Source: Bacteroidia bacterium
GTDB lineage: Bacteria > Bacteroidota > Bacteroidia > Bacteroidales > JAPLDU01
Direction of reading: 5' to 3'
Length of the DNA: 55,411 nt
NCBI GenBank assembly: GCA_026391255.1
Contig: JAPLDU010000024.1
Coordinates: 1 to 55,411 of the forward strand
Position numbers and translations under genes: made by a program. The notes below the pieces were generated by a model, which saw nothing but the letters and a program-made list of their open reading frames with translations, was not told where the DNA came from and ran no database searches. Positions within the stretch are counted from its first letter, which is position 1. Each line of letters begins with the position of its first letter. Positions 1-55,411 of the stretch are shown here, one piece after another.

Positions 1-243
1 CAATAGGCATTAGGCAATAGGCATTAGGCAATAGTTTAAAGTTTATAAAGTTTGTAAAGTTCATAAAGTTATAATCCGTAAGTTATTAGTTGTGATATTG
101 ACATATTTGTTTAATTGTTTAATTGTTTATTTGTTTATTCGATTGTTCAAATGTTCGTTTGTTTGTTCGATTGTTCGAATGTTCATCCCTATCCTGATAC
201 CTGATACTTGATACCTGATATTAATAACTCATCACTCATTTAA
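1..243. repeat. Low-complexity intergenic repeat tract
   Basis: No gene is seen here. The stretch is a patchwork of short tandem words: an 'ataggcattaggca' type unit at 1-33, 'aaagtttgtaaagttcat' units at about 36-70, 'gtttgttcgattgttcgaat' units at about 110-185, and 'gatacctgatacttgat' units at about 195-222. The same word families recur in other gaps of this window. No promoter could be picked out with confidence for the downstream gene. Confidence 0.8.
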
Positions 244-1299
244 ATGGTTTCAACCGAAGTAATGTATTTTTCCATCTTCTGCCTCTTCATCACGGGAGTG
301 CTGGTTTTAGACCTGAAAGTGATAGGGAGGAGCAGTCACAGCATTACATTCAGGGAAGCCCTGATCTGGACCGCAGTATGGGTAAGTTGTGCTTTGATGT
401 TTTACTTCATTATCATGTTCCATGGTGAAAAGATCCACGGAATCAATAACCTTGAAGAGCTCAGAAACATTTGCCAACGATACCAGAGCCACCTTGTTCT
501 GAGCAATAACTACGCTGAAAGTCTTGACATGTACAGGCGGAACATGGCCACCGAATTTATTACCGGTTATCTGATCGAATATACCCTTTCCATGGATAAT
601 ATTTTTGTAATCATGATGATATTAAGTGCCTTCATGATAAAGGAAAAATATTATAAAAGAGTGCTTTTCTGGGGAATACTTGGAGCCATTGTACTCAGAT
701 GCATTTTTATATTTACCGGTTCTGCACTGATAAGTAAATCAATCCTTGTTCTGATAGCATTCGGATTATTCCTGATTTATTCAGGAATCAAAATGTATAT
801 TGACAGAAACAAAGATGATAAGATCGAACCCCAGCATCACTGGCTAGTCAAATATTTGTCAGTACATCTTCCAGTCTTCCCACGTTATGTGAAAGATCAT
901 TTTGTGGTGTACAAATCGAAAAAAGCATGGATCACTCCTTTGTTTATAGTGCTTATCCTGGTCGAGTTTACCGATCTCATTTTTGCCTTCGACTCCATCC
1001 CTGCTATTTTTGCCATTACCATTGACCCTTACGTGGTTTTCTTTTCAAATATCTTCGCAATAATCGGCTTACGATCCCTGTTCTTTTTATTGATCAGGAT
1101 CATATTCCTGTTCAGGTATTTAAAGACAGGAGTATCAGTGCTGCTGGTGTTTATCGGTATAAAATTAGTAACCAACCAATGGCTGCATGAAATTGGTTTT
1201 AAAACGGTTTATTCACTGTATTTTATAGTGGCAGTATTATCAGTCAGTATTCTCGCTTCAGTCCTGATCCCAAAGAAAACAGAAGCCGTAAATCAATAG
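244..1299 (+). CDS. TerC family integral membrane protein
   Basis: This is a 351-residue polytopic inner-membrane protein of the TerC/Alx family, which is linked to metal (manganese, tellurium) handling and membrane protein metalation; the exact substrate cannot be read from sequence. The family signatures are visible: GYLIEYTLSMDN around residues 108-119 and EFTDLIFAFDSIPAIFAI around 241-258, with acidic residues inside hydrophobic helices. About eight to nine hydrophobic segments are seen. A soluble insert of roughly 35 residues (about 65-100) lies between the early helices and the first signature. The ATG at 244 follows directly on repeat DNA. The stop codon abuts a dispersed repeat copy. 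Family assignment is firm; function is inferred. Confidence 0.93.
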   Translation: MVSTEVMYFSIFCLFITGVLVLDLKVIGRSSHSITFREALIWTAVWVSCALMFYFIIMFHGEKIHGINNLEELRNICQRYQSHLVLSNNYAESLDMYRRNMATEFITGYLIEYTLSMDNIFVIMMILSAFMIKEKYYKRVLFWGILGAIVLRCIFIFTGSALISKSILVLIAFGLFLIYSGIKMYIDRNKDDKIEPQHHWLVKYLSVHLPVFPRYVKDHFVVYKSKKAWITPLFIVLILVEFTDLIFAFDSIPAIFAITIDPYVVFFSNIFAIIGLRSLFFLLIRIIFLFRYLKTGVSVLLVFIGIKLVTNQWLHEIGFKTVYSLYFIVAVLSVSILASVLIPKKTEAVNQ

Positions 1300-1508
1300 A
1301 GTCTGTACATAGTATTCAATATTTTGATTAACGAATATCGATTACTCACAACTACTTATATTTTTTAAGGTTTTCGTGAAATCGCTTCGCTAAGTTAACG
1401 ATTTTATATTTTTGATGTTATCATTAAATCAGATGATTACACAAACTTCTTAAATCTAAAATCGTTAATCTTATTCTTAATTCAAAATTAATGACTTTAT
1501 GGACCGAC
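1300..1508 (+). repeat. Dispersed repeat family A, copy 1
   Basis: A roughly 209 bp element begins with GTCTGTACATA just after the TerC stop codon and ends with TTTATGGACCGAC, so its ends form an imperfect inverted repeat. Its core includes GTGAAATCGCTTCGCTAAG. A closely similar copy in the same orientation lies at 24460-24670 and inverted copies lie at 52529-52715 and 16357-16649. It has no coding capacity, so it behaves like a MITE or other non-autonomous element; the parent element is not in the window. Confidence 0.85.
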
Positions 1509-1553
1509 ATTAAATAGTCGCTTTCTGGACATCCTGATAATTTTGTTGAATAA

Positions 1554-1586
1554 TTTGCCTATGTGAATAAAAATTTATTAACTTTG
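1554..1586 (+). promoter_or_regulatory. Bacteroidota-type promoter for the T9SS cargo gene
   Basis: TTTG at 1554-1557 is followed after 21 bases by TAACTTTG at 1579-1586. This matches the Bacteroidota primary sigma factor consensus TTTG-N19-21-TAnnTTTG. It lies about 80 bases upstream of the ATG at 1667 and implies a 5' leader of about 70 nucleotides. Confidence 0.75.
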
Positions 1587-1666
1587 TTCATGGTTATGCA
1601 AAAGAAAACCCATTCATGCATTATAAATATAATTGATTTACAGAACTTACTTAATTATACTAATCC

Positions 1667-3277
1667 ATGAAAATAACATTTAATATCTTACTAATATCAT
1701 TTTTGACATTCATCTCTTCTGCCCTATTGCTGGCACAATCGCCTTTTTCCAAAGTTTATTATCTCGATACCGCTTCTGCACCGGTACATGCAAATTCAAT
1801 CGTGAGAACAACCGGTAATCATTATTTACTTGCAGGTGAGGAAAACTTAAATCCCTTAATCATAAAAACGTATACTTCGGGAAACATTATCTGGAGCAAG
1901 ACTTATGGATTGCATGGATCATTCTTTTGCCTCACAGGCACTTATGATTCCTGCTATGTTTTTGCCGGAAATATTTTCAATTCTGAAGACTCGGCAAGCA
2001 ATATATTCTGTGTCAAGATCAATTATGCAGGAGACACACTCTGGACAAGGGAAATTGATATGGGCATCAATGACTATGCTCTGAGTATTCAGCAAACAAA
2101 TGATAAGGGTTATATCCTTTGCGGATTTACCAGCCCGGATAATTATAATGCCGGATCCTGGGGAGAATATTATTACCATTATACCAATATTATTATCGCA
2201 AGGCTTGATTCTTCAGGTAATATAATGTGGGGAAAAATAATTTCGGGCGGTAATTATTCCGGTATTGCAATGTCAATAAAACAAATTCCTGACAGTGGAT
2301 TTATTGCCACCGGATCCTTAGCAGATTCCAATTCTGAACCATATTATACGTCAAAGTTCTTTCTGCTTAAGACAGACCCTTCCGGAAACATTATTTGGTT
2401 TAAAAAACACAATTGGACTGTTGATAATCCTTCTGTGGGTCTGGATTTGCTTGTGACAACTTCCGGCCTGCTTTATTATTTCTCTGCTAACGATTATGGG
2501 TGTGTTTTAATGAAATCTGATTTTTCTGGAAATGTAATCTGGGGAAAACAATATAATGTTTCTTCCGGAGGAGCTTTCAATCTGCCATTAACAAGAATGC
2601 ACCCTTGTTCTGATCAGGGATTCATTATTACAACCTGGAATGGTTTATTGAAAACGGACTCAACAGGAACCCTTGCCTGGACAAGCAGTTACTGGGTTTC
2701 TTCGGTTTCCGACTGTTTGGAGACTGCAGATAAAGGCTTCATTGTTCTTGGCAACGGACCAATTATTGTATTAAAATATAATCAACAACCTGAAATAGCC
2801 TTATTAAAGACCGATAGCCTTGGAAATACTTCCGAATGCTTTGAGGGAGCCGATTCAATAACATCTTCTCCGTTTTATATAAATATGATACAGGCTTCAT
2901 TTACTAAAACTATGGCAGGTACTATCAAAATGCAATACCCGCAAATTACAGATGTTTCAATACCCGAAAGAAATGGCTGTGTGGATGTGGTTGGTGGAAG
3001 CGTTAAAGAAAATCAACCGGACAATAATTTCTTTAAGGTATATCCTGATCCGTCAGACGGGCATTTTCAAATTATTTTTAACAGAGTTATGAACCTCGGA
3101 TGGATAAAAACTGAAATATACAATCCGATTGGCCAAAAAGTATATGAATCAGAAAATTCAGGTACTGACAGGTTACCGGTTAATCTTAATGGTGTTTCCG
3201 ATGGAATTTATTTTATCAGGGTCATGAATAACGGTAATATCAGCTCACAAAAAATAATCATTGACAGGAAAGATTAA
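1667..3277 (+). CDS. Secreted protein with T9SS type A sorting domain
   Basis: A 536-residue exported protein. Residues 1-24 form a Sec signal peptide ending LLLAQS. The body carries about six repeats of the form SGNIIWxKxY (for example SGNIIWSKTYG, SGNIMWGKIIS, SGNVIWGKQYN), a pattern typical of beta-propeller-like surface proteins in Bacteroidota. The last ~80 residues (from about YPDPSDGHFQ) form a type A sorting domain with the usual GIYFIRV element and a C-terminal KIIIDRKD, marking it as T9SS cargo for surface attachment or release. It stands alone with its own promoter. No enzymatic domain is recognised. Confidence 0.88.
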   Translation: MKITFNILLISFLTFISSALLLAQSPFSKVYYLDTASAPVHANSIVRTTGNHYLLAGEENLNPLIIKTYTSGNIIWSKTYGLHGSFFCLTGTYDSCYVFAGNIFNSEDSASNIFCVKINYAGDTLWTREIDMGINDYALSIQQTNDKGYILCGFTSPDNYNAGSWGEYYYHYTNIIIARLDSSGNIMWGKIISGGNYSGIAMSIKQIPDSGFIATGSLADSNSEPYYTSKFFLLKTDPSGNIIWFKKHNWTVDNPSVGLDLLVTTSGLLYYFSANDYGCVLMKSDFSGNVIWGKQYNVSSGGAFNLPLTRMHPCSDQGFIITTWNGLLKTDSTGTLAWTSSYWVSSVSDCLETADKGFIVLGNGPIIVLKYNQQPEIALLKTDSLGNTSECFEGADSITSSPFYINMIQASFTKTMAGTIKMQYPQITDVSIPERNGCVDVVGGSVKENQPDNNFFKVYPDPSDGHFQIIFNRVMNLGWIKTEIYNPIGQKVYESENSGTDRLPVNLNGVSDGIYFIRVMNNGNISSQKIIIDRKD

Positions 3278-3403
3278 TAAACTTGCTGAAACAGAGAATT
3301 GTGATGTCAATCAAATGGTAACAAAACTGATAGGCAACTTTAAAAAAATGAAAAGAAAATAGAAAGTTTGTAATTGTGAAAATTAATAATTCAAGAATTT
3401 GAT

Positions 3404-5419
3404 ATGATCCGTCAGGAAGCAGAAGTTATATTACAAAAGACATTCAAACTTAGTCATTTTTATGATGAGCAATGGACGACCATAGAAAAAATATTAAAAG
3501 GTGAAAGAGTACTTCTGATAGAAAAAACCGGATTCGGGAAATCATTATGTTTCCAGTTTCCTGCCGTTTTATTTAAAGGAACAACTGTAATATTTTCACC
3601 ACTGATCGCTCTGATGAGAGACCAGGTTAAAAAACTTACTTCTCTTGGAATTTCTGCCAGATGTGTAAATTGTGAACAAACACTGGAGGAAAACTCACAA
3701 ATAATAACAGATGCCAAAAACGGTAAAATAAAAATACTTTACATTGCGCCGGAAAGACAGGAAAATTCCGAATGGATTGAAGCAACCAGGCAAATGAATT
3801 TGTCTATGGTAGTTGTGGATGAAGCACATTGTATATCAGTTTGGGGACATGATTTCAGGCCGGCATTCCGACGAATAATAAATCTTGTCAATCTATTACC
3901 GGAAGGACTTCCTGTTTTAGCAACCACTGCAACAGCCACAAAAAAAGTCGAATCCGATATAGCTGAGCAAATGGGAAATAATCTGTCAATTATCAGAGGA
4001 ACCCTGATGCGTGACAATTTTAAGTTATACGTCATTAAAGTTAATTCCGAGGATGAAAAAATGATTTGGTTAGGGCAGTATTTAAATAAATTTCCAGGTT
4101 CAGGAATTCTTTATACAGGCACGAGAGTAGATACTGAGATTTATTCAAAATGGTTTGAGTACCTGAAAATACCCTCTGCCGGATACAACGCCGGACTTGA
4201 TGCTGAATCGAGAATTGCTATTGAGAATGGATTGATGAATAATCAATGGAAATGCGTTATTTCTACAAATGCTTTAGGCATGGGAATTGACAAACCGGAT
4301 ATCCGGTTTATCGTACACACTCAAATACCCCAGTCACCTGTTCATTATTACCAGGAAATTGGCAGAGCAGGAAGAGATGGACAGCCAACTCATATTATTC
4401 TCTTTTATAATCCGGAAGATAGAGAACTCCCGGAAGCATTTATCGAAGGAGGAAGGCCTGCAATATCAAAATATGAAAAGGTAATAATTGCCGTAAAAAA
4501 TGAAATGCTTGGCGAAAGAGAACTGATAAAAAAGACTAACCTGAAGCAGAATCAGATCAGAGTTATCAAAGCCGATCTGATTGAACAAAAAATAATTCGT
4601 GAAGTTACTATCGGAAAAAGTAAAAAGTTCGAATATATCACCGGAGCGCCTAAACTTAATACAAAAGCATTTGAAGAATTACGTGCAGGAAAAACAAGAG
4701 ATCTGGAAAAAATGATAGAGTATGTTGAAACCAATCAATCCCGGATGAAATATCTATGCGACTATCTCGGGGATTACTCTGCACATTCATTCAACAATTG
4801 TGATAATACAGGACTGAAAAAGATTACAGTTTCTGTTTCTCCCGAATGGAATCAGAAGTTGCAGGATTTTCGTGAGGATTATTTTCCGGAACTCGAAGTC
4901 GAAACAAAAGGAACAAATTTGGCAAATGGCGTTGCCGCTTCATATTATGGTATTTCAAATGTTGGAGGTGCATTACACAGAAGCAAATATGAAAATGGCG
5001 GTGACTTCCCCGATTTCCTGCTAAGATTAATTTTAAAAGCCTATCGAAAAAAGTTTGGACAGGAAAAATATGATTTGATCCTTTACGTGCCACCTACAAA
5101 ATCGGGCGACCTTGTTAAAAACTTCGCAATGAAAGTCTCTCAGGTATTAAAATTCCCCATCTACCACGATCTTACAAAGCAAAGAATTACAAGCGAGCAA
5201 AAGGTTTTTGAAAATTCATATTTAAAGCATGATAATGTCAAAGATGCTTTTGTTTATAATGCGCCCGATGAAATCAAAGGGAAAAGTATTTTATTGATTG
5301 ACGATATATTCGATAGCGGTGCAACGGTTAAGGAAATTGGAAGATATTTGTCCAATATCGGAGCAGTAAAAATTACACCTCTGGTTATTGCCAGAACAGT
5401 AGGAGGAGATTTAGTATGA
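3404..5419 (+). CDS. RecQ-like DNA helicase fused to a C-terminal phosphoribosyltransferase domain
   Basis: A 671-residue two-part protein. Residues 1-340 are a superfamily 2 RecQ core: Walker A TGFGKS (42-47), DEAH (139-142), ATTATAT (173-179) and motif VI QEIGRAGRDG (317-326). The RecQ zinc region (about 446-470) is degenerate: the family pattern C...CGxCDxC is reduced to NNCDNT, so most zinc ligands are gone. Residues 480-671 form a ComF-like PRTase domain with the PRPP-binding loop LLIDDIFDSGATVKE (630-644), preceded by LILYVPPTKSGD (558-569). Its stop overlaps the next ATG by four bases (ATGA, 5416-5419), so the two are translationally coupled. The RecQ half should unwind DNA; the PRTase half may act on nucleotides. 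Pairing of a PRTase with DprA recalls ShosTA defence; immunity is an inference. Confidence 0.9.
   Translation: MIRQEAEVILQKTFKLSHFYDEQWTTIEKILKGERVLLIEKTGFGKSLCFQFPAVLFKGTTVIFSPLIALMRDQVKKLTSLGISARCVNCEQTLEENSQIITDAKNGKIKILYIAPERQENSEWIEATRQMNLSMVVVDEAHCISVWGHDFRPAFRRIINLVNLLPEGLPVLATTATATKKVESDIAEQMGNNLSIIRGTLMRDNFKLYVIKVNSEDEKMIWLGQYLNKFPGSGILYTGTRVDTEIYSKWFEYLKIPSAGYNAGLDAESRIAIENGLMNNQWKCVISTNALGMGIDKPDIRFIVHTQIPQSPVHYYQEIGRAGRDGQPTHIILFYNPEDRELPEAFIEGGRPAISKYEKVIIAVKNEMLGERELIKKTNLKQNQIRVIKADLIEQKIIREVTIGKSKKFEYITGAPKLNTKAFEELRAGKTRDLEKMIEYVETNQSRMKYLCDYLGDYSAHSFNNCDNTGLKKITVSVSPEWNQKLQDFREDYFPELEVETKGTNLANGVAASYYGISNVGGALHRSKYENGGDFPDFLLRLILKAYRKKFGQEKYDLILYVPPTKSGDLVKNFAMKVSQVLKFPIYHDLTKQRITSEQKVFENSYLKHDNVKDAFVYNAPDEIKGKSILLIDDIFDSGATVKEIGRYLSNIGAVKITPLVIARTVGGDLV
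5401..5408 (+). promoter_or_regulatory. Strong Shine-Dalgarno-like sequence before the dprA-like gene
   Basis: AGGAGGAG lies inside the last codons of the RecQ-PRTase gene, seven bases before the ATG at 5416. Most genes in this window have no clear Shine-Dalgarno sequence, as is common in Bacteroidota, so this one stands out. It supports the chosen start and suggests that the second gene is well translated relative to the first. The bases also encode a plausible Gly-Gly-Asp, so it could be partly fortuitous. Confidence 0.55.
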
Positions 5420-6555
5420 ACAAAGAAGCAGCATATTGGATTACACTTGCACACTTGCCGGGATGGGGTCACTTGAAGATCAATAACCTCATTATTAAAT
5501 TCTACCACGAGAATAAACAAACCATTGAGGATTTTTTTCAATTATCAGAAAATGAATGGATAACGCAATATGGAATAGAATACAAGGAAATTGAAGATTT
5601 AAAGAAAGCTAAATCTGAATTGGCAAATAATGCCTTCTTAGCCGAATCGCTGTTAAATGAAGGTTACGAGTTGATTCCAATTACTTCACCGGAATATTCT
5701 AAGACTCTTAAAGACAATTTAAAGGCTGCACATGCACCAGCATTGTTATATGTCAAGGGAAATAAACAAATAATGCATGAAAAATCCATTGCTATTGTCG
5801 GTTCACGCAACGCCTCTGAAAAATCATTAGAGTTTACTGATAATATAGCTAAGCTGGCAAGTAAAGAATATAAAGTTGTTGTCAGTGGTTTTGCCAAAGG
5901 AGTGGATAAACAAGCACTGGATTCTGCAATAAATTACAAGGGACAAAGCATCATTGTACTACCGCAGGGTATAATGACTTTTGGCTCAGGATATCAAAAA
6001 TACTATAAGCAGATTGTTGAAGGTGATGTATTGGTATTAAGCACTTTTTTCCCGAAAGTACCATGGAAAGCGGAATTGGCCATGGCCCGAAATCCGGTTA
6101 TTTATGGGCTTGCTGATGAAATTTATGTTGCCGAGTCTTCTGAAAAAGGAGGAACATGGTCTGGTGTTGTTGACGGATTGAGAAAAAACAGAAAAATATA
6201 TGTGCGAAAACCAGAACCATCAGAAAACACGGCAAATAATTTATTGATACAAAAAGGAGCCATCGCAGTTGATTTTAACGGCAACCCTGTTCATAGTTAT
6301 CAACCGGTTGAAACAATAGAATTCACTTCTGTTGCAAATGAACCTGTTGCTGATTTTAAAAATAAAATTTTTGAATTGCTGAGTTATGGAGAATATTCCG
6401 CAAAGGACGTCATCAAAAAACTTCGACTTACCTGGACAGAAAAGAAACTCAGAGATTTTCTCAAAGCTCAGCAAGAAGTTGAAACCATTCATAAAAAGCC
6501 TTTACACTTTACGATGAAAAATTCAATAATTAAACAAAAAAAGCTCTTTGAATAA
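5416..6555 (+). CDS. DprA-like SLOG-fold protein, partner of RecQ-PRTase
   Basis: A 379-residue protein of the DprA/Smf (SLOG, Rossmann-like) family. DprA landmarks are IAIVGSRNAS (126-134), VVSGFAKGVDKQAL (155-168) and the region 176-263 ending in GLADEIYVAESSEKGGTWSG. It departs from transformation DprA: the usual GxGxxxxYPxxN stretch is replaced by PQGIMTFGSGYQKYY and the RNR motif reads MARNPV. An N-terminal helical region (1-75) and a C-terminal winged-helix-like region (about 315-365) flank the core. It is coupled to the RecQ-PRTase gene by a four-base overlap and a strong ribosome binding site. Known DprA proteins bind ssDNA and load RecA; in ShosTA a DprA-like protein is the partner of a PRTase toxin. 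The operon context favours a conflict or defence role over transformation, but this is inference. Confidence 0.85.
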   Translation: MNKEAAYWITLAHLPGWGHLKINNLIIKFYHENKQTIEDFFQLSENEWITQYGIEYKEIEDLKKAKSELANNAFLAESLLNEGYELIPITSPEYSKTLKDNLKAAHAPALLYVKGNKQIMHEKSIAIVGSRNASEKSLEFTDNIAKLASKEYKVVVSGFAKGVDKQALDSAINYKGQSIIVLPQGIMTFGSGYQKYYKQIVEGDVLVLSTFFPKVPWKAELAMARNPVIYGLADEIYVAESSEKGGTWSGVVDGLRKNRKIYVRKPEPSENTANNLLIQKGAIAVDFNGNPVHSYQPVETIEFTSVANEPVADFKNKIFELLSYGEYSAKDVIKKLRLTWTEKKLRDFLKAQQEVETIHKKPLHFTMKNSIIKQKKLFE

Positions 6556-6574
6556 TCAGGCGTAATTTGTTATG

Positions 6575-6700
6575 AGTGATGAGTGTTTCAGGGTTTCAGG
6601 GTTTCAGAGTTTCAGAGTTTCAGTGTTTCAGTGTTTCAGTGTTTCAGTGTTTCAGGATGAGTAATGAGTTTCGACTTACGACTTACGACTAATGACTTAT
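6575..6700. repeat. TTTCAGNG octamer tandem array and related words
   Basis: From about 6587 to 6656 the sequence is a tandem array of an 8 bp unit of the form TTTCAGGG, TTTCAGAG or TTTCAGTG, about nine copies, with point changes shared by neighbouring units, as expected from slippage or unequal exchange. It is followed by GACTTACGACTTACG-type 7 bp words. It separates the convergent DprA-like and rhomboid genes. Confidence 0.85.
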
Positions 6701-6703
6701 GAC

Positions 6704-7594
6704 TTACTCCTTCTTTCCGCTGGCATTGAACAGGATATCCTTTTCTTCTTTGCTGAGGCTTTCATAGCCTGATTTGGAAAGTTTGTCGAGAATACCATCA
6801 ATGCGCTCCTGTTTCATTTTTTTGGCTTCATTGTATTCCCAGTCGGTCATGTCGCGTACATGACTGACTTTCATTTTTTTTCTTCTTCTGAAAACTGAAG
6901 TAAGTGATTCAAATAACCTACTGTACAAATGAGTCAGGTCAACTCCTTTTTTTAACTGAACGGCAAACAGGTAACCATAAAATGCACCGCCAAGATGTGC
7001 AATATGTCCTCCCGAATTGCTGGAAGGTATACTTATCAGATCAAGAGCAATGGTAGCTATAGCAATGTATTTGAGTTTGATCTGCCCGATAAACATCAGG
7101 TTTAAAGGGTAATCAGGCCGGTAAGCGGAAATGGCGATCACAATTGCCATTACTGATGCAGATGCACCCAAAGCAACTGAATTTGGCAGGATGCCATTAA
7201 ACACAGGGAATATATTAAAAAAAAGAATATAAAAGGCAGCCCCCGTTAGCCCTCCAAGAACATAGACATAAGTAAGCTGTTTCTGGGTGAGGAAAAGCAG
7301 AAAGATTTTTCCAAACCAGAACAGCCACAACATATTTACCAGAATATGCAGGAAATTCTCGTGCAGGAACATATAACTGAATACCGTCCAGGGCTTAATT
7401 GCCAGGCTGCCCAGACTGGCCGGAACGGCGAGCCAGGTGATCAATGAGAATTGCCCGTTTGTAGCAGAATTCATCAGATAGAAAATGACCCCGACGATAT
7501 TCACTGCCAGGTAAACTCCTATATTAATATAAATGAGCCTGACCAACGACGAACCCTGCTTAAATGTCTGTTTTATATCATCAGTAATTGCCAT
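6704..7594 (-). CDS. Rhomboid family intramembrane serine protease
   Basis: A 296-residue polytopic membrane protein. The rhomboid catalytic dyad is visible: GASAS (143-147) with Ser145, and HIAHLGG (197-203) with His200. The conserved HExxxHxxxN pattern in HENFLHILVN (78-87) is present, and six hydrophobic segments span about residues 20-213. A basic cytosolic tail (about 214-296) follows. It should cleave transmembrane substrates within the inner membrane; its substrate is unknown. The gene is single, convergent with the DprA-like gene and divergent from trpS across a repeat tract. Length fits Bacteroidota rhomboids. Confidence 0.92.
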   Translation of the reverse strand: MAITDDIKQTFKQGSSLVRLIYINIGVYLAVNIVGVIFYLMNSATNGQFSLITWLAVPASLGSLAIKPWTVFSYMFLHENFLHILVNMLWLFWFGKIFLLFLTQKQLTYVYVLGGLTGAAFYILFFNIFPVFNGILPNSVALGASASVMAIVIAISAYRPDYPLNLMFIGQIKLKYIAIATIALDLISIPSSNSGGHIAHLGGAFYGYLFAVQLKKGVDLTHLYSRLFESLTSVFRRRKKMKVSHVRDMTDWEYNEAKKMKQERIDGILDKLSKSGYESLSKEEKDILFNASGKKE

Positions 7595-7730
7595 AAAAAT
7601 AGTTTATAAAGTTCGTAAAGTTTGTAAAGTTTATAAAGTTTGTAAAGTTCATAAAGTTTATAAGTCGTAAGTAATAAGTCATAAGTAAAACTCATAACTC
7701 ATAACTCATAATTCATAACTTAAATAAACG
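7595..7730. repeat. Low-complexity tract between rhomboid gene and trpS
   Basis: Tandem 9-10 bp words of the form AAAGTTTGTAAAGTTCAT (about 7600-7662) are followed by AAGTCATAAGTA and ACTCATAACTC words (about 7663-7720). The same words open this window and recur near 19120. The tract occupies the intergenic region of two divergent genes, where promoters are expected. Confidence 0.8.
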
Positions 7731-7738
7731 TATTTTTG
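7731..7738 (+). promoter_or_regulatory. Putative -7 element for trpS
   Basis: TATTTTTG fits the Bacteroidota -7 consensus TAnnTTTG, 34 bases before the trpS ATG. No good TTTG box is found 19-21 bases upstream, where the sequence is repeat DNA, so the promoter call is only moderate. Confidence 0.45.
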
Positions 7739-7772
7739 CTGACTTTATTAATAGCTTAATTTTTCTGAACAG

Positions 7773-8762
7773 ATGGAAACAGTTGTCAGCGGGATTAGAT
7801 CAACAGGAAACCTGCACCTCGGTAATTACTTCGGGGCGTTAAAAAATTTTCTGCGCATGCAGCATGAAAATCATTGTTATTTTTTTATTGCCGATTATCA
7901 TTCACTCACTACTCATCCTACCCCGGAAGACCTGCATGGAAGCAGCAAACAGGTGTTGGTCGAATACCTGGCAGCCGGTCTTGATCCTGAAATTGTAACC
8001 ATCTATATGCAGAGTGACATTCCTGAGATACCTGAATTATACCTGCTGCTGAATATGAACGCCTACAAGGGTGAACTGGAACGCTGCACATCATTCAAGG
8101 AAAAAATCAGGAATCAGACTGAAAATATTAATGCCGGCCTGCTTACCTATCCGGTACTTATGGCTGCTGATGTACTGATTCACCGTGCCACCAAAGTGCC
8201 GGTTGGCAAGGACCAGGAACAGCATCTCGAGATGATGCGGACTTTTGTCGCCCGTTTCAACCGTATGTACAAAACCGAATATTTTCCTGAACCTTTGGCA
8301 TACAATTTTGGTGAACAACTAATTAAAATACCAGGTCTTGACGGGAGTGGTAAAATGGGCAAATCGGAAGGTAACGGTATTTTCCTGGCTGACGACCCGG
8401 CCGCAATTCGTAAAAAAGTGATGCGTGCAGTAACTGACAGCGGCCCGTTGACCCCGGGGCAGGAAATGTCGGAACCTGTTCGTAACCTGTTCACCATCAT
8501 GCAGGTGGTTTCAACGCCTGAAACCATCAGCCATTTCAGGGAAAAATTTGATCATGCAGAGATCAGGTACGGAGACCTGAAACAACAACTGGCAGAAGAT
8601 ATCATTGCATTTACGTCACCAATCCGGGAAAAAATACTTCAGATATCAGCCGATAATAATTACCTGAAAAAAGTTGCCCGGCAGGGAGCTGAAAAAGCCC
8701 GCGAAAGCGCTTCCAAAACCATCAGGGAAGTCAGACAGATCATCGGTTTTAAGTCATTTTGA
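7773..8762 (+). CDS. trpS: Tryptophanyl-tRNA synthetase
   Basis: A 329-residue class I aminoacyl-tRNA synthetase that charges tRNA-Trp in the cytosol. The N-terminal GIRSTGNLHLGNYFGAL carries the HIGH-type motif HLGN (15-18), and the KMSKS-type motif is KMGKS (194-198) within GSGKMGKSEGN. Length matches the usual ~330 residues. No T-box or tryptophan attenuator could be seen upstream. It is followed by GAAGATTTGAG-type repeats rather than an obvious terminator. Confidence 0.97.
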   Translation: METVVSGIRSTGNLHLGNYFGALKNFLRMQHENHCYFFIADYHSLTTHPTPEDLHGSSKQVLVEYLAAGLDPEIVTIYMQSDIPEIPELYLLLNMNAYKGELERCTSFKEKIRNQTENINAGLLTYPVLMAADVLIHRATKVPVGKDQEQHLEMMRTFVARFNRMYKTEYFPEPLAYNFGEQLIKIPGLDGSGKMGKSEGNGIFLADDPAAIRKKVMRAVTDSGPLTPGQEMSEPVRNLFTIMQVVSTPETISHFREKFDHAEIRYGDLKQQLAEDIIAFTSPIREKILQISADNNYLKKVARQGAEKARESASKTIREVRQIIGFKSF

Positions 8763-8825
8763 AGATTTGAAGATTTGAGAATTTGAGGATTTGAGGATTT
8801 GAAGATTTGAGGATTTGAGGATTAA
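8763..8825. repeat. GAGGATTTGA tandem words
   Basis: About six tandem copies of a 9-10 bp unit of the type GAAGATTTGA / GAGGATTTGA follow the trpS stop codon directly. Inverse-complement versions (TCAAATCCTCAAATCTTC) occur at about 9840-9877, ending at the tamB-like gene stop. Confidence 0.8.
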
Positions 8826-8909
8826 TAGGCGCTTAAAAAAGAAAAATTACCAACATGTTGTCTCTAATCTCATTCCCGTGAAACGGATTTAATTTTCAAA
8901 TTAATTTAG
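8826..8909 (+). repeat. Dispersed repeat family B, copy 1
   Basis: The element starts AGGCGCTTAAAAAAG and runs through TTACCAACATGTTGTC and CCCGTGAAACGGATTTAA to a TTTTCAAATT tail. It contains the palindrome CAACATGTTG and a short hairpin CCGT-GAA-ACGG. Further copies, all in the same direction, are at 27543-27619, 38161-38237 and a partial one at 38044-38080. Confidence 0.8.
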
Positions 8910-8945
8910 ATTGTTCTGTCACAATTTGCAAATTCTAAATAATAC

Positions 8946-9587
8946 ATGAACAAAACTGTTGAAAAATATAGTCATTTTAGACAAGTTGGTCTTGGATTAA
9001 ACACTAAAATGATGAACTGCAAAGAAATAGACATAGATATTCGAATTGCCGGAAAGAGATTAAAGCTTTTAGAAAAAAACACATTTATCCTTGATGATGA
9101 ACAGGATTTAGATATCGTCATGGATTTTGCATTATTCGAATTGCTTATAAAAAATCAAAATTTTATTGAAAGATATTATGAACTTGATTTGCCGGAGACA
9201 GTTGAAGAAAATATTTTACTGGAAGGTAAACTGAATGCCTTCACCTCTTTATTTGAAGTAGTAGAATTAGATAAAGAAAATTGTATAATAAAATTGATCG
9301 AAGTTCTTGAATCAGACAAAATATATTCAATCATTGATATTGGATTTTCACAAACCGGATGGGCAGGTCTATTGGTTTTTACACGTTTGATACCCTTACC
9401 AGACTTTTATATTACTGGCGGGGTTTCTTTTGGATTTAAAAGCGAACAAAAAGAAAAACTTATTAAAGGTTTTCGATTTTTAAAGTTCAAATCCCATAAT
9501 AAAATTAATTCAATGGATAAATATTTATATTTTTTTAATCAACATAGAATTTTTGGAATACCGATCCATAAGATTGAAATGACTTGA
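8946..9587 (+). CDS. Hypothetical protein, 213 residues
   Basis: I do not recognise this protein. It is 213 residues, has no signal peptide or clear transmembrane helix, and is AT-rich (rich in Lys, Ile, Asn and Glu) compared with the neighbouring housekeeping genes. A stretch around residues 130-160 (IDIGFSQTGWAGLLVFTRLIPLPDFYITGG) is mildly hydrophobic. It stands alone between repeat tracts, with a family B repeat just upstream. Base use and isolation would fit acquired or accessory DNA, but this is only suggestive. Confidence 0.7.
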   Translation: MNKTVEKYSHFRQVGLGLNTKMMNCKEIDIDIRIAGKRLKLLEKNTFILDDEQDLDIVMDFALFELLIKNQNFIERYYELDLPETVEENILLEGKLNAFTSLFEVVELDKENCIIKLIEVLESDKIYSIIDIGFSQTGWAGLLVFTRLIPLPDFYITGGVSFGFKSEQKEKLIKGFRFLKFKSHNKINSMDKYLYFFNQHRIFGIPIHKIEMT

Positions 9588-9882
9588 TTTACATGGATAA
9601 AGTAAAACATTAATATGCCAACAAGACTCCAAAACAACAAATTATGCAAAATGTTGATTATGCCTCAGTTACCTATTTTAATAAATTTGTGATTTGGTGC
9701 CATGGTGACCATAAATTAACATTTCTGAGTGAACTCAAAATTTATTTGTTTAATATAATGTTCGTATTTTTTATTTGTTCATTTGTTCGTTAATGCGTTT
9801 GTTCGTTTGTTCAATTATTCGATTGTTCGATTGTTTTCATTTTCAAATTTTCAAATCCTCAAATCCTCAAATCTTCAAATTG
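9588..9882. other. Intergenic region with no recognised gene
   Basis: About 9588-9770 shows no gene or motif I recognise. From about 9771 the sequence becomes low-complexity words: TTTGTTCGTTTGTTC-type units (9771-9835) and then TTTTCAAATCCTCAAATC-type units (9838-9877), which run to within a few bases of the stop codon of the tamB-like gene. Confidence 0.7.
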
Positions 9883-12800
9883 TTACTTAACGCTATCATC
9901 CCTGCGTAAAAAATACTTCCTGATCAGGTCATTGAAATTATTAAACTCTTCCCTGTAGAATACACCGACTCCCTGTGTATATGGACCAAGGTCGTAGTTG
10001 TAAATATTATCATTGGAATTGTTGTAAGCTTTTACCCTCACTTTTCCACTTTTATTCAGCTTGTAATCCACCTCAAAATCGCCCACAATATTGGTATTCT
10101 GGGTATTTTGTCCTCCGGTACCTACCTTACCATTAATGCTCAGCCGGTTGTTAAACAACTGGGTTTTCAGAGCCACGTCCACCTCGTTCTTGGTCAACTG
10201 ATCACCCGGGCGGTAATTGAATCCAATATCAAAATCACTGCTGATTTGTGATATCCAGTGACTTAGCTGGTTGGACATAAATTCACTGGCAGTTTCAGAA
10301 ATATTGGATGTGGTTCCCAGTTTTGCTGGTAATGTATTACCAAGAAAACTAAGAGGCTGAAATCTGCCAATAAGGATAAGGGAAAGGAACTGCTTGTTCA
10401 GTTCGTCTTCTGTAAGACTCTTGAGCTGATCCCTGTCCTTTTCGTCCGCCTGAGGCATATCAATTCCAAACTTGATGGTAGGATTCATCAGCTTCCCGGT
10501 CATATCAATCTCACAGATCACAGGTAGTCGCTGACGGTAAATTTCACTGGTATCCTGGTACAACCCGTCTAATGAGGCAGTCAAGCTGTACATTGCTTTG
10601 ATATCTATATCTGCATTGTAAGGATCACCGTTCCATTTGAGGCTTCCGCCTTTATCAATAGCAAATTTTTTGCTTAGAAAATTTTCGAGGGTAAATGTAT
10701 AATCTCCCCCATCCAGCAGATATTCTCCAAACATATTAAAATCACCCAGGGTATTGATTTCCATTCTTAGGGTGGATGTACCACGGGCCTTAATAATATC
10801 GCCGGTTTTTGAGTTGAAAATGATCTGTACTTCGGCATCAGGCGTCACTTCAAGGTCGAAATTAAGTTTGATACCCGACAAATCCGGCTGTTCATTGTTG
10901 TCTGATTTAGTACCCAATGAATCATGGTTAACAAATGTGACAAAGCTGTTATCATTGATATCGTTACCTGAATTAATGGGGATGAAAAACCGGGTATCCT
11001 TGCCCGTTTTAGCCGATACATTTATTTCAATATTCCTGGTATCGCTGGTAATGGTTGTAACCCCCGTGGTGTAAGCCGTACCGTAATAAAGGTTATTGTC
11101 AGCTTCCCTGGTATTCAGAACCTGGAAATTTTCCGAGTTGATCTTCAGGTTTAAGGTGAAATCCTTAAAATAATTATGGTTGATTGATCCTGAAAGCAGG
11201 GAAGAATTACCTTTTTCATCATAGATTCTGATCTTGTCGAAGGATATGGCATTATTGGTAATCTGAATATAATCGGTAAAATTATAACGTGTTTTCAGGT
11301 AGTCAATCATAAAAGTCCCTTTGGTGATCCTGAGTTTTCCGAATAACAGTGGTTTGTCTATGGTACCGAAAAGGTTGATTGTATCACTTACAGAACCGTT
11401 CATATCCGACATAATTCCACTCAGGTACGGCTGGAAAAATTTCAACCTGAATTTATCAAATTTAAACATGAAATCTATTTTCCGGCTATCGGGAAAGAAA
11501 TCACCGGTGACATAAATTGGTTTTAGATCCTCACGAGTGGTATGCAGGTCCATGTGAAGTTTTCTGTTTTCCTCATCCCAGGTGCTTTTTATTACCGTCA
11601 ATCCCAGAGGCTGTTCGTTCATTTCAAAATCAACAATATTGATATCTGAATAAATCAGAGGGTTATCCATCAGATTACAAATTCTAATTTTCCCTGACAG
11701 TTCACCACTGGCCGTCAGGGTAGATGATTTGATGAACATATTCAGATAATGAAGATTGATTTTATTGAATGACATCACAAGACTGTCGGATTTATCATCA
11801 GAAATTTTACCGTCAATCCTGACAAACTGGTCGTCTTTCTGTAATGTAAACCCGGCAATCTCAGTCTTTGTCTTTGTCATAGTTATTTTTGACCCTGAAA
11901 GTTTCCAGACAGTATCATTGATCACTACATCCGACGGTAATATATCCGCAATCATATTGATACTGGTGTCGGCAGCATTCTTTTGCAGGAAAATCAAGGC
12001 AGAGATATTTCCCAGGAAATTTTTACCGGTACTGTCTGACCACTGAATCTTCAGCAATGAACTGTCGTTACGGGATTTCGACACCAGGGCAAAATTGTCC
12101 ATTTCGATACTTTTACCAATATAAACAATTCCGGCATGAGCGTGTATAATCAGGCTGTCACTGGTGGTATTCATCTGCACCGAAAGATCCCTGAATTCAT
12201 TTTTGCTGAGAATAACCCGGGGAGAATTGCATTTCAGGGATATAACCCCGCTTTCAGAACTGAAAGTACCTTGTAAAGTTGTTCCTTCCTTGACCTCAAG
12301 TCCGGGAAAAAACATCGTTAAGAATTCCCTGCTTTTTTTGAATTTTGCATGAAAATCAAATACATTGGGTTTTGATGACGATTCTTCAGGTAAACCGGCT
12401 AATGACGGGAAATAAAGATTGCCCGATTTTAATAATGAGGACACGATAGATTCAAAGTTATACTTACCATTTACCTGAATATCAATCATATCTGATTGCA
12501 GATTAAGACGATTTCCCTCTCCGTCTCTGCCTGCCTCAATGGTAACATTGGATATGCCAAGGCTATCCTTATTCTGCCGGTAGAAAATTTCTGAAAGGTT
12601 TATCTTTCCATTCAGGTTGTCGATATTATCTCCTGAGAACACGGCTTTTAAAAGGAATGACAAGTCAGACCCACCTTCGCCATTGTAAAGGTTGAGACGT
12701 TTCAGGTTAGCATGTGAGACCAATGCTGTAAAATTCATCTTTGGGACTGAATCGGTAAAATCAAGCCCGCCGGAAAAATCGAGGTCAAGATTCCTATCTT

Positions 12801-14319
12801 TCACATAGATAAAACCGCTGAAACGCTTACCGGCAAGATCGCCTTTGATTTCCACATTATGTATATCACAATTGTTAAAACCGGCATCATCTATTTTCCC
12901 GTTCAGGTTGGCGGTAAAATTGTTGAGTTTATCCTGGCTTGCTTTAATATCGGCATTCATAGTAAACTTACCGAGCAGCTTATTTTCAAGCAATTCACCA
13001 AGGTCGAAATTAGTGATTCCCAATTTCCCGGTATACAGGATTTTTTTCCCTGTACTGTCCTTTTGCATGGCCAGGTCGGAAGTGATCACTCCCAGGTCGG
13101 AATTCATGACTCCATATGCCACGAAATCATTTATATAGCCAGTAAAGCTGCCTTTATAAGTGACAGTTCCGAACTTCTTCAGAATATCGGGCAGTTTAAT
13201 ACTTTCCCCCGAAGAAACAGGAAGATGAAAATGTGCGATATCTTCCACATTTGTGGTAAGCCTGTTGAAACCCGCATGAATAAAGGTTTTGTCGATATCA
13301 GGCAAACCAACAATACTGAAGTTTCCCTGGATGACGCTGCGTTCGCCAAACTGAATATCCATTTTCCTGCAATCGAGATCAGCCACAGTACCACTGATAT
13401 TTCCTGCCACCAGGAGGTCCTGATCCATACCGGCCAGGCCGGGTGAAAAATAGCAAAGGTCATCCATGGAAAGCCTGGATAACTGAATGCTGGCTTTGAT
13501 CTTCACTTTATTAAGAAAATCTCCGAAATCTGTAACTTCTTCCACTTTAAAATCCAGGTTTGCGGCATTGAGATCGGTCTTACCGGTAAGGCATTTCAGA
13601 CCGGTAATACTGTAATCTTTGGGTTGAATTTTGATTTCCGCGTAAAATTCTTTGATGACAAACCCGCTTTTCTCATGCAGTGTAAGGCTTTTGATATCTG
13701 CACTGATCAAATCCTTTCTTATATCAATGTTCTCAAGGCCGAGGCACATATGATCAATAATAAGGTTGCTGAAATTCATCACATGTTTGGCAGAGCCGGT
13801 GCCATATTCCTGGTAAGTGAATCTGGCATTATCAATCAAAAAGTCTTTGCATGAAATTTTTAATTTTGAGGAAGTCGTGTCAGTTGTATCGCTTTTCAGA
13901 CCATCAAGCAGGAACTGCAGGTTCAAAACATTTTCTTTATTGGTAACCAACCGGATTCTTGGTTCAGAAAATGTGATTTTTTTAATAATAAGTTCATCTT
14001 TTGAATAATGATAAGATTTGATTCTGGCTTCCATTGAGGGCAGGAACAGGAGTGTATCCCCTGATTGGTCAGCAATGTATACTTTTTTCAGCACGAGTTT
14101 ATCGAAGAAATAGAAATCAACCGAGCCAATGGTAATGGTGGTATGCAACTTGTCTGACAGCCTTCCTGCAATATATTGGGTAATGGCCGTCTGAACGCTG
14201 CTGATCCTGAGTACAAAAGAGGCAAGCACTGGTAACATTACAATCACCAGTAAAATAATAAGCAATATTTTCAGAGTTTTTTTGATAGTGGCTAAAATGA
14301 ATATACACAAACTGTACAA
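9883..14319 (-). CDS. TamB-like translocation and assembly module protein (AsmA/DUF490 type)
   Basis: A 1478-residue envelope protein. A single N-terminal hydrophobic anchor (about residues 5-38) is followed by a very long beta-rich periplasmic region with AsmA-like features (SVDFYFFDKLVLKKVYIADQ) and a C-terminal TamB/DUF490 domain of about 400 residues. The end shows the family's typical LSLILIGRF and the closing NNFNDLIRKYFLRRDD. TamB-like proteins bridge inner and outer membranes and serve outer membrane protein assembly or phospholipid transport. No BamA/TamA partner is next to it here. The start at 14319 gives MYSLCIFILATIKKTLK; an internal start is possible but unclear. Confidence 0.88.
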   Translation of the reverse strand: MYSLCIFILATIKKTLKILLIILLVIVMLPVLASFVLRISSVQTAITQYIAGRLSDKLHTTITIGSVDFYFFDKLVLKKVYIADQSGDTLLFLPSMEARIKSYHYSKDELIIKKITFSEPRIRLVTNKENVLNLQFLLDGLKSDTTDTTSSKLKISCKDFLIDNARFTYQEYGTGSAKHVMNFSNLIIDHMCLGLENIDIRKDLISADIKSLTLHEKSGFVIKEFYAEIKIQPKDYSITGLKCLTGKTDLNAANLDFKVEEVTDFGDFLNKVKIKASIQLSRLSMDDLCYFSPGLAGMDQDLLVAGNISGTVADLDCRKMDIQFGERSVIQGNFSIVGLPDIDKTFIHAGFNRLTTNVEDIAHFHLPVSSGESIKLPDILKKFGTVTYKGSFTGYINDFVAYGVMNSDLGVITSDLAMQKDSTGKKILYTGKLGITNFDLGELLENKLLGKFTMNADIKASQDKLNNFTANLNGKIDDAGFNNCDIHNVEIKGDLAGKRFSGFIYVKDRNLDLDFSGGLDFTDSVPKMNFTALVSHANLKRLNLYNGEGGSDLSFLLKAVFSGDNIDNLNGKINLSEIFYRQNKDSLGISNVTIEAGRDGEGNRLNLQSDMIDIQVNGKYNFESIVSSLLKSGNLYFPSLAGLPEESSSKPNVFDFHAKFKKSREFLTMFFPGLEVKEGTTLQGTFSSESGVISLKCNSPRVILSKNEFRDLSVQMNTTSDSLIIHAHAGIVYIGKSIEMDNFALVSKSRNDSSLLKIQWSDSTGKNFLGNISALIFLQKNAADTSINMIADILPSDVVINDTVWKLSGSKITMTKTKTEIAGFTLQKDDQFVRIDGKISDDKSDSLVMSFNKINLHYLNMFIKSSTLTASGELSGKIRICNLMDNPLIYSDINIVDFEMNEQPLGLTVIKSTWDEENRKLHMDLHTTREDLKPIYVTGDFFPDSRKIDFMFKFDKFRLKFFQPYLSGIMSDMNGSVSDTINLFGTIDKPLLFGKLRITKGTFMIDYLKTRYNFTDYIQITNNAISFDKIRIYDEKGNSSLLSGSINHNYFKDFTLNLKINSENFQVLNTREADNNLYYGTAYTTGVTTITSDTRNIEINVSAKTGKDTRFFIPINSGNDINDNSFVTFVNHDSLGTKSDNNEQPDLSGIKLNFDLEVTPDAEVQIIFNSKTGDIIKARGTSTLRMEINTLGDFNMFGEYLLDGGDYTFTLENFLSKKFAIDKGGSLKWNGDPYNADIDIKAMYSLTASLDGLYQDTSEIYRQRLPVICEIDMTGKLMNPTIKFGIDMPQADEKDRDQLKSLTEDELNKQFLSLILIGRFQPLSFLGNTLPAKLGTTSNISETASEFMSNQLSHWISQISSDFDIGFNYRPGDQLTKNEVDVALKTQLFNNRLSINGKVGTGGQNTQNTNIVGDFEVDYKLNKSGKVRVKAYNNSNDNIYNYDLGPYTQGVGVFYREEFNNFNDLIRKYFLRRDDSVK

Positions 14320-14655
14320 AATCTATGCTGAAAAATAACCAAGAACCGGCTTTAACCAGGATCTGAAATACAAAAATAGTGACTATTTATGAATTACGAG
14401 TTACGAATTACGAGTTACGAATTATGACTTGTGACTTATGACTTATGACTTGTGACTTATGACTTATGACTTATGACTTATGACTTATGACTTATGACTT
14501 ATGACTTATGACCTATGACTTATGACTTATGACTTATGACTTATGACTTATGACTTATGACTTATGACTTATGACTTATGACTTACGGGTGAGGAGTTAC
14601 AAGTTAGAAGATATAAATAAAAATAATAAATTGCGGCGGTTTTGATAAGCGGAAA
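14320..14655. other. Intergenic region dominated by a heptamer array
   Basis: There is no gene in this 336-base gap between divergent genes. After some 60 bases of unremarkable sequence comes GAATTACGAGTTACG (about 14391-14423), then the long GACTTAT array, then some 60 bases before the CDGSH gene. Neither gene has a convincing promoter motif visible here. Confidence 0.75.
14424..14586. repeat. GACTTAT heptamer tandem array
   Basis: About 23 copies of the 7 bp unit GACTTAT, with a few variants (GACTTGT, GACCTAT, GACTTAC), cover about 163 bases. It is the longest regular microsatellite-like array in the window and the densest of the ACTTATGACTTACG word family seen elsewhere. A 7 bp period cannot keep frame, and both orientations carry stops, so it is not coding. 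Confidence 0.92.
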
Positions 14656-15120
14656 ATGGAAAATCCAAATAACAGGGATTACAAGAACGAAGAGATCACA
14701 GTATTCTGGAGGCCTGATTTGTGCATACATTCGACCATTTGCTGGAGACATCTCGTCGAAGTCTTTAACCCGAAAAAAAGGCCATGGGTCAAGATGGATG
14801 GTGCAGAAACCGATCGTATCATTGAGACTGTAAAAATGTGTCCGTCAACTGCATTGAGTTTCAAATGGAATGACGAAAGCAGGAACAGGGAAAGCCAGCC
14901 GGTAAATGTCGGGAAGGCTCGTCCTGATGCTGATATCCAGGCAGTGAAAATAATCATGAAAGCAAACGGCCCTCTCGAAATAAAAGGTAAAGTAAGCATA
15001 TTCGACCCGGACGGAAACCAGGTTGCATCCAGGCCGGCCACATTTCTGTGCCGCTGTGGCGCTTCCGGCCAGATGCCCTACTGCGATGGCTCACACCTGA
15101 AAATCAAATTCAAAGGCTGA
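14656..15120 (+). CDS. Ferredoxin-like (Fer4_19) plus CDGSH iron-sulfur protein
   Basis: A 154-residue protein with two predicted iron-sulfur modules. Residues 14-70 resemble the Fer4_19 (divergent monocluster ferredoxin) domain, with Cys23, Cys29 and Cys62-Pro63. Residues 130-147 form a CDGSH motif: Cys132, Cys134, Cys143 and His147, the three-Cys/one-His 2Fe-2S ligand set. The fused order Fer4_19 then CDGSH is known in bacteria; a redox or cluster-carrier role is likely but no substrate can be named. The protein is probably cytosolic, with no signal peptide. The ATG at 14656 is the chosen start because it begins the domain neatly. Confidence 0.87.
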   Translation: MENPNNRDYKNEEITVFWRPDLCIHSTICWRHLVEVFNPKKRPWVKMDGAETDRIIETVKMCPSTALSFKWNDESRNRESQPVNVGKARPDADIQAVKIIMKANGPLEIKGKVSIFDPDGNQVASRPATFLCRCGASGQMPYCDGSHLKIKFKG

Positions 15121-15199
15121 TAAAGCAATATCATAATTGCGTCATTTGCGACTTTTGCGTTTTTATTTTTAACGAAAAGGACACTAAAGATGCAATGGA

Positions 15200-16333
15200 T
15201 TAATTGATTCTGTAACCCAATCCCCATTCAATGAAGTCTGCTTTGGCAAAGTGGGTCTTGATGGTGAGGTTAGCCAGTAAATGCTTCGAAAAATAATACT
15301 GCAATCCGAAACGATGATAAAAATCCCCGTCAATATTCCACCTCACAAAACAATAATAGCCCATTTGAATAGTAAAATTAACTTTACCAAAAACCAGGCT
15401 GTAGGCAACATGCACGCCTGGCCTGTAATCGTCGCTCTTCCGGATATCCTGTATTTTTTCGTGTTCCATATAGCGGGTAATCGACCTGTCATAGAAAAGG
15501 TCAAGTCCGGCGCCCAGGTTTTTTTTACGTGATATTTCTCTTTCCACCTGGAATGACAGGGATGAGGTCAGGTATTTTTCGACCATTGAAGGATCAATCT
15601 GCTTCCACCCACCCGAAAGAATGAGCATATAATCAAATTTCGGAACAAAATGGTCCAGATGTTTTGGTTTAACCGGCAAACAATATTCAGGATAATATCT
15701 GAGTCCGACATCAGCAGTGACCACATTGATTCCAAGGTTTGGAGAAGCAATGGCCCCGTTGGAGTAATGTGTGAGGGCTATCCCGCACAACAGGCTCATT
15801 CTGCGTGTTAGATCAATTTTACTTCCCAGAGCCAGGTTCAGAAAGACATTTCCATGCGAACCAATCGCGATATTGTAAATATTGTTGTCTTCATCAAAGT
15901 GCTTACTGAGCCAGGACAAGCCAAATGAAAAATTGTAAAACAGGGAAGAAGGTCCCATCTTAAAAATCGGAATGTCAATAAATGAATACAATGCATTTAC
16001 CGTTCCCAGCACTTCAGGATATTGAAGGTTGGCATAATAATAACCAATACCAATTGAAGGATATCGGTATAATTGTTCCCATTCGTGATTTCCGTCAGTG
16101 GATTTGCCAACCCGCAGGTTAAAAGCCGGAATATGGCCTCTCTGAAGGTAACGCATGGATTTATGGTGTGGAACGATAAATCCGTAACCTGCATCCGGTT
16201 CCGCGAAATACCCGGTAAAACGGGTGCTATCCTGGGCTTTAACAAACAAAGGGAATAAAAAAATTAATATGATAAAGTAAAAAATTAAATGTAAAAACCC
16301 GACCCGGATATTTCTTGAATTAGCCCAATTCAT
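15200..16333 (-). CDS. Acyloxyacyl hydrolase, PagL-type lipid A deacylase
   Basis: A 377-residue predicted outer membrane beta-barrel. Residues 11-34 form a signal peptide ending FVKAQ. The family motif is seen in LTHYSNGAIASPNLGIN (187-203), in which His189 and Ser191 correspond to the PagL catalytic pair and Asn192 is also conserved. Many amphipathic strands rich in Tyr and Phe surround it, and the final residues GLGYRIN fit an outer membrane barrel. PagL-type enzymes remove an acyl chain from lipid A. Bacteroidota homologues are longer than PagL itself (about 150-170 residues); extra N-terminal strands account for this. It is a single gene convergent with the CDGSH gene. Confidence 0.85.
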   Translation of the reverse strand: MNWANSRNIRVGFLHLIFYFIILIFLFPLFVKAQDSTRFTGYFAEPDAGYGFIVPHHKSMRYLQRGHIPAFNLRVGKSTDGNHEWEQLYRYPSIGIGYYYANLQYPEVLGTVNALYSFIDIPIFKMGPSSLFYNFSFGLSWLSKHFDEDNNIYNIAIGSHGNVFLNLALGSKIDLTRRMSLLCGIALTHYSNGAIASPNLGINVVTADVGLRYYPEYCLPVKPKHLDHFVPKFDYMLILSGGWKQIDPSMVEKYLTSSLSFQVEREISRKKNLGAGLDLFYDRSITRYMEHEKIQDIRKSDDYRPGVHVAYSLVFGKVNFTIQMGYYCFVRWNIDGDFYHRFGLQYYFSKHLLANLTIKTHFAKADFIEWGLGYRIN

Positions 16334-16356
16334 TATTCTATGAATATTTTAATTGA

Positions 16357-16649
16357 GTCTGTCTTTAATGATCACCTTACTGATTTAAGAACAAGGAACA
16401 ACGATTTGAGATTTCAGATTCAATGTCGTTAAATTAGCAAAAATCAAATAGAACGCTGATGACGCAGATTGTTATGATTATTTAAGATTTACCGGATGTT
16501 AACGATTATCGGCGTTAATCATATTTATCAGCGTTATCTGCGTTCCATTCTTAATTAAACGACATTGATTTTAGATTATCAGTTACTTCTATAATTATAA
16601 ATTGTTATTCGATATTCTAAAATCAAAAGTACTGGCTTTATGGACAAAC
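16357..16649 (-). repeat. Dispersed repeat family A, copy with internal insertion
   Basis: The left part (GTCTGTCTTTAATG, GATTTAAGAACAAGGA) and the right part (ATTCGATATTCTAAAATC, GGCTTTATGGACAAAC) match the inverted copy at 52529-52715. The centre instead contains 16451-16545, bounded by GAACGCTGATGACGCAGAT and ATCAGCGTTATCTGCGTTC, in which the words ACGCTGAT and ACGCAGAT are swapped between the arms. The core GTGAAATCGCTTCGC of family A is missing, so this is either a diverged or a chimeric copy. Confidence 0.7.
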
Positions 16650-16747
16650 CACTAATTAGTTTTACACAAATTAATTACATTATTCACTATTTTCTCATAA
16701 ATTTAAATTTTTCTTTCCTACGGAACTTGATTTTCAGGATCAATTTA

Positions 16748-16807
16748 TTTTCTACCAATATATTATCCCTACGGGATAGTCACGTAGTGACTTAATATCG
16801 GTAGAAA
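16748..16807. repeat. Palindromic multi-hairpin element (family E, copy 1)
   Basis: The outer arms TTTCTACCAATAT and ATATCGGTAGAAA are near-perfect inverted repeats. They enclose two smaller hairpins, TATCCC-TAC-GGGATA and GTCAC-GTA-GTGAC. The same TTTCTACCGATAT arms and CCC/GGG hairpins are found in the larger element at 43635-43865, so this is a dispersed palindromic element. Confidence 0.8.
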
Positions 16808-16923
16808 TAATATTCCCAATAAAACTTAGCCCCGTAGTGGGCGAGATATTCATCATACCCGTTAATAATAAAGGGTTAAAATATTTTAAAAAAAGTTCTA
16901 CCTGACAGTAATGATATTTAGTA

Positions 16924-17820
16924 TCACATTTGCCTTGAAATAATTTCAAGTCCCTGCCTGAATGTATGAGGTGAAAACTTAAGCTCCACCCTGGCTTTGT
17001 CAATGTTAAGGCCTGCCTTTAAAGGTCTGGTAGCAACTTCATTCAGGTCAGCGCTTTTCACAGGTACAATCAGGGATTTGTCGAGTGAGAAAAATTCAGC
17101 CGTTTTGAGAGCGATATCAAGCACACTCATATATTCCGCACCTGCAATATGATAGATACCAACTGAGTCGAGATTTGTTATGGCTGAAATGCCTGCCGCA
17201 AGATCTTCGGCCAGTGTGGGTGTCCGGTACTGGTCGTTGTTAACCCTGATCTTTTGATTGTTAGTTAATGCCTGCTTTACCATCAGAGGAAAGTTGGTCC
17301 TTCCTGAATTACCAGTGACACCATAGACCAGGCTCGTGCGTACCAGCGCCCAGCGTTCGGCAGTTTCCTTTACAATCATCTCGCTTTCAAGCTTTGACTT
17401 TCCGTAATAGCTTAAAGGATCAGTATCGTCTTCTTCCAGGTACTTGCCTTTTTTTCCATCAAAAATAAAATCTGTGGATAGCTGGATCACCTGGGCATAA
17501 ATATAATTTGCGGCTTTGACAAGATTTTCGACCGCTTTGACATTTACCTTATAGCATTTTTTATGATCTGACTCACACTGGTCAGCGCTGGTAATGGCCG
17601 CTGTGTTGATGATCACATCAGGGTAATACCTGAGGATAAGTTTTTCAATTTCCTTCAGATTAGTAATATCGAGAGGTTCATACACATATCCGTTCTTGCG
17701 CATCATCCGGTTTTCCCCCTTTGACGTAGCCACGACTCTTATCTTTTCCACACCCGACAACAGGTACACCAGTTTCTGGCCGAGCAGACCATTACTTCCT
17801 GTGATCAAAACAATTTTCAT
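16924..17820 (-). CDS. SDR family sugar reductase, RmlD-like (dTDP-4-dehydrorhamnose reductase type)
   Basis: A 298-residue NAD(P)-dependent reductase of the extended SDR / RmlD family. The Rossmann glycine motif is TGSNGLLGQ (7-15), DVIINTAAITSADQCE is the RmlD-type strand and loop, and YYGKSK contains the YxxxK catalytic pair. Such proteins reduce nucleotide-sugar 4-ketones in surface polysaccharide synthesis. No rmlA, rmlB or rmlC lies nearby, so a different sugar or other substrate is possible. Its ATG shares one base with the stop of the upstream DUF2851 gene (TAATG), which indicates an operon. Confidence 0.85.
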   Translation of the reverse strand: MKIVLITGSNGLLGQKLVYLLSGVEKIRVVATSKGENRMMRKNGYVYEPLDITNLKEIEKLILRYYPDVIINTAAITSADQCESDHKKCYKVNVKAVENLVKAANYIYAQVIQLSTDFIFDGKKGKYLEEDDTDPLSYYGKSKLESEMIVKETAERWALVRTSLVYGVTGNSGRTNFPLMVKQALTNNQKIRVNNDQYRTPTLAEDLAAGISAITNLDSVGIYHIAGAEYMSVLDIALKTAEFFSLDKSLIVPVKSADLNEVATRPLKAGLNIDKARVELKFSPHTFRQGLEIISRQM

Positions 17821-19094
17821 TATTCTTTTTTTGCGATGATATTATTCCCTATCTGGCATTTCAGGCATTTCTTATGGTCGCAGTACTCTTTTTTCAACTG
17901 GATCAGCGCCTGCGATTCAGCTGCGTTTATGGCCGGTATGCCAAGTTTTTGCCAATTCATTACAATTGAATTTTTTTCGGGTTTCAGATTCTCCAGCAGG
18001 TTCACAGCAAGATCCTTATGCCTGCCGGAATCATGAAATCTGCCGTAAAGAAACAAAAAAGGAGCGGCAGTATTGATGATAAGCGTATTAATCATGTCAT
18101 CACCTGTACGTTTTTTTTTCTGTGCGGAGGTTTTGTTGAAATTATAATGATCTTCCCAATAACCGGAAAGTTTCACGTTGAAAAGTTCCCTGATCTCATC
18201 GGCCGACCTGGCCTCGACCAGCTTTGAAAACAGTACCGAAGAACAATGAATCAGGCTTGCAAACTGGGCAATCCGGATGGTCGGAAAATTTGCCGGTCTG
18301 AGTCTCAGGTACTTCCAGTTATATTTAGCAAGTGGTTTAAGGCTGAACTTTTCTTTAAGAAATTCATATTCATTTTTCAGTCTGATAAAATACTCATCTC
18401 CGAACAGATTTTCATAAAAGAAGCCGGCCTGGCCGAATAGCATAGCTTCAATCTGTACCAGGTCAGTCTTATGTCTTGCAAGGTATTTCAGGGGCAGGGA
18501 TTTGGCGAGCATTTCAAAAGGCTGACCGTTAATTTTCGTGCCGAAATTCCGGCCTAATTGCTGGTAAAGAGTTTCTTCCCAACCATTGGCATTTTTTTCT
18601 AACTGGCCGGCTATGTATTCTGACTTTCTCAATAAACGCTCAATCATCAGTGAATTAAGCCAGAAACTCAGCCGGAACTGATCCGGAATGAGAATATCTT
18701 TCGCACAGGGTATCCATTGTTTTGACAATAGCAACTTGCGGTAATTCTTTTCGAGGGATTCTTTGTAATCAAGTATCAGTGTGGTGACCGGTTCCTTGTT
18801 TTCACGCAGCACAGGAACATCATCGGTTTTTACCACATGCAATATGACATTCCTGTATGCCATGTCGTTCTGGTGACCATGCTTCATCCAGTCGGACGAG
18901 TTCAGGTGTACTTCCACATTTCCTATCCATAATGTACCTTTAATTCTGATCCGTGCATTCAGGAAATCGGGGCCTGCATCGCTGTTGAATTCACCAACCG
19001 AAACGATTTCAATCTGCTCGCCGTTTGCTCCCTTTTTTATTCCTGGCGTAAACAATTGGTAACGCCAGACGAACTGAAGAAATTCTTCTGTCAT
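17820..19094 (-). CDS. DUF2851 family protein
   Basis: A 424-residue protein matching the Bacteroidota DUF2851 family as I know it: MTEEFLQFVWRYQLF at the start, then GEFNSDAGPDFLNARIRI and GNVEVHLNSSDWMKHGH (about residues 34-71), and a C-terminal cysteine pattern CDHKKCLKCQIGNN. Function is not established. The last part contains four closely spaced residues able to bind metal (Cys-His-x-x-Cys-x-x-Cys). It overlaps the RmlD-like gene by one base, so the two are likely co-expressed. The start at 19094 gives the family's usual N-terminus. Confidence 0.85.
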   Translation of the reverse strand: MTEEFLQFVWRYQLFTPGIKKGANGEQIEIVSVGEFNSDAGPDFLNARIRIKGTLWIGNVEVHLNSSDWMKHGHQNDMAYRNVILHVVKTDDVPVLRENKEPVTTLILDYKESLEKNYRKLLLSKQWIPCAKDILIPDQFRLSFWLNSLMIERLLRKSEYIAGQLEKNANGWEETLYQQLGRNFGTKINGQPFEMLAKSLPLKYLARHKTDLVQIEAMLFGQAGFFYENLFGDEYFIRLKNEYEFLKEKFSLKPLAKYNWKYLRLRPANFPTIRIAQFASLIHCSSVLFSKLVEARSADEIRELFNVKLSGYWEDHYNFNKTSAQKKKRTGDDMINTLIINTAAPFLFLYGRFHDSGRHKDLAVNLLENLKPEKNSIVMNWQKLGIPAINAAESQALIQLKKEYCDHKKCLKCQIGNNIIAKKE

Positions 19095-19289
19095 GATTTG
19101 TGGATTAAAATAGTTAAAAGTTTATAAAGTTTGTAAAGTTCATAAAGTAGTTAATCTGAAGGATATTGTCCTCTGTCACTCTGTCACTTCATCACTTTGT
19201 CACCATCTCATAAGAAAATGATAACAATCTTATGTCCTGATCTGCTGCGGCGAACTTATCCCTGATACTTGATTCTTGATACCTGATAC
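19095..19289. repeat. Low-complexity tract
   Basis: The words AAAGTTTATAAAGTTTGT (about 19118-19148), CTCTGTCACTTCATCACTTTGTCAC (about 19171-19206) and GATACTTGATTCTTGATACC (about 19263-19287) fill most of this gap. No gene is seen. Confidence 0.7.
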
Positions 19290-20117
19290 TTATTTCAAAA
19301 ATCTGTTCATCTCATTCCTGATTTCTTCTGCTTTTTGCCTGACAAATGCAGTAAAATTTTCAGAATCATCAGCATATATTATTGACCTTGAAACATTCAC
19401 AAGTAATCCAACATCTTTATTCATGCCGTTTTCCGCGACTTCGGCGAGGCTGCCGCCCTGTTCGCCAACACCCGGCACCAGAAGGAAATGATACGGAAGT
19501 ATCCTGCGGATGTCTTTGAACAATGAGGCTTGTGTGGCACCAGCCACAAACATGATGTTTCCTTCGTTTCCCCAGGCTGATGAAAGCCTGAGCACCCGTT
19601 CGAAAAGCCGTTCGCCGTTTTTTTCCTGCATGAACTGAAAATCAGCCGCACCTTTATTGGATGTCAGCGCTAATATTATCACCCATTTACCAGGCCATGA
19701 AAGAAAAGGGCTTATTGAATCTTCTCCCATGTAAGGTGAAACGGTGACAGCATCGAAATCAAACCCGGAGGATTTTTTATCGAAGAATGTACGGGCGTAC
19801 ATGTTTGCAGTATTGCCGATATCACAGCGTTTGGCATCGGCGATAAGGAACATATCCGGATAGTTAGCCCGTATATAATCAAAGGTCTTTACCAGGCTCA
19901 TCCAGCCTTTCATTCCCATGGATTCGTAAAATGCCAGGTTTGGTTTGACCGCCACTGCAAGGTCATGAACCGTATCCACGATCAGGCGGTTAAACTCAAA
20001 CACCGGGTCATCTTCCTTTAGCAGATGCGACGGTATCTTCCCGGGATCGGTATCGAGGCCGACACAGAGAAATGAACCCTTTCGCCTGATATTTCCTGCT
20101 AATTCTTCTCTGGTCAT
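19290..20117 (-). CDS. pyrF: Orotidine 5'-phosphate decarboxylase
   Basis: A 275-residue enzyme of the longer (type 2) OMP decarboxylase group, which converts OMP to UMP, the last step of de novo pyrimidine synthesis. The N-terminal [14 protein letters not shown] and the catalytic-type motif [13 protein letters not shown] are clear, and [11 protein letters not shown] is the phosphate-binding region. It lies within 4 kb of the dihydroorotate-dehydrogenase-like gene and pyrBI but on the other strand, so pyrimidine genes cluster loosely here without forming one operon. Confidence 0.95.
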
Positions 20118-20219
20118 CTCATCAAATATTCATAAATAATTAACGTATTCTATTGATTTGCAATGTACTTAAATTAATAAAATCAGTGTTTGAAAATAAG
20201 GATTTTCCAGGATTTTTGA

Positions 20220-20227
20220 TATTTTTG
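20220..20227 (+). promoter_or_regulatory. Putative -7 element for the FISUMP lipoprotein gene
   Basis: TATTTTTG matches TAnnTTTG, 30 bases before the ATG at 20257. A TTTG box exists at 20189-20192 but is 27 bases away, which is too far for the consensus, so confidence is limited. Confidence 0.4.
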
Positions 20228-20256
20228 TAAAATATTTCTTTTGATGATCAGATATA

Positions 20257-21303
20257 ATGGATATTATTATGAAACTTATTTTATCGTTTTTAAAAAAACT
20301 ACAGGAATTTATTATTTTATGCTTAATCTTATCAGGTTGCAGTAAAGACCGTTCCCAGCCATCCATTACAACAGATGCAGTTTCCATCACCACCGAGTAC
20401 TCTGCTGTATGCGGTGGCAGCCTTACTTCCCAGGGAGGCAGCCCCGTTATTTCAAGGGGAATTTGCTGGAACACTTCTGAGAACCCTACCATTACCGACT
20501 CATACAAGGCCGACAGTTCCGGTACTGAATCATTTTCAGTGGAAATTACCGGTTTGTTACCCGGTAGCCGCTATTATATCAGGGCATATGCAACAAATAA
20601 TAATGGTACGGCTTACGGAAACGAGCAAAGTTTTATGACAACAAACGGAATTACTGACTTTGACGGCAATCAGTACGGAACTGCCCAGATTGGTGAACAG
20701 ACATGGATGACGGAAAATCTGAAAACAACACACTACTCTGATGGCAAGGCATTGGTGAACGGAACAGGTGCAGGTGTCATAAGTTACCAGGATACAGCAA
20801 GGTACTGGTTTGTCTATAATGATGATCCTGCCAATAAAAACATCTACGGTTTGCTTTATACCTGGAGGACAGCAACAAACGCCACTGCCGGAAGCAGCCA
20901 CAACCCCAGTGGTATCCCTGGAGTGTGCCCATCAGGCTGGCATCTTCCTTCGGATGATGAATGGATGCAACTGGAAATTTTTCTTGGCATGAACTCATCT
21001 GATGCTGCTGGTTTTGGTTACCGTGGTCTGCAAACCGGGGGAAAAATGAAAGAAACAGGTACCGGTCACTGGAACTCACCGAATACCGGTGCAAATAACA
21101 GCAGTGAATTTTCTGCCCTACCCGGGGGGCAGCGTACCGATAATGCCTTCAGCAACCTCAACAGTTTTGGTTACTGGTGGACAGCCACTCCTTACGATAC
21201 CATCACTTCTTATTACCGCGCCCTTCGTTTTGACGGAGCACAATCAGGCCGTAACTATTATTACAGCTATTATGCCAAATCAGTCCGGTGTGTGATGAAC
21301 TGA
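20257..21303 (+). CDS. FISUMP-domain lipoprotein
   Basis: A 348-residue predicted lipoprotein. The N-terminus has a hydrophobic stretch with lipobox LILSGC, so Cys near residue 28 would be lipidated. Residues about 35-130 look like a fibronectin-like or IPT-like beta domain (SVTTEYSAVCGGSLTSQGG-type text is typical of Bacteroidota surface proteins). Residues about 135-348 match the Fibrobacter succinogenes major paralogous domain: YGTAQIGEQTWMTENLKT, CPSGWHLPSDDEWMQLE, GYWWTATPYD and a final AKSVRCVMN. Surface display is likely; the function of the domain is unknown. A second ATG (20269) would give a shorter signal sequence. Confidence 0.9.
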   Translation: MDIIMKLILSFLKKLQEFIILCLILSGCSKDRSQPSITTDAVSITTEYSAVCGGSLTSQGGSPVISRGICWNTSENPTITDSYKADSSGTESFSVEITGLLPGSRYYIRAYATNNNGTAYGNEQSFMTTNGITDFDGNQYGTAQIGEQTWMTENLKTTHYSDGKALVNGTGAGVISYQDTARYWFVYNDDPANKNIYGLLYTWRTATNATAGSSHNPSGIPGVCPSGWHLPSDDEWMQLEIFLGMNSSDAAGFGYRGLQTGGKMKETGTGHWNSPNTGANNSSEFSALPGGQRTDNAFSNLNSFGYWWTATPYDTITSYYRALRFDGAQSGRNYYYSYYAKSVRCVMN

Positions 21304-21410
21304 TTTGAGTTACGAATTACGAATTACAAGTTACGAATTACAAGTTACGAGTTATGAGTTATAAGTTATAAGTTACGAATATAAATCATTAATAATTAAT
21401 ATATTAAAAT
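21304..21410. repeat. GAATTACAAGTTACG word tract
   Basis: About ten copies of a 7-8 bp word of the type GAATTAC / AAGTTACG / GAGTTATG begin at the FISUMP stop codon and run to about 21380, followed by AT-rich DNA. It lies immediately left of a MITE-like element. Confidence 0.75.
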
Positions 21411-21420
21411 TAAATTATTG

Positions 21421-21592
21421 ATTATCCCCTTCGGTCAAGTTGATCGTCTAAAGTAAAAATATTTGCAACCGAAGATATTTTATCCTCCCAAACCCTCCTA
21501 AAACAGGAAGGTTTAAGGAACATGAAATTCAGCCTCCCCTGTTTTACCTTAGGTTTGGTGGGGTCTGACTTGCTTAAAGTGGATAAGCAGTA
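21421..21592 (+). mobile_element. MITE-like element family C, copy 1, with flanking direct repeats
   Basis: A non-coding element of about 172 bp. The ends form an imperfect inverted repeat (ATTATCCCCTTCGGTCAAGT versus, on the right, ACTTGCTTAAAGTGGATAAG). It contains the hairpin AAACCCTCC-TAAAACA-GGAAGGTTT. The 10 bp TAAATTATTG is present directly on both sides (21411-21420 and 21593-21602), as a target-site duplication would be. A second copy with its own different flanking direct repeat is at 39154-39339. No transposase is encoded, so it would need one supplied elsewhere. Confidence 0.82.
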
Positions 21593-21608
21593 TAAATTAT
21601 TGATTATC

Positions 21609-21740
21609 ACATAAACCTATTATCACATTATCACATTAAATTAACACATTATCACATTATCACATTTTCAAATTTTCAAATTTTCAAATTTTCAAATTCG
21701 ATTGTTCGTATGTTCGCAATAGTTTTACAACATATCTGAT
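21609..21740. repeat. ATCACATT and TTTTCAAA tandem words
   Basis: Nine-base words ATCACATTATC (about 21615-21665) are followed by TTTTCAAATTTTCAAATT units (21665-21698) and a TTCGATTGTTCGTATGTTCG unit. These are low-complexity and non-coding, in the gap before the dihydroorotate-dehydrogenase-like gene. Confidence 0.75.
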
Positions 21741-21795
21741 TTCTCAAACTATTCCTAACATTGCCAGTTCGTTTTAACCCGAAAATATAAAGTTT

Positions 21796-22809
21796 ATGGC
21801 AGATCTGAAAGTAAAATATCTGGGTATTGAATTAAAGAATCCTATCATTGTCGGAGCATGTAATATCGTAGAAGATATCAATAACATCAGGAAGGTTGAA
21901 GAAGCAGGCGCGGCGGCTATTGTGTACCGTTCTTTGTTTGAAGAACAGATTCAGTTGGAGAACTACGAGCTGCATCGGGAACTGGAAGCATACAATGAAC
22001 GAAATGCTGAAATGATCCGGCTTTTTCCGGACATTAAACATGCCGGACCGGAAGAATTCCTTGTAAAACTTAGGAAAGCAAAGCAATCCGTTAGTATTCC
22101 TGTCATTGCCAGCCTCAACGCAGTATATAAAGAAACATGGCTTGAATATGCCAAAGCCATTGAAGAGACCGGAGTTGACGCCATTGAACTGAATTTCTAT
22201 GCCATTCCGGGAAATTTTGATGTTGATGGGAAAGACATTGTTGCAAGCCAACTTGAGATTGTCCGGGAAATAAAAGCCGAACTGAAAATCCCGGTCAGCG
22301 TGAAATTAAGCCCCTTCTATACCAGTCCGCTGAATTTTATTTCGAAGATGTCCAAGGCCGGAGCACAGGGAGTTGTTTTGTTCAACCGCTTGTTCCAGCC
22401 TGATATTGAAATAAACAAAGAGGAGCATTTCCAGCCAATGCACCTGAGCAACCGTGAAGACAGCCGCCTCGCATTACGTTTTGCCGGCCTGCTGTATGGG
22501 AATATTGAGGCAGGTATCTGCAGCAACACAGGTATCTGGGAAGGTGAGGATATCATAAGAATGATTCTTGCCGGCGCTGATTGTGTCCAGGTTGTGAGCA
22601 CCCTTTACAAACATAAGATCGGACACATCAGTAAAATGTTGTCAGATATTAATACCTGGATGGAAAGCAAAAACTACCATTGCATCAATGATTTCAAAGC
22701 AAAATTAGCCAGGAAGAATATTAAAGACCCATTTATCTACAAGCGTGCCCAGTACATCGATATGATCATGAAATCTGACATCTTACTCAAGCAGTATTCG
22801 CTGATCTGA
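21796..22809 (+). CDS. Dihydroorotate dehydrogenase-like protein
   Basis: A 337-residue FMN-binding TIM-barrel protein of the dihydroorotate dehydrogenase-like group. The N-terminal DLKVKYLGIELKNPIIVG is diagnostic, PVIASLNAV and IELNFYAIP line the active-site side, VSVKLSPFYT carries the FMN-contacting Lys, and GADCVQVVSTLYKHK is the phosphate-binding end. It is annotated in many Bacteroidota separately from the genuine PyrD, and the role may differ (for example in pyrimidine catabolism or another enoate reduction). No PyrK-like iron-sulfur partner is adjacent. Proximity to pyrF and pyrBI suggests a pyrimidine link but does not prove it. Confidence 0.87.
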   Translation: MADLKVKYLGIELKNPIIVGACNIVEDINNIRKVEEAGAAAIVYRSLFEEQIQLENYELHRELEAYNERNAEMIRLFPDIKHAGPEEFLVKLRKAKQSVSIPVIASLNAVYKETWLEYAKAIEETGVDAIELNFYAIPGNFDVDGKDIVASQLEIVREIKAELKIPVSVKLSPFYTSPLNFISKMSKAGAQGVVLFNRLFQPDIEINKEEHFQPMHLSNREDSRLALRFAGLLYGNIEAGICSNTGIWEGEDIIRMILAGADCVQVVSTLYKHKIGHISKMLSDINTWMESKNYHCINDFKAKLARKNIKDPFIYKRAQYIDMIMKSDILLKQYSLI

Positions 22810-23000
22810 GAAATAAAGGGGTATCAAGTATCAGGATAAGTGAACAACCGAACATTCGAATAATCGAGAATGATTAATATTTCCATCATTGCACACATGA
22901 CTTGTGACTTGTGACTTTGTTACTCGTCACGCATGCCATGCGTGACTACTCATCATTCATAATTCATCACTTCTGTTAATATTTTCTCAAAAAAACAAAG
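22810..23000. repeat. Low-complexity tract before pyrB
   Basis: The gap contains GGGTATCAAGTATCAGGATAAG, GAACAACCGAACATTCGAATAATCG and ACTTGTGACTTGTGACTTTG words and a short ACGCATGCCATGCGTGAC palindrome at about 22927-22944. There is no gene. Confidence 0.7.
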
Positions 23001-23021
23001 CTTCATTAATGCTGAATGGTT

Positions 23022-23029
23022 TATCTTTG
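23022..23029 (+). promoter_or_regulatory. Putative -7 element for pyrBI
   Basis: TATCTTTG matches TAnnTTTG and lies 15 bases before the pyrB ATG, which would give a very short leader and leaves no room for a leader-peptide or UTP-sensing attenuator between promoter and gene. No clean -33 TTTG is present at the right distance. Confidence 0.5.
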
Positions 23030-23044
23030 TAAGAAATTCTTCAT

Positions 23045-23953
23045 ATGAAAAATAAAAGTTTAGTCTCCATCAATGACTTTACCAAAGAAAACCACCTCCG
23101 CATCATAGAACTGGCGGCAGAATTTGAAAAGAAACCGGTACAGGATCTTTTAAGCGGAAAGGTGATAGCTACCCTGTTCTTTGAACCATCCACGCGTACA
23201 CGTTTAAGTTTCGAAAGCGCCGTGAACAAACTCGGTGGAAGGATTATTGGCTTTACGGATGCATCCTCATCCAGTGTTTCAAAAGGGGAATCACTGAAAG
23301 ATACCATCAAAACTGTGATGAACTACAGTGACCTGATAATAATGAGACATCCCATTGAAGGCAGCGCCCGCTATGCAAGCGAAGTATCCAATGTACCCAT
23401 TATCAATGCAGGCGACGGGGCCAACCAGCATCCTACCCAGACACTGCTTGACCTCTATTCCATATACAAAACACAGGGAACACTCGACGGTCTCAGCATT
23501 TTCCTGGTAGGCGACCTTAAATACGGCCGTACCGTTCACTCATTGCTGATGGCCATGTCGCAGTTCAATACTACGTTTCACTTTGTTTCGCCTGTTGAAC
23601 TGAAAATCCCCGATGAATATAAGATTCACCTCGATTCTCTCGGCCTGAAGTACTTCGAACACACCGACTTCACTGCCAATATCCACGAAGCAGATATCGT
23701 TTACATGACCAGGGTACAGAGAGAAAGGTTTTCTGATCCTATCGAATATGAAAAAGTTAAAAATACTTATGTACTTCGGAATTATATGCTCAGCGAAACC
23801 AAACCCGGAATGAAAATCCTGCATCCCCTGCCCCGGGTAAATGAGATCAACGATGACGTGGATGAAAATACCAAAGCCTATTATTTCACCCAGGCGCTGA
23901 ATGGAGTTTTCACACGCCAGGCCATCATCACTTCCATTTTAGGAATAAAATAA
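23045..23953 (+). CDS. pyrB: Aspartate carbamoyltransferase catalytic subunit
   Basis: A 302-residue catalytic chain that joins carbamoyl phosphate and aspartate, the committed step of pyrimidine synthesis. The carbamoyl phosphate signature is [13 protein letters not shown] (around residues 52-64), [15 protein letters not shown] holds the conserved His-Pro-Thr-Gln, and [13 protein letters not shown] is the aspartate side. The length is the usual ~305. It is followed after three bases by pyrI, so it forms the regulated class B enzyme as in enteric bacteria. Confidence 0.97.
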
Positions 23954-23956
23954 TAA

Positions 23957-24424
23957 ATGAAAATCATGAAAGACATACGCGAATTGAAAGTCAGCGCTCT
24001 CCGTAACGGAACAGTCATTGATCATATACCTGCCAAATGCCTGTTCAAAGTCATCAGTATTCTGGGCCTCGACAAGATTGACAATCACCTTACATTTGGT
24101 ACTAACCTCGAAAGCAAAAAGTTAGGCACAAAAGCCATCATAAAAATTTCGGATAAATTTTTCCAGGATGACGAAATCAATAAAATTGCCCTGGTAGCTC
24201 CTGATGCCAAACTGAATATCATCAAAGAGTTTGAGGTGGTTGAGAAAAAAGTGGTTGTAGTACCGGATTATATTACAGGAATCGCTAAATGTTTCAATCC
24301 CAAGTGCATAACCAATGCTGAAAAAGTTACCACCAAATTTACAGTCATCTCAAAGAAAAACGTCACACTGAAGTGTCACTACTGTGAGAAAATCACTGAC
24401 CAGGAACACATGGAAATCATCTGA
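23957..24424 (+). CDS. pyrI: Aspartate carbamoyltransferase regulatory subunit
   Basis: A 155-residue regulatory chain. The N-terminal allosteric domain (VSALRNGTVIDHIPAKCLFKV, about 11-31) binds nucleotides, and the C-terminal zinc domain has the four-cysteine pattern CFNPKC ... CHYC (about residues 112-142) that contacts PyrB. It would bring CTP/ATP control of the enzyme. It is co-transcribed with pyrB, with a three-base gap. A start at residue 4 (MKDIREL) is equally possible. Confidence 0.96.
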   Translation: MKIMKDIRELKVSALRNGTVIDHIPAKCLFKVISILGLDKIDNHLTFGTNLESKKLGTKAIIKISDKFFQDDEINKIALVAPDAKLNIIKEFEVVEKKVVVVPDYITGIAKCFNPKCITNAEKVTTKFTVISKKNVTLKCHYCEKITDQEHMEII

Positions 24425-24459
24425 AACAAAAGCCACAGAAACCTGCCTGATTATTTAGA

Positions 24460-24670
24460 GTCTGTCCATAATATCCAATATTTTGATTGACGAATATCGA
24501 TTACTCACAAACATTTTTTATTTTTTAAGGTGTTCGTGAAATCGCTTCGCTAAGTTAACGATTTAAGATTTTTGATGTTATCATTAAATCAGATGATTAC
24601 AAATACTTCATTAATCATAAATCGTTGATCCTTGTTCTTAAATCAAAAAAGAATGACTTTTAAGACAAAC
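24460..24670 (+). repeat. Dispersed repeat family A, copy 2
   Basis: It starts GTCTGTCCATAATATCC and ends CTTTTAAGACAAAC. Along most of its length it is nearly identical to the copy at 1300-1508, including AACGAATATCGATTACTCAC-like text, the core GTGAAATCGCTTCGCTAAG and TATCATTAAATCAGATGA. It lies between pyrI and the convergent small hypothetical gene, so it may contribute to transcript ends there. Confidence 0.88.
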
Positions 24671-24696
24671 ATTATTTAATCGGATATTTCTCTTAT

Positions 24697-25020
24697 TTAA
24701 AAATCTTCATGGCTCTGCTCACCATAGGTTTCCTCGTATTTTTCAAAACTTTCCGTTTCTTCCTGTTCTTCCTTCACTTCATCCATATTAGTTTCAATTT
24801 CCTCCTCTATCTTTTCGATCTTTTTATCCTTCTTCATAGGAACCTTAACAAGGTAAGTAGTATCAATAGTTTCAACGATTATCGCATTAAAGAATTTTTC
24901 AGGTGCAAGGTCGACCCTGATGATTCGTTCCGACCATCCCAGCGGATATTGCTTCTGAATAGCTTCCAGCAATTCAGCACTGGCATTGCCAAGACTTACT
25001 ATTACTCTTTTTTTTGCCAT
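24697..25020 (-). CDS. Small hypothetical protein with acidic tail
   Basis: A 107-residue protein. Residues 1-65 (MAKKRVIVSLGNASAELLEAI ... TTYLVKVPMK, split here) look like a small folded domain, and residues 66-107 are highly acidic (runs of Glu and Asp, probably disordered). It resembles short conserved hypotheticals I have seen in Bacteroidota, but I cannot name a function. The ATG at 25020 is clear. It is a single gene, convergent with pyrI across a family A repeat. Confidence 0.72.
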   Translation of the reverse strand: MAKKRVIVSLGNASAELLEAIQKQYPLGWSERIIRVDLAPEKFFNAIIVETIDTTYLVKVPMKKDKKIEKIEEEIETNMDEVKEEQEETESFEKYEETYGEQSHEDF

Positions 25021-25324
25021 AAAAAATCTATATCATCCTGCTATTAATCCGAATATTCCAATTTATGACTGAACATGTTAACTGATTATGATTTATTGGT
25101 ATTATTATCCATTTTCAGCAAATATTCAACAAATTTTCATAAAAACAATTATTTTAAAAATTTATTTCAAAACTGTCTATATTTTTTGGTTTTATGAATC
25201 GGGCAGATATTAAAATCCTGCCTGAATTCATACTTTGGTTTAATGAAAAATCAGTATTGACAAGATGTCTCTATGATTTCATGAACTTTGTTTATTTTGG
25301 ATTAGTTTTGCATTTAACCAGATA
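25021..25324. other. AT-rich intergenic region between divergent genes
   Basis: About 300 bases of AT-rich, non-repetitive sequence hold no gene that I recognise. It is one of the few gaps free of short tandem words. The only motif seen is the -7-like element at 25303-25310. Confidence 0.6.
25303..25310 (+). promoter_or_regulatory. Putative -7 element for the PLP dehydratase gene
   Basis: TAGTTTTG matches TAnnTTTG, 14 bases before the ATG at 25325. TTTG boxes occur at 25287-25290 and nearby but not at the standard spacing. Confidence 0.42.
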
Positions 25325-26290
25325 ATGAAATCAACAATGACAATTGACATCATTCCGACAATTGCAGACATTTTTGAAGCACATGCCAGGATAAAGCCTT
25401 ATATTCACCGGACTCCGGTATTATGTTCATCTTCCATAAACTCATTTTCCGGATGCAGCATATTTTTCAAATGTGAAAATTTTCAGAAAGTTGGTGCCTT
25501 TAAATTCCGTGGCGCCTGTAACTCGGTACTTTCACTCAGTGAAGATGAAGCAAAATTTGGAGTAGCTACCCATTCCTCAGGAAATCACGCGGCGGCTCTT
25601 GCTTTGGCCGCACGAATCAGGGGATTGAAAGCTTATATTGTGATGCCTGAAAACTCGTCGGAAATAAAAAAACTTGCGGTCAAATCGTACGGTGCAATCA
25701 TTACCTATTGTGAACCAACTCTGGAAGCCAGGGAAAGCACGCTGAAAAAAGTAGTTTCAGAAACCGGTGCAAGCTTCATACATCCATATAACTATTCCGG
25801 GACCATTTGCGGCCAGGCAACTGCTGCAGTGGAGCTGATACAGGAGGTACCCGGACTTGACATCATCATGGCGCCGGTCGGCGGTGGCGGTCTTCTCAGC
25901 GGTACGGCCATTGCTGCCAAAGCTTTGCAGCCAGGTATCAGAATCATTGCCGCCGAACCTGAAAATGCAGATGATGCGTACAGGTCGTTCCTGTCCGGCA
26001 AGCTGATGCCTTCCATTAACCCGCAAACCATAGCCGACGGATTGCTCACTTCTCTGGGCACGCTGACTTTCCGCATTATTCTGGATTATGTTGATGAAAT
26101 CGTCACTGTCAGCGAAACATCAATAATCAATGCCATGAGGATGATATGGGAAAGAATGAAAATCATCATTGAACCCTCATCTGCCGTTCCATTGGCTGCA
26201 ATCCTCAGTCATAAACTAGAACCTGCAGGAAAAAAGATTGGGATCATTATTTCAGGAGGGAATGTTGACCTGGGCAATCTTCCTTTCTGA
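25325..26290 (+). CDS. PLP-dependent threonine/serine dehydratase or serine racemase
   Basis: A 321-residue fold-type II PLP enzyme of the threonine dehydratase / serine racemase family. The PLP lysine lies in FKFRGACNSV (the SxKxRGA-type motif), the asparagine loop is SSGNHAAALALAAR, and the phosphate-binding glycine loop is GGGGLLSG. No C-terminal ACT regulatory domain is present, so it is the catabolic or racemase type rather than biosynthetic IlvA. It would deaminate L-threonine/L-serine or racemise serine in the cytosol; sequence alone does not decide. Its stop codon abuts that of the convergent EEP-family gene with no spacer. Confidence 0.92.
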   Translation: MKSTMTIDIIPTIADIFEAHARIKPYIHRTPVLCSSSINSFSGCSIFFKCENFQKVGAFKFRGACNSVLSLSEDEAKFGVATHSSGNHAAALALAARIRGLKAYIVMPENSSEIKKLAVKSYGAIITYCEPTLEARESTLKKVVSETGASFIHPYNYSGTICGQATAAVELIQEVPGLDIIMAPVGGGGLLSGTAIAAKALQPGIRIIAAEPENADDAYRSFLSGKLMPSINPQTIADGLLTSLGTLTFRIILDYVDEIVTVSETSIINAMRMIWERMKIIIEPSSAVPLAAILSHKLEPAGKKIGIIISGGNVDLGNLPF

Positions 26291-27385
26291 TCAGTGTATT
26301 CCGGAGAAACAACACTGTACCGGGTAATGGTCAGAATATTCAATCCTTGGGGTTTTATATTCAAAGGATTTCAACTTATCGCTGTGTAAAATATAATCAA
26401 TCCTGAATGAGGGAAATTTACCGGAATAGGTATATTCAATCCCGCAACCGGACTCTACAAAGGCATCCTTCAGATGATCGCGGATGGTATGATACACGTA
26501 AGAAATGGGCGTATCATTAAAATCACCGCAAACGATCACAGGATAAGGAGATGATGCAATATGCCGGGTAACTAAACCGGCTTGTCGCGACCTGATGATA
26601 TAAGCATTCCTGAGCTTACTGAAAATGTCGCTGATGCCTTTTTTATTGAATTCGTCATACCTGAAGCTCATACTATCAAGAAACTGGTAATTCTTGGCTT
26701 CGAAATGTATTGACTGGAGATGTATATTGTATACCCTGATCGTATCGTTATTGATCTTAAGATCAGTGTAAATGGCAACATTAACTGAATTTTCAAACCG
26801 TATACAACCCTCATCAATAATGGGCCATGCACTGAATGTCACAACTCCGTAATAATAATTTCTAGCTTCGTGCCTGGTAACAATAAAATGTTGATACCTC
26901 AGTCTTCTTAATGATGGTACCGAATCTAAGGTCTGGCAATATTTATCGGTTGCACTTACGAATTCCTGGAAACATAAAATATCAGGATTTTCAATCTTTA
27001 CATAATTAATAATATGCTGAGGGATAGCTTTTGTCTTTTTCCAGTTATAAAAATCAAATAGCCTGACATTATATGATAAAAGTTTGAACCCTGGTTGTTT
27101 CATATTTGCCATTTTATCAGAGCAATGCAACTGGATGAAGTTGGTAATATGATTTATCCCGCAAAGAATGGTAATGGCAGAGATCAGTACAGCCCATTTC
27201 ATCCTGATGATCCAGTAAACAACAAACAATAAATTTATGAGGAGAAGATAAGGAAACCCAAGACCGAAAAAAGCAGGTAACCAGAATTTCGATGGGTTGA
27301 AATATACCGATACTATGGCCAGCAAGAGGGGAACCGCAGCTATAATATTGAGAATGACACCGGTATTATGAATAAATTTCTTCAA
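26291..27385 (-). CDS. Membrane-anchored endonuclease/exonuclease/phosphatase family protein
   Basis: A 364-residue protein. Residues 1-95 contain about three hydrophobic segments that anchor it in the membrane. Residues 105-362 form an EEP-fold catalytic domain: LLSYNVRLFDF, ILCFQEFVS (metal-binding Glu), IHLQSIHF, VICGDFNDTP (Asp-Phe-Asn) and a final SDHYPV (catalytic Asp-His). Such membrane EEP proteins in Bacteroidota act on unknown phosphodiester substrates. The gene is convergent and directly abutting the PLP dehydratase, so there is no intergenic terminator. Confidence 0.9.
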   Translation of the reverse strand: MKKFIHNTGVILNIIAAVPLLLAIVSVYFNPSKFWLPAFFGLGFPYLLLINLLFVVYWIIRMKWAVLISAITILCGINHITNFIQLHCSDKMANMKQPGFKLLSYNVRLFDFYNWKKTKAIPQHIINYVKIENPDILCFQEFVSATDKYCQTLDSVPSLRRLRYQHFIVTRHEARNYYYGVVTFSAWPIIDEGCIRFENSVNVAIYTDLKINNDTIRVYNIHLQSIHFEAKNYQFLDSMSFRYDEFNKKGISDIFSKLRNAYIIRSRQAGLVTRHIASSPYPVIVCGDFNDTPISYVYHTIRDHLKDAFVESGCGIEYTYSGKFPSFRIDYILHSDKLKSFEYKTPRIEYSDHYPVQCCFSGIH

Positions 27386-27660
27386 TCTATTATTCTAAAT
27401 TCCGGTTCAATTATAGCAAATAAATTAATTCGCAATATGTTAATGTGATAATGTGATAATGTGGAAATTTGAAGATTTTAAAATTTGAAGATTTGAAGAT
27501 TTGATTGGGTGAATCAGATTTGAAGTATTAAGTACAGTCTATTAGGTGCTTTAAGGACAAAACTTACCAACAGGTTGTCGTTAATCTTATTCCTGTGAAA
27601 CGGATTTAATTTTCAAATTTGCACATTTTCAAATTTTCAAATTATTTTAGTCTCTCAGTC
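27386..27660. other. Intergenic repeats upstream of rpe
   Basis: The region contains TGATAATGTGATAATG and GAAGATTTGAAGATTTG words (about 27440-27503), a family B copy (27543-27619) and then TTTTCAAATTTTCAAATT and AGTCTCTCAGTC words to about 27680. There is no gene. Confidence 0.75.
27543..27619 (+). repeat. Dispersed repeat family B, copy 2
   Basis: It starts TAGGTGCTTTAAGGACAAAA, continues CTTACCAACAGGTTGTCG and TTCCTGTGAAACGGATTTAA, and ends in TTTTCAAATTTG. It has the same order and orientation as copies at 8826 and 38161. Confidence 0.82.
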
Positions 27661-27723
27661 CCTTAGTCTCTCAGTCTCTTCATCACTTTCGACTTACAGT
27701 ACTTCCTGAAAAGAAAAAAAGTG

Positions 27724-27731
27724 TAAGTTTG
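27724..27731 (+). promoter_or_regulatory. Putative -7 element for rpe
   Basis: TAAGTTTG matches TAnnTTTG, 53 bases before the ATG at 27785. The presence of a promoter-like motif in front of the frameshifted N-terminus supports 27785, not 27846, as the ancestral start. Confidence 0.4.
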
Positions 27732-27784
27732 CCATGATTAAAAAATCTCACGGAAATTACAGATAACAATAAATAAGAAATCAC

Positions 27785-28439
27785 ATGGTTCCGCTTATCG
27801 CACCTTCTATCAGCCGATTTCGGCAACCTGGCAAAGGAAATCGAGATGCTCAACCGCAGCCAGGCTGACTGGATCCATCTTGACATCATGGACGGAGTGT
27901 TTGTTCCCAATATCAGTTTTGGGCCAATGGTAGTGGAAAGGGTAAAAAAGAGTTCCCTGCTTCCGCTGGATGTACACCTGATGATTGTTCAGCCTGAAAA
28001 ATATATAAGTACTTTCAGGTTGGCAGGCGCCGATATCCTGACCGTTCATTATGAAGCATGCACCCACCTGCACCGTACTATTCAGCAGATAAAAGCCGAA
28101 GGGATGAAAGCCGGAGTATCGCTCAACCCGCATACACCTGTATCACTGCTTGAAGATATCATTCACGACATAGATCTTGTACTTATCATGTCTGTAAATC
28201 CGGGATTCGGAGGACAGAAATTCATAGAAAATTCCTACCTGAAAATTCATCAGCTCAGCAGACTGATTAATGACAGGCAATCCCGTACCCTGATTGAAGT
28301 GGACGGTGGAGTCGATACCAATAATGCAGCCAAACTGGTCGATGCCGGTGTTAACGTCCTGGTAGCCGGTAATTCAGTGTTTTCCTCAACAGACCCGGTG
28401 GGGACCATCGCAATACTGAAGGGAGAAAATAGTCGGTAG
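27785..28439 (+). pseudogene. rpe: Ribulose-phosphate 3-epimerase with a 5-base frameshift near the N-terminus
   Basis: From 27846 the frame encodes a clear Rpe body of 197 residues (WIHLDIMDGVFVPNISFGP, VHLMIVQPE, MSVNPGFGGQKF, EVDGGVDTNNA, GNSVF), the TIM-barrel epimerase of ribulose and xylulose 5-phosphates. The family's first strand IAPSILSADF is split across two frames: MVPLIAPSI is read from ATG 27785, while LSADFGNLAKEIEM is in the frame of 27846. The two halves share the five bases CTATC near 27806-27811; adding one more CTATC restores the sequence exactly. The first ATG of the body frame would lose strand 1 and its active-site serine. This is a slippage deletion, a phase-variable switch or a sequencing error. 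No second rpe is in the window. Confidence 0.75.
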
Positions 28440-28635
28440 TCGATAGTCGTAAGTTATAAGTAATAACAAACGAACATTCGAACATACGAACATTCGAACA
28501 TACGATAATTTGAACATTCGAACATTCGATCAATCAAAATATAATTTGTTATAAGTGACATGTAATGTGTGACTTGTGACTTACGACTTACGACTTACGA
28601 CTATCGACTATCGACTATTGACTAACGACTAATTC
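28440..28635. repeat. Low-complexity tract between rpe and rocD
   Basis: It consists of AGTCGGTAGTCGATAGTCG words, GAACATTCGAACATACG words (about 28470-28530) and CTTACGACTTACGACTATCG words (about 28570-28630). There is no gene. It separates two convergent genes, and no clear hairpin terminator is seen. Confidence 0.75.
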
Positions 28636-29844
28636 TCAGAACTGCCTGAATGTATCTTTTATTATCCCGATTGCTTCGTACATCTGGTCTTTATTGATCA
28701 CCAAAGGTGGAGCAAAACGTATAATATGACCGTGTGTAGGTTTGGCGATGAGTCCGTTATCTTTCATGGCCAGACAAACATCCCATGCGGTTTTTCCTTC
28801 TTTTGGTTTGATCACCACCGCATTGAGAAGTCCTTTACCTCTGACCAGTTCTATCATATCAGATTTGATGGATGTGATTTCATCCCTGAATATTTTTCCC
28901 ATTGCAGCGGCATTTTCAGCCAGCTTTTCATCGAGGAGCACCTTGAGTGAAGTAATGGCAACCTTGCAGGCCAGAGGATTTCCGCCAAACGTGGAGCCAT
29001 GTTCACCGGGTTTTATAGTAAGCATAATATAATCGTCGGCCAGTACGGCAGAGACTGGCAATACACCGCCGGACAATGCTTTGCCGAGAATGAGCATGTC
29101 CGGATGAATATTCTCATGATCACAGGCAAGCATTTTACCTGTACGTGCAAGCCCGGTCTGTACCTCATCGGCAATAAACAGAACATTGGATGCTTTACAA
29201 ATATCATACGCTTTTTTCAGGAAACCATCATCCGGAACGAACACTCCTGCTTCACCCTGGATAGGTTCAACCAGGAATGCAGCCACATCGGGATCATTAA
29301 CAGCTTCTTTAAGCGCATCAATATTATTATAAGGAATGGTGATAAAACCGGGAGTAAAAGGGCCATAATCCTTACGGGCATCAGGATCGGTGGAAAAAGT
29401 CACAATAGTGATAGTACGCCCGTGGAAATTTCCTTCGCAGGTGATGATCTTTGCCTGGTCCTGCGGGATTCCTTTTTTCAGGTAAGCCCATTTACGGGCG
29501 AGTTTTAGAGCGGTTTCCACTGCTTCTGCGCCTGTGTTCATCGGAAGCACCTTTTGGAAACCGAATAATTTTGTAATATATTCTTCATATTCACCGAGTA
29601 CATTGTTGTAAAAAGCACGCGAGGTGAGCGTCAATATTTTTGACTGCTCAATGAGTGTGCTGATAATCCCGGGATGGCAATGCCCCTGGTTTACTGCTGA
29701 GTATGAGGATAAAAAATCAAAGTAACGTTTTCCATCCACATCCCAGACATATACACCTTCGCCACGCTCCAGTACTACCGGCAGCGGATGATAATTATGG
29801 GCGCCGTACTGATCTTCCCGGCTAATAAATTCCTGTGATTTCAT
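28636..29844 (-). CDS. rocD: Ornithine--oxo-acid transaminase
   Basis: A 402-residue class III PLP aminotransferase that converts ornithine and 2-oxoglutarate to glutamate semialdehyde and glutamate. Landmarks are [20 protein letters not shown] at the N-terminus, [40 protein letters not shown] and LGKALSGG with the PLP lysine. These are typical of ornithine delta-aminotransferase rather than acetylornithine aminotransferase. The length is normal. It is a single gene; no arginine or proline gene is adjacent. Confidence 0.95.
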
Positions 29845-30051
29845 ATGATACTTTTTTAGGAGTTGTACTACTTAATGTTATTATTCTCAAATTTTTACCG
29901 CTGCAATAATAGCATAAGCCGGTAACATTTCAAAATGCAAAAGCTATGTTAAGAAACAATATGATAATGTGATAATGTGATAATGTGATAATGTGATAAT
30001 GTGATAATGTGAAAATGTGAAAATTTGTGAATTTGACACTTCATCACTTCA
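29845..30051. repeat. GATAATGTGATAATGTG nonamer array
   Basis: From about 29960 to 30020 there are about seven copies of the 9 bp unit TGATAATGTGA-type (period TGTGATAAT), then ACTTCATCACTTCATCAC words that run into and supply the stop codon (30052-30054) of the following gene. There is no gene in this gap. Confidence 0.82.
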
Positions 30052-30612
30052 TCACTTAAATTCAAAGATCATATTTTCCATGGGCATGTAATCAGGTTTA
30101 CTCCAGAAATAAACCACTTCAGAAAAATAACTCACTGAATCCTGCGGAGGATTAGAAAACTTTGTGATCTTATATGTTTTGGGGACTATCAGTTGATAGT
30201 TGGCTTGTTTCAATGGTTTTCTCCAGCCAATGGTTGATTTCAGAATATATTCGGCCCGGTTCCCGAGTAGTTTCTGCCTGTAAGAACATAGTACCGAGAG
30301 CTGATCAACATTTTTAAAACTGATATTAAACGAAGCTGCAGAAGCGCCCATGCGGTTTGGAATAATTTCCTTATTTAAAGTCACATTATAGAAACTGACT
30401 GAATCCGGATCTGCATATAATGGATTTACCGGGAAAGGATATATCAGTGCTTTCGTCGTATTTTTCTCAGCTTCAAAATTATAGATACCACTCACATAAA
30501 AATTATGGTTTTCAATTTTCATGGTAATGCTTTCCGAAACAAAAGACAATTCCTGTGCAGAAACATTTGGTAATGATAATAACAACACAGAAAAAAAGAA
30601 AAAGCGAACCAT
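30052..30612 (-). CDS. Hypothetical exported protein, 186 residues
   Basis: A 186-residue protein with a signal peptide (about 1-19, ending NVSAQ). The remainder is beta-rich (SESITMKIENHNFYVSGIY) without a recognised domain or sorting tail. It lies eight bases after the stop of the T9SS-tailed gene 30621-31688 on the same strand, so the two form an operon and may work together at the surface. The stop codon falls in ACTTCATC repeat DNA. Confidence 0.8.
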   Translation of the reverse strand: MVRFFFFSVLLLSLPNVSAQELSFVSESITMKIENHNFYVSGIYNFEAEKNTTKALIYPFPVNPLYADPDSVSFYNVTLNKEIIPNRMGASAASFNISFKNVDQLSVLCSYRQKLLGNRAEYILKSTIGWRKPLKQANYQLIVPKTYKITKFSNPPQDSVSYFSEVVYFWSKPDYMPMENMIFEFK

Positions 30613-30620
30613 TTATGAAA

Positions 30621-31688
30621 TTATAATTTTACAATTTTTCCCGAACTGATCATTAGTTCATTCAACACCAGGCTGTAAGTCAGTATACCAGGTTTAACAT
30701 CACTTCCGGGAAACCAGTCAATGCGGGTTTGATTCTGGTCAACCTTTAATTGCGACAGTATCTTTCCGTCCTGGTCAAATATTTCAATACTCAGATTATC
30801 ATTTGGTTTTATACTTTTCAGATTAATATAAAAGGAGAGCTTGCCGGTAAAGGGATTGGGTGAAGTGGTGACTTTTTCAAATACCGGGATATTATCAACA
30901 TTAGTATAAATACCCGTGAAATGAATATCCTGGATAGCGCTCGAATCTGGCCTTATGCATATATCAAAAGGTTGAACAAGATAACAAATTGACTCGTTAT
31001 AAACATAATAATAATCTATTTTGTCAGCTATGTACCTTCTTGATAGTATCCTTTCAGAAAAAGAACCATCAGAATGAATTGTAAACCTGGTATTCATTAA
31101 AGCCGGCAAATAGAAACAGCCCTGGGTCAGAAAATTGCCGGTACTATCAAATACATGGCCTGATAATGATGCCAAACAGCCTGTTGTATCATTTCCGGAA
31201 TTAATCGTTGGAGAACTGTCTATACAAAAACCACCTGTATAACCTTCACTCTGAATGTAATAGACAAATGCTGCTGATTCCCCGATATTAATACAACTCA
31301 GTTCAGCGCCCGGGTAGTTACCAAAAGCAAAATAGTCATAGGTTTCATTTCCCCAGGAATATGAAATCAGTTTTACATAATCCCCCTCAGGGTTAAATGT
31401 AACAGGATTTTTCAGGTTGGAAACCGAGATAACAGAAAGGGTATCAAAACCAGGATATCCAGTTCCAGGTATTAAAATAAATGAAACTATAACAGAACCC
31501 GCTGTTGAAGACTCCAGTTTTATTGAGTCTATTCCACTAATTTCAGATGAGTAAAATCCGATTTCCAGTTGCCAAATTCCGGTACTGTCAATTTTAAATT
31601 CAGAAATAAATGACTTCGGAGGGGCAATATTGGCTTTTACAATAATGGAAATGGTAAACAATGCAAATATAAATATTGACTTTTTCAT
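30621..31688 (-). CDS. Secreted protein with T9SS type A sorting domain
   Basis: A 355-residue protein. Signal peptide about 1-19 (FALFTISIIVKA). The body is beta-rich and Ser/Thr-rich with no identified catalytic motif. Residues about 275-355 form a T9SS sorting domain: TTSPNPFTGKLSFYIN, SIEIFDQDGKILSQL and a final SSGKIVKL. It is exported by T9SS and probably anchored at the surface. It is the first gene of an operon with the small exported protein after it. Confidence 0.88.
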   Translation of the reverse strand: MKKSIFIFALFTISIIVKANIAPPKSFISEFKIDSTGIWQLEIGFYSSEISGIDSIKLESSTAGSVIVSFILIPGTGYPGFDTLSVISVSNLKNPVTFNPEGDYVKLISYSWGNETYDYFAFGNYPGAELSCINIGESAAFVYYIQSEGYTGGFCIDSSPTINSGNDTTGCLASLSGHVFDSTGNFLTQGCFYLPALMNTRFTIHSDGSFSERILSRRYIADKIDYYYVYNESICYLVQPFDICIRPDSSAIQDIHFTGIYTNVDNIPVFEKVTTSPNPFTGKLSFYINLKSIKPNDNLSIEIFDQDGKILSQLKVDQNQTRIDWFPGSDVKPGILTYSLVLNELMISSGKIVKL

Positions 31689-31710
31689 CTTTTCAGGCTT
31701 TAATTATAAA

Positions 31711-31742
31711 CAAAGATATTAATAATCTGAAATAATTAAACA
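31711..31742 (-). promoter_or_regulatory. Probable promoter for the 30.1-31.7 kb operon
   Basis: On the minus strand TATCTTTG (31718-31711) matches TAnnTTTG. A GTTTA at about 31742-31738 lies 19 bases upstream in place of TTTG, so the -33 box is imperfect. The element is about 23 bases before the ATG at 31688. Confidence 0.45.
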
Positions 31743-31863
31743 TAATTTTCAATTACGCCTATTGAGTCATTTGCATTTAAAATTTCAATGCAAATGCAGC
31801 TATATATGAAATAGTTATGCATTACCTTAGAAACCAATACTGACAGTTCTCAGTAAAAATTAA

Positions 31864-31895
31864 GTTGCAATATTTGGAAACATTAGCTATCTTTG
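31864..31895 (+). promoter_or_regulatory. Bacteroidota-type promoter for the HigBA-like pair
   Basis: GTTG at 31864-31867 is followed after 20 bases by TATCTTTG at 31888-31895, close to the consensus TTTG-N19-21-TAnnTTTG. The ATG of the toxin gene is at 31909, so the leader is very short. Operator repeats for autoregulation could not be identified. Confidence 0.65.
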
Positions 31896-31908
31896 TCGAA
31901 AAAAGTAG

Positions 31909-32250
31909 ATGCAAAATTTTCAAACTATATTTTTAGAAGAAGCCGACAAGATCATTTCAGGATTTGACTCTAAAACTATAAAAAAAATACTATATAACAT
32001 TGACCTTGCTGAACAGACAAATGACCCAAAACTCTTCAAAAAGCTTCAAAACGACATTTGGGAATTTCGGACAAATTTTGCTGGACTACAAATCCGACTT
32101 CTTGCCTTTTGGGATAAAACATACGACAAGGATACATTAGTTTTTGCGACTCATGGTTTCATAAAAAAAGTTGACAAAGTTCCCAAAAATGAAATTGATA
32201 GAGCTGTGAGAATCAGAGAAAAATATTTTGACAATAAATTAAAAAAATAG
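31909..32250 (+). CDS. RelE/HigB-type (Gp49-like) toxin
   Basis: A 113-residue protein of the phage Gp49-like / HigB toxin family, predicted mRNA interferase. Diagnostic text is EFRTNFAGLQIRLLAFWDK (about 48-66), then LVFATHGFIKKVDKVPKNEIDRA (about 77-99) with the basic residues used in catalysis. The toxin precedes the antitoxin, as in HigBA systems. A good promoter is directly in front. AT-rich composition and the position against a lipoprotein gene fit a mobile TA cassette. Confidence 0.88.
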   Translation: MQNFQTIFLEEADKIISGFDSKTIKKILYNIDLAEQTNDPKLFKKLQNDIWEFRTNFAGLQIRLLAFWDKTYDKDTLVFATHGFIKKVDKVPKNEIDRAVRIREKYFDNKLKK

Positions 32251-32253
32251 ACA

Positions 32254-32619
32254 ATGGCAAAAACAGAACTTAAATCTTATACTATTGCCGAGATGAAAGA
32301 TAAATACATCGGCAAAGTTGGAACTGCTGACAGAGACGAGTATGAATACGAACTTCGTATGGATGTTTTGGGGAAAATGATTAAAAAGGCTCGGATAGAA
32401 CGTAATTTGACACAAGAACAATTAGGAAAACTTATTGGCGTACAGAAATCTCAAATCTCAAAACTTGAAAGCAGTACAAACAGTGCAACAATTAACACTA
32501 TTTTAAAAGTATTTAAAGCGCTAAAAGCAGACATACATCTTAACGTGACGCTTGAAAAACAGTATATTCAACCTACCTCAAAGAAAGGCGAATGCATAAC
32601 ACCTGGCGCAAGCCCTTGA
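32254..32619 (+). CDS. XRE-type HTH antitoxin (HigA-like)
   Basis: A 121-residue antitoxin with a Cro/C1-type helix-turn-helix at about residues 48-98 (RNLTQEQLGKLIGVQKSQISK). It starts three bases after the toxin stop. The last ~15 residues, from about PTSKKGE onward, look unlike the family; the frame runs 28 bases into the next gene, whose ATG is at 32592. This suggests the original stop was lost or the 3' end was joined to the lipoprotein gene during insertion. It should bind and neutralise the toxin and repress the operon. Confidence 0.88.
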   Translation: MAKTELKSYTIAEMKDKYIGKVGTADRDEYEYELRMDVLGKMIKKARIERNLTQEQLGKLIGVQKSQISKLESSTNSATINTILKVFKALKADIHLNVTLEKQYIQPTSKKGECITPGASP

Positions 32620-33542
32620 TATACCTGGCTATGGCTGTTCTTCTGCTATTCTCATCCTGTATTGATAAGCTGAATAATTTTTTCAAAAAGCCACCGGTCA
32701 CTCCTGTCAGCCAGACCATTAAAACATCAGTAGCGCTTGGGTTTGCTGCAAGTGTGGCATGGAGTTACTTCAAAGGATATAATCTTCCTTATACAAACAT
32801 CTCTGTAAATAACAGTACTACAGCCATATATTTAGACGCATCCCAATGTTATCCTTTCCGCTACAGCAGCGATCATTTTGGTGAAATGGTCATCCTGGCT
32901 GTAAAAATTTCTGACGATATTGCCATCATGTCAGTGCTGTTCACTCGTACAGACATTTATGCAGGAAAATTCGTGCTCAGGGATGTCATTACTTTTCCAG
33001 TGATCAACCGGGATAACCAGATTACCGTTGTTTATACCGAAGAAGACATAAACATTGGCGGAGGTCCGGATACCACCATGGAAATCAACCTGAGCCAGGA
33101 TCAGATAAATATTGAACTCCTGAAACTGAGTACTCCGAAACCCACAGATGAAAATATTGCGATCAAACAGGATGCCTGGATCATTGATGTCAATACCAAT
33201 GGCACACCTGATGATTTCAGTGATGACATTTATACAATCAATGGCGGGGCGCAAAAAATGGCAGTCAATATCAATGAAACTGCCACCTCAACTTCCGTGT
33301 ACCAGTTGGCCATGATCCAGACAATCTTTTCAGACCAATGCCTTAGTAATCCCTCCGCCGGATATGCCTTGCTGCAGTTAGTAGATTTATCGCAGGGAGG
33401 TAACGGAACGCTGAATTCACTGGTAATGGGTACTACTCTTTTCACTTTTCATGACAATTGCGATGGTAATGCCGAAATCACAGTAGCTACCGGCAATTAC
33501 ATCACTTCTACGGGAGATAATATTTTCCTCGGGTTGCAGTAA
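32592..33542 (+). CDS. Hypothetical lipoprotein, 316 residues
   Basis: A 316-residue predicted lipoprotein. Signal peptide with lipobox LLFSSC (Cys near residue 23). The rest has no recognised domain: residues about 95-180 are rich in beta-branched residues, with DVNTNGTPDDFSDDIYTI around 197-214 resembling a Ca-binding or dockerin-like stretch, though this is weak. The start lies inside the antitoxin gene (28-base overlap, different frame), so it is transcribed from the TA promoter or from within the TA genes. A start at MAVLLLF (residue 14) would avoid the overlap. Confidence 0.78.
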   Translation: MHNTWRKPLIYLAMAVLLLFSSCIDKLNNFFKKPPVTPVSQTIKTSVALGFAASVAWSYFKGYNLPYTNISVNNSTTAIYLDASQCYPFRYSSDHFGEMVILAVKISDDIAIMSVLFTRTDIYAGKFVLRDVITFPVINRDNQITVVYTEEDINIGGGPDTTMEINLSQDQINIELLKLSTPKPTDENIAIKQDAWIIDVNTNGTPDDFSDDIYTINGGAQKMAVNINETATSTSVYQLAMIQTIFSDQCLSNPSAGYALLQLVDLSQGGNGTLNSLVMGTTLFTFHDNCDGNAEITVATGNYITSTGDNIFLGLQ

Positions 33543-33650
33543 GCAGGCTATTATAAGAATTTGAAGATTTGAAAATTTGAAAATGTTGTATGCCTTATGC
33601 CTTATTACTTACGACTAGCGACTAACGACTAACGACTAGCATATTACATT
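33543..33650. repeat. Low-complexity tract before tRNA-Thr
   Basis: GAAGATTTGAAAATTTGAAA words are followed by CTTATGCCTTATTAC and GACTAGCGACTAACGACTAACG words. There is no gene. Confidence 0.7.
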
Positions 33651-33681
33651 TTTGAGAATTCCTCAAATTCATATATGTTTG
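33651..33681 (+). promoter_or_regulatory. Bacteroidota-type promoter for tRNA-Thr
   Basis: TTTG at 33651-33654 and TATGTTTG at 33674-33681 are 19 bases apart, an exact fit to TTTG-N19-TAnnTTTG. It lies nine bases before the mature tRNA 5' end, so transcription would start close to the tRNA. Confidence 0.82.
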
Positions 33682-33690
33682 CATCGAAAA

Positions 33691-33762
33691 GCCTCTTTAG
33701 CTCAGCGGTAGAGCAGCTCACTCGTAATGAGCAGGTCGTGGGTTCAAATCCCATGAGAGGCT
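33691..33762 (+). tRNA. tRNA-Thr(CGT)
   Basis: The cloverleaf folds fully: acceptor GCCTCTT with GAGAGGC (one G-T pair), D stem GCTC/GAGC, anticodon stem GCTCA/TGAGC with loop CTCGTAA (anticodon CGT, reading ACG), T stem GTGGG/CCCAT with loop TTCAAAT, and discriminator T. The 3' CCA is not encoded. It has its own consensus promoter. Confidence 0.96.
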
Positions 33763-33769
33763 CTGTGTT

Positions 33770-34070
33770 ATAGTGATGAGTGATGAAGTGATGAAGTGAT
33801 GGAGTGATGAAGTGATGAAGTGATGAAGTGATGAATGATGAGTGATGAGTGATGAAATGATTGAGAGACGAAGGGACGAAGAGACGAAGAGACGAAGGGA
33901 GACGCTATATAACAAAGGGATTATTTTTCACATCATCAAATTTCATATTCCCGCATTTTCACATTCCCACATTATCACATTATCACATTATCACATTACC
34001 ACATTACCACATTACCACATTACCACATTACCACATTACTACATTACCACATTATCACATTATCGCATTA
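33770..34070. repeat. GTGATGAAG and CACATTATC nonamer arrays
   Basis: Positions 33776-33858 are about nine copies of the 9 bp unit GTGATGAAG and variants. Positions 33958-34078 are about 13 copies of the 9 bp unit CACATTATC or CACATTACC. The last units supply the final codons and stop of the response regulator gene on the minus strand (stop at 34071-34073). Between them lie GACGAAGAGACGAAGG words and 60 unremarkable bases. Confidence 0.88.
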
Positions 34071-34802
34071 TCACATTAATTTCTTCTTTCCAAGATAATC
34101 GTAAAAGCTCTTTTTGTATGAATCGCTGATGGGAATTAGCTTATCGGCTATTTTGATCCGGTTGCGTTCAATGCTTTCAATCTTTTCCAGTGAAACAATA
34201 AATGATTTGTGCACACGGCAAAATCGGTCTTCCGGCAGTATTTCCTCCATTCTTTTAAAATTCTGAAGAGTCATAATACGCCTTGTATTGGTTACCATCC
34301 GCAGATAGTCGCCCATACCTTCGATATAGAGAATATCTGCAAACTTTACTTTTTCAAGCCGGAATTCCGTTTTAATGAAGAAGAAATCATCGCGCGGATT
34401 GGCAATGGTAATTTCCCTGGTCTCACTTTTAAACATTCGTTCAGTCTGCAGTTTTTCGTAAACTTTATCCACCGCTTTTACGAAACGCTCGAATGATATA
34501 GGTTTCAGCAGGTAGTCGACAATGTCAAGTTCATATCCTTCCACAGCATAATTGGGATATGCTGTAGTAAAGATCACTAATGGTTTTTGTTTCAGCACTT
34601 TAATAAGCTGTATACCAGTAAGATCGTTCATCTGAATATCGAGGAACAACAAATCTACCTGGCTTTTCTTCAGAAAATCAAGTGTTTCAATTCCATTGCT
34701 GAAGTTGCTGAGCATATTCAGAAAGGGAACTTTCTGGATGTAATCTTTGATCAGGTCGAGGGCCAGAGGCTCGTCGTCCACGGCAATACAATTGATATAC
34801 AT
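34071..34802 (-). CDS. LytTR family response regulator
   Basis: A 243-residue two-component regulator. The receiver domain (1-120) has Asp9-Asp10 and the phospho-acceptor Asp55 in LLFLDIQMND, and the switch regions TTAYPNYAVEG and YLLKPISFERF. The LytTR DNA-binding domain (about 140-238) contains ILYIEGMGDYLRMV and RVHKSFIVSLEKI. Its ATG immediately follows the stop of the histidine kinase gene (TAAATG), so they are co-expressed partners. The C-terminal residues are encoded by the adjacent CACATTATC repeat. Confidence 0.94.
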   Translation of the reverse strand: MYINCIAVDDEPLALDLIKDYIQKVPFLNMLSNFSNGIETLDFLKKSQVDLLFLDIQMNDLTGIQLIKVLKQKPLVIFTTAYPNYAVEGYELDIVDYLLKPISFERFVKAVDKVYEKLQTERMFKSETREITIANPRDDFFFIKTEFRLEKVKFADILYIEGMGDYLRMVTNTRRIMTLQNFKRMEEILPEDRFCRVHKSFIVSLEKIESIERNRIKIADKLIPISDSYKKSFYDYLGKKKLM

Positions 34803-35843
34803 TTAATCTGCAATTATAAGATTCACTTTATAGATTTCTTCATTTTGCTCTATTTCCAGAGTATGGGTTCCCGGATAAAGAAGATCGAGTCGTCGTCTGA
34901 TATTCTGCAATCCTATGCCACCTGCGGAATCCTTGACAATTGCTTCTTCCTTATTAATAAAATTTGTCACCGTGAAACACATTTTTCCTGGTTGTGCCGA
35001 CAGATTTATGATAATACCCGGATTTTGCACATTCCTGCTTCCATGTTTGAAAGCATTCTCAACAAAAGAAATCAGCAAATTCGGAGAAATAGTCAGACCT
35101 TCCGTTTTGCCCGAAATAATAAACTCAACAAAGTCAGGATCATGCTGTCTCAGTCTTTGTAATTCAATAAAACTGTGAAGGTAGGTGATTTCTTTGTCCA
35201 GCGGTACTTTTTCGGTATTTGCATCGTAAAGCATGTATCGCATGATCTCTGACAATTTCATAATTGCTTCCGGGGCATCATCCGATTTACGGTACACAAG
35301 TGAATATATATTATTCAGGGTATTAAACAAAAAGTGGGGATTCACCTGTGAGCGAAGCAAAGCAAGCTCGCTGGCCTGCTTCTGCATGATCAGTTCAGAT
35401 TCCAGCTTCCTGTTCCTGAACCAACTGATGGTGAAACTAATCAGAAATGCATAAATTCCAAAGATTACTGACGAACGAACTTCAAACCAGAAAAAAACTC
35501 TGTCGATGATCAATTCTTTTTCGGGTAATTTTACAATGTATTTATATATGAGAAAACTGAATAAGGTTCGGACAGCAATGCCTCCGATGACTAAAGCTAC
35601 CGCAATGAGTACACTTACCATTTTATGCCTGTACCTTATCATAAAGGGCACCAGGAAGTAAATGCAATAGAAAGAAATAATACACATGGAATCATCTATT
35701 GAAACATCCCTGAGGTACTTGCTTTCAGCTACATTAATGAACAGCGGGAACAAGCTCTGGTTGAAAATATAAACCCAGAAAATGATGTGAATCAATATTA
35801 TATGTTTCCTTTTCATCTTATGTTCATTCGGATGCTGATGCAA
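34803..35843 (-). CDS. LytS/YehU-type sensor histidine kinase
   Basis: A 346-residue membrane kinase. Four hydrophobic segments (about residues 14-140) form the sensor part. The phospho-accepting His lies in SQVNPHFLFNTLNN (about 191-204) and the ATP-binding N box is SFVENAFKHGS, typical of the His_kinase/LytS family. It partners with the LytTR regulator directly downstream. A start at the ATG at 35819 (MKRKHIILIHI) may be more natural than 35843. The signal is unknown; genes next to the pair give no clear target. Confidence 0.93.
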   Translation of the reverse strand: MHQHPNEHKMKRKHIILIHIIFWVYIFNQSLFPLFINVAESKYLRDVSIDDSMCIISFYCIYFLVPFMIRYRHKMVSVLIAVALVIGGIAVRTLFSFLIYKYIVKLPEKELIIDRVFFWFEVRSSVIFGIYAFLISFTISWFRNRKLESELIMQKQASELALLRSQVNPHFLFNTLNNIYSLVYRKSDDAPEAIMKLSEIMRYMLYDANTEKVPLDKEITYLHSFIELQRLRQHDPDFVEFIISGKTEGLTISPNLLISFVENAFKHGSRNVQNPGIIINLSAQPGKMCFTVTNFINKEEAIVKDSAGGIGLQNIRRRLDLLYPGTHTLEIEQNEEIYKVNLIIAD

Positions 35844-36079
35844 ATCTGCGGATAATTTCTTTCAGATGTACCTGAATAAATTACATAATCGATCACCTGT
35901 AATAGTCAAACGGTGACAATCATGTTTCAATCGATGATGCCTAAAATGGTGAATGGTGATCCGCCGGAGGCGGAGTGAATGGTGAATGGTGAATAGTGAA
36001 TAGTGAAAGGAGAATGGTGACTTATGACGTGTGACGTGTGACGTGTGACTTACGACTCTGAACTCTGAACTAATATGAT
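35844..36079. repeat. GGTGAATAGTGAAT and GACGTGT word tract
   Basis: Between about 35940 and 36070 are repeated words AATGGTGAATGGTGA, AATAGTGAATAGTGAA and GTGACGTGTGACGTGTGAC, interrupted by a palindrome CCGCC-GGA-GGCGG at 35961-35973. The first 95 bases show nothing recognisable. There is no gene. Confidence 0.78.
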
Positions 36080-38062
36080 TTACTTGCCGAATTCATACTT
36101 AACCACGAACCGGTAGAATCTGCCGGGCATAGGGTATCCCTGTGTTATCTGGTAAGAAGTGTTAAACAGGTTTTCGATGACAAACTGTGTTGTAATGGTT
36201 GATTTTCCAAATATCAGCTTTTTACCGGCTGTCAGGTTGCTGATGGAATATGCGGGGAGTGAAAATTCATCATCAGAAGAAGTATATCGCAGACCGGTAT
36301 AACCGAGTGAATACCTGAAGAAATATCCTTTAATTGAACATTCTGCCGACCCGCCTGCCGTGTTTTTGGGTACATAGGGTAACTGTTTTCCACCGGAATT
36401 ATCATTGATGTCCGATGATTTCCTGTTGGTAGTAATGGTGAGGTTATAATTCCCCTGAAATTCGGTCTGAAGTCTGCCGGAATTGAATTTCAAAGAAAAT
36501 GTCGATTCCATTCCTTTACGTTCTACCTGCATGATATTTTCAGGGAACCACCTACCAAGGGAATCAGGATGCCACATAACCCAATTGCTGATCAGGGAAT
36601 AGTAACAGGTCAACTCTGCCGACCATTCGAAAATACGTCCCGGATTTTGTCTGAACTGTATTCCCATTTCGCCTGAGCATCCTTTTTCGGGTTTCAGGTG
36701 GGGATTGCCATAGGAGTAACCATCATTTTTCCAATACAGGTCATTTAAGGTAGGCGCATGGTAATTTCTGGAGAAATTTGTTTTCAGTATCAGATCATAA
36801 TCCTCCAGTAGTCTGTAATCAATACCAATTGACGGAATCAGAGGAACGAGGTTCTGATCGGTCATCTCCTGTTTAATAAATGCTGAGATACTGATGCGAT
36901 GACCAATTTTCTTATTCAGTCCGGCTGATAACGACAGGTTCTGCCTGTGCTTCAGCGCATCAAAATTATTTGTTTCCACCTGGTGGTAATCAAAATCAGC
37001 CCCGAAAATAAATGTAGTTCCGGGTGCAGGAGTATAGTTCGTTTCTAAACATTCGTTCAGCGTGATCACCTTGTTTTTGGAATTGATGGCAGAGGCCGAA
37101 TCTTTGAAATTACGATAATTCATGTAATCATCCAGGAATGCCGATCTCAGGGTAACTTCGGTTTTCTCACCAAAAGCTTTATATTCAACCACACTCCTGA
37201 AATAATCTTCATCCTGCTTTTCAAGAATGGAAGGTGGTATTTGCTGGTCTTTCTGCTGGTACCATAACCTGGCAGTGATGAAATTATCATTTTTTATCCT
37301 GGCATAAAACTCCTGTATTACACCGTCATAAGAGAATTGTGCATTTTTATTTTCGTGAACCGGCGAAGACTCATCACCGGCTATTTCATGGTAGCTGAAG
37401 TCATTGGCAGAATTACCACGACTTAACCTAGTTTTCATCTGAAAATTCCTGTTCCCGGTTCCGATACTGAATGCGGAATTGTAAGTATTAAAACTTGCGA
37501 TCCCTTCAGTAGCATTGATACTTAATTTATTATTCCAGTCGGGCAGATTTAAGATTGAAATGGAGCCGCCAAGAGCGCCGCTGTTATTGCATAGTGAACT
37601 ACCTCCATGGTAAACAAGTACTTCATCGATGAACATGGCAGGTATTATCGAAAAATCGACCTGCCCGAGCATAGGAGAATTCACATTTACACCATTCCAC
37701 AATACCTGGGTATGAGCCGGGCCGGCGCCGCGGAATGAAGCAGTGGCAATGCCACCATTTCCAAATGATTTAATATTCAATGAAGTATGCTCTGCCAATA
37801 TACCGGATAACAGTAAAGTCTGGTTCATTTTCATGATAGTTGAATCTATCAGCTTATATTTTAAACCGGTGATATCTTTTATACCCTTTTCAGTCACGGT
37901 GATCTCATCCATTTCAATACTACCGGCGGATTGTTGGGCAGAACAAAAACCAATGAAGAGGGGAAAAATTATTAATGTATTGATAAAGAAAATAATACCT
38001 CGGGAAAATACTATTGAAATATTAATTTGACTGATAAAACTGATTAGGCGCTTAGGAGACAT
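36080..38062 (-). CDS. TonB-dependent receptor, BtuB-like
   Basis: A 660-residue outer membrane receptor. The N-terminus has a signal-like hydrophobic region up to about residue 42 (SAQQ). The plug domain covers about 50-170 (MNQTLLLSGILAEHTSLNIKS, SFRGAGPAHTQVLWNGVNV split here), and the rest is a beta-barrel with the typical final aromatic strand FYRFVVKYEFGK. The compact size and upstream cobalamin riboswitch suggest it imports vitamin B12 or another corrinoid. It lies 271 bases downstream of the small T9SS-tailed gene on the same strand, with two family B repeats in the gap. A start within the first 15 residues other than 38062 is possible. Confidence 0.9.
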   Translation of the reverse strand: MSPKRLISFISQINISIVFSRGIIFFINTLIIFPLFIGFCSAQQSAGSIEMDEITVTEKGIKDITGLKYKLIDSTIMKMNQTLLLSGILAEHTSLNIKSFGNGGIATASFRGAGPAHTQVLWNGVNVNSPMLGQVDFSIIPAMFIDEVLVYHGGSSLCNNSGALGGSISILNLPDWNNKLSINATEGIASFNTYNSAFSIGTGNRNFQMKTRLSRGNSANDFSYHEIAGDESSPVHENKNAQFSYDGVIQEFYARIKNDNFITARLWYQQKDQQIPPSILEKQDEDYFRSVVEYKAFGEKTEVTLRSAFLDDYMNYRNFKDSASAINSKNKVITLNECLETNYTPAPGTTFIFGADFDYHQVETNNFDALKHRQNLSLSAGLNKKIGHRISISAFIKQEMTDQNLVPLIPSIGIDYRLLEDYDLILKTNFSRNYHAPTLNDLYWKNDGYSYGNPHLKPEKGCSGEMGIQFRQNPGRIFEWSAELTCYYSLISNWVMWHPDSLGRWFPENIMQVERKGMESTFSLKFNSGRLQTEFQGNYNLTITTNRKSSDINDNSGGKQLPYVPKNTAGGSAECSIKGYFFRYSLGYTGLRYTSSDDEFSLPAYSISNLTAGKKLIFGKSTITTQFVIENLFNTSYQITQGYPMPGRFYRFVVKYEFGK

Positions 38063-38080
38063 AACTTACCAACATATTGT
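38044..38080 (+). repeat. Partial family B repeat
   Basis: Starts TTAGGCGCTTAGGAGACATA and continues ACTTACCAACATATTG, after which it diverges into AAATCGTAAATCGTC words. It matches only the left half of the family B element. Confidence 0.65.
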
Positions 38081-38160
38081 TTGTTTTTAAATCGTAAATC
38101 GTCATTCGTAAATCGTAAATTCTTTTACCCGAAGGGCTTTTTTCTGATGTTAAAAAATTT

Positions 38161-38237
38161 AGTTGCTTAAGACATCAAACTTACCAACATGTTGTCGCTA
38201 ATCTAATTCCCGTGAAACGGATTTAATTTTCAAATTT
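38161..38237 (+). repeat. Dispersed repeat family B, copy 3
   Basis: It has AGTTGCTTAAGACATCAAA, CTTACCAACATGTTGTCG, CTAATTCCCGTGAAACGG and a TTTTCAAATTTG tail, nearly identical to the copies at 8826 and 27543. It sits between the small T9SS-tailed gene and the receptor gene. Confidence 0.82.
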
Positions 38238-38333
38238 GCACATTTTCAAATTTTCAAATTAATTTAGTTCTTATTCAGGTTAATCCTGAAAAATATCCCC
38301 GGGGATACATTTCCGGAAAAAATGGGAGTAAAA

Positions 38334-38729
38334 TCAATCAACAATGTTTATTCTTTTACGGGTTATGGTATTTCCCTGTTCAATTTCAAGAATATATACA
38401 CCGATTCGGAATTTCCCGGCAGATATATTCAGTTCAATCGTTTTCGCAGGATGGAATTCTTTGTAAAATATTTTATTCCCGATCACATCAAGAACTTTTA
38501 ATTTAATGATACCATGTTCATCATAATCAGTGAATGTAATGCTAAGATCCTGTCCCAGTTGAACAGGGTTAGGATTAATAGAATAATTCAATTCATCATG
38601 AAATACAGGAATATCCAGATTCAGGATTTTAATTTCACCGAAATATGTGAAAATATCCGCAGCACCTGCAGGATGAATTATAAAGAGTGTAAATAAAAAG
38701 GTCAGGTATGTAAAAAAACATCTTCTCAT
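38334..38729 (-). CDS. Small secreted protein consisting mostly of a T9SS-type sorting domain, B12 controlled
   Basis: A 131-residue exported protein. Signal peptide about 1-23 ends GAADI. Residues about 47-131 have the layout of a T9SS type A sorting domain: YSINPNPVQLGQDLSITF, KVLDVIGNKIFYKEF, GVYILEIEQGN and the final TRKRINIVD. Only about 25 residues lie between signal and tail, so there is little room for another domain. It is the first gene after a cobalamin riboswitch and precedes the BtuB-like receptor on the same strand. Its expression is therefore likely B12-repressed and its role connected to corrinoid capture at the cell surface, but no function is known. Confidence 0.8.
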   Translation of the reverse strand: MRRCFFTYLTFLFTLFIIHPAGAADIFTYFGEIKILNLDIPVFHDELNYSINPNPVQLGQDLSITFTDYDEHGIIKLKVLDVIGNKIFYKEFHPAKTIELNISAGKFRIGVYILEIEQGNTITRKRINIVD

Positions 38730-38787
38730 TTTAACTTATTAAATCAGACCTGCACCCGGATGCAATTACCGGACATAAACAATGACT

Positions 38788-38855
38788 AAAAAAAGCTGCA
38801 GGGAAATTGTTCAGAGCTTAAGCTTTAAATCCCGAAAACTTAAGAAACAGCTTTT
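38788..38855 (-). terminator. Riboswitch expression platform, terminator-like hairpin
   Basis: On the minus strand AAAAGCTG (38855-38848) directly follows the aptamer and pairs with CAGCTTTT (38798-38791). The run of seven T residues at 38794-38788 follows, giving an intrinsic-terminator-like end. A smaller CTTAAG/CTTAAG stem lies in the loop. The ATG it would control is at 38729. Because the 5' arm touches the last conserved aptamer bases, ligand binding could switch its formation; that switch is inferred. Confidence 0.55.
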
Positions 38856-39022
38856 AATGGCAGGTCTTCTGACTTTCTCTTTTCATTTTTGCCTTCCCAT
38901 TCCATTAATTAAGAACAGTGGCTTTGGAAAAACTACATCAACGAGATCACAGCAGCGGGCACTGTTCAGGTATTTCACCTGATTCCCTTTTCATCCCGGA
39001 ATATTCCCGGGAAACCATTTGA
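38855..39022 (-). promoter_or_regulatory. Cobalamin riboswitch aptamer
   Basis: Read on the minus strand the conserved landmarks occur in the right order: GGTTTCCCGGG near the 5' end, AAAAGGGAATC (38991-38981), GGTGAAATACC (38979-38969), the B12-box-like GCCCGCTGCTGTG (38960-38948) and the 3' end AGTCAGAAGACCTGCC (38874-38859). This is the class of adenosyl/methyl-cobalamin aptamers that repress transport genes when B12 is plentiful. It precedes the small T9SS-tailed gene and the BtuB-like receptor. Confidence 0.92.
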
Positions 39023-39153
39023 GGCAAAGATAAAATATTTCGTTTAAATTGTAATAATTTTCAGTTAATTTCGGCATATGACAAAATTGTAATTCGTAAG
39101 ACATTAAGCAATAGCGAATTGTCAAATATCAATAATAGTCTTGATTGTCATAA

Positions 39154-39339
39154 ATTGCTTATCCACTTCGGTCAAGTTGATCGCCTTAACTAATAATATT
39201 TGCAACTGAAGATATTTTTAACCTCCCAAACCCTCCTAAAACAGGAGGGTTTAAGGAACCGCAAATATAGCCTCCCCTGTTTTAGGGGAGTCCGCCACTG
39301 GCGGAGGTGGGGTCTTACTTGATTAAAGTGGATAAGCAG
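39154..39339 (+). mobile_element. MITE-like element family C, copy 2, with flanking direct repeats
   Basis: A 186 bp non-coding element related to 21421-21592. Ends GCTTATCCACTTCGGTCAAG and ACTTGATTAAAGTGGATAAG are inverted repeats. It holds the perfect hairpin AAACCCTCC-TAAAACA-GGAGGGTTT, a CCTCCCCTGTTTTAGGGGAG-type palindrome and CCGCCACTGGCGG. The 9 bp TTGTCATAA flanks it on both sides (39145-39153 and 39340-39348), as expected of a target-site duplication. It lies just upstream of the B12 locus. Confidence 0.88.
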
Positions 39340-39384
39340 TTGTCATAATTATCCTGATACCTGATACCTGATAAAGATTCCTGT

Positions 39385-39926
39385 TCAGTTCCTGAATACT
39401 TCCGGATAAAAGAGATTAATTACGATAATGGAAAAAAGCAGGACAACAACAAAAGTGATAAAGAATGTGATCATTAACTTGCTTTCTCTCTTTTTTTGTT
39501 TCAATATTTTACGGCTAAGTATCCACTTGATATTATTCTGTATTCTCTGGAAAGAATTTTCATTTTTCCGGATAAATGTCACGGCCCATGAATGGAAGAG
39601 GTAACAATATCCACATCCTCCCTGGACGAAAGCATAATTACCTCTATTTCAGGATCTATGTCTTTAATTGATTTCAGGATTTCTATACCGTTTTTTGCTT
39701 CAATATTGGATGAATTCACATGATAATCCAGGATTACAATACTGATGGTACTTTTCTGGGCAGGATTGGATATCAAATAGGTAAGGAATTTCTCTCCTGA
39801 ATAAAAAGGAAAAATCTCATAATCGGATGAAAGCATGAACTTCTGTTCAAGTATTTTTGAATCAAGTTCATTTGCATCCACCAGATATAAAATCACCTGA
39901 TGTTTTTTCTTGGGAAGTTCAAGCAT
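39385..39926 (-). pseudogene. Receiver-domain protein with C-terminal membrane helix, frameshifted
   Basis: Two overlapping frames together make one receiver-type protein of about 180 residues. The first (39579-39926, 115 residues) has the receiver start VILYLVDANELDSKILEQ, the phospho-acceptor-like Asp in IVILDYHVNS and VIMLSSREDVDIV, then ends SSIHGP and a stop. The second (39385-39582) continues in the next frame with VTFIRKNENSFQRIQNNIKW, exactly the last part of a receiver domain. Adding one G to the GGG at 39584-39586 region would give SSIHGAVTFIRKNE. After the receiver comes a hydrophobic helix (MITFFITFVVVLLFSIIVI) and a short tail. It is either a pseudogene, a programmed or coupled pair (GTGA overlap) or a sequencing error. 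Confidence 0.7.
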
Positions 39927-39967
39927 GGCAGATCATTAATTTTTGGCAATTTAAAAATTTTAAGGGA

Positions 39968-40879
39968 TCATTTGATAATATCCCCGGATGATTTCAAATT
40001 CAATTTTCCCCTGGGATTTTTTTCTTTTGGATTCCTGCTGTCGACATCTTTGACCAATATCCATTTTCCATCTTCAAATTTAAATGCATCATAGGAAAAA
40101 TCAGGCCCGTAAAACTGGTAAAGTCCTTCGTACTTCGGATTTGAAGGCGACAAATGATCAAACACTATCCTTTCTGTGTTTTCATCATATGTCAGAGTCA
40201 TTTTGGTTTTTGCCGAATACTCAAAAATAATACGTCTTCTCCTTTTTTTATCATATTTAAATACCTGAGCGCCAAAAGAAGGCTTACCTGATACACTAAA
40301 CCTGACGATTTCAATTATCTTCCTGCATGTTAAATCATTATTACCCTGCCAGCCCAATAAAGTATAAAATATCCTTCCGGGGCTCCTGTTTACTATGATC
40401 TTGTAATAAAGCGCTCCAAACCAGTTATTGGCGTCGAGGTTAGCATCATCCGGACTATCAATTGAACCTGAATGGTCATTGAGTCTGATCACAACGATCT
40501 CATTCTTTTTTTTACGGAAGTACTGAATGAAACCAAAGTAACGGTAAGTTCCATTTTTTAATACCGTATTCCAGGTATACAACCTGAACTGGTTATCCGG
40601 GGCAGTAAGTTTACCAATATGTTTAAGAGAATCAAAAGGATAGGTATAAGATGCATCATCGTTCAGTACGGTTTCAAAATATTCTTCAATTTGTTCATTC
40701 ATTTTTATTTTGCAGCTATCGTCTATACATTGCAGTTCCAGTCTGAACAAGACTTTCAGAGAGTCTTCCGCATCCGCAAAATAAGACCGTTTGATTTCCT
40801 GGGACCAGGCAGGGTTGAAAAACAGGATAAACAAACCAACAAGAACGATCAGAGGATATTTTTTCTGAAATCTGAACAT
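39968..40879 (-). CDS. Hypothetical exported protein
   Basis: About 303 residues from the ATG at 40879; the frame is open to 40915 but the first twelve residues would precede a normal signal peptide (MFRFQKKYPLIVLVGLFILFF, cleavage near AWSQ). The mature part has no domain I recognise; it is rich in Tyr, Phe and Lys (for example RLYTWNTVLKNGTYRYFGF, FYTLLGWQGNNDLTCRK) and could be periplasmic or surface exposed. The same-strand neighbours are an SprB-repeat cargo gene and the receiver-like gene, with 62- and 41-base gaps, so the three may be transcribed together. Confidence 0.8.
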   Translation of the reverse strand: MFRFQKKYPLIVLVGLFILFFNPAWSQEIKRSYFADAEDSLKVLFRLELQCIDDSCKIKMNEQIEEYFETVLNDDASYTYPFDSLKHIGKLTAPDNQFRLYTWNTVLKNGTYRYFGFIQYFRKKKNEIVVIRLNDHSGSIDSPDDANLDANNWFGALYYKIIVNRSPGRIFYTLLGWQGNNDLTCRKIIEIVRFSVSGKPSFGAQVFKYDKKRRRRIIFEYSAKTKMTLTYDENTERIVFDHLSPSNPKYEGLYQFYGPDFSYDAFKFEDGKWILVKDVDSRNPKEKNPRGKLNLKSSGDIIK

Positions 40880-40978
40880 TAAACAATGAATTTCAGGTAG
40901 GAACGCAAATAACAATTATTTCTTGCAAAGAAAGAAATTGTGACTGAATATGGAAAATCTAATCAACTTTCCATCCGG

Positions 40979-43321
40979 TCATTCCACCTGGATCATTCGC
41001 GTAATTTTTCCGCCGGCTGCCATGAGTGTCACAAAGTACGTCCCTGCACTGTAATGAGTTGCATCCAATATTACAGAATGAAGTCCGGGAATTTGTTCTT
41101 CACTAACTAAGACAGCAATTCTTTCACCAGTAATATTCCTGATTTCAAGGTCAACTTCTGTTTTAAAGGGAATGTAGTACCGTATTTCGGTCTGTTTGCT
41201 GAATGGGTTGGGATTATTCTGGAATAAATAAATTCCTTTTGATCCTGATAATTCATCAGCTTCATTAGTTATCAAAGTATGTGCTGTTGCCTGGCAACCC
41301 TTTGCATCGGTAATGGTCACATAATAAATTCCATAAGTCAGGATGCTGACATTCCGGGTAGTTGCGCCCATTGACCAGTGAAAGGAATAAGGAGGCGTTC
41401 CGCCTGAAACGCTCAGGGATGCTGAACCATAACCCGACTGGCCGATATTTTCCGGTTCAATGGTGCATGATAATTCGACAGGTTCACTGATTGTGACAGT
41501 TACATGATATTCACAAAGATCGTTCGAAACCGAAACTGAATAATTACCGGCAGACAACCCGTTAATATCTTTATCAGTCGCCCCGTTGCTCCATAAATAC
41601 TGAACTGTATCAGCAGGATTCAAAAGACTCAGGTGGATGCTGCCATCATTTGCACCGGCACAACTCACATTTTCAACAGTGTAATCGACAACAGGAGCAG
41701 GATTGACAATAGTCACAGAGTCAACTGTCAGTAGGTAGCCATTTAGTGTGTTTGTCAGATAATATTTACCATATGGCGGAACAGTGACCTGTGGCCCGTT
41801 ACCGATCGGAATAGTATTCAGACTGTCTGCATACCAGGTTAGCACTGAACTGACAGGGATATATCTCGTGGTTTCGTTCGTAGCTGTCCAGACATTATTA
41901 TTGCATAAAGGATTGGCAAGAACGGCATAATTCCCATATAAATTCTGTATGCCCAATACTCCCCGTCCAAGGTTCCATGCCAGGCAGACCGGTATATCAA
42001 CAAGATTGTTCTCAATAATGTTTGTTGTTTCATACAGAACGATCTGAAATTTGCCATAATTTGATGTGCAACCGACCAAAAAACTATTATACGAAACTAC
42101 GAGTTTGCGGATTGGTGCTGTACCAACAGTCTGGTAGAAAATGTAACCTGAATTTAACCAGTCTTTCCACGGTCCCATGATACAGTTTTTTGGAGTACCG
42201 GGACCTGTATTAGGAATAGTGGTGGTCTGCCAGGGATCATAATTTCCTGAGCCCGGCGCCCCGCTGAATCCTATCCATCCGTTGGAACCTATATAAAACT
42301 GCGAATAGACACTATCAAAAAAACTGAAATCAAAACCAATGGGATAAGGACCTCCGACTACATCATCCTCATTGATACCGGCATTTGTCCCTCCATAGGA
42401 AAACGAATTGTCTAAAGGAAGTTGCGCCTGGACAAAGTAAAATATACTGGAATTATTGCAGGCCGCGCTCAGGGTGACGGGTTGATGAATGCATGCTCCG
42501 GCGCTGTCGGGATTAATGATATCAATTCCTGCCAGGGTAATGGTAATCGATGCCGAAGTCGGAATATTACAATTGACGCTGCCGGTTACAGTCACGGTAT
42601 ATGTTCCGGGTACGGTAATAATTATGGATGGTATGTCTTCGCCATCCGACCACAGATATGAATTAAATGAACCGTTTACCGAAAGAGCAACAGCGCCGGG
42701 AACGCAAATTACTGAGGAAGGAGAGGCATCAATGACAGGTGTGTAAATTATATGAAAAATGACATGCTTTACATCTTCAGTGAGTATGCCGCAACCGTTT
42801 GTTGCAGTCACCGTAACATAAACTGCACCCGGTACTGCCGATGTTATTGAAATGACCTGAGAAGTATCACCAGTTGACCACAGATAATTGCTGAAACCAG
42901 AAGAAGCTGTACAAATTATTGTGTCACCAAGACATGTGCTGGAAGCGGTCAGTGTGATCAGCACAGTATCACTTCCATTGCTGTAAACGGGCCAGCAAGC
43001 CTGACCAATCAGTCCAAGCGCGTCGGTAATCGTCACACAATAATTGCCTGCTGTATCAAGGCCAGATAAATCCTCAGTTGTAATCCCGTTATTCCAGAGA
43101 TAAAAATATGGAGGCGTTCCACCGGAAACAGTCAGATCAATTGCCCCCGTATTTGTCCCGGGACAAACAACATCAGTTACCACCGCAGAATAAACCAATC
43201 CCCGTGCAGTAATCGACTGTTCTTCATATGAATTATAATTCTGTAGTCGCTCAAGATTTGTCTGTGAAAACACAGTAATTTGCCATAATAAACATAACAC
43301 TGAAAAATATAATGTTTTCAT
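40979..43321 (-). CDS. SprB-repeat secreted protein with T9SS sorting domain
   Basis: About 780 residues from ATG 43321 (an upstream in-frame start at 43384 would place 21 residues before the signal peptide). Signal peptide MKTLYFSVLCLLWQITVFSQ. It carries several SprB/PKD-like modules with the pattern SGGTPPYFYLWNNG, SGGTPPYSFHWSMG and SCAGANDGSIHLSL, Gly/Pro/Tyr-rich and typical of gliding or adhesion proteins of Bacteroidota. A central stretch with SNGWIGFSGAPG resembles a lectin-like module. The last ~80 residues (NNPNPFSKQTEIRYYIP ... MIQVE) are a T9SS type A tail. It is probably a cell-surface adhesin. Confidence 0.9.
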   Translation of the reverse strand: MKTLYFSVLCLLWQITVFSQTNLERLQNYNSYEEQSITARGLVYSAVVTDVVCPGTNTGAIDLTVSGGTPPYFYLWNNGITTEDLSGLDTAGNYCVTITDALGLIGQACWPVYSNGSDTVLITLTASSTCLGDTIICTASSGFSNYLWSTGDTSQVISITSAVPGAVYVTVTATNGCGILTEDVKHVIFHIIYTPVIDASPSSVICVPGAVALSVNGSFNSYLWSDGEDIPSIIITVPGTYTVTVTGSVNCNIPTSASITITLAGIDIINPDSAGACIHQPVTLSAACNNSSIFYFVQAQLPLDNSFSYGGTNAGINEDDVVGGPYPIGFDFSFFDSVYSQFYIGSNGWIGFSGAPGSGNYDPWQTTTIPNTGPGTPKNCIMGPWKDWLNSGYIFYQTVGTAPIRKLVVSYNSFLVGCTSNYGKFQIVLYETTNIIENNLVDIPVCLAWNLGRGVLGIQNLYGNYAVLANPLCNNNVWTATNETTRYIPVSSVLTWYADSLNTIPIGNGPQVTVPPYGKYYLTNTLNGYLLTVDSVTIVNPAPVVDYTVENVSCAGANDGSIHLSLLNPADTVQYLWSNGATDKDINGLSAGNYSVSVSNDLCEYHVTVTISEPVELSCTIEPENIGQSGYGSASLSVSGGTPPYSFHWSMGATTRNVSILTYGIYYVTITDAKGCQATAHTLITNEADELSGSKGIYLFQNNPNPFSKQTEIRYYIPFKTEVDLEIRNITGERIAVLVSEEQIPGLHSVILDATHYSAGTYFVTLMAAGGKITRMIQVE

Positions 43322-43384
43322 GGTGAATTTATTAGATTTATACCTATTTTCAAAAAGACGTAATAATCGACAAAAAGTACCCAT

Positions 43385-43990
43385 AATTTTACATGAATTT
43401 CAAATATTTGTTCAACAATTTTTATAAAATATTTGAGCAGAAAGATTTCAGAAATCTGGCATCAGAAATATAAGCAATTGCAGAGGTATTTTAAGAATCA
43501 AAATGTCATTCATTGACCACCTGTTTATTATTAATTTATTTATCATCCTTTGAAGTCAGATTAGAACAGAGGGATCTTTTATGATAAAATATTTGGTTCA
43601 TTTGAAAGATGCGTAGGTCATTCAATATGTTGATAAGCGTATATTGTCCCGGAGGGACATAATATCGGTAGAAATCAATAATCATCCCCATAAGTAAAAG
43701 TTCCGTCAGGAACATAATATTGAAAATGTCATAAGTACAATCAATTCAAATTCATGCTATTTCCCGTTAATAATTGAAAAATATTTCGTGCCTACGGCAC
43801 TAATCATTTGGAATGGAAAATCTTTCTACCGATATACAGTCCCGCTGGGACTGACAAATACGCTTTTCCCGAATGATATTTTTATCTTTACCTATGCATG
43901 CACCGGAAGACTCAAATTTTTGTATTTTTACCTGATTTTTATGTAAAATTAATCGGATATACCGTATTTATTTTATCAGCATTTTAAATA
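43385..43990. other. 606-base gap with a palindromic element
   Basis: There is no gene here. The first 245 bases are AT-rich with nothing recognised. The element at 43635-43865 then fills the centre, and the last 120 bases upstream of the lipocalin are AT-rich with no consensus promoter. Confidence 0.7.
43635..43865. repeat. Multi-hairpin palindromic element (family E, copy 2)
   Basis: The terminal arms AAGCGTATATTGTCCC and, at the right end, GGGACTGACAAATACGCTT are inverted repeats. Inside are four short hairpins: GTCCC-GGA-GGGAC, GTTCC-GTCA-GGAAC, GTGCC-TAC-GGCAC and GTCCC-GCT-GGGAC, plus paired ATATCGGTAGAAA / TTTCTACCGATAT arms. The latter arms are shared with the element at 16748-16807. 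There is no coding potential. Confidence 0.82.
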
Positions 43991-44005
43991 TTGACCAATA
44001 AAAGC

Positions 44006-44518
44006 ATGATATTTAAATTAACATTATTTATTTTGATCACGAACCTTTTATTTTTTTCCTGCAAAACGAATCCACCTTTACAGACTGTAAATCACGTTGA
44101 TATAAACAGGTATATGGGAAAATGGTACGAGATTGCTTCCTTTCCTCAAAGATTTCAGAAGGGATGCAGTTGCACCACTGCAGAATATGAGCTGATGCCA
44201 GGCAACTATGTAAAAGTAACAAACCGCTGTACCAGGAATGGCGGTGTTTCTGAAATTACCGGGAAGGCATTTGTCAAAAAGAATTCAGGCAATGCCTGGT
44301 TGAAAGTACAATTTTTCTGGCCGTTTAAAGGAGACTATTTGATCATTGATCTGGACAGTAATTACCAATATTCAGTAGTAGGCCATCCGGGCAGGAATTA
44401 CCTGTGGATATTATCAAGGCAGCCGGTCATGAATGATTCACTTTACCAGGAAATTGAAAAACGCTGCCGGGAAAAGGGTTTTGATACAGAGAAATTGATC
44501 AGGACCAGCCAGATATGA
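44006..44518 (+). CDS. Lipocalin family lipoprotein (Blc-like)
   Basis: A bacterial lipocalin of about 170 residues. The lipocalin signature is MGKWYEIASFPQRFQKGC, followed by VKVTNRC (third strand) and YLWILSRQP near the end. An N-terminal lipoprotein signal (LLFFSC) suggests outer membrane anchoring, like Blc, which binds fatty acids or lysophospholipids. An in-frame TTG at 43991 could extend it by five residues, but the ATG at 44006 gives a normal lipoprotein signal. It is a single gene. Confidence 0.93.
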   Translation: MIFKLTLFILITNLLFFSCKTNPPLQTVNHVDINRYMGKWYEIASFPQRFQKGCSCTTAEYELMPGNYVKVTNRCTRNGGVSEITGKAFVKKNSGNAWLKVQFFWPFKGDYLIIDLDSNYQYSVVGHPGRNYLWILSRQPVMNDSLYQEIEKRCREKGFDTEKLIRTSQI

Positions 44519-44610
44519 TCAGATATTTTCATTCAGGTTATTGATGACCATGAACCATAATTTATTACTAAAATAATAAAACAAAGTGTCTGAGATTTTG
44601 TCAATTAAAG

Positions 44611-44618
44611 TATTTTTG
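44611..44618 (+). promoter_or_regulatory. Putative -7 element for the GPP34/STAS cluster
   Basis: TATTTTTG fits TAnnTTTG, 36 bases before the ATG at 44655. The nearest TTTG (44597-44600) is too close to serve as a standard -33 box. Confidence 0.42.
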
Positions 44619-44654
44619 TAATTATTGCAGATTCATTTTAACATTTCAGGAACG

Positions 44655-45554
44655 ATGAAGGAATTTTTAAGCATACCAGAGGAAATAACCCTGCTGACCA
44701 TTGATGAGAAAGGAGGTGAAACTCCCGGGAGTAAATCGTTTGATGCAGTTCTTGCAGGATCTGTCCTTATGGAATTAGCCATACATAACCGTATTGACAG
44801 TGACCTGAAACATCTCATAAAAGTCAGTTCTAAGGCAACCGGAGATGTGGTGCTTGACGACATGCTTGGTTTTATTTTTAAAGAAAATATCGAAAAGGAA
44901 CCTGCCTACTGGATATCTCAAATCGGGCTCAGGGCGGATGAAATGATCGAACAGATTATTGCAACCCTGATTATTAAGAAAATATTAAAAGTTGAAAACC
45001 AGAAAGTACTCTGGATGTTTTCAACCCGTAAATACCCATTAACAGGTGATAAAGAAATCAAGGAAGTCAAGTCAAGAGTAAGGGAACTGGTATTTGGCAC
45101 CGACTTGCCTGATTTGCGCGATATTGTAATTATCAGCCTGGTATATTACGGTTCTATGTTATCTATGATCTTTTCTGATGATGAGATAAAAAAGCACAAA
45201 ACCCGCATTGAACAGATTGCAAAAATGGATCTTATCGGGCAGTCCATTGCCAAGTCATTACAGGAATTTTCGCGTCCGTCGCAGATCAGTTCAAAAGCAA
45301 AAGCAGTATTTGGAAGGAAGACTCCCGAACAAAAACTGGATGAGTTTGTGATTCATACCAAAGAAAAATTCAGGATCAAAAAAGAAGAAGATTTGCCGGA
45401 ATGGCTCAGAAAAGGAACTGCACAATATAATAAAACCCTTGATTTTGTAGCTGATAAGGGCACCGCGGAGATTTATTATGATTACAGGAAAAAACAATAT
45501 TTCGTTAAAAAATTTTCTGCCTATACACATTCTTTTGGTTCTGGTGAATATTAA
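44655..45554 (+). CDS. GPP34 (GOLPH3/Vps74-like) protein
   Basis: About 299 residues from the ATG at 44655. The N-terminal LSIPEEITLLTIDEKGG and AVLAGSVLMELAIHNRI correspond to the start of the GOLPH3/GPP34 fold, and DDMLGFIF..., WISQIGLRADEMIEQII follow in family order. The eukaryotic members bind phosphoinositide PI4P on Golgi membranes; bacterial members are poorly studied. The C-terminal part (about 225-299) is basic and rich in Lys. It is directly upstream of a STAS / HATPase / STAS cluster on the same strand (47-base gap), suggesting co-regulation with a partner-switching pathway. A TATTTTTG -7-like element lies at 44611-44618. Confidence 0.85.
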   Translation: MKEFLSIPEEITLLTIDEKGGETPGSKSFDAVLAGSVLMELAIHNRIDSDLKHLIKVSSKATGDVVLDDMLGFIFKENIEKEPAYWISQIGLRADEMIEQIIATLIIKKILKVENQKVLWMFSTRKYPLTGDKEIKEVKSRVRELVFGTDLPDLRDIVIISLVYYGSMLSMIFSDDEIKKHKTRIEQIAKMDLIGQSIAKSLQEFSRPSQISSKAKAVFGRKTPEQKLDEFVIHTKEKFRIKKEEDLPEWLRKGTAQYNKTLDFVADKGTAEIYYDYRKKQYFVKKFSAYTHSFGSGEY

Positions 45555-45601
45555 TATTGGTTACTGGTCAATAATTTATATTTAACTTAAGTTATTAATA
45601 T

Positions 45602-45931
45602 ATGGAAATCAACACAGTTCATATTAACGGAATAACCATATTTGAGATTTCCGGTCATTTGAATGCCACCAATGCAAAAGATCTTGAATCAGTTCTCCTG
45701 CAGACAATTGATGGTGGCAACTTAAAAATTATCGCTGATCTTGGAAAACTTGAATATGTCAGTAGTGCAGGTCTCAGGGTGTTATTACTGGCAGCCAAGA
45801 AAATCGGCAAGTCGGGATATATTCGGGTTTGTTCTTTACAGCAACAGGTAAGTGAAGTTTTTCACATGTCGGGTTTTGATGCTATTTTTTCCATTTACCC
45901 GAACCGTGAAGAGGCATTGAAAGAAAATTAA
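45602..45931 (+). CDS. STAS domain protein (anti-sigma factor antagonist type)
   Basis: A 109-residue single STAS domain. FEISGHLNATNAKDLES is the first half and LEYVSSAGLRVLLLAAKK carries the phosphorylatable Ser (SSAG). It is of the SpoIIAA/RsbV type that binds and releases a partner depending on phosphorylation. It is followed after ten bases by a HATPase kinase, so it is very likely the kinase's substrate. Confidence 0.93.
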   Translation: MEINTVHINGITIFEISGHLNATNAKDLESVLLQTIDGGNLKIIADLGKLEYVSSAGLRVLLLAAKKIGKSGYIRVCSLQQQVSEVFHMSGFDAIFSIYPNREEALKEN

Positions 45932-45941
45932 TATATTCGTC

Positions 45942-46382
45942 ATGATATATGTTGAATTTATTGGAATGAAAGAATCAATCATCATCAGAAATCAGATCGA
46001 AGAACTCGAAAAGATTTCCAACCGGATTGATGTAATTGCGGAAGAATGGAATTTGAAGCCAAAAGATGCATTGAATATCAATTTAGTAATCGAAGAACTG
46101 GTGACAAATACCATATCTTACGGATATACTGACACTCATGTTCATGAAATTTCCGTTGATCTGGTACTGGATAAAAAACAGTTATCCATTCGTATCGAAG
46201 ATGATGCCAATGAATTTAACCCATTGAATGTGCAGGCCAATGAAACAATAGGCCTGTCACTTAATGAACGGGTGATCGGCGGATTGGGAATTCACCTGGT
46301 AAAGAATCTTACCGATCAGGTCAATTATGAACGGATTCAAAACCGTAATGTGATCACATTAATTAAAAATGTAGATAATTAA
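45942..46382 (+). CDS. RsbW/SpoIIAB-type ATP-binding anti-sigma kinase
   Basis: A 146-residue HATPase_c_2 protein. INLVIEELVTNTISYGY holds the N box (Glu-Glu-Leu-Val-x-Asn), LSIRIEDDANEFNP is the G1 box and GGLGIHLVKNLTDQ is the G2 box. It should phosphorylate the STAS proteins next to it and bind a target, classically a sigma factor, although none is visible here. A start at MKESIIIRN (45966) is possible. Confidence 0.92.
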   Translation: MIYVEFIGMKESIIIRNQIEELEKISNRIDVIAEEWNLKPKDALNINLVIEELVTNTISYGYTDTHVHEISVDLVLDKKQLSIRIEDDANEFNPLNVQANETIGLSLNERVIGGLGIHLVKNLTDQVNYERIQNRNVITLIKNVDN

Positions 46383-46400
46383 TTCAATCCTGTAGCTAAA

Positions 46401-46736
46401 ATGGAATGTGAGATTTTAAAGCAAGCGGGATATACGGTCATGAGACTCCAGGGAAGGTTAAATACCTTGTCCTGTAAACGTTTTGAAGAATCTGTCAATA
46501 AGGTAATAAATGAACAAATTACGAATATTCTGTTTGATTTGCGCGACCTCATTTATATAAACAGTACGGGGTTGAAGATTTTGTTCTATACTCTGCGTAA
46601 GCAAAATGACGTTGGGAAAAAGCTGGTTATTTTCGGCATATCTGATAATGTGCTTGAAAAATTTGATATTGCAGGCTTCCTTCCGATTTTTACAATCCTG
46701 AATAATGAAGAAGAAGCTTTATCGGCACTGAATTAA
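46401..46736 (+). CDS. Second STAS domain protein
   Basis: A 111-residue single STAS domain with LRDLIYINSTGLKILFY (Ser-Thr-Gly phospho-site) and a C-terminal half typical of the family (VLEKFDIAGFLPIF). It lies 18 bases after the kinase gene. Having two STAS proteins around a single kinase suggests two antagonists, possibly responding to different phosphatases; none is encoded nearby. Confidence 0.92.
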   Translation: MECEILKQAGYTVMRLQGRLNTLSCKRFEESVNKVINEQITNILFDLRDLIYINSTGLKILFYTLRKQNDVGKKLVIFGISDNVLEKFDIAGFLPIFTILNNEEEALSALN

Positions 46737-46773
46737 ACTTTCCTTTCCCTTATTTCAGGATTCGTCCGTCGTA

Positions 46774-48330
46774 ATGCTCATCAATATAATCACATTGAAA
46801 TTAATCATTGAATATTTTTCTGTAAGTCATTTAAGATGGATAATCTTTTTGGGGCTTAGTCTGTTTACGCTAACTACTTTTTCGCAGAAAACCACCCAGG
46901 TGCAAATATTAAGCACCGATTCCATGGTGTTTGATAAACGCGTTAATGATGATCTCAGAAAACTGATAGGACATGTGGTATTCAGGCATAACAATGATTT
47001 AATGTACTGCGACAGCGCTTTTTTTTTCAAATCACGCAACTCACTGGAAGCCTTCAGCAGGGTCCACCTCATACATAATGATTCCGTAAACCTGTATGGC
47101 GATTACCTGAAATACAACGGTGATATTCGTTTCGGACAGGTGAGAAAGAATGTCAGGATGATCGATAAATACATGACACTTACAACCCAGAATCTGGATT
47201 TTGACCTGGAAAATAACGTCAGCAATTACTTCAGCGGAGGAGAAATTGTGGATACTGCCAACATATTGGTAAGCCGGAACGGTTATTATTTTTCTGATAC
47301 CAATGAGTTTTTTTTCAAGGATGATGTGGTGCTGATCAACCGCGACTATACCATTTACTGTGATACTCTCAAATATAACTCAAAGACCAAAGTCGCAACC
47401 TTTCTGGGCCCGACCACGATTGTGAGTGATTCAAACCTGATATACTGTGAAAACGGATGGTACGATACAAACCGTAACATTTCACAGTTCAACAAAAATG
47501 CCTACCTGAAAAATACAAAACAAACACTGAAAGGCGACAGCATTTATTATGACCGTAAACTGGGAATGGGCAAGGCTTTCGAAAATGTCATGCTTACAGA
47601 TACTTCCGAAAAGATCATACTGAAAGGCGATGAAGCCTATTATCTAGAAAAAAACCAACTCTCCTTTATGACCGGACATGCTATGTTTATTACCTATTCT
47701 GACAGCGATTCACTTTTTCTGCATGCTGATACTATAAAGTCAATGCTCGATACTTCAGGAAAATACAAACATATATTTGCTTACAGAAAAGTCAAATTCT
47801 ACCGTTTCGACCTGCAGGGCAAATGCGATTCATTATTTTATTCGTTAAAAGACTCTGTCATAAGATTATATGGCAGGCCGGTTTTATGGTCTGACCAGAA
47901 CCAGCTTACGGCAGATTTTATTCAGCTTCATACCATTCATAATAAGGCCGACAGGATTGAGCTTAAGAATGCAGCATTTATTGCATCACGTGATGACAGT
48001 ATCAGGTTCAACCAGATCTCAGGTAAAACCATGACAGGCTTTATTAAGCATAACAAGCTTTTCAGGATTAATGTGAATGGCAATGGGCAAACCCTGTATT
48101 ATGCGAGGGATAATAACCAGCTAATCGGGCTGAATAAAGCGGAGAGCAGCGACCTGATCATTTACCTGAAAGAGAGTAAGGTGGATAAAATTAATTTTAT
48201 CACCCAACCGGGAGCAATCATGAATCCTCCCCACCAGGTGAAAAAAGAAGATACATTGTTAAAAGGCTTTCAATGGTTTGAACCATTCAGACCAAAAAAT
48301 AAACGGGATATTTTTACCTGGAGTAACTGA
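46774..48330 (+). CDS. OstA/LptA-like lipopolysaccharide transport protein
   Basis: A 518-residue exported protein, signal peptide about 1-36 ending TTFSQ. It is built from repeating beta strands of the OstA type (VFRHNNDLMYCDSAFFF, LYGDYLKYNGD, KDDVVLINRDYTIYCD), the jellyroll repeats of LptA/OstA that pass LPS across the periplasm. It follows the STAS cluster after 37 bases on the same strand, so it may be co-transcribed. Its 3' end overlaps the convergent transporter gene by 17 bases. It is longer than LptA (about 180 residues), as is usual for Bacteroidota OstA-like proteins. Confidence 0.9.
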   Translation: MLINIITLKLIIEYFSVSHLRWIIFLGLSLFTLTTFSQKTTQVQILSTDSMVFDKRVNDDLRKLIGHVVFRHNNDLMYCDSAFFFKSRNSLEAFSRVHLIHNDSVNLYGDYLKYNGDIRFGQVRKNVRMIDKYMTLTTQNLDFDLENNVSNYFSGGEIVDTANILVSRNGYYFSDTNEFFFKDDVVLINRDYTIYCDTLKYNSKTKVATFLGPTTIVSDSNLIYCENGWYDTNRNISQFNKNAYLKNTKQTLKGDSIYYDRKLGMGKAFENVMLTDTSEKIILKGDEAYYLEKNQLSFMTGHAMFITYSDSDSLFLHADTIKSMLDTSGKYKHIFAYRKVKFYRFDLQGKCDSLFYSLKDSVIRLYGRPVLWSDQNQLTADFIQLHTIHNKADRIELKNAAFIASRDDSIRFNQISGKTMTGFIKHNKLFRINVNGNGQTLYYARDNNQLIGLNKAESSDLIIYLKESKVDKINFITQPGAIMNPPHQVKKEDTLLKGFQWFEPFRPKNKRDIFTWSN

Positions 48331-49618
48331 TTTTGCTGTCTTTTCTCAGGGGAAGGATCACAATCAATCCGGCAATGAAAAAGATACCGAGCGCAAGAGC
48401 GCTTGTGCGCATGCTTCCGGTAAAATGGTTGATCAGCCCGAATGATAAGGTTCCAAAGACAGTTGCCAGTTTTTCCGTCACATCATAAAAACTGAAAAAG
48501 GAAGCAGTATCTGTTGTACCTTCCGGGATCAGCTTGGAATAAGTTGATCTTGACAACGACTGTATACCTCCCATTACTGTACCAACAACAAGAGCCAGAA
48601 TGTAAAACTGAAAATCTGTCCTGGTATAATAAGCGCCAATGCAGATTCCTACCCAGACAATAATCATAATAATCAGCGAATATACATTACCGATATGCTT
48701 TGAAACCCAGGCGAAGAACTGTGCCCCGGCAATGGCCAGTAACTGCAGAAACAGAATCACCATGATCAGTTTATTGGTTTCCATCCCTAACTCTTCGCTG
48801 GCAAATAAGCCCGCAAGATAAATAACGGTAATGGTAGCCATGATATAAAAGAAAAATGAAAGCAGGAAACGTCGAGTCTGGGGAAGGCTTTTTACCTGGA
48901 TAAACACTTTTTTCAATTCAAGAAAACCATGCCTGAATAAACCTGAAGTTTTCTTCTTTTCAAAATACACACTGTCAGGCAGGTAATGAAATGTGTACTG
49001 GGAAAACCCGAACCACCACAAACCGACTGTGATAAAAGTGAACCTGACAGCATCTGATTTTTCAGCAAATCCGAAGGAATCAAAATAAGTAATATTTACG
49101 AGATTCAGCACCAGCAGGATAACGCTTCCTATATACCCCAGTGAAAAGCCTCTTGCGCTAACTGCATCGTACCTGTCTTCGGTTGCAATATCAGGTAAAT
49201 AGGAATTATAAAAGACCAGTGACCCTGCAAAACCAATACTGGCAAGGACTGATAAAATAATGCCATATTCGATATTCTTACCTGTAAAGAAATAAAGCAG
49301 TACACAGGACAACGAGCCTAAGTAAGCAAAGAACTTCATAAAGGTTTTCTTCCTGCTGCCGTAATCAGCAATCCCTGATAAAACAGGTGACACAAAGACT
49401 ACCACCAGGAATGAGAAAGAAAGAGCCAGGCTGTAAATCACGGAATCCCTGACCTGCCATCCGAAAAAACGGACCAGTTCACTCCCGAATGCGGCTTTTA
49501 CACTTGCACTGTAATATGCCGGGAAAATAGCAGTAGTGATTGACAGGCTGTACACCGAATTAGCCCAATCATAGAAACACCAGGCTTTAATGATCTTCGG
49601 GTTATTTTTTTCTATCAT
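48314..49618 (-). CDS. UMF1-type major facilitator transporter
   Basis: A 434-residue membrane protein with about twelve hydrophobic helices. The N-terminal KAWCFYDWANSVYSLSITT is the hallmark of the UMF1 / Atg22-like MFS family. Substrate is unknown; some members export amino acids or similar. It is convergent with the OstA-like gene, overlapping by 17 bases, which leaves no room for separate terminators. The ATG at 49618 gives the family start. Confidence 0.93.
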   Translation of the reverse strand: MIEKNNPKIIKAWCFYDWANSVYSLSITTAIFPAYYSASVKAAFGSELVRFFGWQVRDSVIYSLALSFSFLVVVFVSPVLSGIADYGSRKKTFMKFFAYLGSLSCVLLYFFTGKNIEYGIILSVLASIGFAGSLVFYNSYLPDIATEDRYDAVSARGFSLGYIGSVILLVLNLVNITYFDSFGFAEKSDAVRFTFITVGLWWFGFSQYTFHYLPDSVYFEKKKTSGLFRHGFLELKKVFIQVKSLPQTRRFLLSFFFYIMATITVIYLAGLFASEELGMETNKLIMVILFLQLLAIAGAQFFAWVSKHIGNVYSLIIMIIVWVGICIGAYYTRTDFQFYILALVVGTVMGGIQSLSRSTYSKLIPEGTTDTASFFSFYDVTEKLATVFGTLSFGLINHFTGSMRTSALALGIFFIAGLIVILPLRKDSKISYSR

Positions 49619-49658
49619 ATTGAAATTATTACCTCCGCAAAATAAAAGTTTCTTTTCT

Positions 49659-49666
49659 TATTTTTG
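49659..49666 (+). promoter_or_regulatory. Putative -7 element for the sortilin-like gene
   Basis: TATTTTTG fits TAnnTTTG and lies 29 bases before the ATG at 49696. No TTTG -33 box is found at the standard distance. Confidence 0.42.
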
Positions 49667-49695
49667 TTTTTTTAATTTATTAATAAAATTTACAG

Positions 49696-52515
49696 ATGAA
49701 TCCAGGCAGCTATCAACTAAAATTCGTGCTTACAATACTGATCACATGTATCCTGTCAGCCGCAATGGCCCAGGCATGGATGCATCCACCCTATCTCACA
49801 GGATCAAAAAGCAACCCTCCCAATTTTTATGATATTCAGAATGCATTCAACACATGGGCAAAAGGAAAAGTTCTGTCAAAGACCAAAGGAATCAAGCAAT
49901 ATAAAAGGTGGGAATGGTTCAACGGGCCAAGGGTATTTCCTTCCGGAAATTTACCTGATCCGGGCGTAAACTGGAAAGAATGGGACAATTACCGTGCTGC
50001 CCATCAGGAAAAAAGTGATAAATCAATGAAGGGAAACCCTGACTGGATGTCGGTTTCACCTGCTACAATTCCTGCCAGCAATGATCAATTAAATATTAAT
50101 GGTATGGGGAGGATCAATTGCATTGCTTTTCATCCGACTGATGTCAATACCTTATGGATAGGAGCCTCGCAGGGAGGTGTCTGGAAATCATCTGACGGCG
50201 GCCTTTCATGGGTATGCCTCACGGATGAGATACCTGTTCTCAGGGTCAGCGATATAGCTATTGATCCGAATAACCCTGATATCATTTACATAGCCACCGG
50301 CGATATCAACTATGTATCACTGAATTCAGTATCCACAGGATCAATCACTTGTTACGGGATAGGAATATTAAAATCGACCGATGGGGGAATAAACTGGAAT
50401 CCCACAGGGCTGAACTTTGACCTGACACAGCTTAACCAGACACTCATCAGGAAGATTATTATCAATAAAGCGCATTCAAATGAACTCATTGCCGGCGGTT
50501 GTTCAGGTATTTACAGGTCATTAGATGGCGGGGGCACCTGGACACAGGTTAACCAGGAGATGATTATCGATATGAAGGTAAATCCCCTGCGCGATAGTAC
50601 CATTTATGCAGCATCTTATTTCAGTTCGCAGGAAAACACCAATGCCATGGTTTTGAAATCGACCAATTTCGGCAATACCTGGACTGAACTGAACAGCGGC
50701 ATCCCGCACCAGAACAAGGTAGTAAGAACAGAATTAGCAGTCACACCGGCTGATACTTCGGTTGTGTATGCATTCAGCAGCGGGGTGAACAATGGTTTTT
50801 ACGCTCTATACAGGACTTCTGACGGAGGGATGACCTGGAATACTGTGGCTGCCCGCGATACCGTTGCCAACCCGGGTGCATCCCACGCACCCAATGTGCT
50901 GGGATGGGCCGATGGTGGTTACTTTAACCTGACTTTCCTGCCTCCCGATGAAGGCGGTCAGGGAACCTACGATCTTACTATTGTTGCCGACCCTAACGAT
51001 GCTAATAAAATATTTACCGGGGGAGTCAATATCTGGGGGTCAAACGATGGCGGTCATACATGGAATTTCGCCTCCATGTGGGAAGCTTATTTTGGACCGA
51101 GTGTGCATGCCGATCAGCATTATTCCATTTACCATCCAATTACCGGCCAACTCTACCAATCACACGACGGAGGCATTGATAAAACTGCCAATATTCAGCT
51201 TGGAAATATTGACACTGTGCTGAATTGTATAAATTTTGTCACTCAGCAAATTGATCCGAATTGCTATGACCTGCCCACAGATTGGACGAATATTTCAAAC
51301 GGCCTGCACATCACGGAATTTTACAGGCTGGCTCTTTGCAAAACTGACCCGGATATTATTGTTGCCGGTTGCCAGGATAATGGCACTTATATGTATAAGA
51401 ACGGCAGCTGGTTGAATATTCTCGGAGGTGACGGAATGGAAGCAATGATTGATTACACAAACGCGGATATCATTTATGCAACCAATTATAACGGCGCTCT
51501 CAGCAAATCGACCAATGGCGGATTAACATTTACAAGTGGTCTGGAAACTCCTATTACCAATGCAGGTGAAACAGGCGACTGGGTCACTCCCTTTGTGATG
51601 CATCCTTTTAACCCACAGGTTATCTATGCCGGATTCAATAATGTCTGGAAAAGTACTGACGGTGGATCATCCTGGACAAAATTAAGCCAGTTTAACACCA
51701 CATTGAATATTATTGCACTGGCGGTCGCTGGTTCCAATCCTGATTATATTTATTTTGCCCGCCAGCATACGGCTTATGTATCCAAGGATGCCGGCCTGAC
51801 CTGGCAGCTTATTTCCCAGGGTTTACCAGTCACTGATGCAACCATAACCTATATTGCAGTATCAAAAAATAACCCGGAAGTTATCTGGGTTACTTTTTCC
51901 GGATTTATCACCGGGGAAAAGGTATACCGGTCTGATGATGCAGGGTTAACTTGGCAGAATATCTCCGCTGACCTGCCCAATGTCCCGGCTAACTGCATAG
52001 TATCACAGGAGGCCACAATCAATGGAGTGAGCAATGCCATTTATGTCGGAACTGATCTTGGAGTATTTTATACCAACGATTCGGTATTTAATTCTGCCAC
52101 ACCCTGGACTTATTACTCTGACGGCCTGCCGAAAGTTATTGTCAACGAACTTGAAATTAATTATGTCTCACAGAAATTAGTGGCAGCCACCTATGGCCGC
52201 GGGTTATGGGAAGCCAGCCTATACTCGCCCAGCGACTTGTCAGGAATTGAACCAATAAATAAGCTGCAAACCGGCATCAGCATCAATCCTAATCCAAACA
52301 ATGGCATTTTTACACTGAAAGTAAATGCAAAATCTTTCAGCCAGATCAAAATTGATGTGTTTACTTTATCAGGCGATAAACTGCAATCATATACCGAAAA
52401 TACAAAGGGATCATTCAGTAAGGAAATTGACGTGCATGACTTACCGTCCGGCGTTTACCTGGTAAAAGTCAGTATTGACGGTAGTATTTTCACACAAAAA
52501 ATTACAAAGCTCTGA
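49696..52515 (+). CDS. Sortilin/BNR-repeat secreted protein with T9SS sorting domain
   Basis: A 939-residue exported protein. Signal peptide about 1-26 (ending AMAQA). It contains about nine Asp-box/BNR repeats of the form KSTDGGSSWTKL (VWKSSDGGLSWVCL, ILKSTDGGINWNPT, LYRTSDGGMTWNTV, VYRSDDAGLTWQNI), giving a Vps10/sortilin-like ten-bladed propeller. The last ~85 residues (NPNPNNGIFTLKVNAKSF ... FTQKITKL) are a T9SS type A tail. These proteins are often surface glycan-binding or hydrolase-like; no catalytic site can be assigned. Confidence 0.93.
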   Translation: MNPGSYQLKFVLTILITCILSAAMAQAWMHPPYLTGSKSNPPNFYDIQNAFNTWAKGKVLSKTKGIKQYKRWEWFNGPRVFPSGNLPDPGVNWKEWDNYRAAHQEKSDKSMKGNPDWMSVSPATIPASNDQLNINGMGRINCIAFHPTDVNTLWIGASQGGVWKSSDGGLSWVCLTDEIPVLRVSDIAIDPNNPDIIYIATGDINYVSLNSVSTGSITCYGIGILKSTDGGINWNPTGLNFDLTQLNQTLIRKIIINKAHSNELIAGGCSGIYRSLDGGGTWTQVNQEMIIDMKVNPLRDSTIYAASYFSSQENTNAMVLKSTNFGNTWTELNSGIPHQNKVVRTELAVTPADTSVVYAFSSGVNNGFYALYRTSDGGMTWNTVAARDTVANPGASHAPNVLGWADGGYFNLTFLPPDEGGQGTYDLTIVADPNDANKIFTGGVNIWGSNDGGHTWNFASMWEAYFGPSVHADQHYSIYHPITGQLYQSHDGGIDKTANIQLGNIDTVLNCINFVTQQIDPNCYDLPTDWTNISNGLHITEFYRLALCKTDPDIIVAGCQDNGTYMYKNGSWLNILGGDGMEAMIDYTNADIIYATNYNGALSKSTNGGLTFTSGLETPITNAGETGDWVTPFVMHPFNPQVIYAGFNNVWKSTDGGSSWTKLSQFNTTLNIIALAVAGSNPDYIYFARQHTAYVSKDAGLTWQLISQGLPVTDATITYIAVSKNNPEVIWVTFSGFITGEKVYRSDDAGLTWQNISADLPNVPANCIVSQEATINGVSNAIYVGTDLGVFYTNDSVFNSATPWTYYSDGLPKVIVNELEINYVSQKLVAATYGRGLWEASLYSPSDLSGIEPINKLQTGISINPNPNNGIFTLKVNAKSFSQIKIDVFTLSGDKLQSYTENTKGSFSKEIDVHDLPSGVYLVKVSIDGSIFTQKITKL

Positions 52516-52990
52516 TAATGTAATTATAGTTTGTCTTTAAAGTCAATGATACTGATTAAAGAACAAGGATTAACGATTTTAGATTTCGGATTATCATTTA
52601 CTTCTAAAATCATAATTCGTTAACTTAACGAAGCGATTTCACGAATACCTTAAAAAATAAAAATTGTTGTGAGTAATCGATATTAATAAATCAAAAGTGC
52701 TGACTTTATATACAAGTAATAATTACATAAATATCTGATTATCATGGCAAATTTAATTTGATTGAATTGCTGGCAATTGTGGAAAATCAGATACTTCAGA
52801 ACATAAGCTACCAACCATTCAGTTGTAATTCCTATAATAGAAGATATTGAACATTTTTGTGAAGAAAATCGCAAATTGCAACAACTTTATTTTAAGGAAA
52901 ATACATCAATTATGCAATGTCATTAATAGACAAAGCAATACTTTAGATAAGAGTAAAATCGATTGGTAGCAAACCAAAAAATTTAAGACC
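52516..52990. other. 475-base gap with a family A repeat and unassigned sequence
   Basis: There is no gene here. The inverted family A repeat occupies 52529-52715. The remaining 275 bases (52716-52990) are AT-rich and contain short broken reading frames that I cannot connect to any protein family. Confidence 0.65.
52529..52715 (-). repeat. Dispersed repeat family A, copy 3 (inverted)
   Basis: It reads GTTTGTCTTTAAAGTCA at the left and TCAAAAGTGCTGACTTTATA at the right, and includes CGTTAACTTAACGAAGCGAT and ATTGTTGTGAGTAATCGAT, the reverse complement of the copies at 1300 and 24460. Each end is a partial match of the other reversed, as in an inverted-repeat-bounded element. Confidence 0.8.
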
Positions 52991-53725
52991 ATGAGGATTT
53001 TTTTAACATTTGTAATACTTATATTATTTGAAGTCTTTGTTTATAGTCAATATTCCTCTTGTTATAGATTTAAACTTGAAATTAATCTTGACAATGATGA
53101 AATAATATCCGGATATTATTTTTATTATGGCATGTATCTGGATTTACCAGATACGTCTTCGTTTAAAGAAATTTTATCTCGAATCAAATATTTTAATGAT
53201 AATACTAAACAGAATGAAAAGCTGATTATTTATAAGAATATCGGCATTCTGAATCACCCAAAATGTGATGGTTCTAATATTTATTATTGTTTAAAAGAGA
53301 ATGTTGTAAATTTAAGTATTACACAAGTTAAAAATTATAAGGTAATAGAGAAAGTCGGTTGTCATTCAGATGAAAGTGACTATATTAAAAGATGGTATGG
53401 ATATAAATATGTAGGTGGCTGCTCCCCAGAAGTTATTACCGAATTAAATATTAACGAAATCAATATGTTAGCTAATAAACCCAAGTTAGAATTTAGAACA
53501 TCCTATGAATATGAAAAATATTTTGGTGAAGAATGTCAAGTCCATATACTATCTTATAGTAAAATTGACTCGATAAGCATAATGAATATAGTTGATGGTA
53601 CTATAAAAAATGACAATTTATCAAATAATCAAGAAACTTATGTGACCGACTTACAGTACCAAAAACTAAAAAGCATTTTAAGAAAAAAGAAAATCATAAT
53701 GTTTAGGACATATTATTATGATTAA
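52991..53725 (+). CDS. Hypothetical exported protein, AT-rich
   Basis: A 244-residue protein with signal peptide about 1-20 (ending FVYSQ). It is rich in Tyr, Lys, Asn and Ile, very AT-rich, and contains four Cys (for example in HPKCDGSNIYYC and VGCHSDES). No domain is recognised. It stands alone between a repeat copy and a 200-base gap. The composition differs from its neighbours, which hints at recent acquisition. Confidence 0.72.
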   Translation: MRIFLTFVILILFEVFVYSQYSSCYRFKLEINLDNDEIISGYYFYYGMYLDLPDTSSFKEILSRIKYFNDNTKQNEKLIIYKNIGILNHPKCDGSNIYYCLKENVVNLSITQVKNYKVIEKVGCHSDESDYIKRWYGYKYVGGCSPEVITELNINEINMLANKPKLEFRTSYEYEKYFGEECQVHILSYSKIDSISIMNIVDGTIKNDNLSNNQETYVTDLQYQKLKSILRKKKIIMFRTYYYD

Positions 53726-53877
53726 TTATTGGTATTACGGATCTCTTGTTAGATGCTTACATGGCTATACCGACGAATCCTTACGGACTTTGCTGAAATG
53801 CCCACCAAACAAAGGGTCGCAGAAATACATATTTTTATTATATTGAGATACTGGTTATTAATTCATCAGAATAATCA

Positions 53878-53911
53878 TAAAAAAAGGCTGTTACCTGCGT
53901 AACAACCTTGT
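53878..53911 (-). terminator. Rho-independent terminator of the 53.9 kb gene
   Basis: On the minus strand the hairpin AAGG-T-TGTTAC / GTAACA-G-CCTT (53909-53884) is followed by a run of seven T residues (53885-53879). It is the clearest intrinsic terminator in the window and starts about 30 bases after the stop codon at 53941. Confidence 0.85.
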
Positions 53912-53940
53912 TCTTACTTACTAATTGGAAATTGCTGAAA

Positions 53941-54255
53941 TTATTTTCCCCACTTTTTAACAGCCGCCTGAATACTGGCATCGGCTTTTGCCAAATCATC
54001 CGGTGTCATGACCGGAGATACATTTACTTCTGCATTAAACTTCAGGAAGAACGGTTCAGCCTTTGCGGGCATTTCCGAGGCGTCATGCAAATTTACTACT
54101 ATGTAAGCACCCCTGTCACCACAAATAGTCGTAAAATAGACAGCTTCAGGTTTTATTTCACTGAGAATTTCCTGCATTACCTTCCCAAAACTTCCGTCTT
54201 TGAAGCTTTCGTTACTCTTTTCAGTCGGTAATGTGACTTTCATAATGTACTTCAT
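53941..54255 (-). CDS. Small hypothetical protein, DUF3303/monooxygenase-like
   Basis: A 104-residue cytosolic protein resembling the DUF3303-like small proteins sometimes labelled pantothenate synthetase-like: KYIMKVTLPTEKSNESF, AVYFTTICGDRGAYIVVNLHD and AEPFFLKFNAEVNVSPVMT. The fold is likely a ferredoxin-like dimer similar to small monooxygenases. No active site can be assigned. It is a single gene with a good terminator downstream. Confidence 0.75.
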   Translation of the reverse strand: MKYIMKVTLPTEKSNESFKDGSFGKVMQEILSEIKPEAVYFTTICGDRGAYIVVNLHDASEMPAKAEPFFLKFNAEVNVSPVMTPDDLAKADASIQAAVKKWGK

Positions 54256-54599
54256 AATTACTACTTTTGTTAAGTTAATAAAAAATGTTATTTTTAATTA
54301 CTCTTGAAAATATAAGTCAAAAACAGATTTTCAGAAATCAGGTTCAAAATCATAATTCGTTTTCACATATTTTTAAGGAATTATATTAATTTTAGAATTA
54401 CGATTTACGATTTACGAATACAATCATGTGATATTTAGTAGATTATACAATATTTATATAAAAAATTAATTTTAGGTTTTATATAATAATATCTGAGAAA
54501 TTATTTGATACTTAACTTCATATAAAATTTATGAGATCGTATTCTGAATTAAATTACCTGATCATTCAATACTATCAACACTTTTATAGATAAAAATCA
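54256..54599. other. AT-rich intergenic region with nothing recognised
   Basis: A 344-base AT-rich gap between divergent genes. Apart from the short word CGATTTACGATTTACGAA near 54402-54418, no repeat or gene is recognised, and neither flanking gene has a convincing consensus promoter within it. Confidence 0.55.
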
Positions 54600-55214
54600 A
54601 TGCTTCTTTCGCTTGCTTACCTCCCTCCCATCAGTTATTTCAGGGCAATTGCCTCAAACACTGAATTAATATTAGAACAACATGAAAATTACACACGTCA
54701 GACTTACCGTAACCGTTGTAAAATATACGGAGCAAACGGAATGATTGTGCTGAACATTCCCGTAAAAAAAAATGGTAAAGAAAAAATACAGATCAGGGAT
54801 GTGAAGATCGATTACAGCACTAATTGGCAGCATATTCATGCCGGGTCAATAGAATCAGCTTATCGTCATTCGCCTTATTATGAATATTATGCTGATGATA
54901 TTTCGCGTTTTTATGAAGGCAGACCGGAGTATTTATTTGATTTCAACATGAAACTGCTGATGAAATTACTCGAAATTCTTGAAATAACTTCTACTATCAA
55001 ATATACAGACACTTACCAAAAATCTGAAAAAGGCAATTTGTCTGACCTGAGAGATTTAATTCATCCTAAAAAAGATTTCAGGGCATATGACCCGGCATTA
55101 ACTGAAATGCAATATGTACAGGTCTTTTCGGATAAACATGGTTTTATACCCGACCTGAGTATCATTGATTTGTTATTCAATCTCGGGCCGGATTGCGGGG
55201 ATATACTTTTATGA
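54600..55214 (+). CDS. WbqC family protein
   Basis: A 204-residue protein of the WbqC-like family. MLLSLAYLPPISYFRAI and QTYRNRCKIYGANGMIVLNIP are the family's N-terminal markers and IQIRDVKIDYSTNWQHIHAGSIESAYRHSPYYEYY, split here at IDYSTNWQHIH, is its central region. The family occurs near surface polysaccharide genes, though no others are here. Function is unproven. The length is normal. Confidence 0.9.
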   Translation: MLLSLAYLPPISYFRAIASNTELILEQHENYTRQTYRNRCKIYGANGMIVLNIPVKKNGKEKIQIRDVKIDYSTNWQHIHAGSIESAYRHSPYYEYYADDISRFYEGRPEYLFDFNMKLLMKLLEILEITSTIKYTDTYQKSEKGNLSDLRDLIHPKKDFRAYDPALTEMQYVQVFSDKHGFIPDLSIIDLLFNLGPDCGDILL

Positions 55215-55280
55215 AACCCTTGCTTTTCCTGATACCTGATACTTTTTCTATAAGCATAACCTGGACGAACCAAACAAGAA

Positions 55281-55411
55281 ATCACAAATCTCAATCCGCC
55301 GTGGCGGAACAAATAACAAATAAATATCAATCAACAAAATGACAAATTCTATATAGTTTGTTTCATATTTGAAATTTTGTCTGCCACGGCGGATTGTTTA
55401 TTATTTGTGAT
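55281..55411. repeat. Inverted-repeat element at the window end
   Basis: The outer arms ATCACAAAT (55281-55289) and ATTTGTGAT (55403-55411) and the inner arms AATCCGCCGTGG (55293-55304) and CCACGGCGGATT (55384-55395) are inverted repeats about 80 bases apart. They form a roughly 131 bp palindromic element with no coding content. Similar CCGCC...GGCGG cores lie at 35961 and near 39290. The window ends exactly at its right arm, so more may follow. Confidence 0.75.

Follow-up and report, generated by a model that had tools for sequence, protein, structure and literature searches.

The cobalamin riboswitch family represses the genes downstream once cobalamin is bound. Such B12 repression has been described in B. 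thetaiotaomicron (in the available parts of PMC8941943), and riboswitch-controlled BtuB loci encode the surface-exposed proteins BtuJ (DUF4465), BtuG (DUF5074 family), and BtuH, which carry lipoprotein anchors in the available text of PMC12751083, PMC13398666, and PMC8941943; DUF4465 is BtuJ, a B12-binding family, and not BtuH (same parts of PMC12751083 and PMC13398666). Type A proteins of the type IX secretion system (T9SS; PF18962, TIGR04183) usually carry a cargo domain. Two described examples are small: Fjoh_0547 of F. johnsoniae is a 112-aa CTD protein for which secretion is reported also in sprA and porV mutants (as quoted in the available text of PMC7712824), and PorA of Porphyromonas gingivalis is a 246-aa CTD protein with a FimH-like N domain and a role other than that of enzyme or adhesin cargo, whose homologues are, in the same text, reported only in Porphyromonas. 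Some CTDs stay on after secretion (available text of PMC11285876).

In the window (the whole 55,411-nt stretch of DNA analysed here), a full, high-scoring RF00174 riboswitch precedes a BtuB-type gene, an order found in 42 of the 61 riboswitch neighbourhoods compared, but unlike at the usual RF00174 loci the first gene codes for a tail-only T9SS protein, and the platform lacks a convincing terminator. The riboswitch, the BtuB-type receptor, and the T9SS domain all belong to established types; modestly new is the placing of a lone sorting tail after a B12 switch. In the open-licence literature we found neither B12-controlled lone tails nor T9SS-tailed BtuJ-type proteins, and no paper pairing DUF4465 with type IX secretion. 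The features of the locus are as follows.

38842..39034, minus strand: cobalamin riboswitch aptamer, RF00174 (cmscan)
39025..39032, minus strand: TATCTTTG, matching the Bacteroidota −7 promoter box TAnnTTTG, at the aptamer's 5′ edge
38791..38855 (about), minus strand: possible expression-platform hairpin, weak, followed by 7 T (folding)
38334..38729, minus strand: mini T9SS protein, 131 aa (ORF, PF18962/TIGR04183, and model), with a signal peptide at ~1–23 (by inspection), a spacer at ~24–50, and a type A sorting domain at 51–127/131
38063..38333, minus strand: 271-nt gap between mini-protein and receptor, holding a repeat copy and a promoter-like box
36080..38062, minus strand: TonB-dependent receptor, 660 aa, of the Bacteroidota BtuB-type clade (PF07715, plug, and PF00593, barrel)

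The mini-protein shares with type A proteins a complete C-terminal domain, folded like 8glk_D and 8qb1_A, but has only ~27 residues ahead of it. In length and make-up it is similar to Fjoh_0547, a likeness drawn by description only, and the available text mentions no B12 link for that protein; unlike PorA it has no FimH-like domain, for which ~27 residues leave no room. Where BtuJ, BtuG, and BtuH have lipoprotein anchors it has a T9SS tail, and a Pfam scan found no DUF4465, DUF5074, or BtuH-like domain in it. In the contrast with the BtuG and BtuH lipoproteins drawn in the preliminary description of this DNA, BtuJ should be named too.

The aptamer scores 116.9 bits against a gathering threshold of 31.5, with the model complete (1–189; cmscan), and this match at 39034–38842 on the minus strand, where its landmarks had been noticed from the letters alone, is the single cobalamin riboswitch match in the genome (4.08 Mb in 161 contigs, 97.5% complete). 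The aptamer and the mini-protein ORF are both confirmed; the interval first proposed for them, 38334–39022, ends 12 nt before the aptamer's 5′ end and omits the receptor. TAnnTTTG is given as the sigma-A consensus in Bacteroidota in the available text of PMC9723704, which also describes a riboswitch preceding a TonB transporter and mentions T9SS elsewhere. The box occurs between −60 and +20 relative to the start of the aptamer in 54 of the 61 riboswitch loci, while a window of equal size lying further upstream has it in 2 of 61; judged from this motif position, the transcription start is very probably at the aptamer's 5′ edge. The hairpin at ~38855–38791 is long and imperfect (MFE −16.7 kcal/mol, z −0.91 against shuffles), and a terminator scan of the minus strand between the aptamer and the mini-protein ORF returned none; as the scan is empty and the hairpin no better than shuffled sequence, a terminator in the expression platform is not supported, and nor is the terminator-like stem that had been placed beside the aptamer.

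Both curated tail models match the mini-protein with scores that barely exceed their cut-offs: PF18962 on residues 51–127 with 29.3 bits (cut-off 27), and TIGR04183 with 24.0 bits (cut-off 23). An AlphaFold2 model from an 18-row alignment (mean pLDDT 81.3) places seven strands at residues 48–130, with a domain pLDDT of ~90, preceded by a hydrophobic helix at residues 2–17 that is joined, by eye, by a cleavage-like site near residue 23; residues 27–37 have pLDDT <50. With a signal peptide ending near residue 23, the cargo would thus amount to ~27 residues, modelled with low confidence. In Foldseek, 8glk_D, the NucA sorting domain bound to T9SS, ranks 4th (E 8.5e-4, TM 0.79 on target, 27% identity), and the mirolase domain 8qb1_A ranks 17th, amid many generic Ig-like folds. 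The sorting-type tail proposed from the letters is therefore borne out by family models and by the structure prediction that had been suggested as a check. Pfam found only PF18962 over cut-off in the mini-protein, with DUF3244 sub-threshold, and the mini-protein on its own, searched against PDB sequences, gave two chance matches and no relative beyond chance. Its frame has a codon score of 0.28 per codon, above that of the five other frames and within the 0.15–0.35 spanned by the window ORFs of >300 codons on which the score was trained. Given a complete sorting domain (two curated models and the fold) and normal codon usage, the ORF is very probably a genuine gene, coding for a full sorting domain almost without cargo.

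The receptor has plug and barrel, and its best NCBIfam model is TonB-B12 (TIGR01779), at 94.9 bits, far under the cut-off of 599.7. Two riboswitch/BtuG-linked Bacteroidota receptors also miss this equivalog cut-off (70.9 and 99.1 bits), and one of the two, a Bacteroides faecalis receptor adjoining a riboswitch and a BtuG gene, scores below the window receptor on the same model; since the cut-off is unmet by the window receptor and the two comparison receptors alike, we use the label BtuB-type. In a midpoint-rooted tree of 120 sequences, some genomes being present twice, the window receptor is nested within riboswitch/BtuG-linked BtuB-type receptors, with local supports, outwards, of 0.842 (7 tips), 0.965 (9), 0.394 (15, weak), and 0.89 (90), which agrees with its earlier description as BtuB-like. 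It is followed by a histidine kinase and a LytTR regulator, with no BtuG gene directly behind.

The 271 nt between mini-protein and receptor hold another TAnnTTTG, at 38183, which may be a promoter box in its own right, and an imperfect 37-nt direct repeat (78%; 38044–38080 and 38159–38195), one copy of which, 38044–38080, overlaps the receptor's start codon; the repeat is a possible trace of duplication in the leader. Gaps between T9SS-tail and BtuB-type genes are ≤50 nt in 40 of 43 cases, a count that includes the window and has some genomes twice (duplicates here and in the tree are, e.g., L119/L143, L120/L142, and L076/L145). Given the long gap and the second promoter-like box, against mostly ≤50 nt elsewhere, co-transcription of mini-protein and receptor is uncertain.

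A receptor-only search of genome contigs for relatives found none; a three-row receptor alignment as query yielded 182 relatives, of which 80 were kept (identity ≤40%), and no sister species of the window genome was found in these receptor-based searches. Ninety of the 99 genomes searched, the window's own included, have a cobalamin riboswitch. The 61 neighbourhoods are the window and 60 others, one site each, drawn from the 89 relatives with a riboswitch, and 29 riboswitch genomes as well as further sites of the 60 sampled genomes lie outside this set; the labels BtuB, BtuG, DUF4465, and tail in the survey come from purpose-built profiles. Among the 42 neighbourhoods in which a BtuB-type gene lies downstream on the same strand, 27 have no same-strand gene of >100 codons between riboswitch and BtuB, 14 have one or more T9SS-tail genes there, and 32 have a BtuG-type gene soon after the BtuB-type gene. 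The riboswitch is often followed, in this order, by a variable T9SS-tailed protein, a T9SS-tailed protein of ~325 aa, BtuB, and BtuG.

DUF4465 genes occur in the riboswitch–BtuB stretch of six of the 14 tail-bearing loci by the purpose-built profile, and Pfam confirms the family in two of five first genes tested, plus L161. T9SS-tailed DUF4465 (BtuJ-type) proteins stand as first gene after the riboswitch at L046:599-1546, L066:622-1587, and L161:2275-3999 (Pfam-confirmed), with further ones called by the purpose-built profile in L064, L076, L163, and L166. The ~325-aa family lies directly before BtuB and is conserved (L097:2313-3296, L105:2885-3856, and 21 further alignment rows); the tail is the sole Pfam family in the two members scanned (L097 and L105), and its model is mostly beta (pLDDT 83.6). 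Derivation of this family from BtuH is borderline at best and was set aside (hhalign probability 25%, TM on query ≤0.31 among the 50 Foldseek rows listed), as was the BtuG label that the purpose-built profile gave to the first genes of L097 and L105, where Pfam shows the tail only.

Nineteen of the 22 tail proteins between riboswitch and BtuB have at least 321 residues; the three small ones are that of the window (131 aa) and those of L068 (130 aa) and L100 (145 aa). The latter two adjoin BtuB directly and score 17.1 and 23.2 bits with PF18962 (cut-off 27), the L068 protein reaching 27.8 bits with TIGR04183 (cut-off 23). Both loci (L068:1580-4044; L100 1888-3790, a reversed locus) run from a DUF4465-type gene through a sulfatase-modifying-factor-like protein (PF03781 confirmed in L068) and the small GGxGxGYA-type tail to BtuB.

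With DUF4465/BtuJ-type and other T9SS-tailed proteins between riboswitch and BtuB, surface capture via T9SS-tailed proteins is likely a theme of these loci, and to that extent the idea of the preliminary description, that the mini-protein might capture corrinoids at the surface or serve the receptor as an adaptor, fits the type of locus. Its position in a B12 locus, the DUF4465 genes in the equivalent stretch of tail-bearing loci, and the small tails directly before BtuB in L068 and L100 all speak for this idea. For the mini-protein itself we nevertheless consider it very improbable: a spacer of this length and low model confidence offers little room for a B12 site, no family is seen beyond the tail and the sub-threshold DUF3244, and the closest relatives found are lone-tail proteins in loci that have no riboswitch.

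The best non-self match to the mini-protein in the 99 genomes is a 125-aa signal-plus-tail protein (E 9.6e-11) that adjoins a gyrB/parE-type gene, in a genome whose one riboswitch match is on a different contig. A three-row profile run on 393 genomes had matches in 136 at 1e-8, and among the matches listed we read 19 lone-tail loci, with flanks of ~1.5 kb or less on each side. By phmmer, 10 of the 19 have a kdsB-like gene and seven a GSCFA gene (13 have either), three have a gyrB/parE-type gene, and three have none of these; PF02348, PF08885, and the gyrase-B families were each confirmed on one locus. An Rfam scan of the 19 loci found no family over threshold, cobalamin riboswitch included. 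Lone tails of 112–125 aa lie beside the kdsB-like gene in L226, L228, L231, L233, L236, L239, L240, L241, L244, and L250, and the kdsB-linked loci span seven families of the order; since some T9SS cargo is anchored to LPS (available text of PMC11285876), a KDO/LPS link of these proteins is suggestive, by analogy.

A model of the three gyrB/parE-linked lone tails scores the mini-protein at 44.7 bits, against 25.2 for the best own-genome tail and 23.2 for the top-scoring ORF among the others in the B12 neighbourhoods, a partial control made up of the locus tails and 40 of the at least 150 own-genome tails, and one biased towards the lone-tail relatives in that these were found with the mini-protein as bait. 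The margin over the tails is large and is located in the sorting domain (residues 46–131). The three gyrB/parE-linked proteins come from one genus, in another family of the order; their pairwise NG86 dN/dS values (for these relatives, not the window ORF) are 0.20, 0.24, and 0.16 at dS 0.8–1.1, with YN00 giving lower values for two of the pairs, and by these substitution patterns they are under purifying selection. A model of 14 lone tails of the kdsB type, which is the more widespread one, including L235 and L243 that have neither marker gene in view, does not set the mini-protein apart, giving it 30.5 bits, under many ordinary tails.

Lone tails occur in at least two further settings, kdsB/GSCFA and gyrB/parE, with no riboswitch, as would also be expected if the mini-protein gene were a chance passenger, an unrelated lone-tail gene that landed between riboswitch and receptor and came under B12 control incidentally, and the repeat and the long gap do adjoin the gene. 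The arrangement is, however, not unique, small tails standing directly before BtuB in L068 and L100, though as weak tail matches, and we regard a chance passenger as improbable.

The main rival to the reading we prefer is that the ORF is a functionless remnant of a T9SS-tailed capture protein, BtuJ-type or of the ~325-aa family, that lost its middle and kept signal peptide and tail in frame, in a B12 locus in course of being stripped down. The nearest receptor-tree relative with T9SS genes at its locus, genome G089 (L076 and L145), has in the slot a DUF4465-tail gene (purpose-built profile) and a ~325-aa tail gene, in favour of a remnant. The window's genome, for its part, has no DUF4465 match and no body of the ~325-aa family, the matches listed starting at profile position 214 or later of 329 (150 of 245 candidates scored), and the 271-nt gap with its imperfect repeat suggests rearrangement. 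Against this, the ORF keeps its frame, start, hydrophobic N-terminus, and tail, and has normal codon usage; no remnant of capture domains turned up in the gap in any of the six frames; and L081 has a 254-nt gap despite full genes. The tail, moreover, is nearest to those of lone-tail proteins and shows no special kinship with the ~325-aa family, whose tails give it 27.2 bits where the other tails of these loci give 33.7 bits. We judge a remnant doubtful, though it has to be kept in view.

We tentatively prefer, with confidence somewhat short of even, to read the mini-protein as a B12-controlled T9SS protein that is intact but without cargo, its role being accessory to the surface or to T9SS and not in corrinoid binding. 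Transcription would start at the aptamer edge, and at low cellular cobalamin the riboswitch would let the downstream genes through; the mini-protein would be exported by Sec, its sorting domain would fold and be handled by T9SS, and the product would end up on the cell surface or in the medium, as a ~27-residue peptide or as the domain alone. The mini-protein would belong to a scattered class of lone tails, not to the corrinoid binders. Cobamides would be imported by the BtuB-type receptor, whose partners, a BtuG-family lipoprotein and a BtuFCD-like transporter, would be encoded elsewhere in the genome. The genome does contain one BtuG-family (DUF5074) gene, unlinked (G000:C157), and, away from the window locus, a cluster of FecCD permease, ABC ATPase, and periplasmic-binding protein; three B12-binding domains score over cut-off, one of them within MetH.

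The same genome has at least 150 T9SS sorting tails (150 of 397 candidates scored, the window ORF itself not among these 150), and among 55 matches there is no second intact lone-tail gene. With the mini-protein gene the only one of its kind among these matches, a general housekeeping role is not obvious. Own-genome tail frames of 121 and 119 aa were rejected as lone-tail genes, since they look like C-terminal pieces behind frame breaks. Tail frames at G000:C66 64935-65165 and G000:C73 5491-5718 (L137 and L255) look like C-terminal pieces of broken longer genes.

A variant in which the cargo-less domain, under cobalamin control, serves uptake, by competing for or priming T9SS or anchoring, or by docking to the receptor in place of lost BtuJ-type proteins, strikes us as decidedly improbable; if its priming or competition form were true, surface sorting would be retuned when B12 is scarce. 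More broadly, if the lone tail acts in T9SS control or in the uptake of B12, surface sorting would be tied to cofactor status in a way that is new. The locus suggests that the gene right after a B12 switch need not encode a capture protein or a transporter, and it draws attention to lone T9SS sorting tails, which recur in fixed neighbourhoods and are under selection where measured. T9SS-tailed BtuJ-type B12 binders in environmental Bacteroidota likewise deserve attention, the literature, in its available parts, being mostly on gut lipoproteins.

Elsewhere in the window, an 801-aa protein with SprB repeats (PF13573) and a T9SS tail is encoded at 40979–43384 on the minus strand, upstream of the riboswitch and on the same strand. 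Short simple-sequence repeats with GTGAATGGTGAATAGTGA-like units occupy the intergenic stretch 35940–36060, and HITTLPHY-type repeats are seen in the translations of the ORFs at 33842–34129 and 33861–34079.
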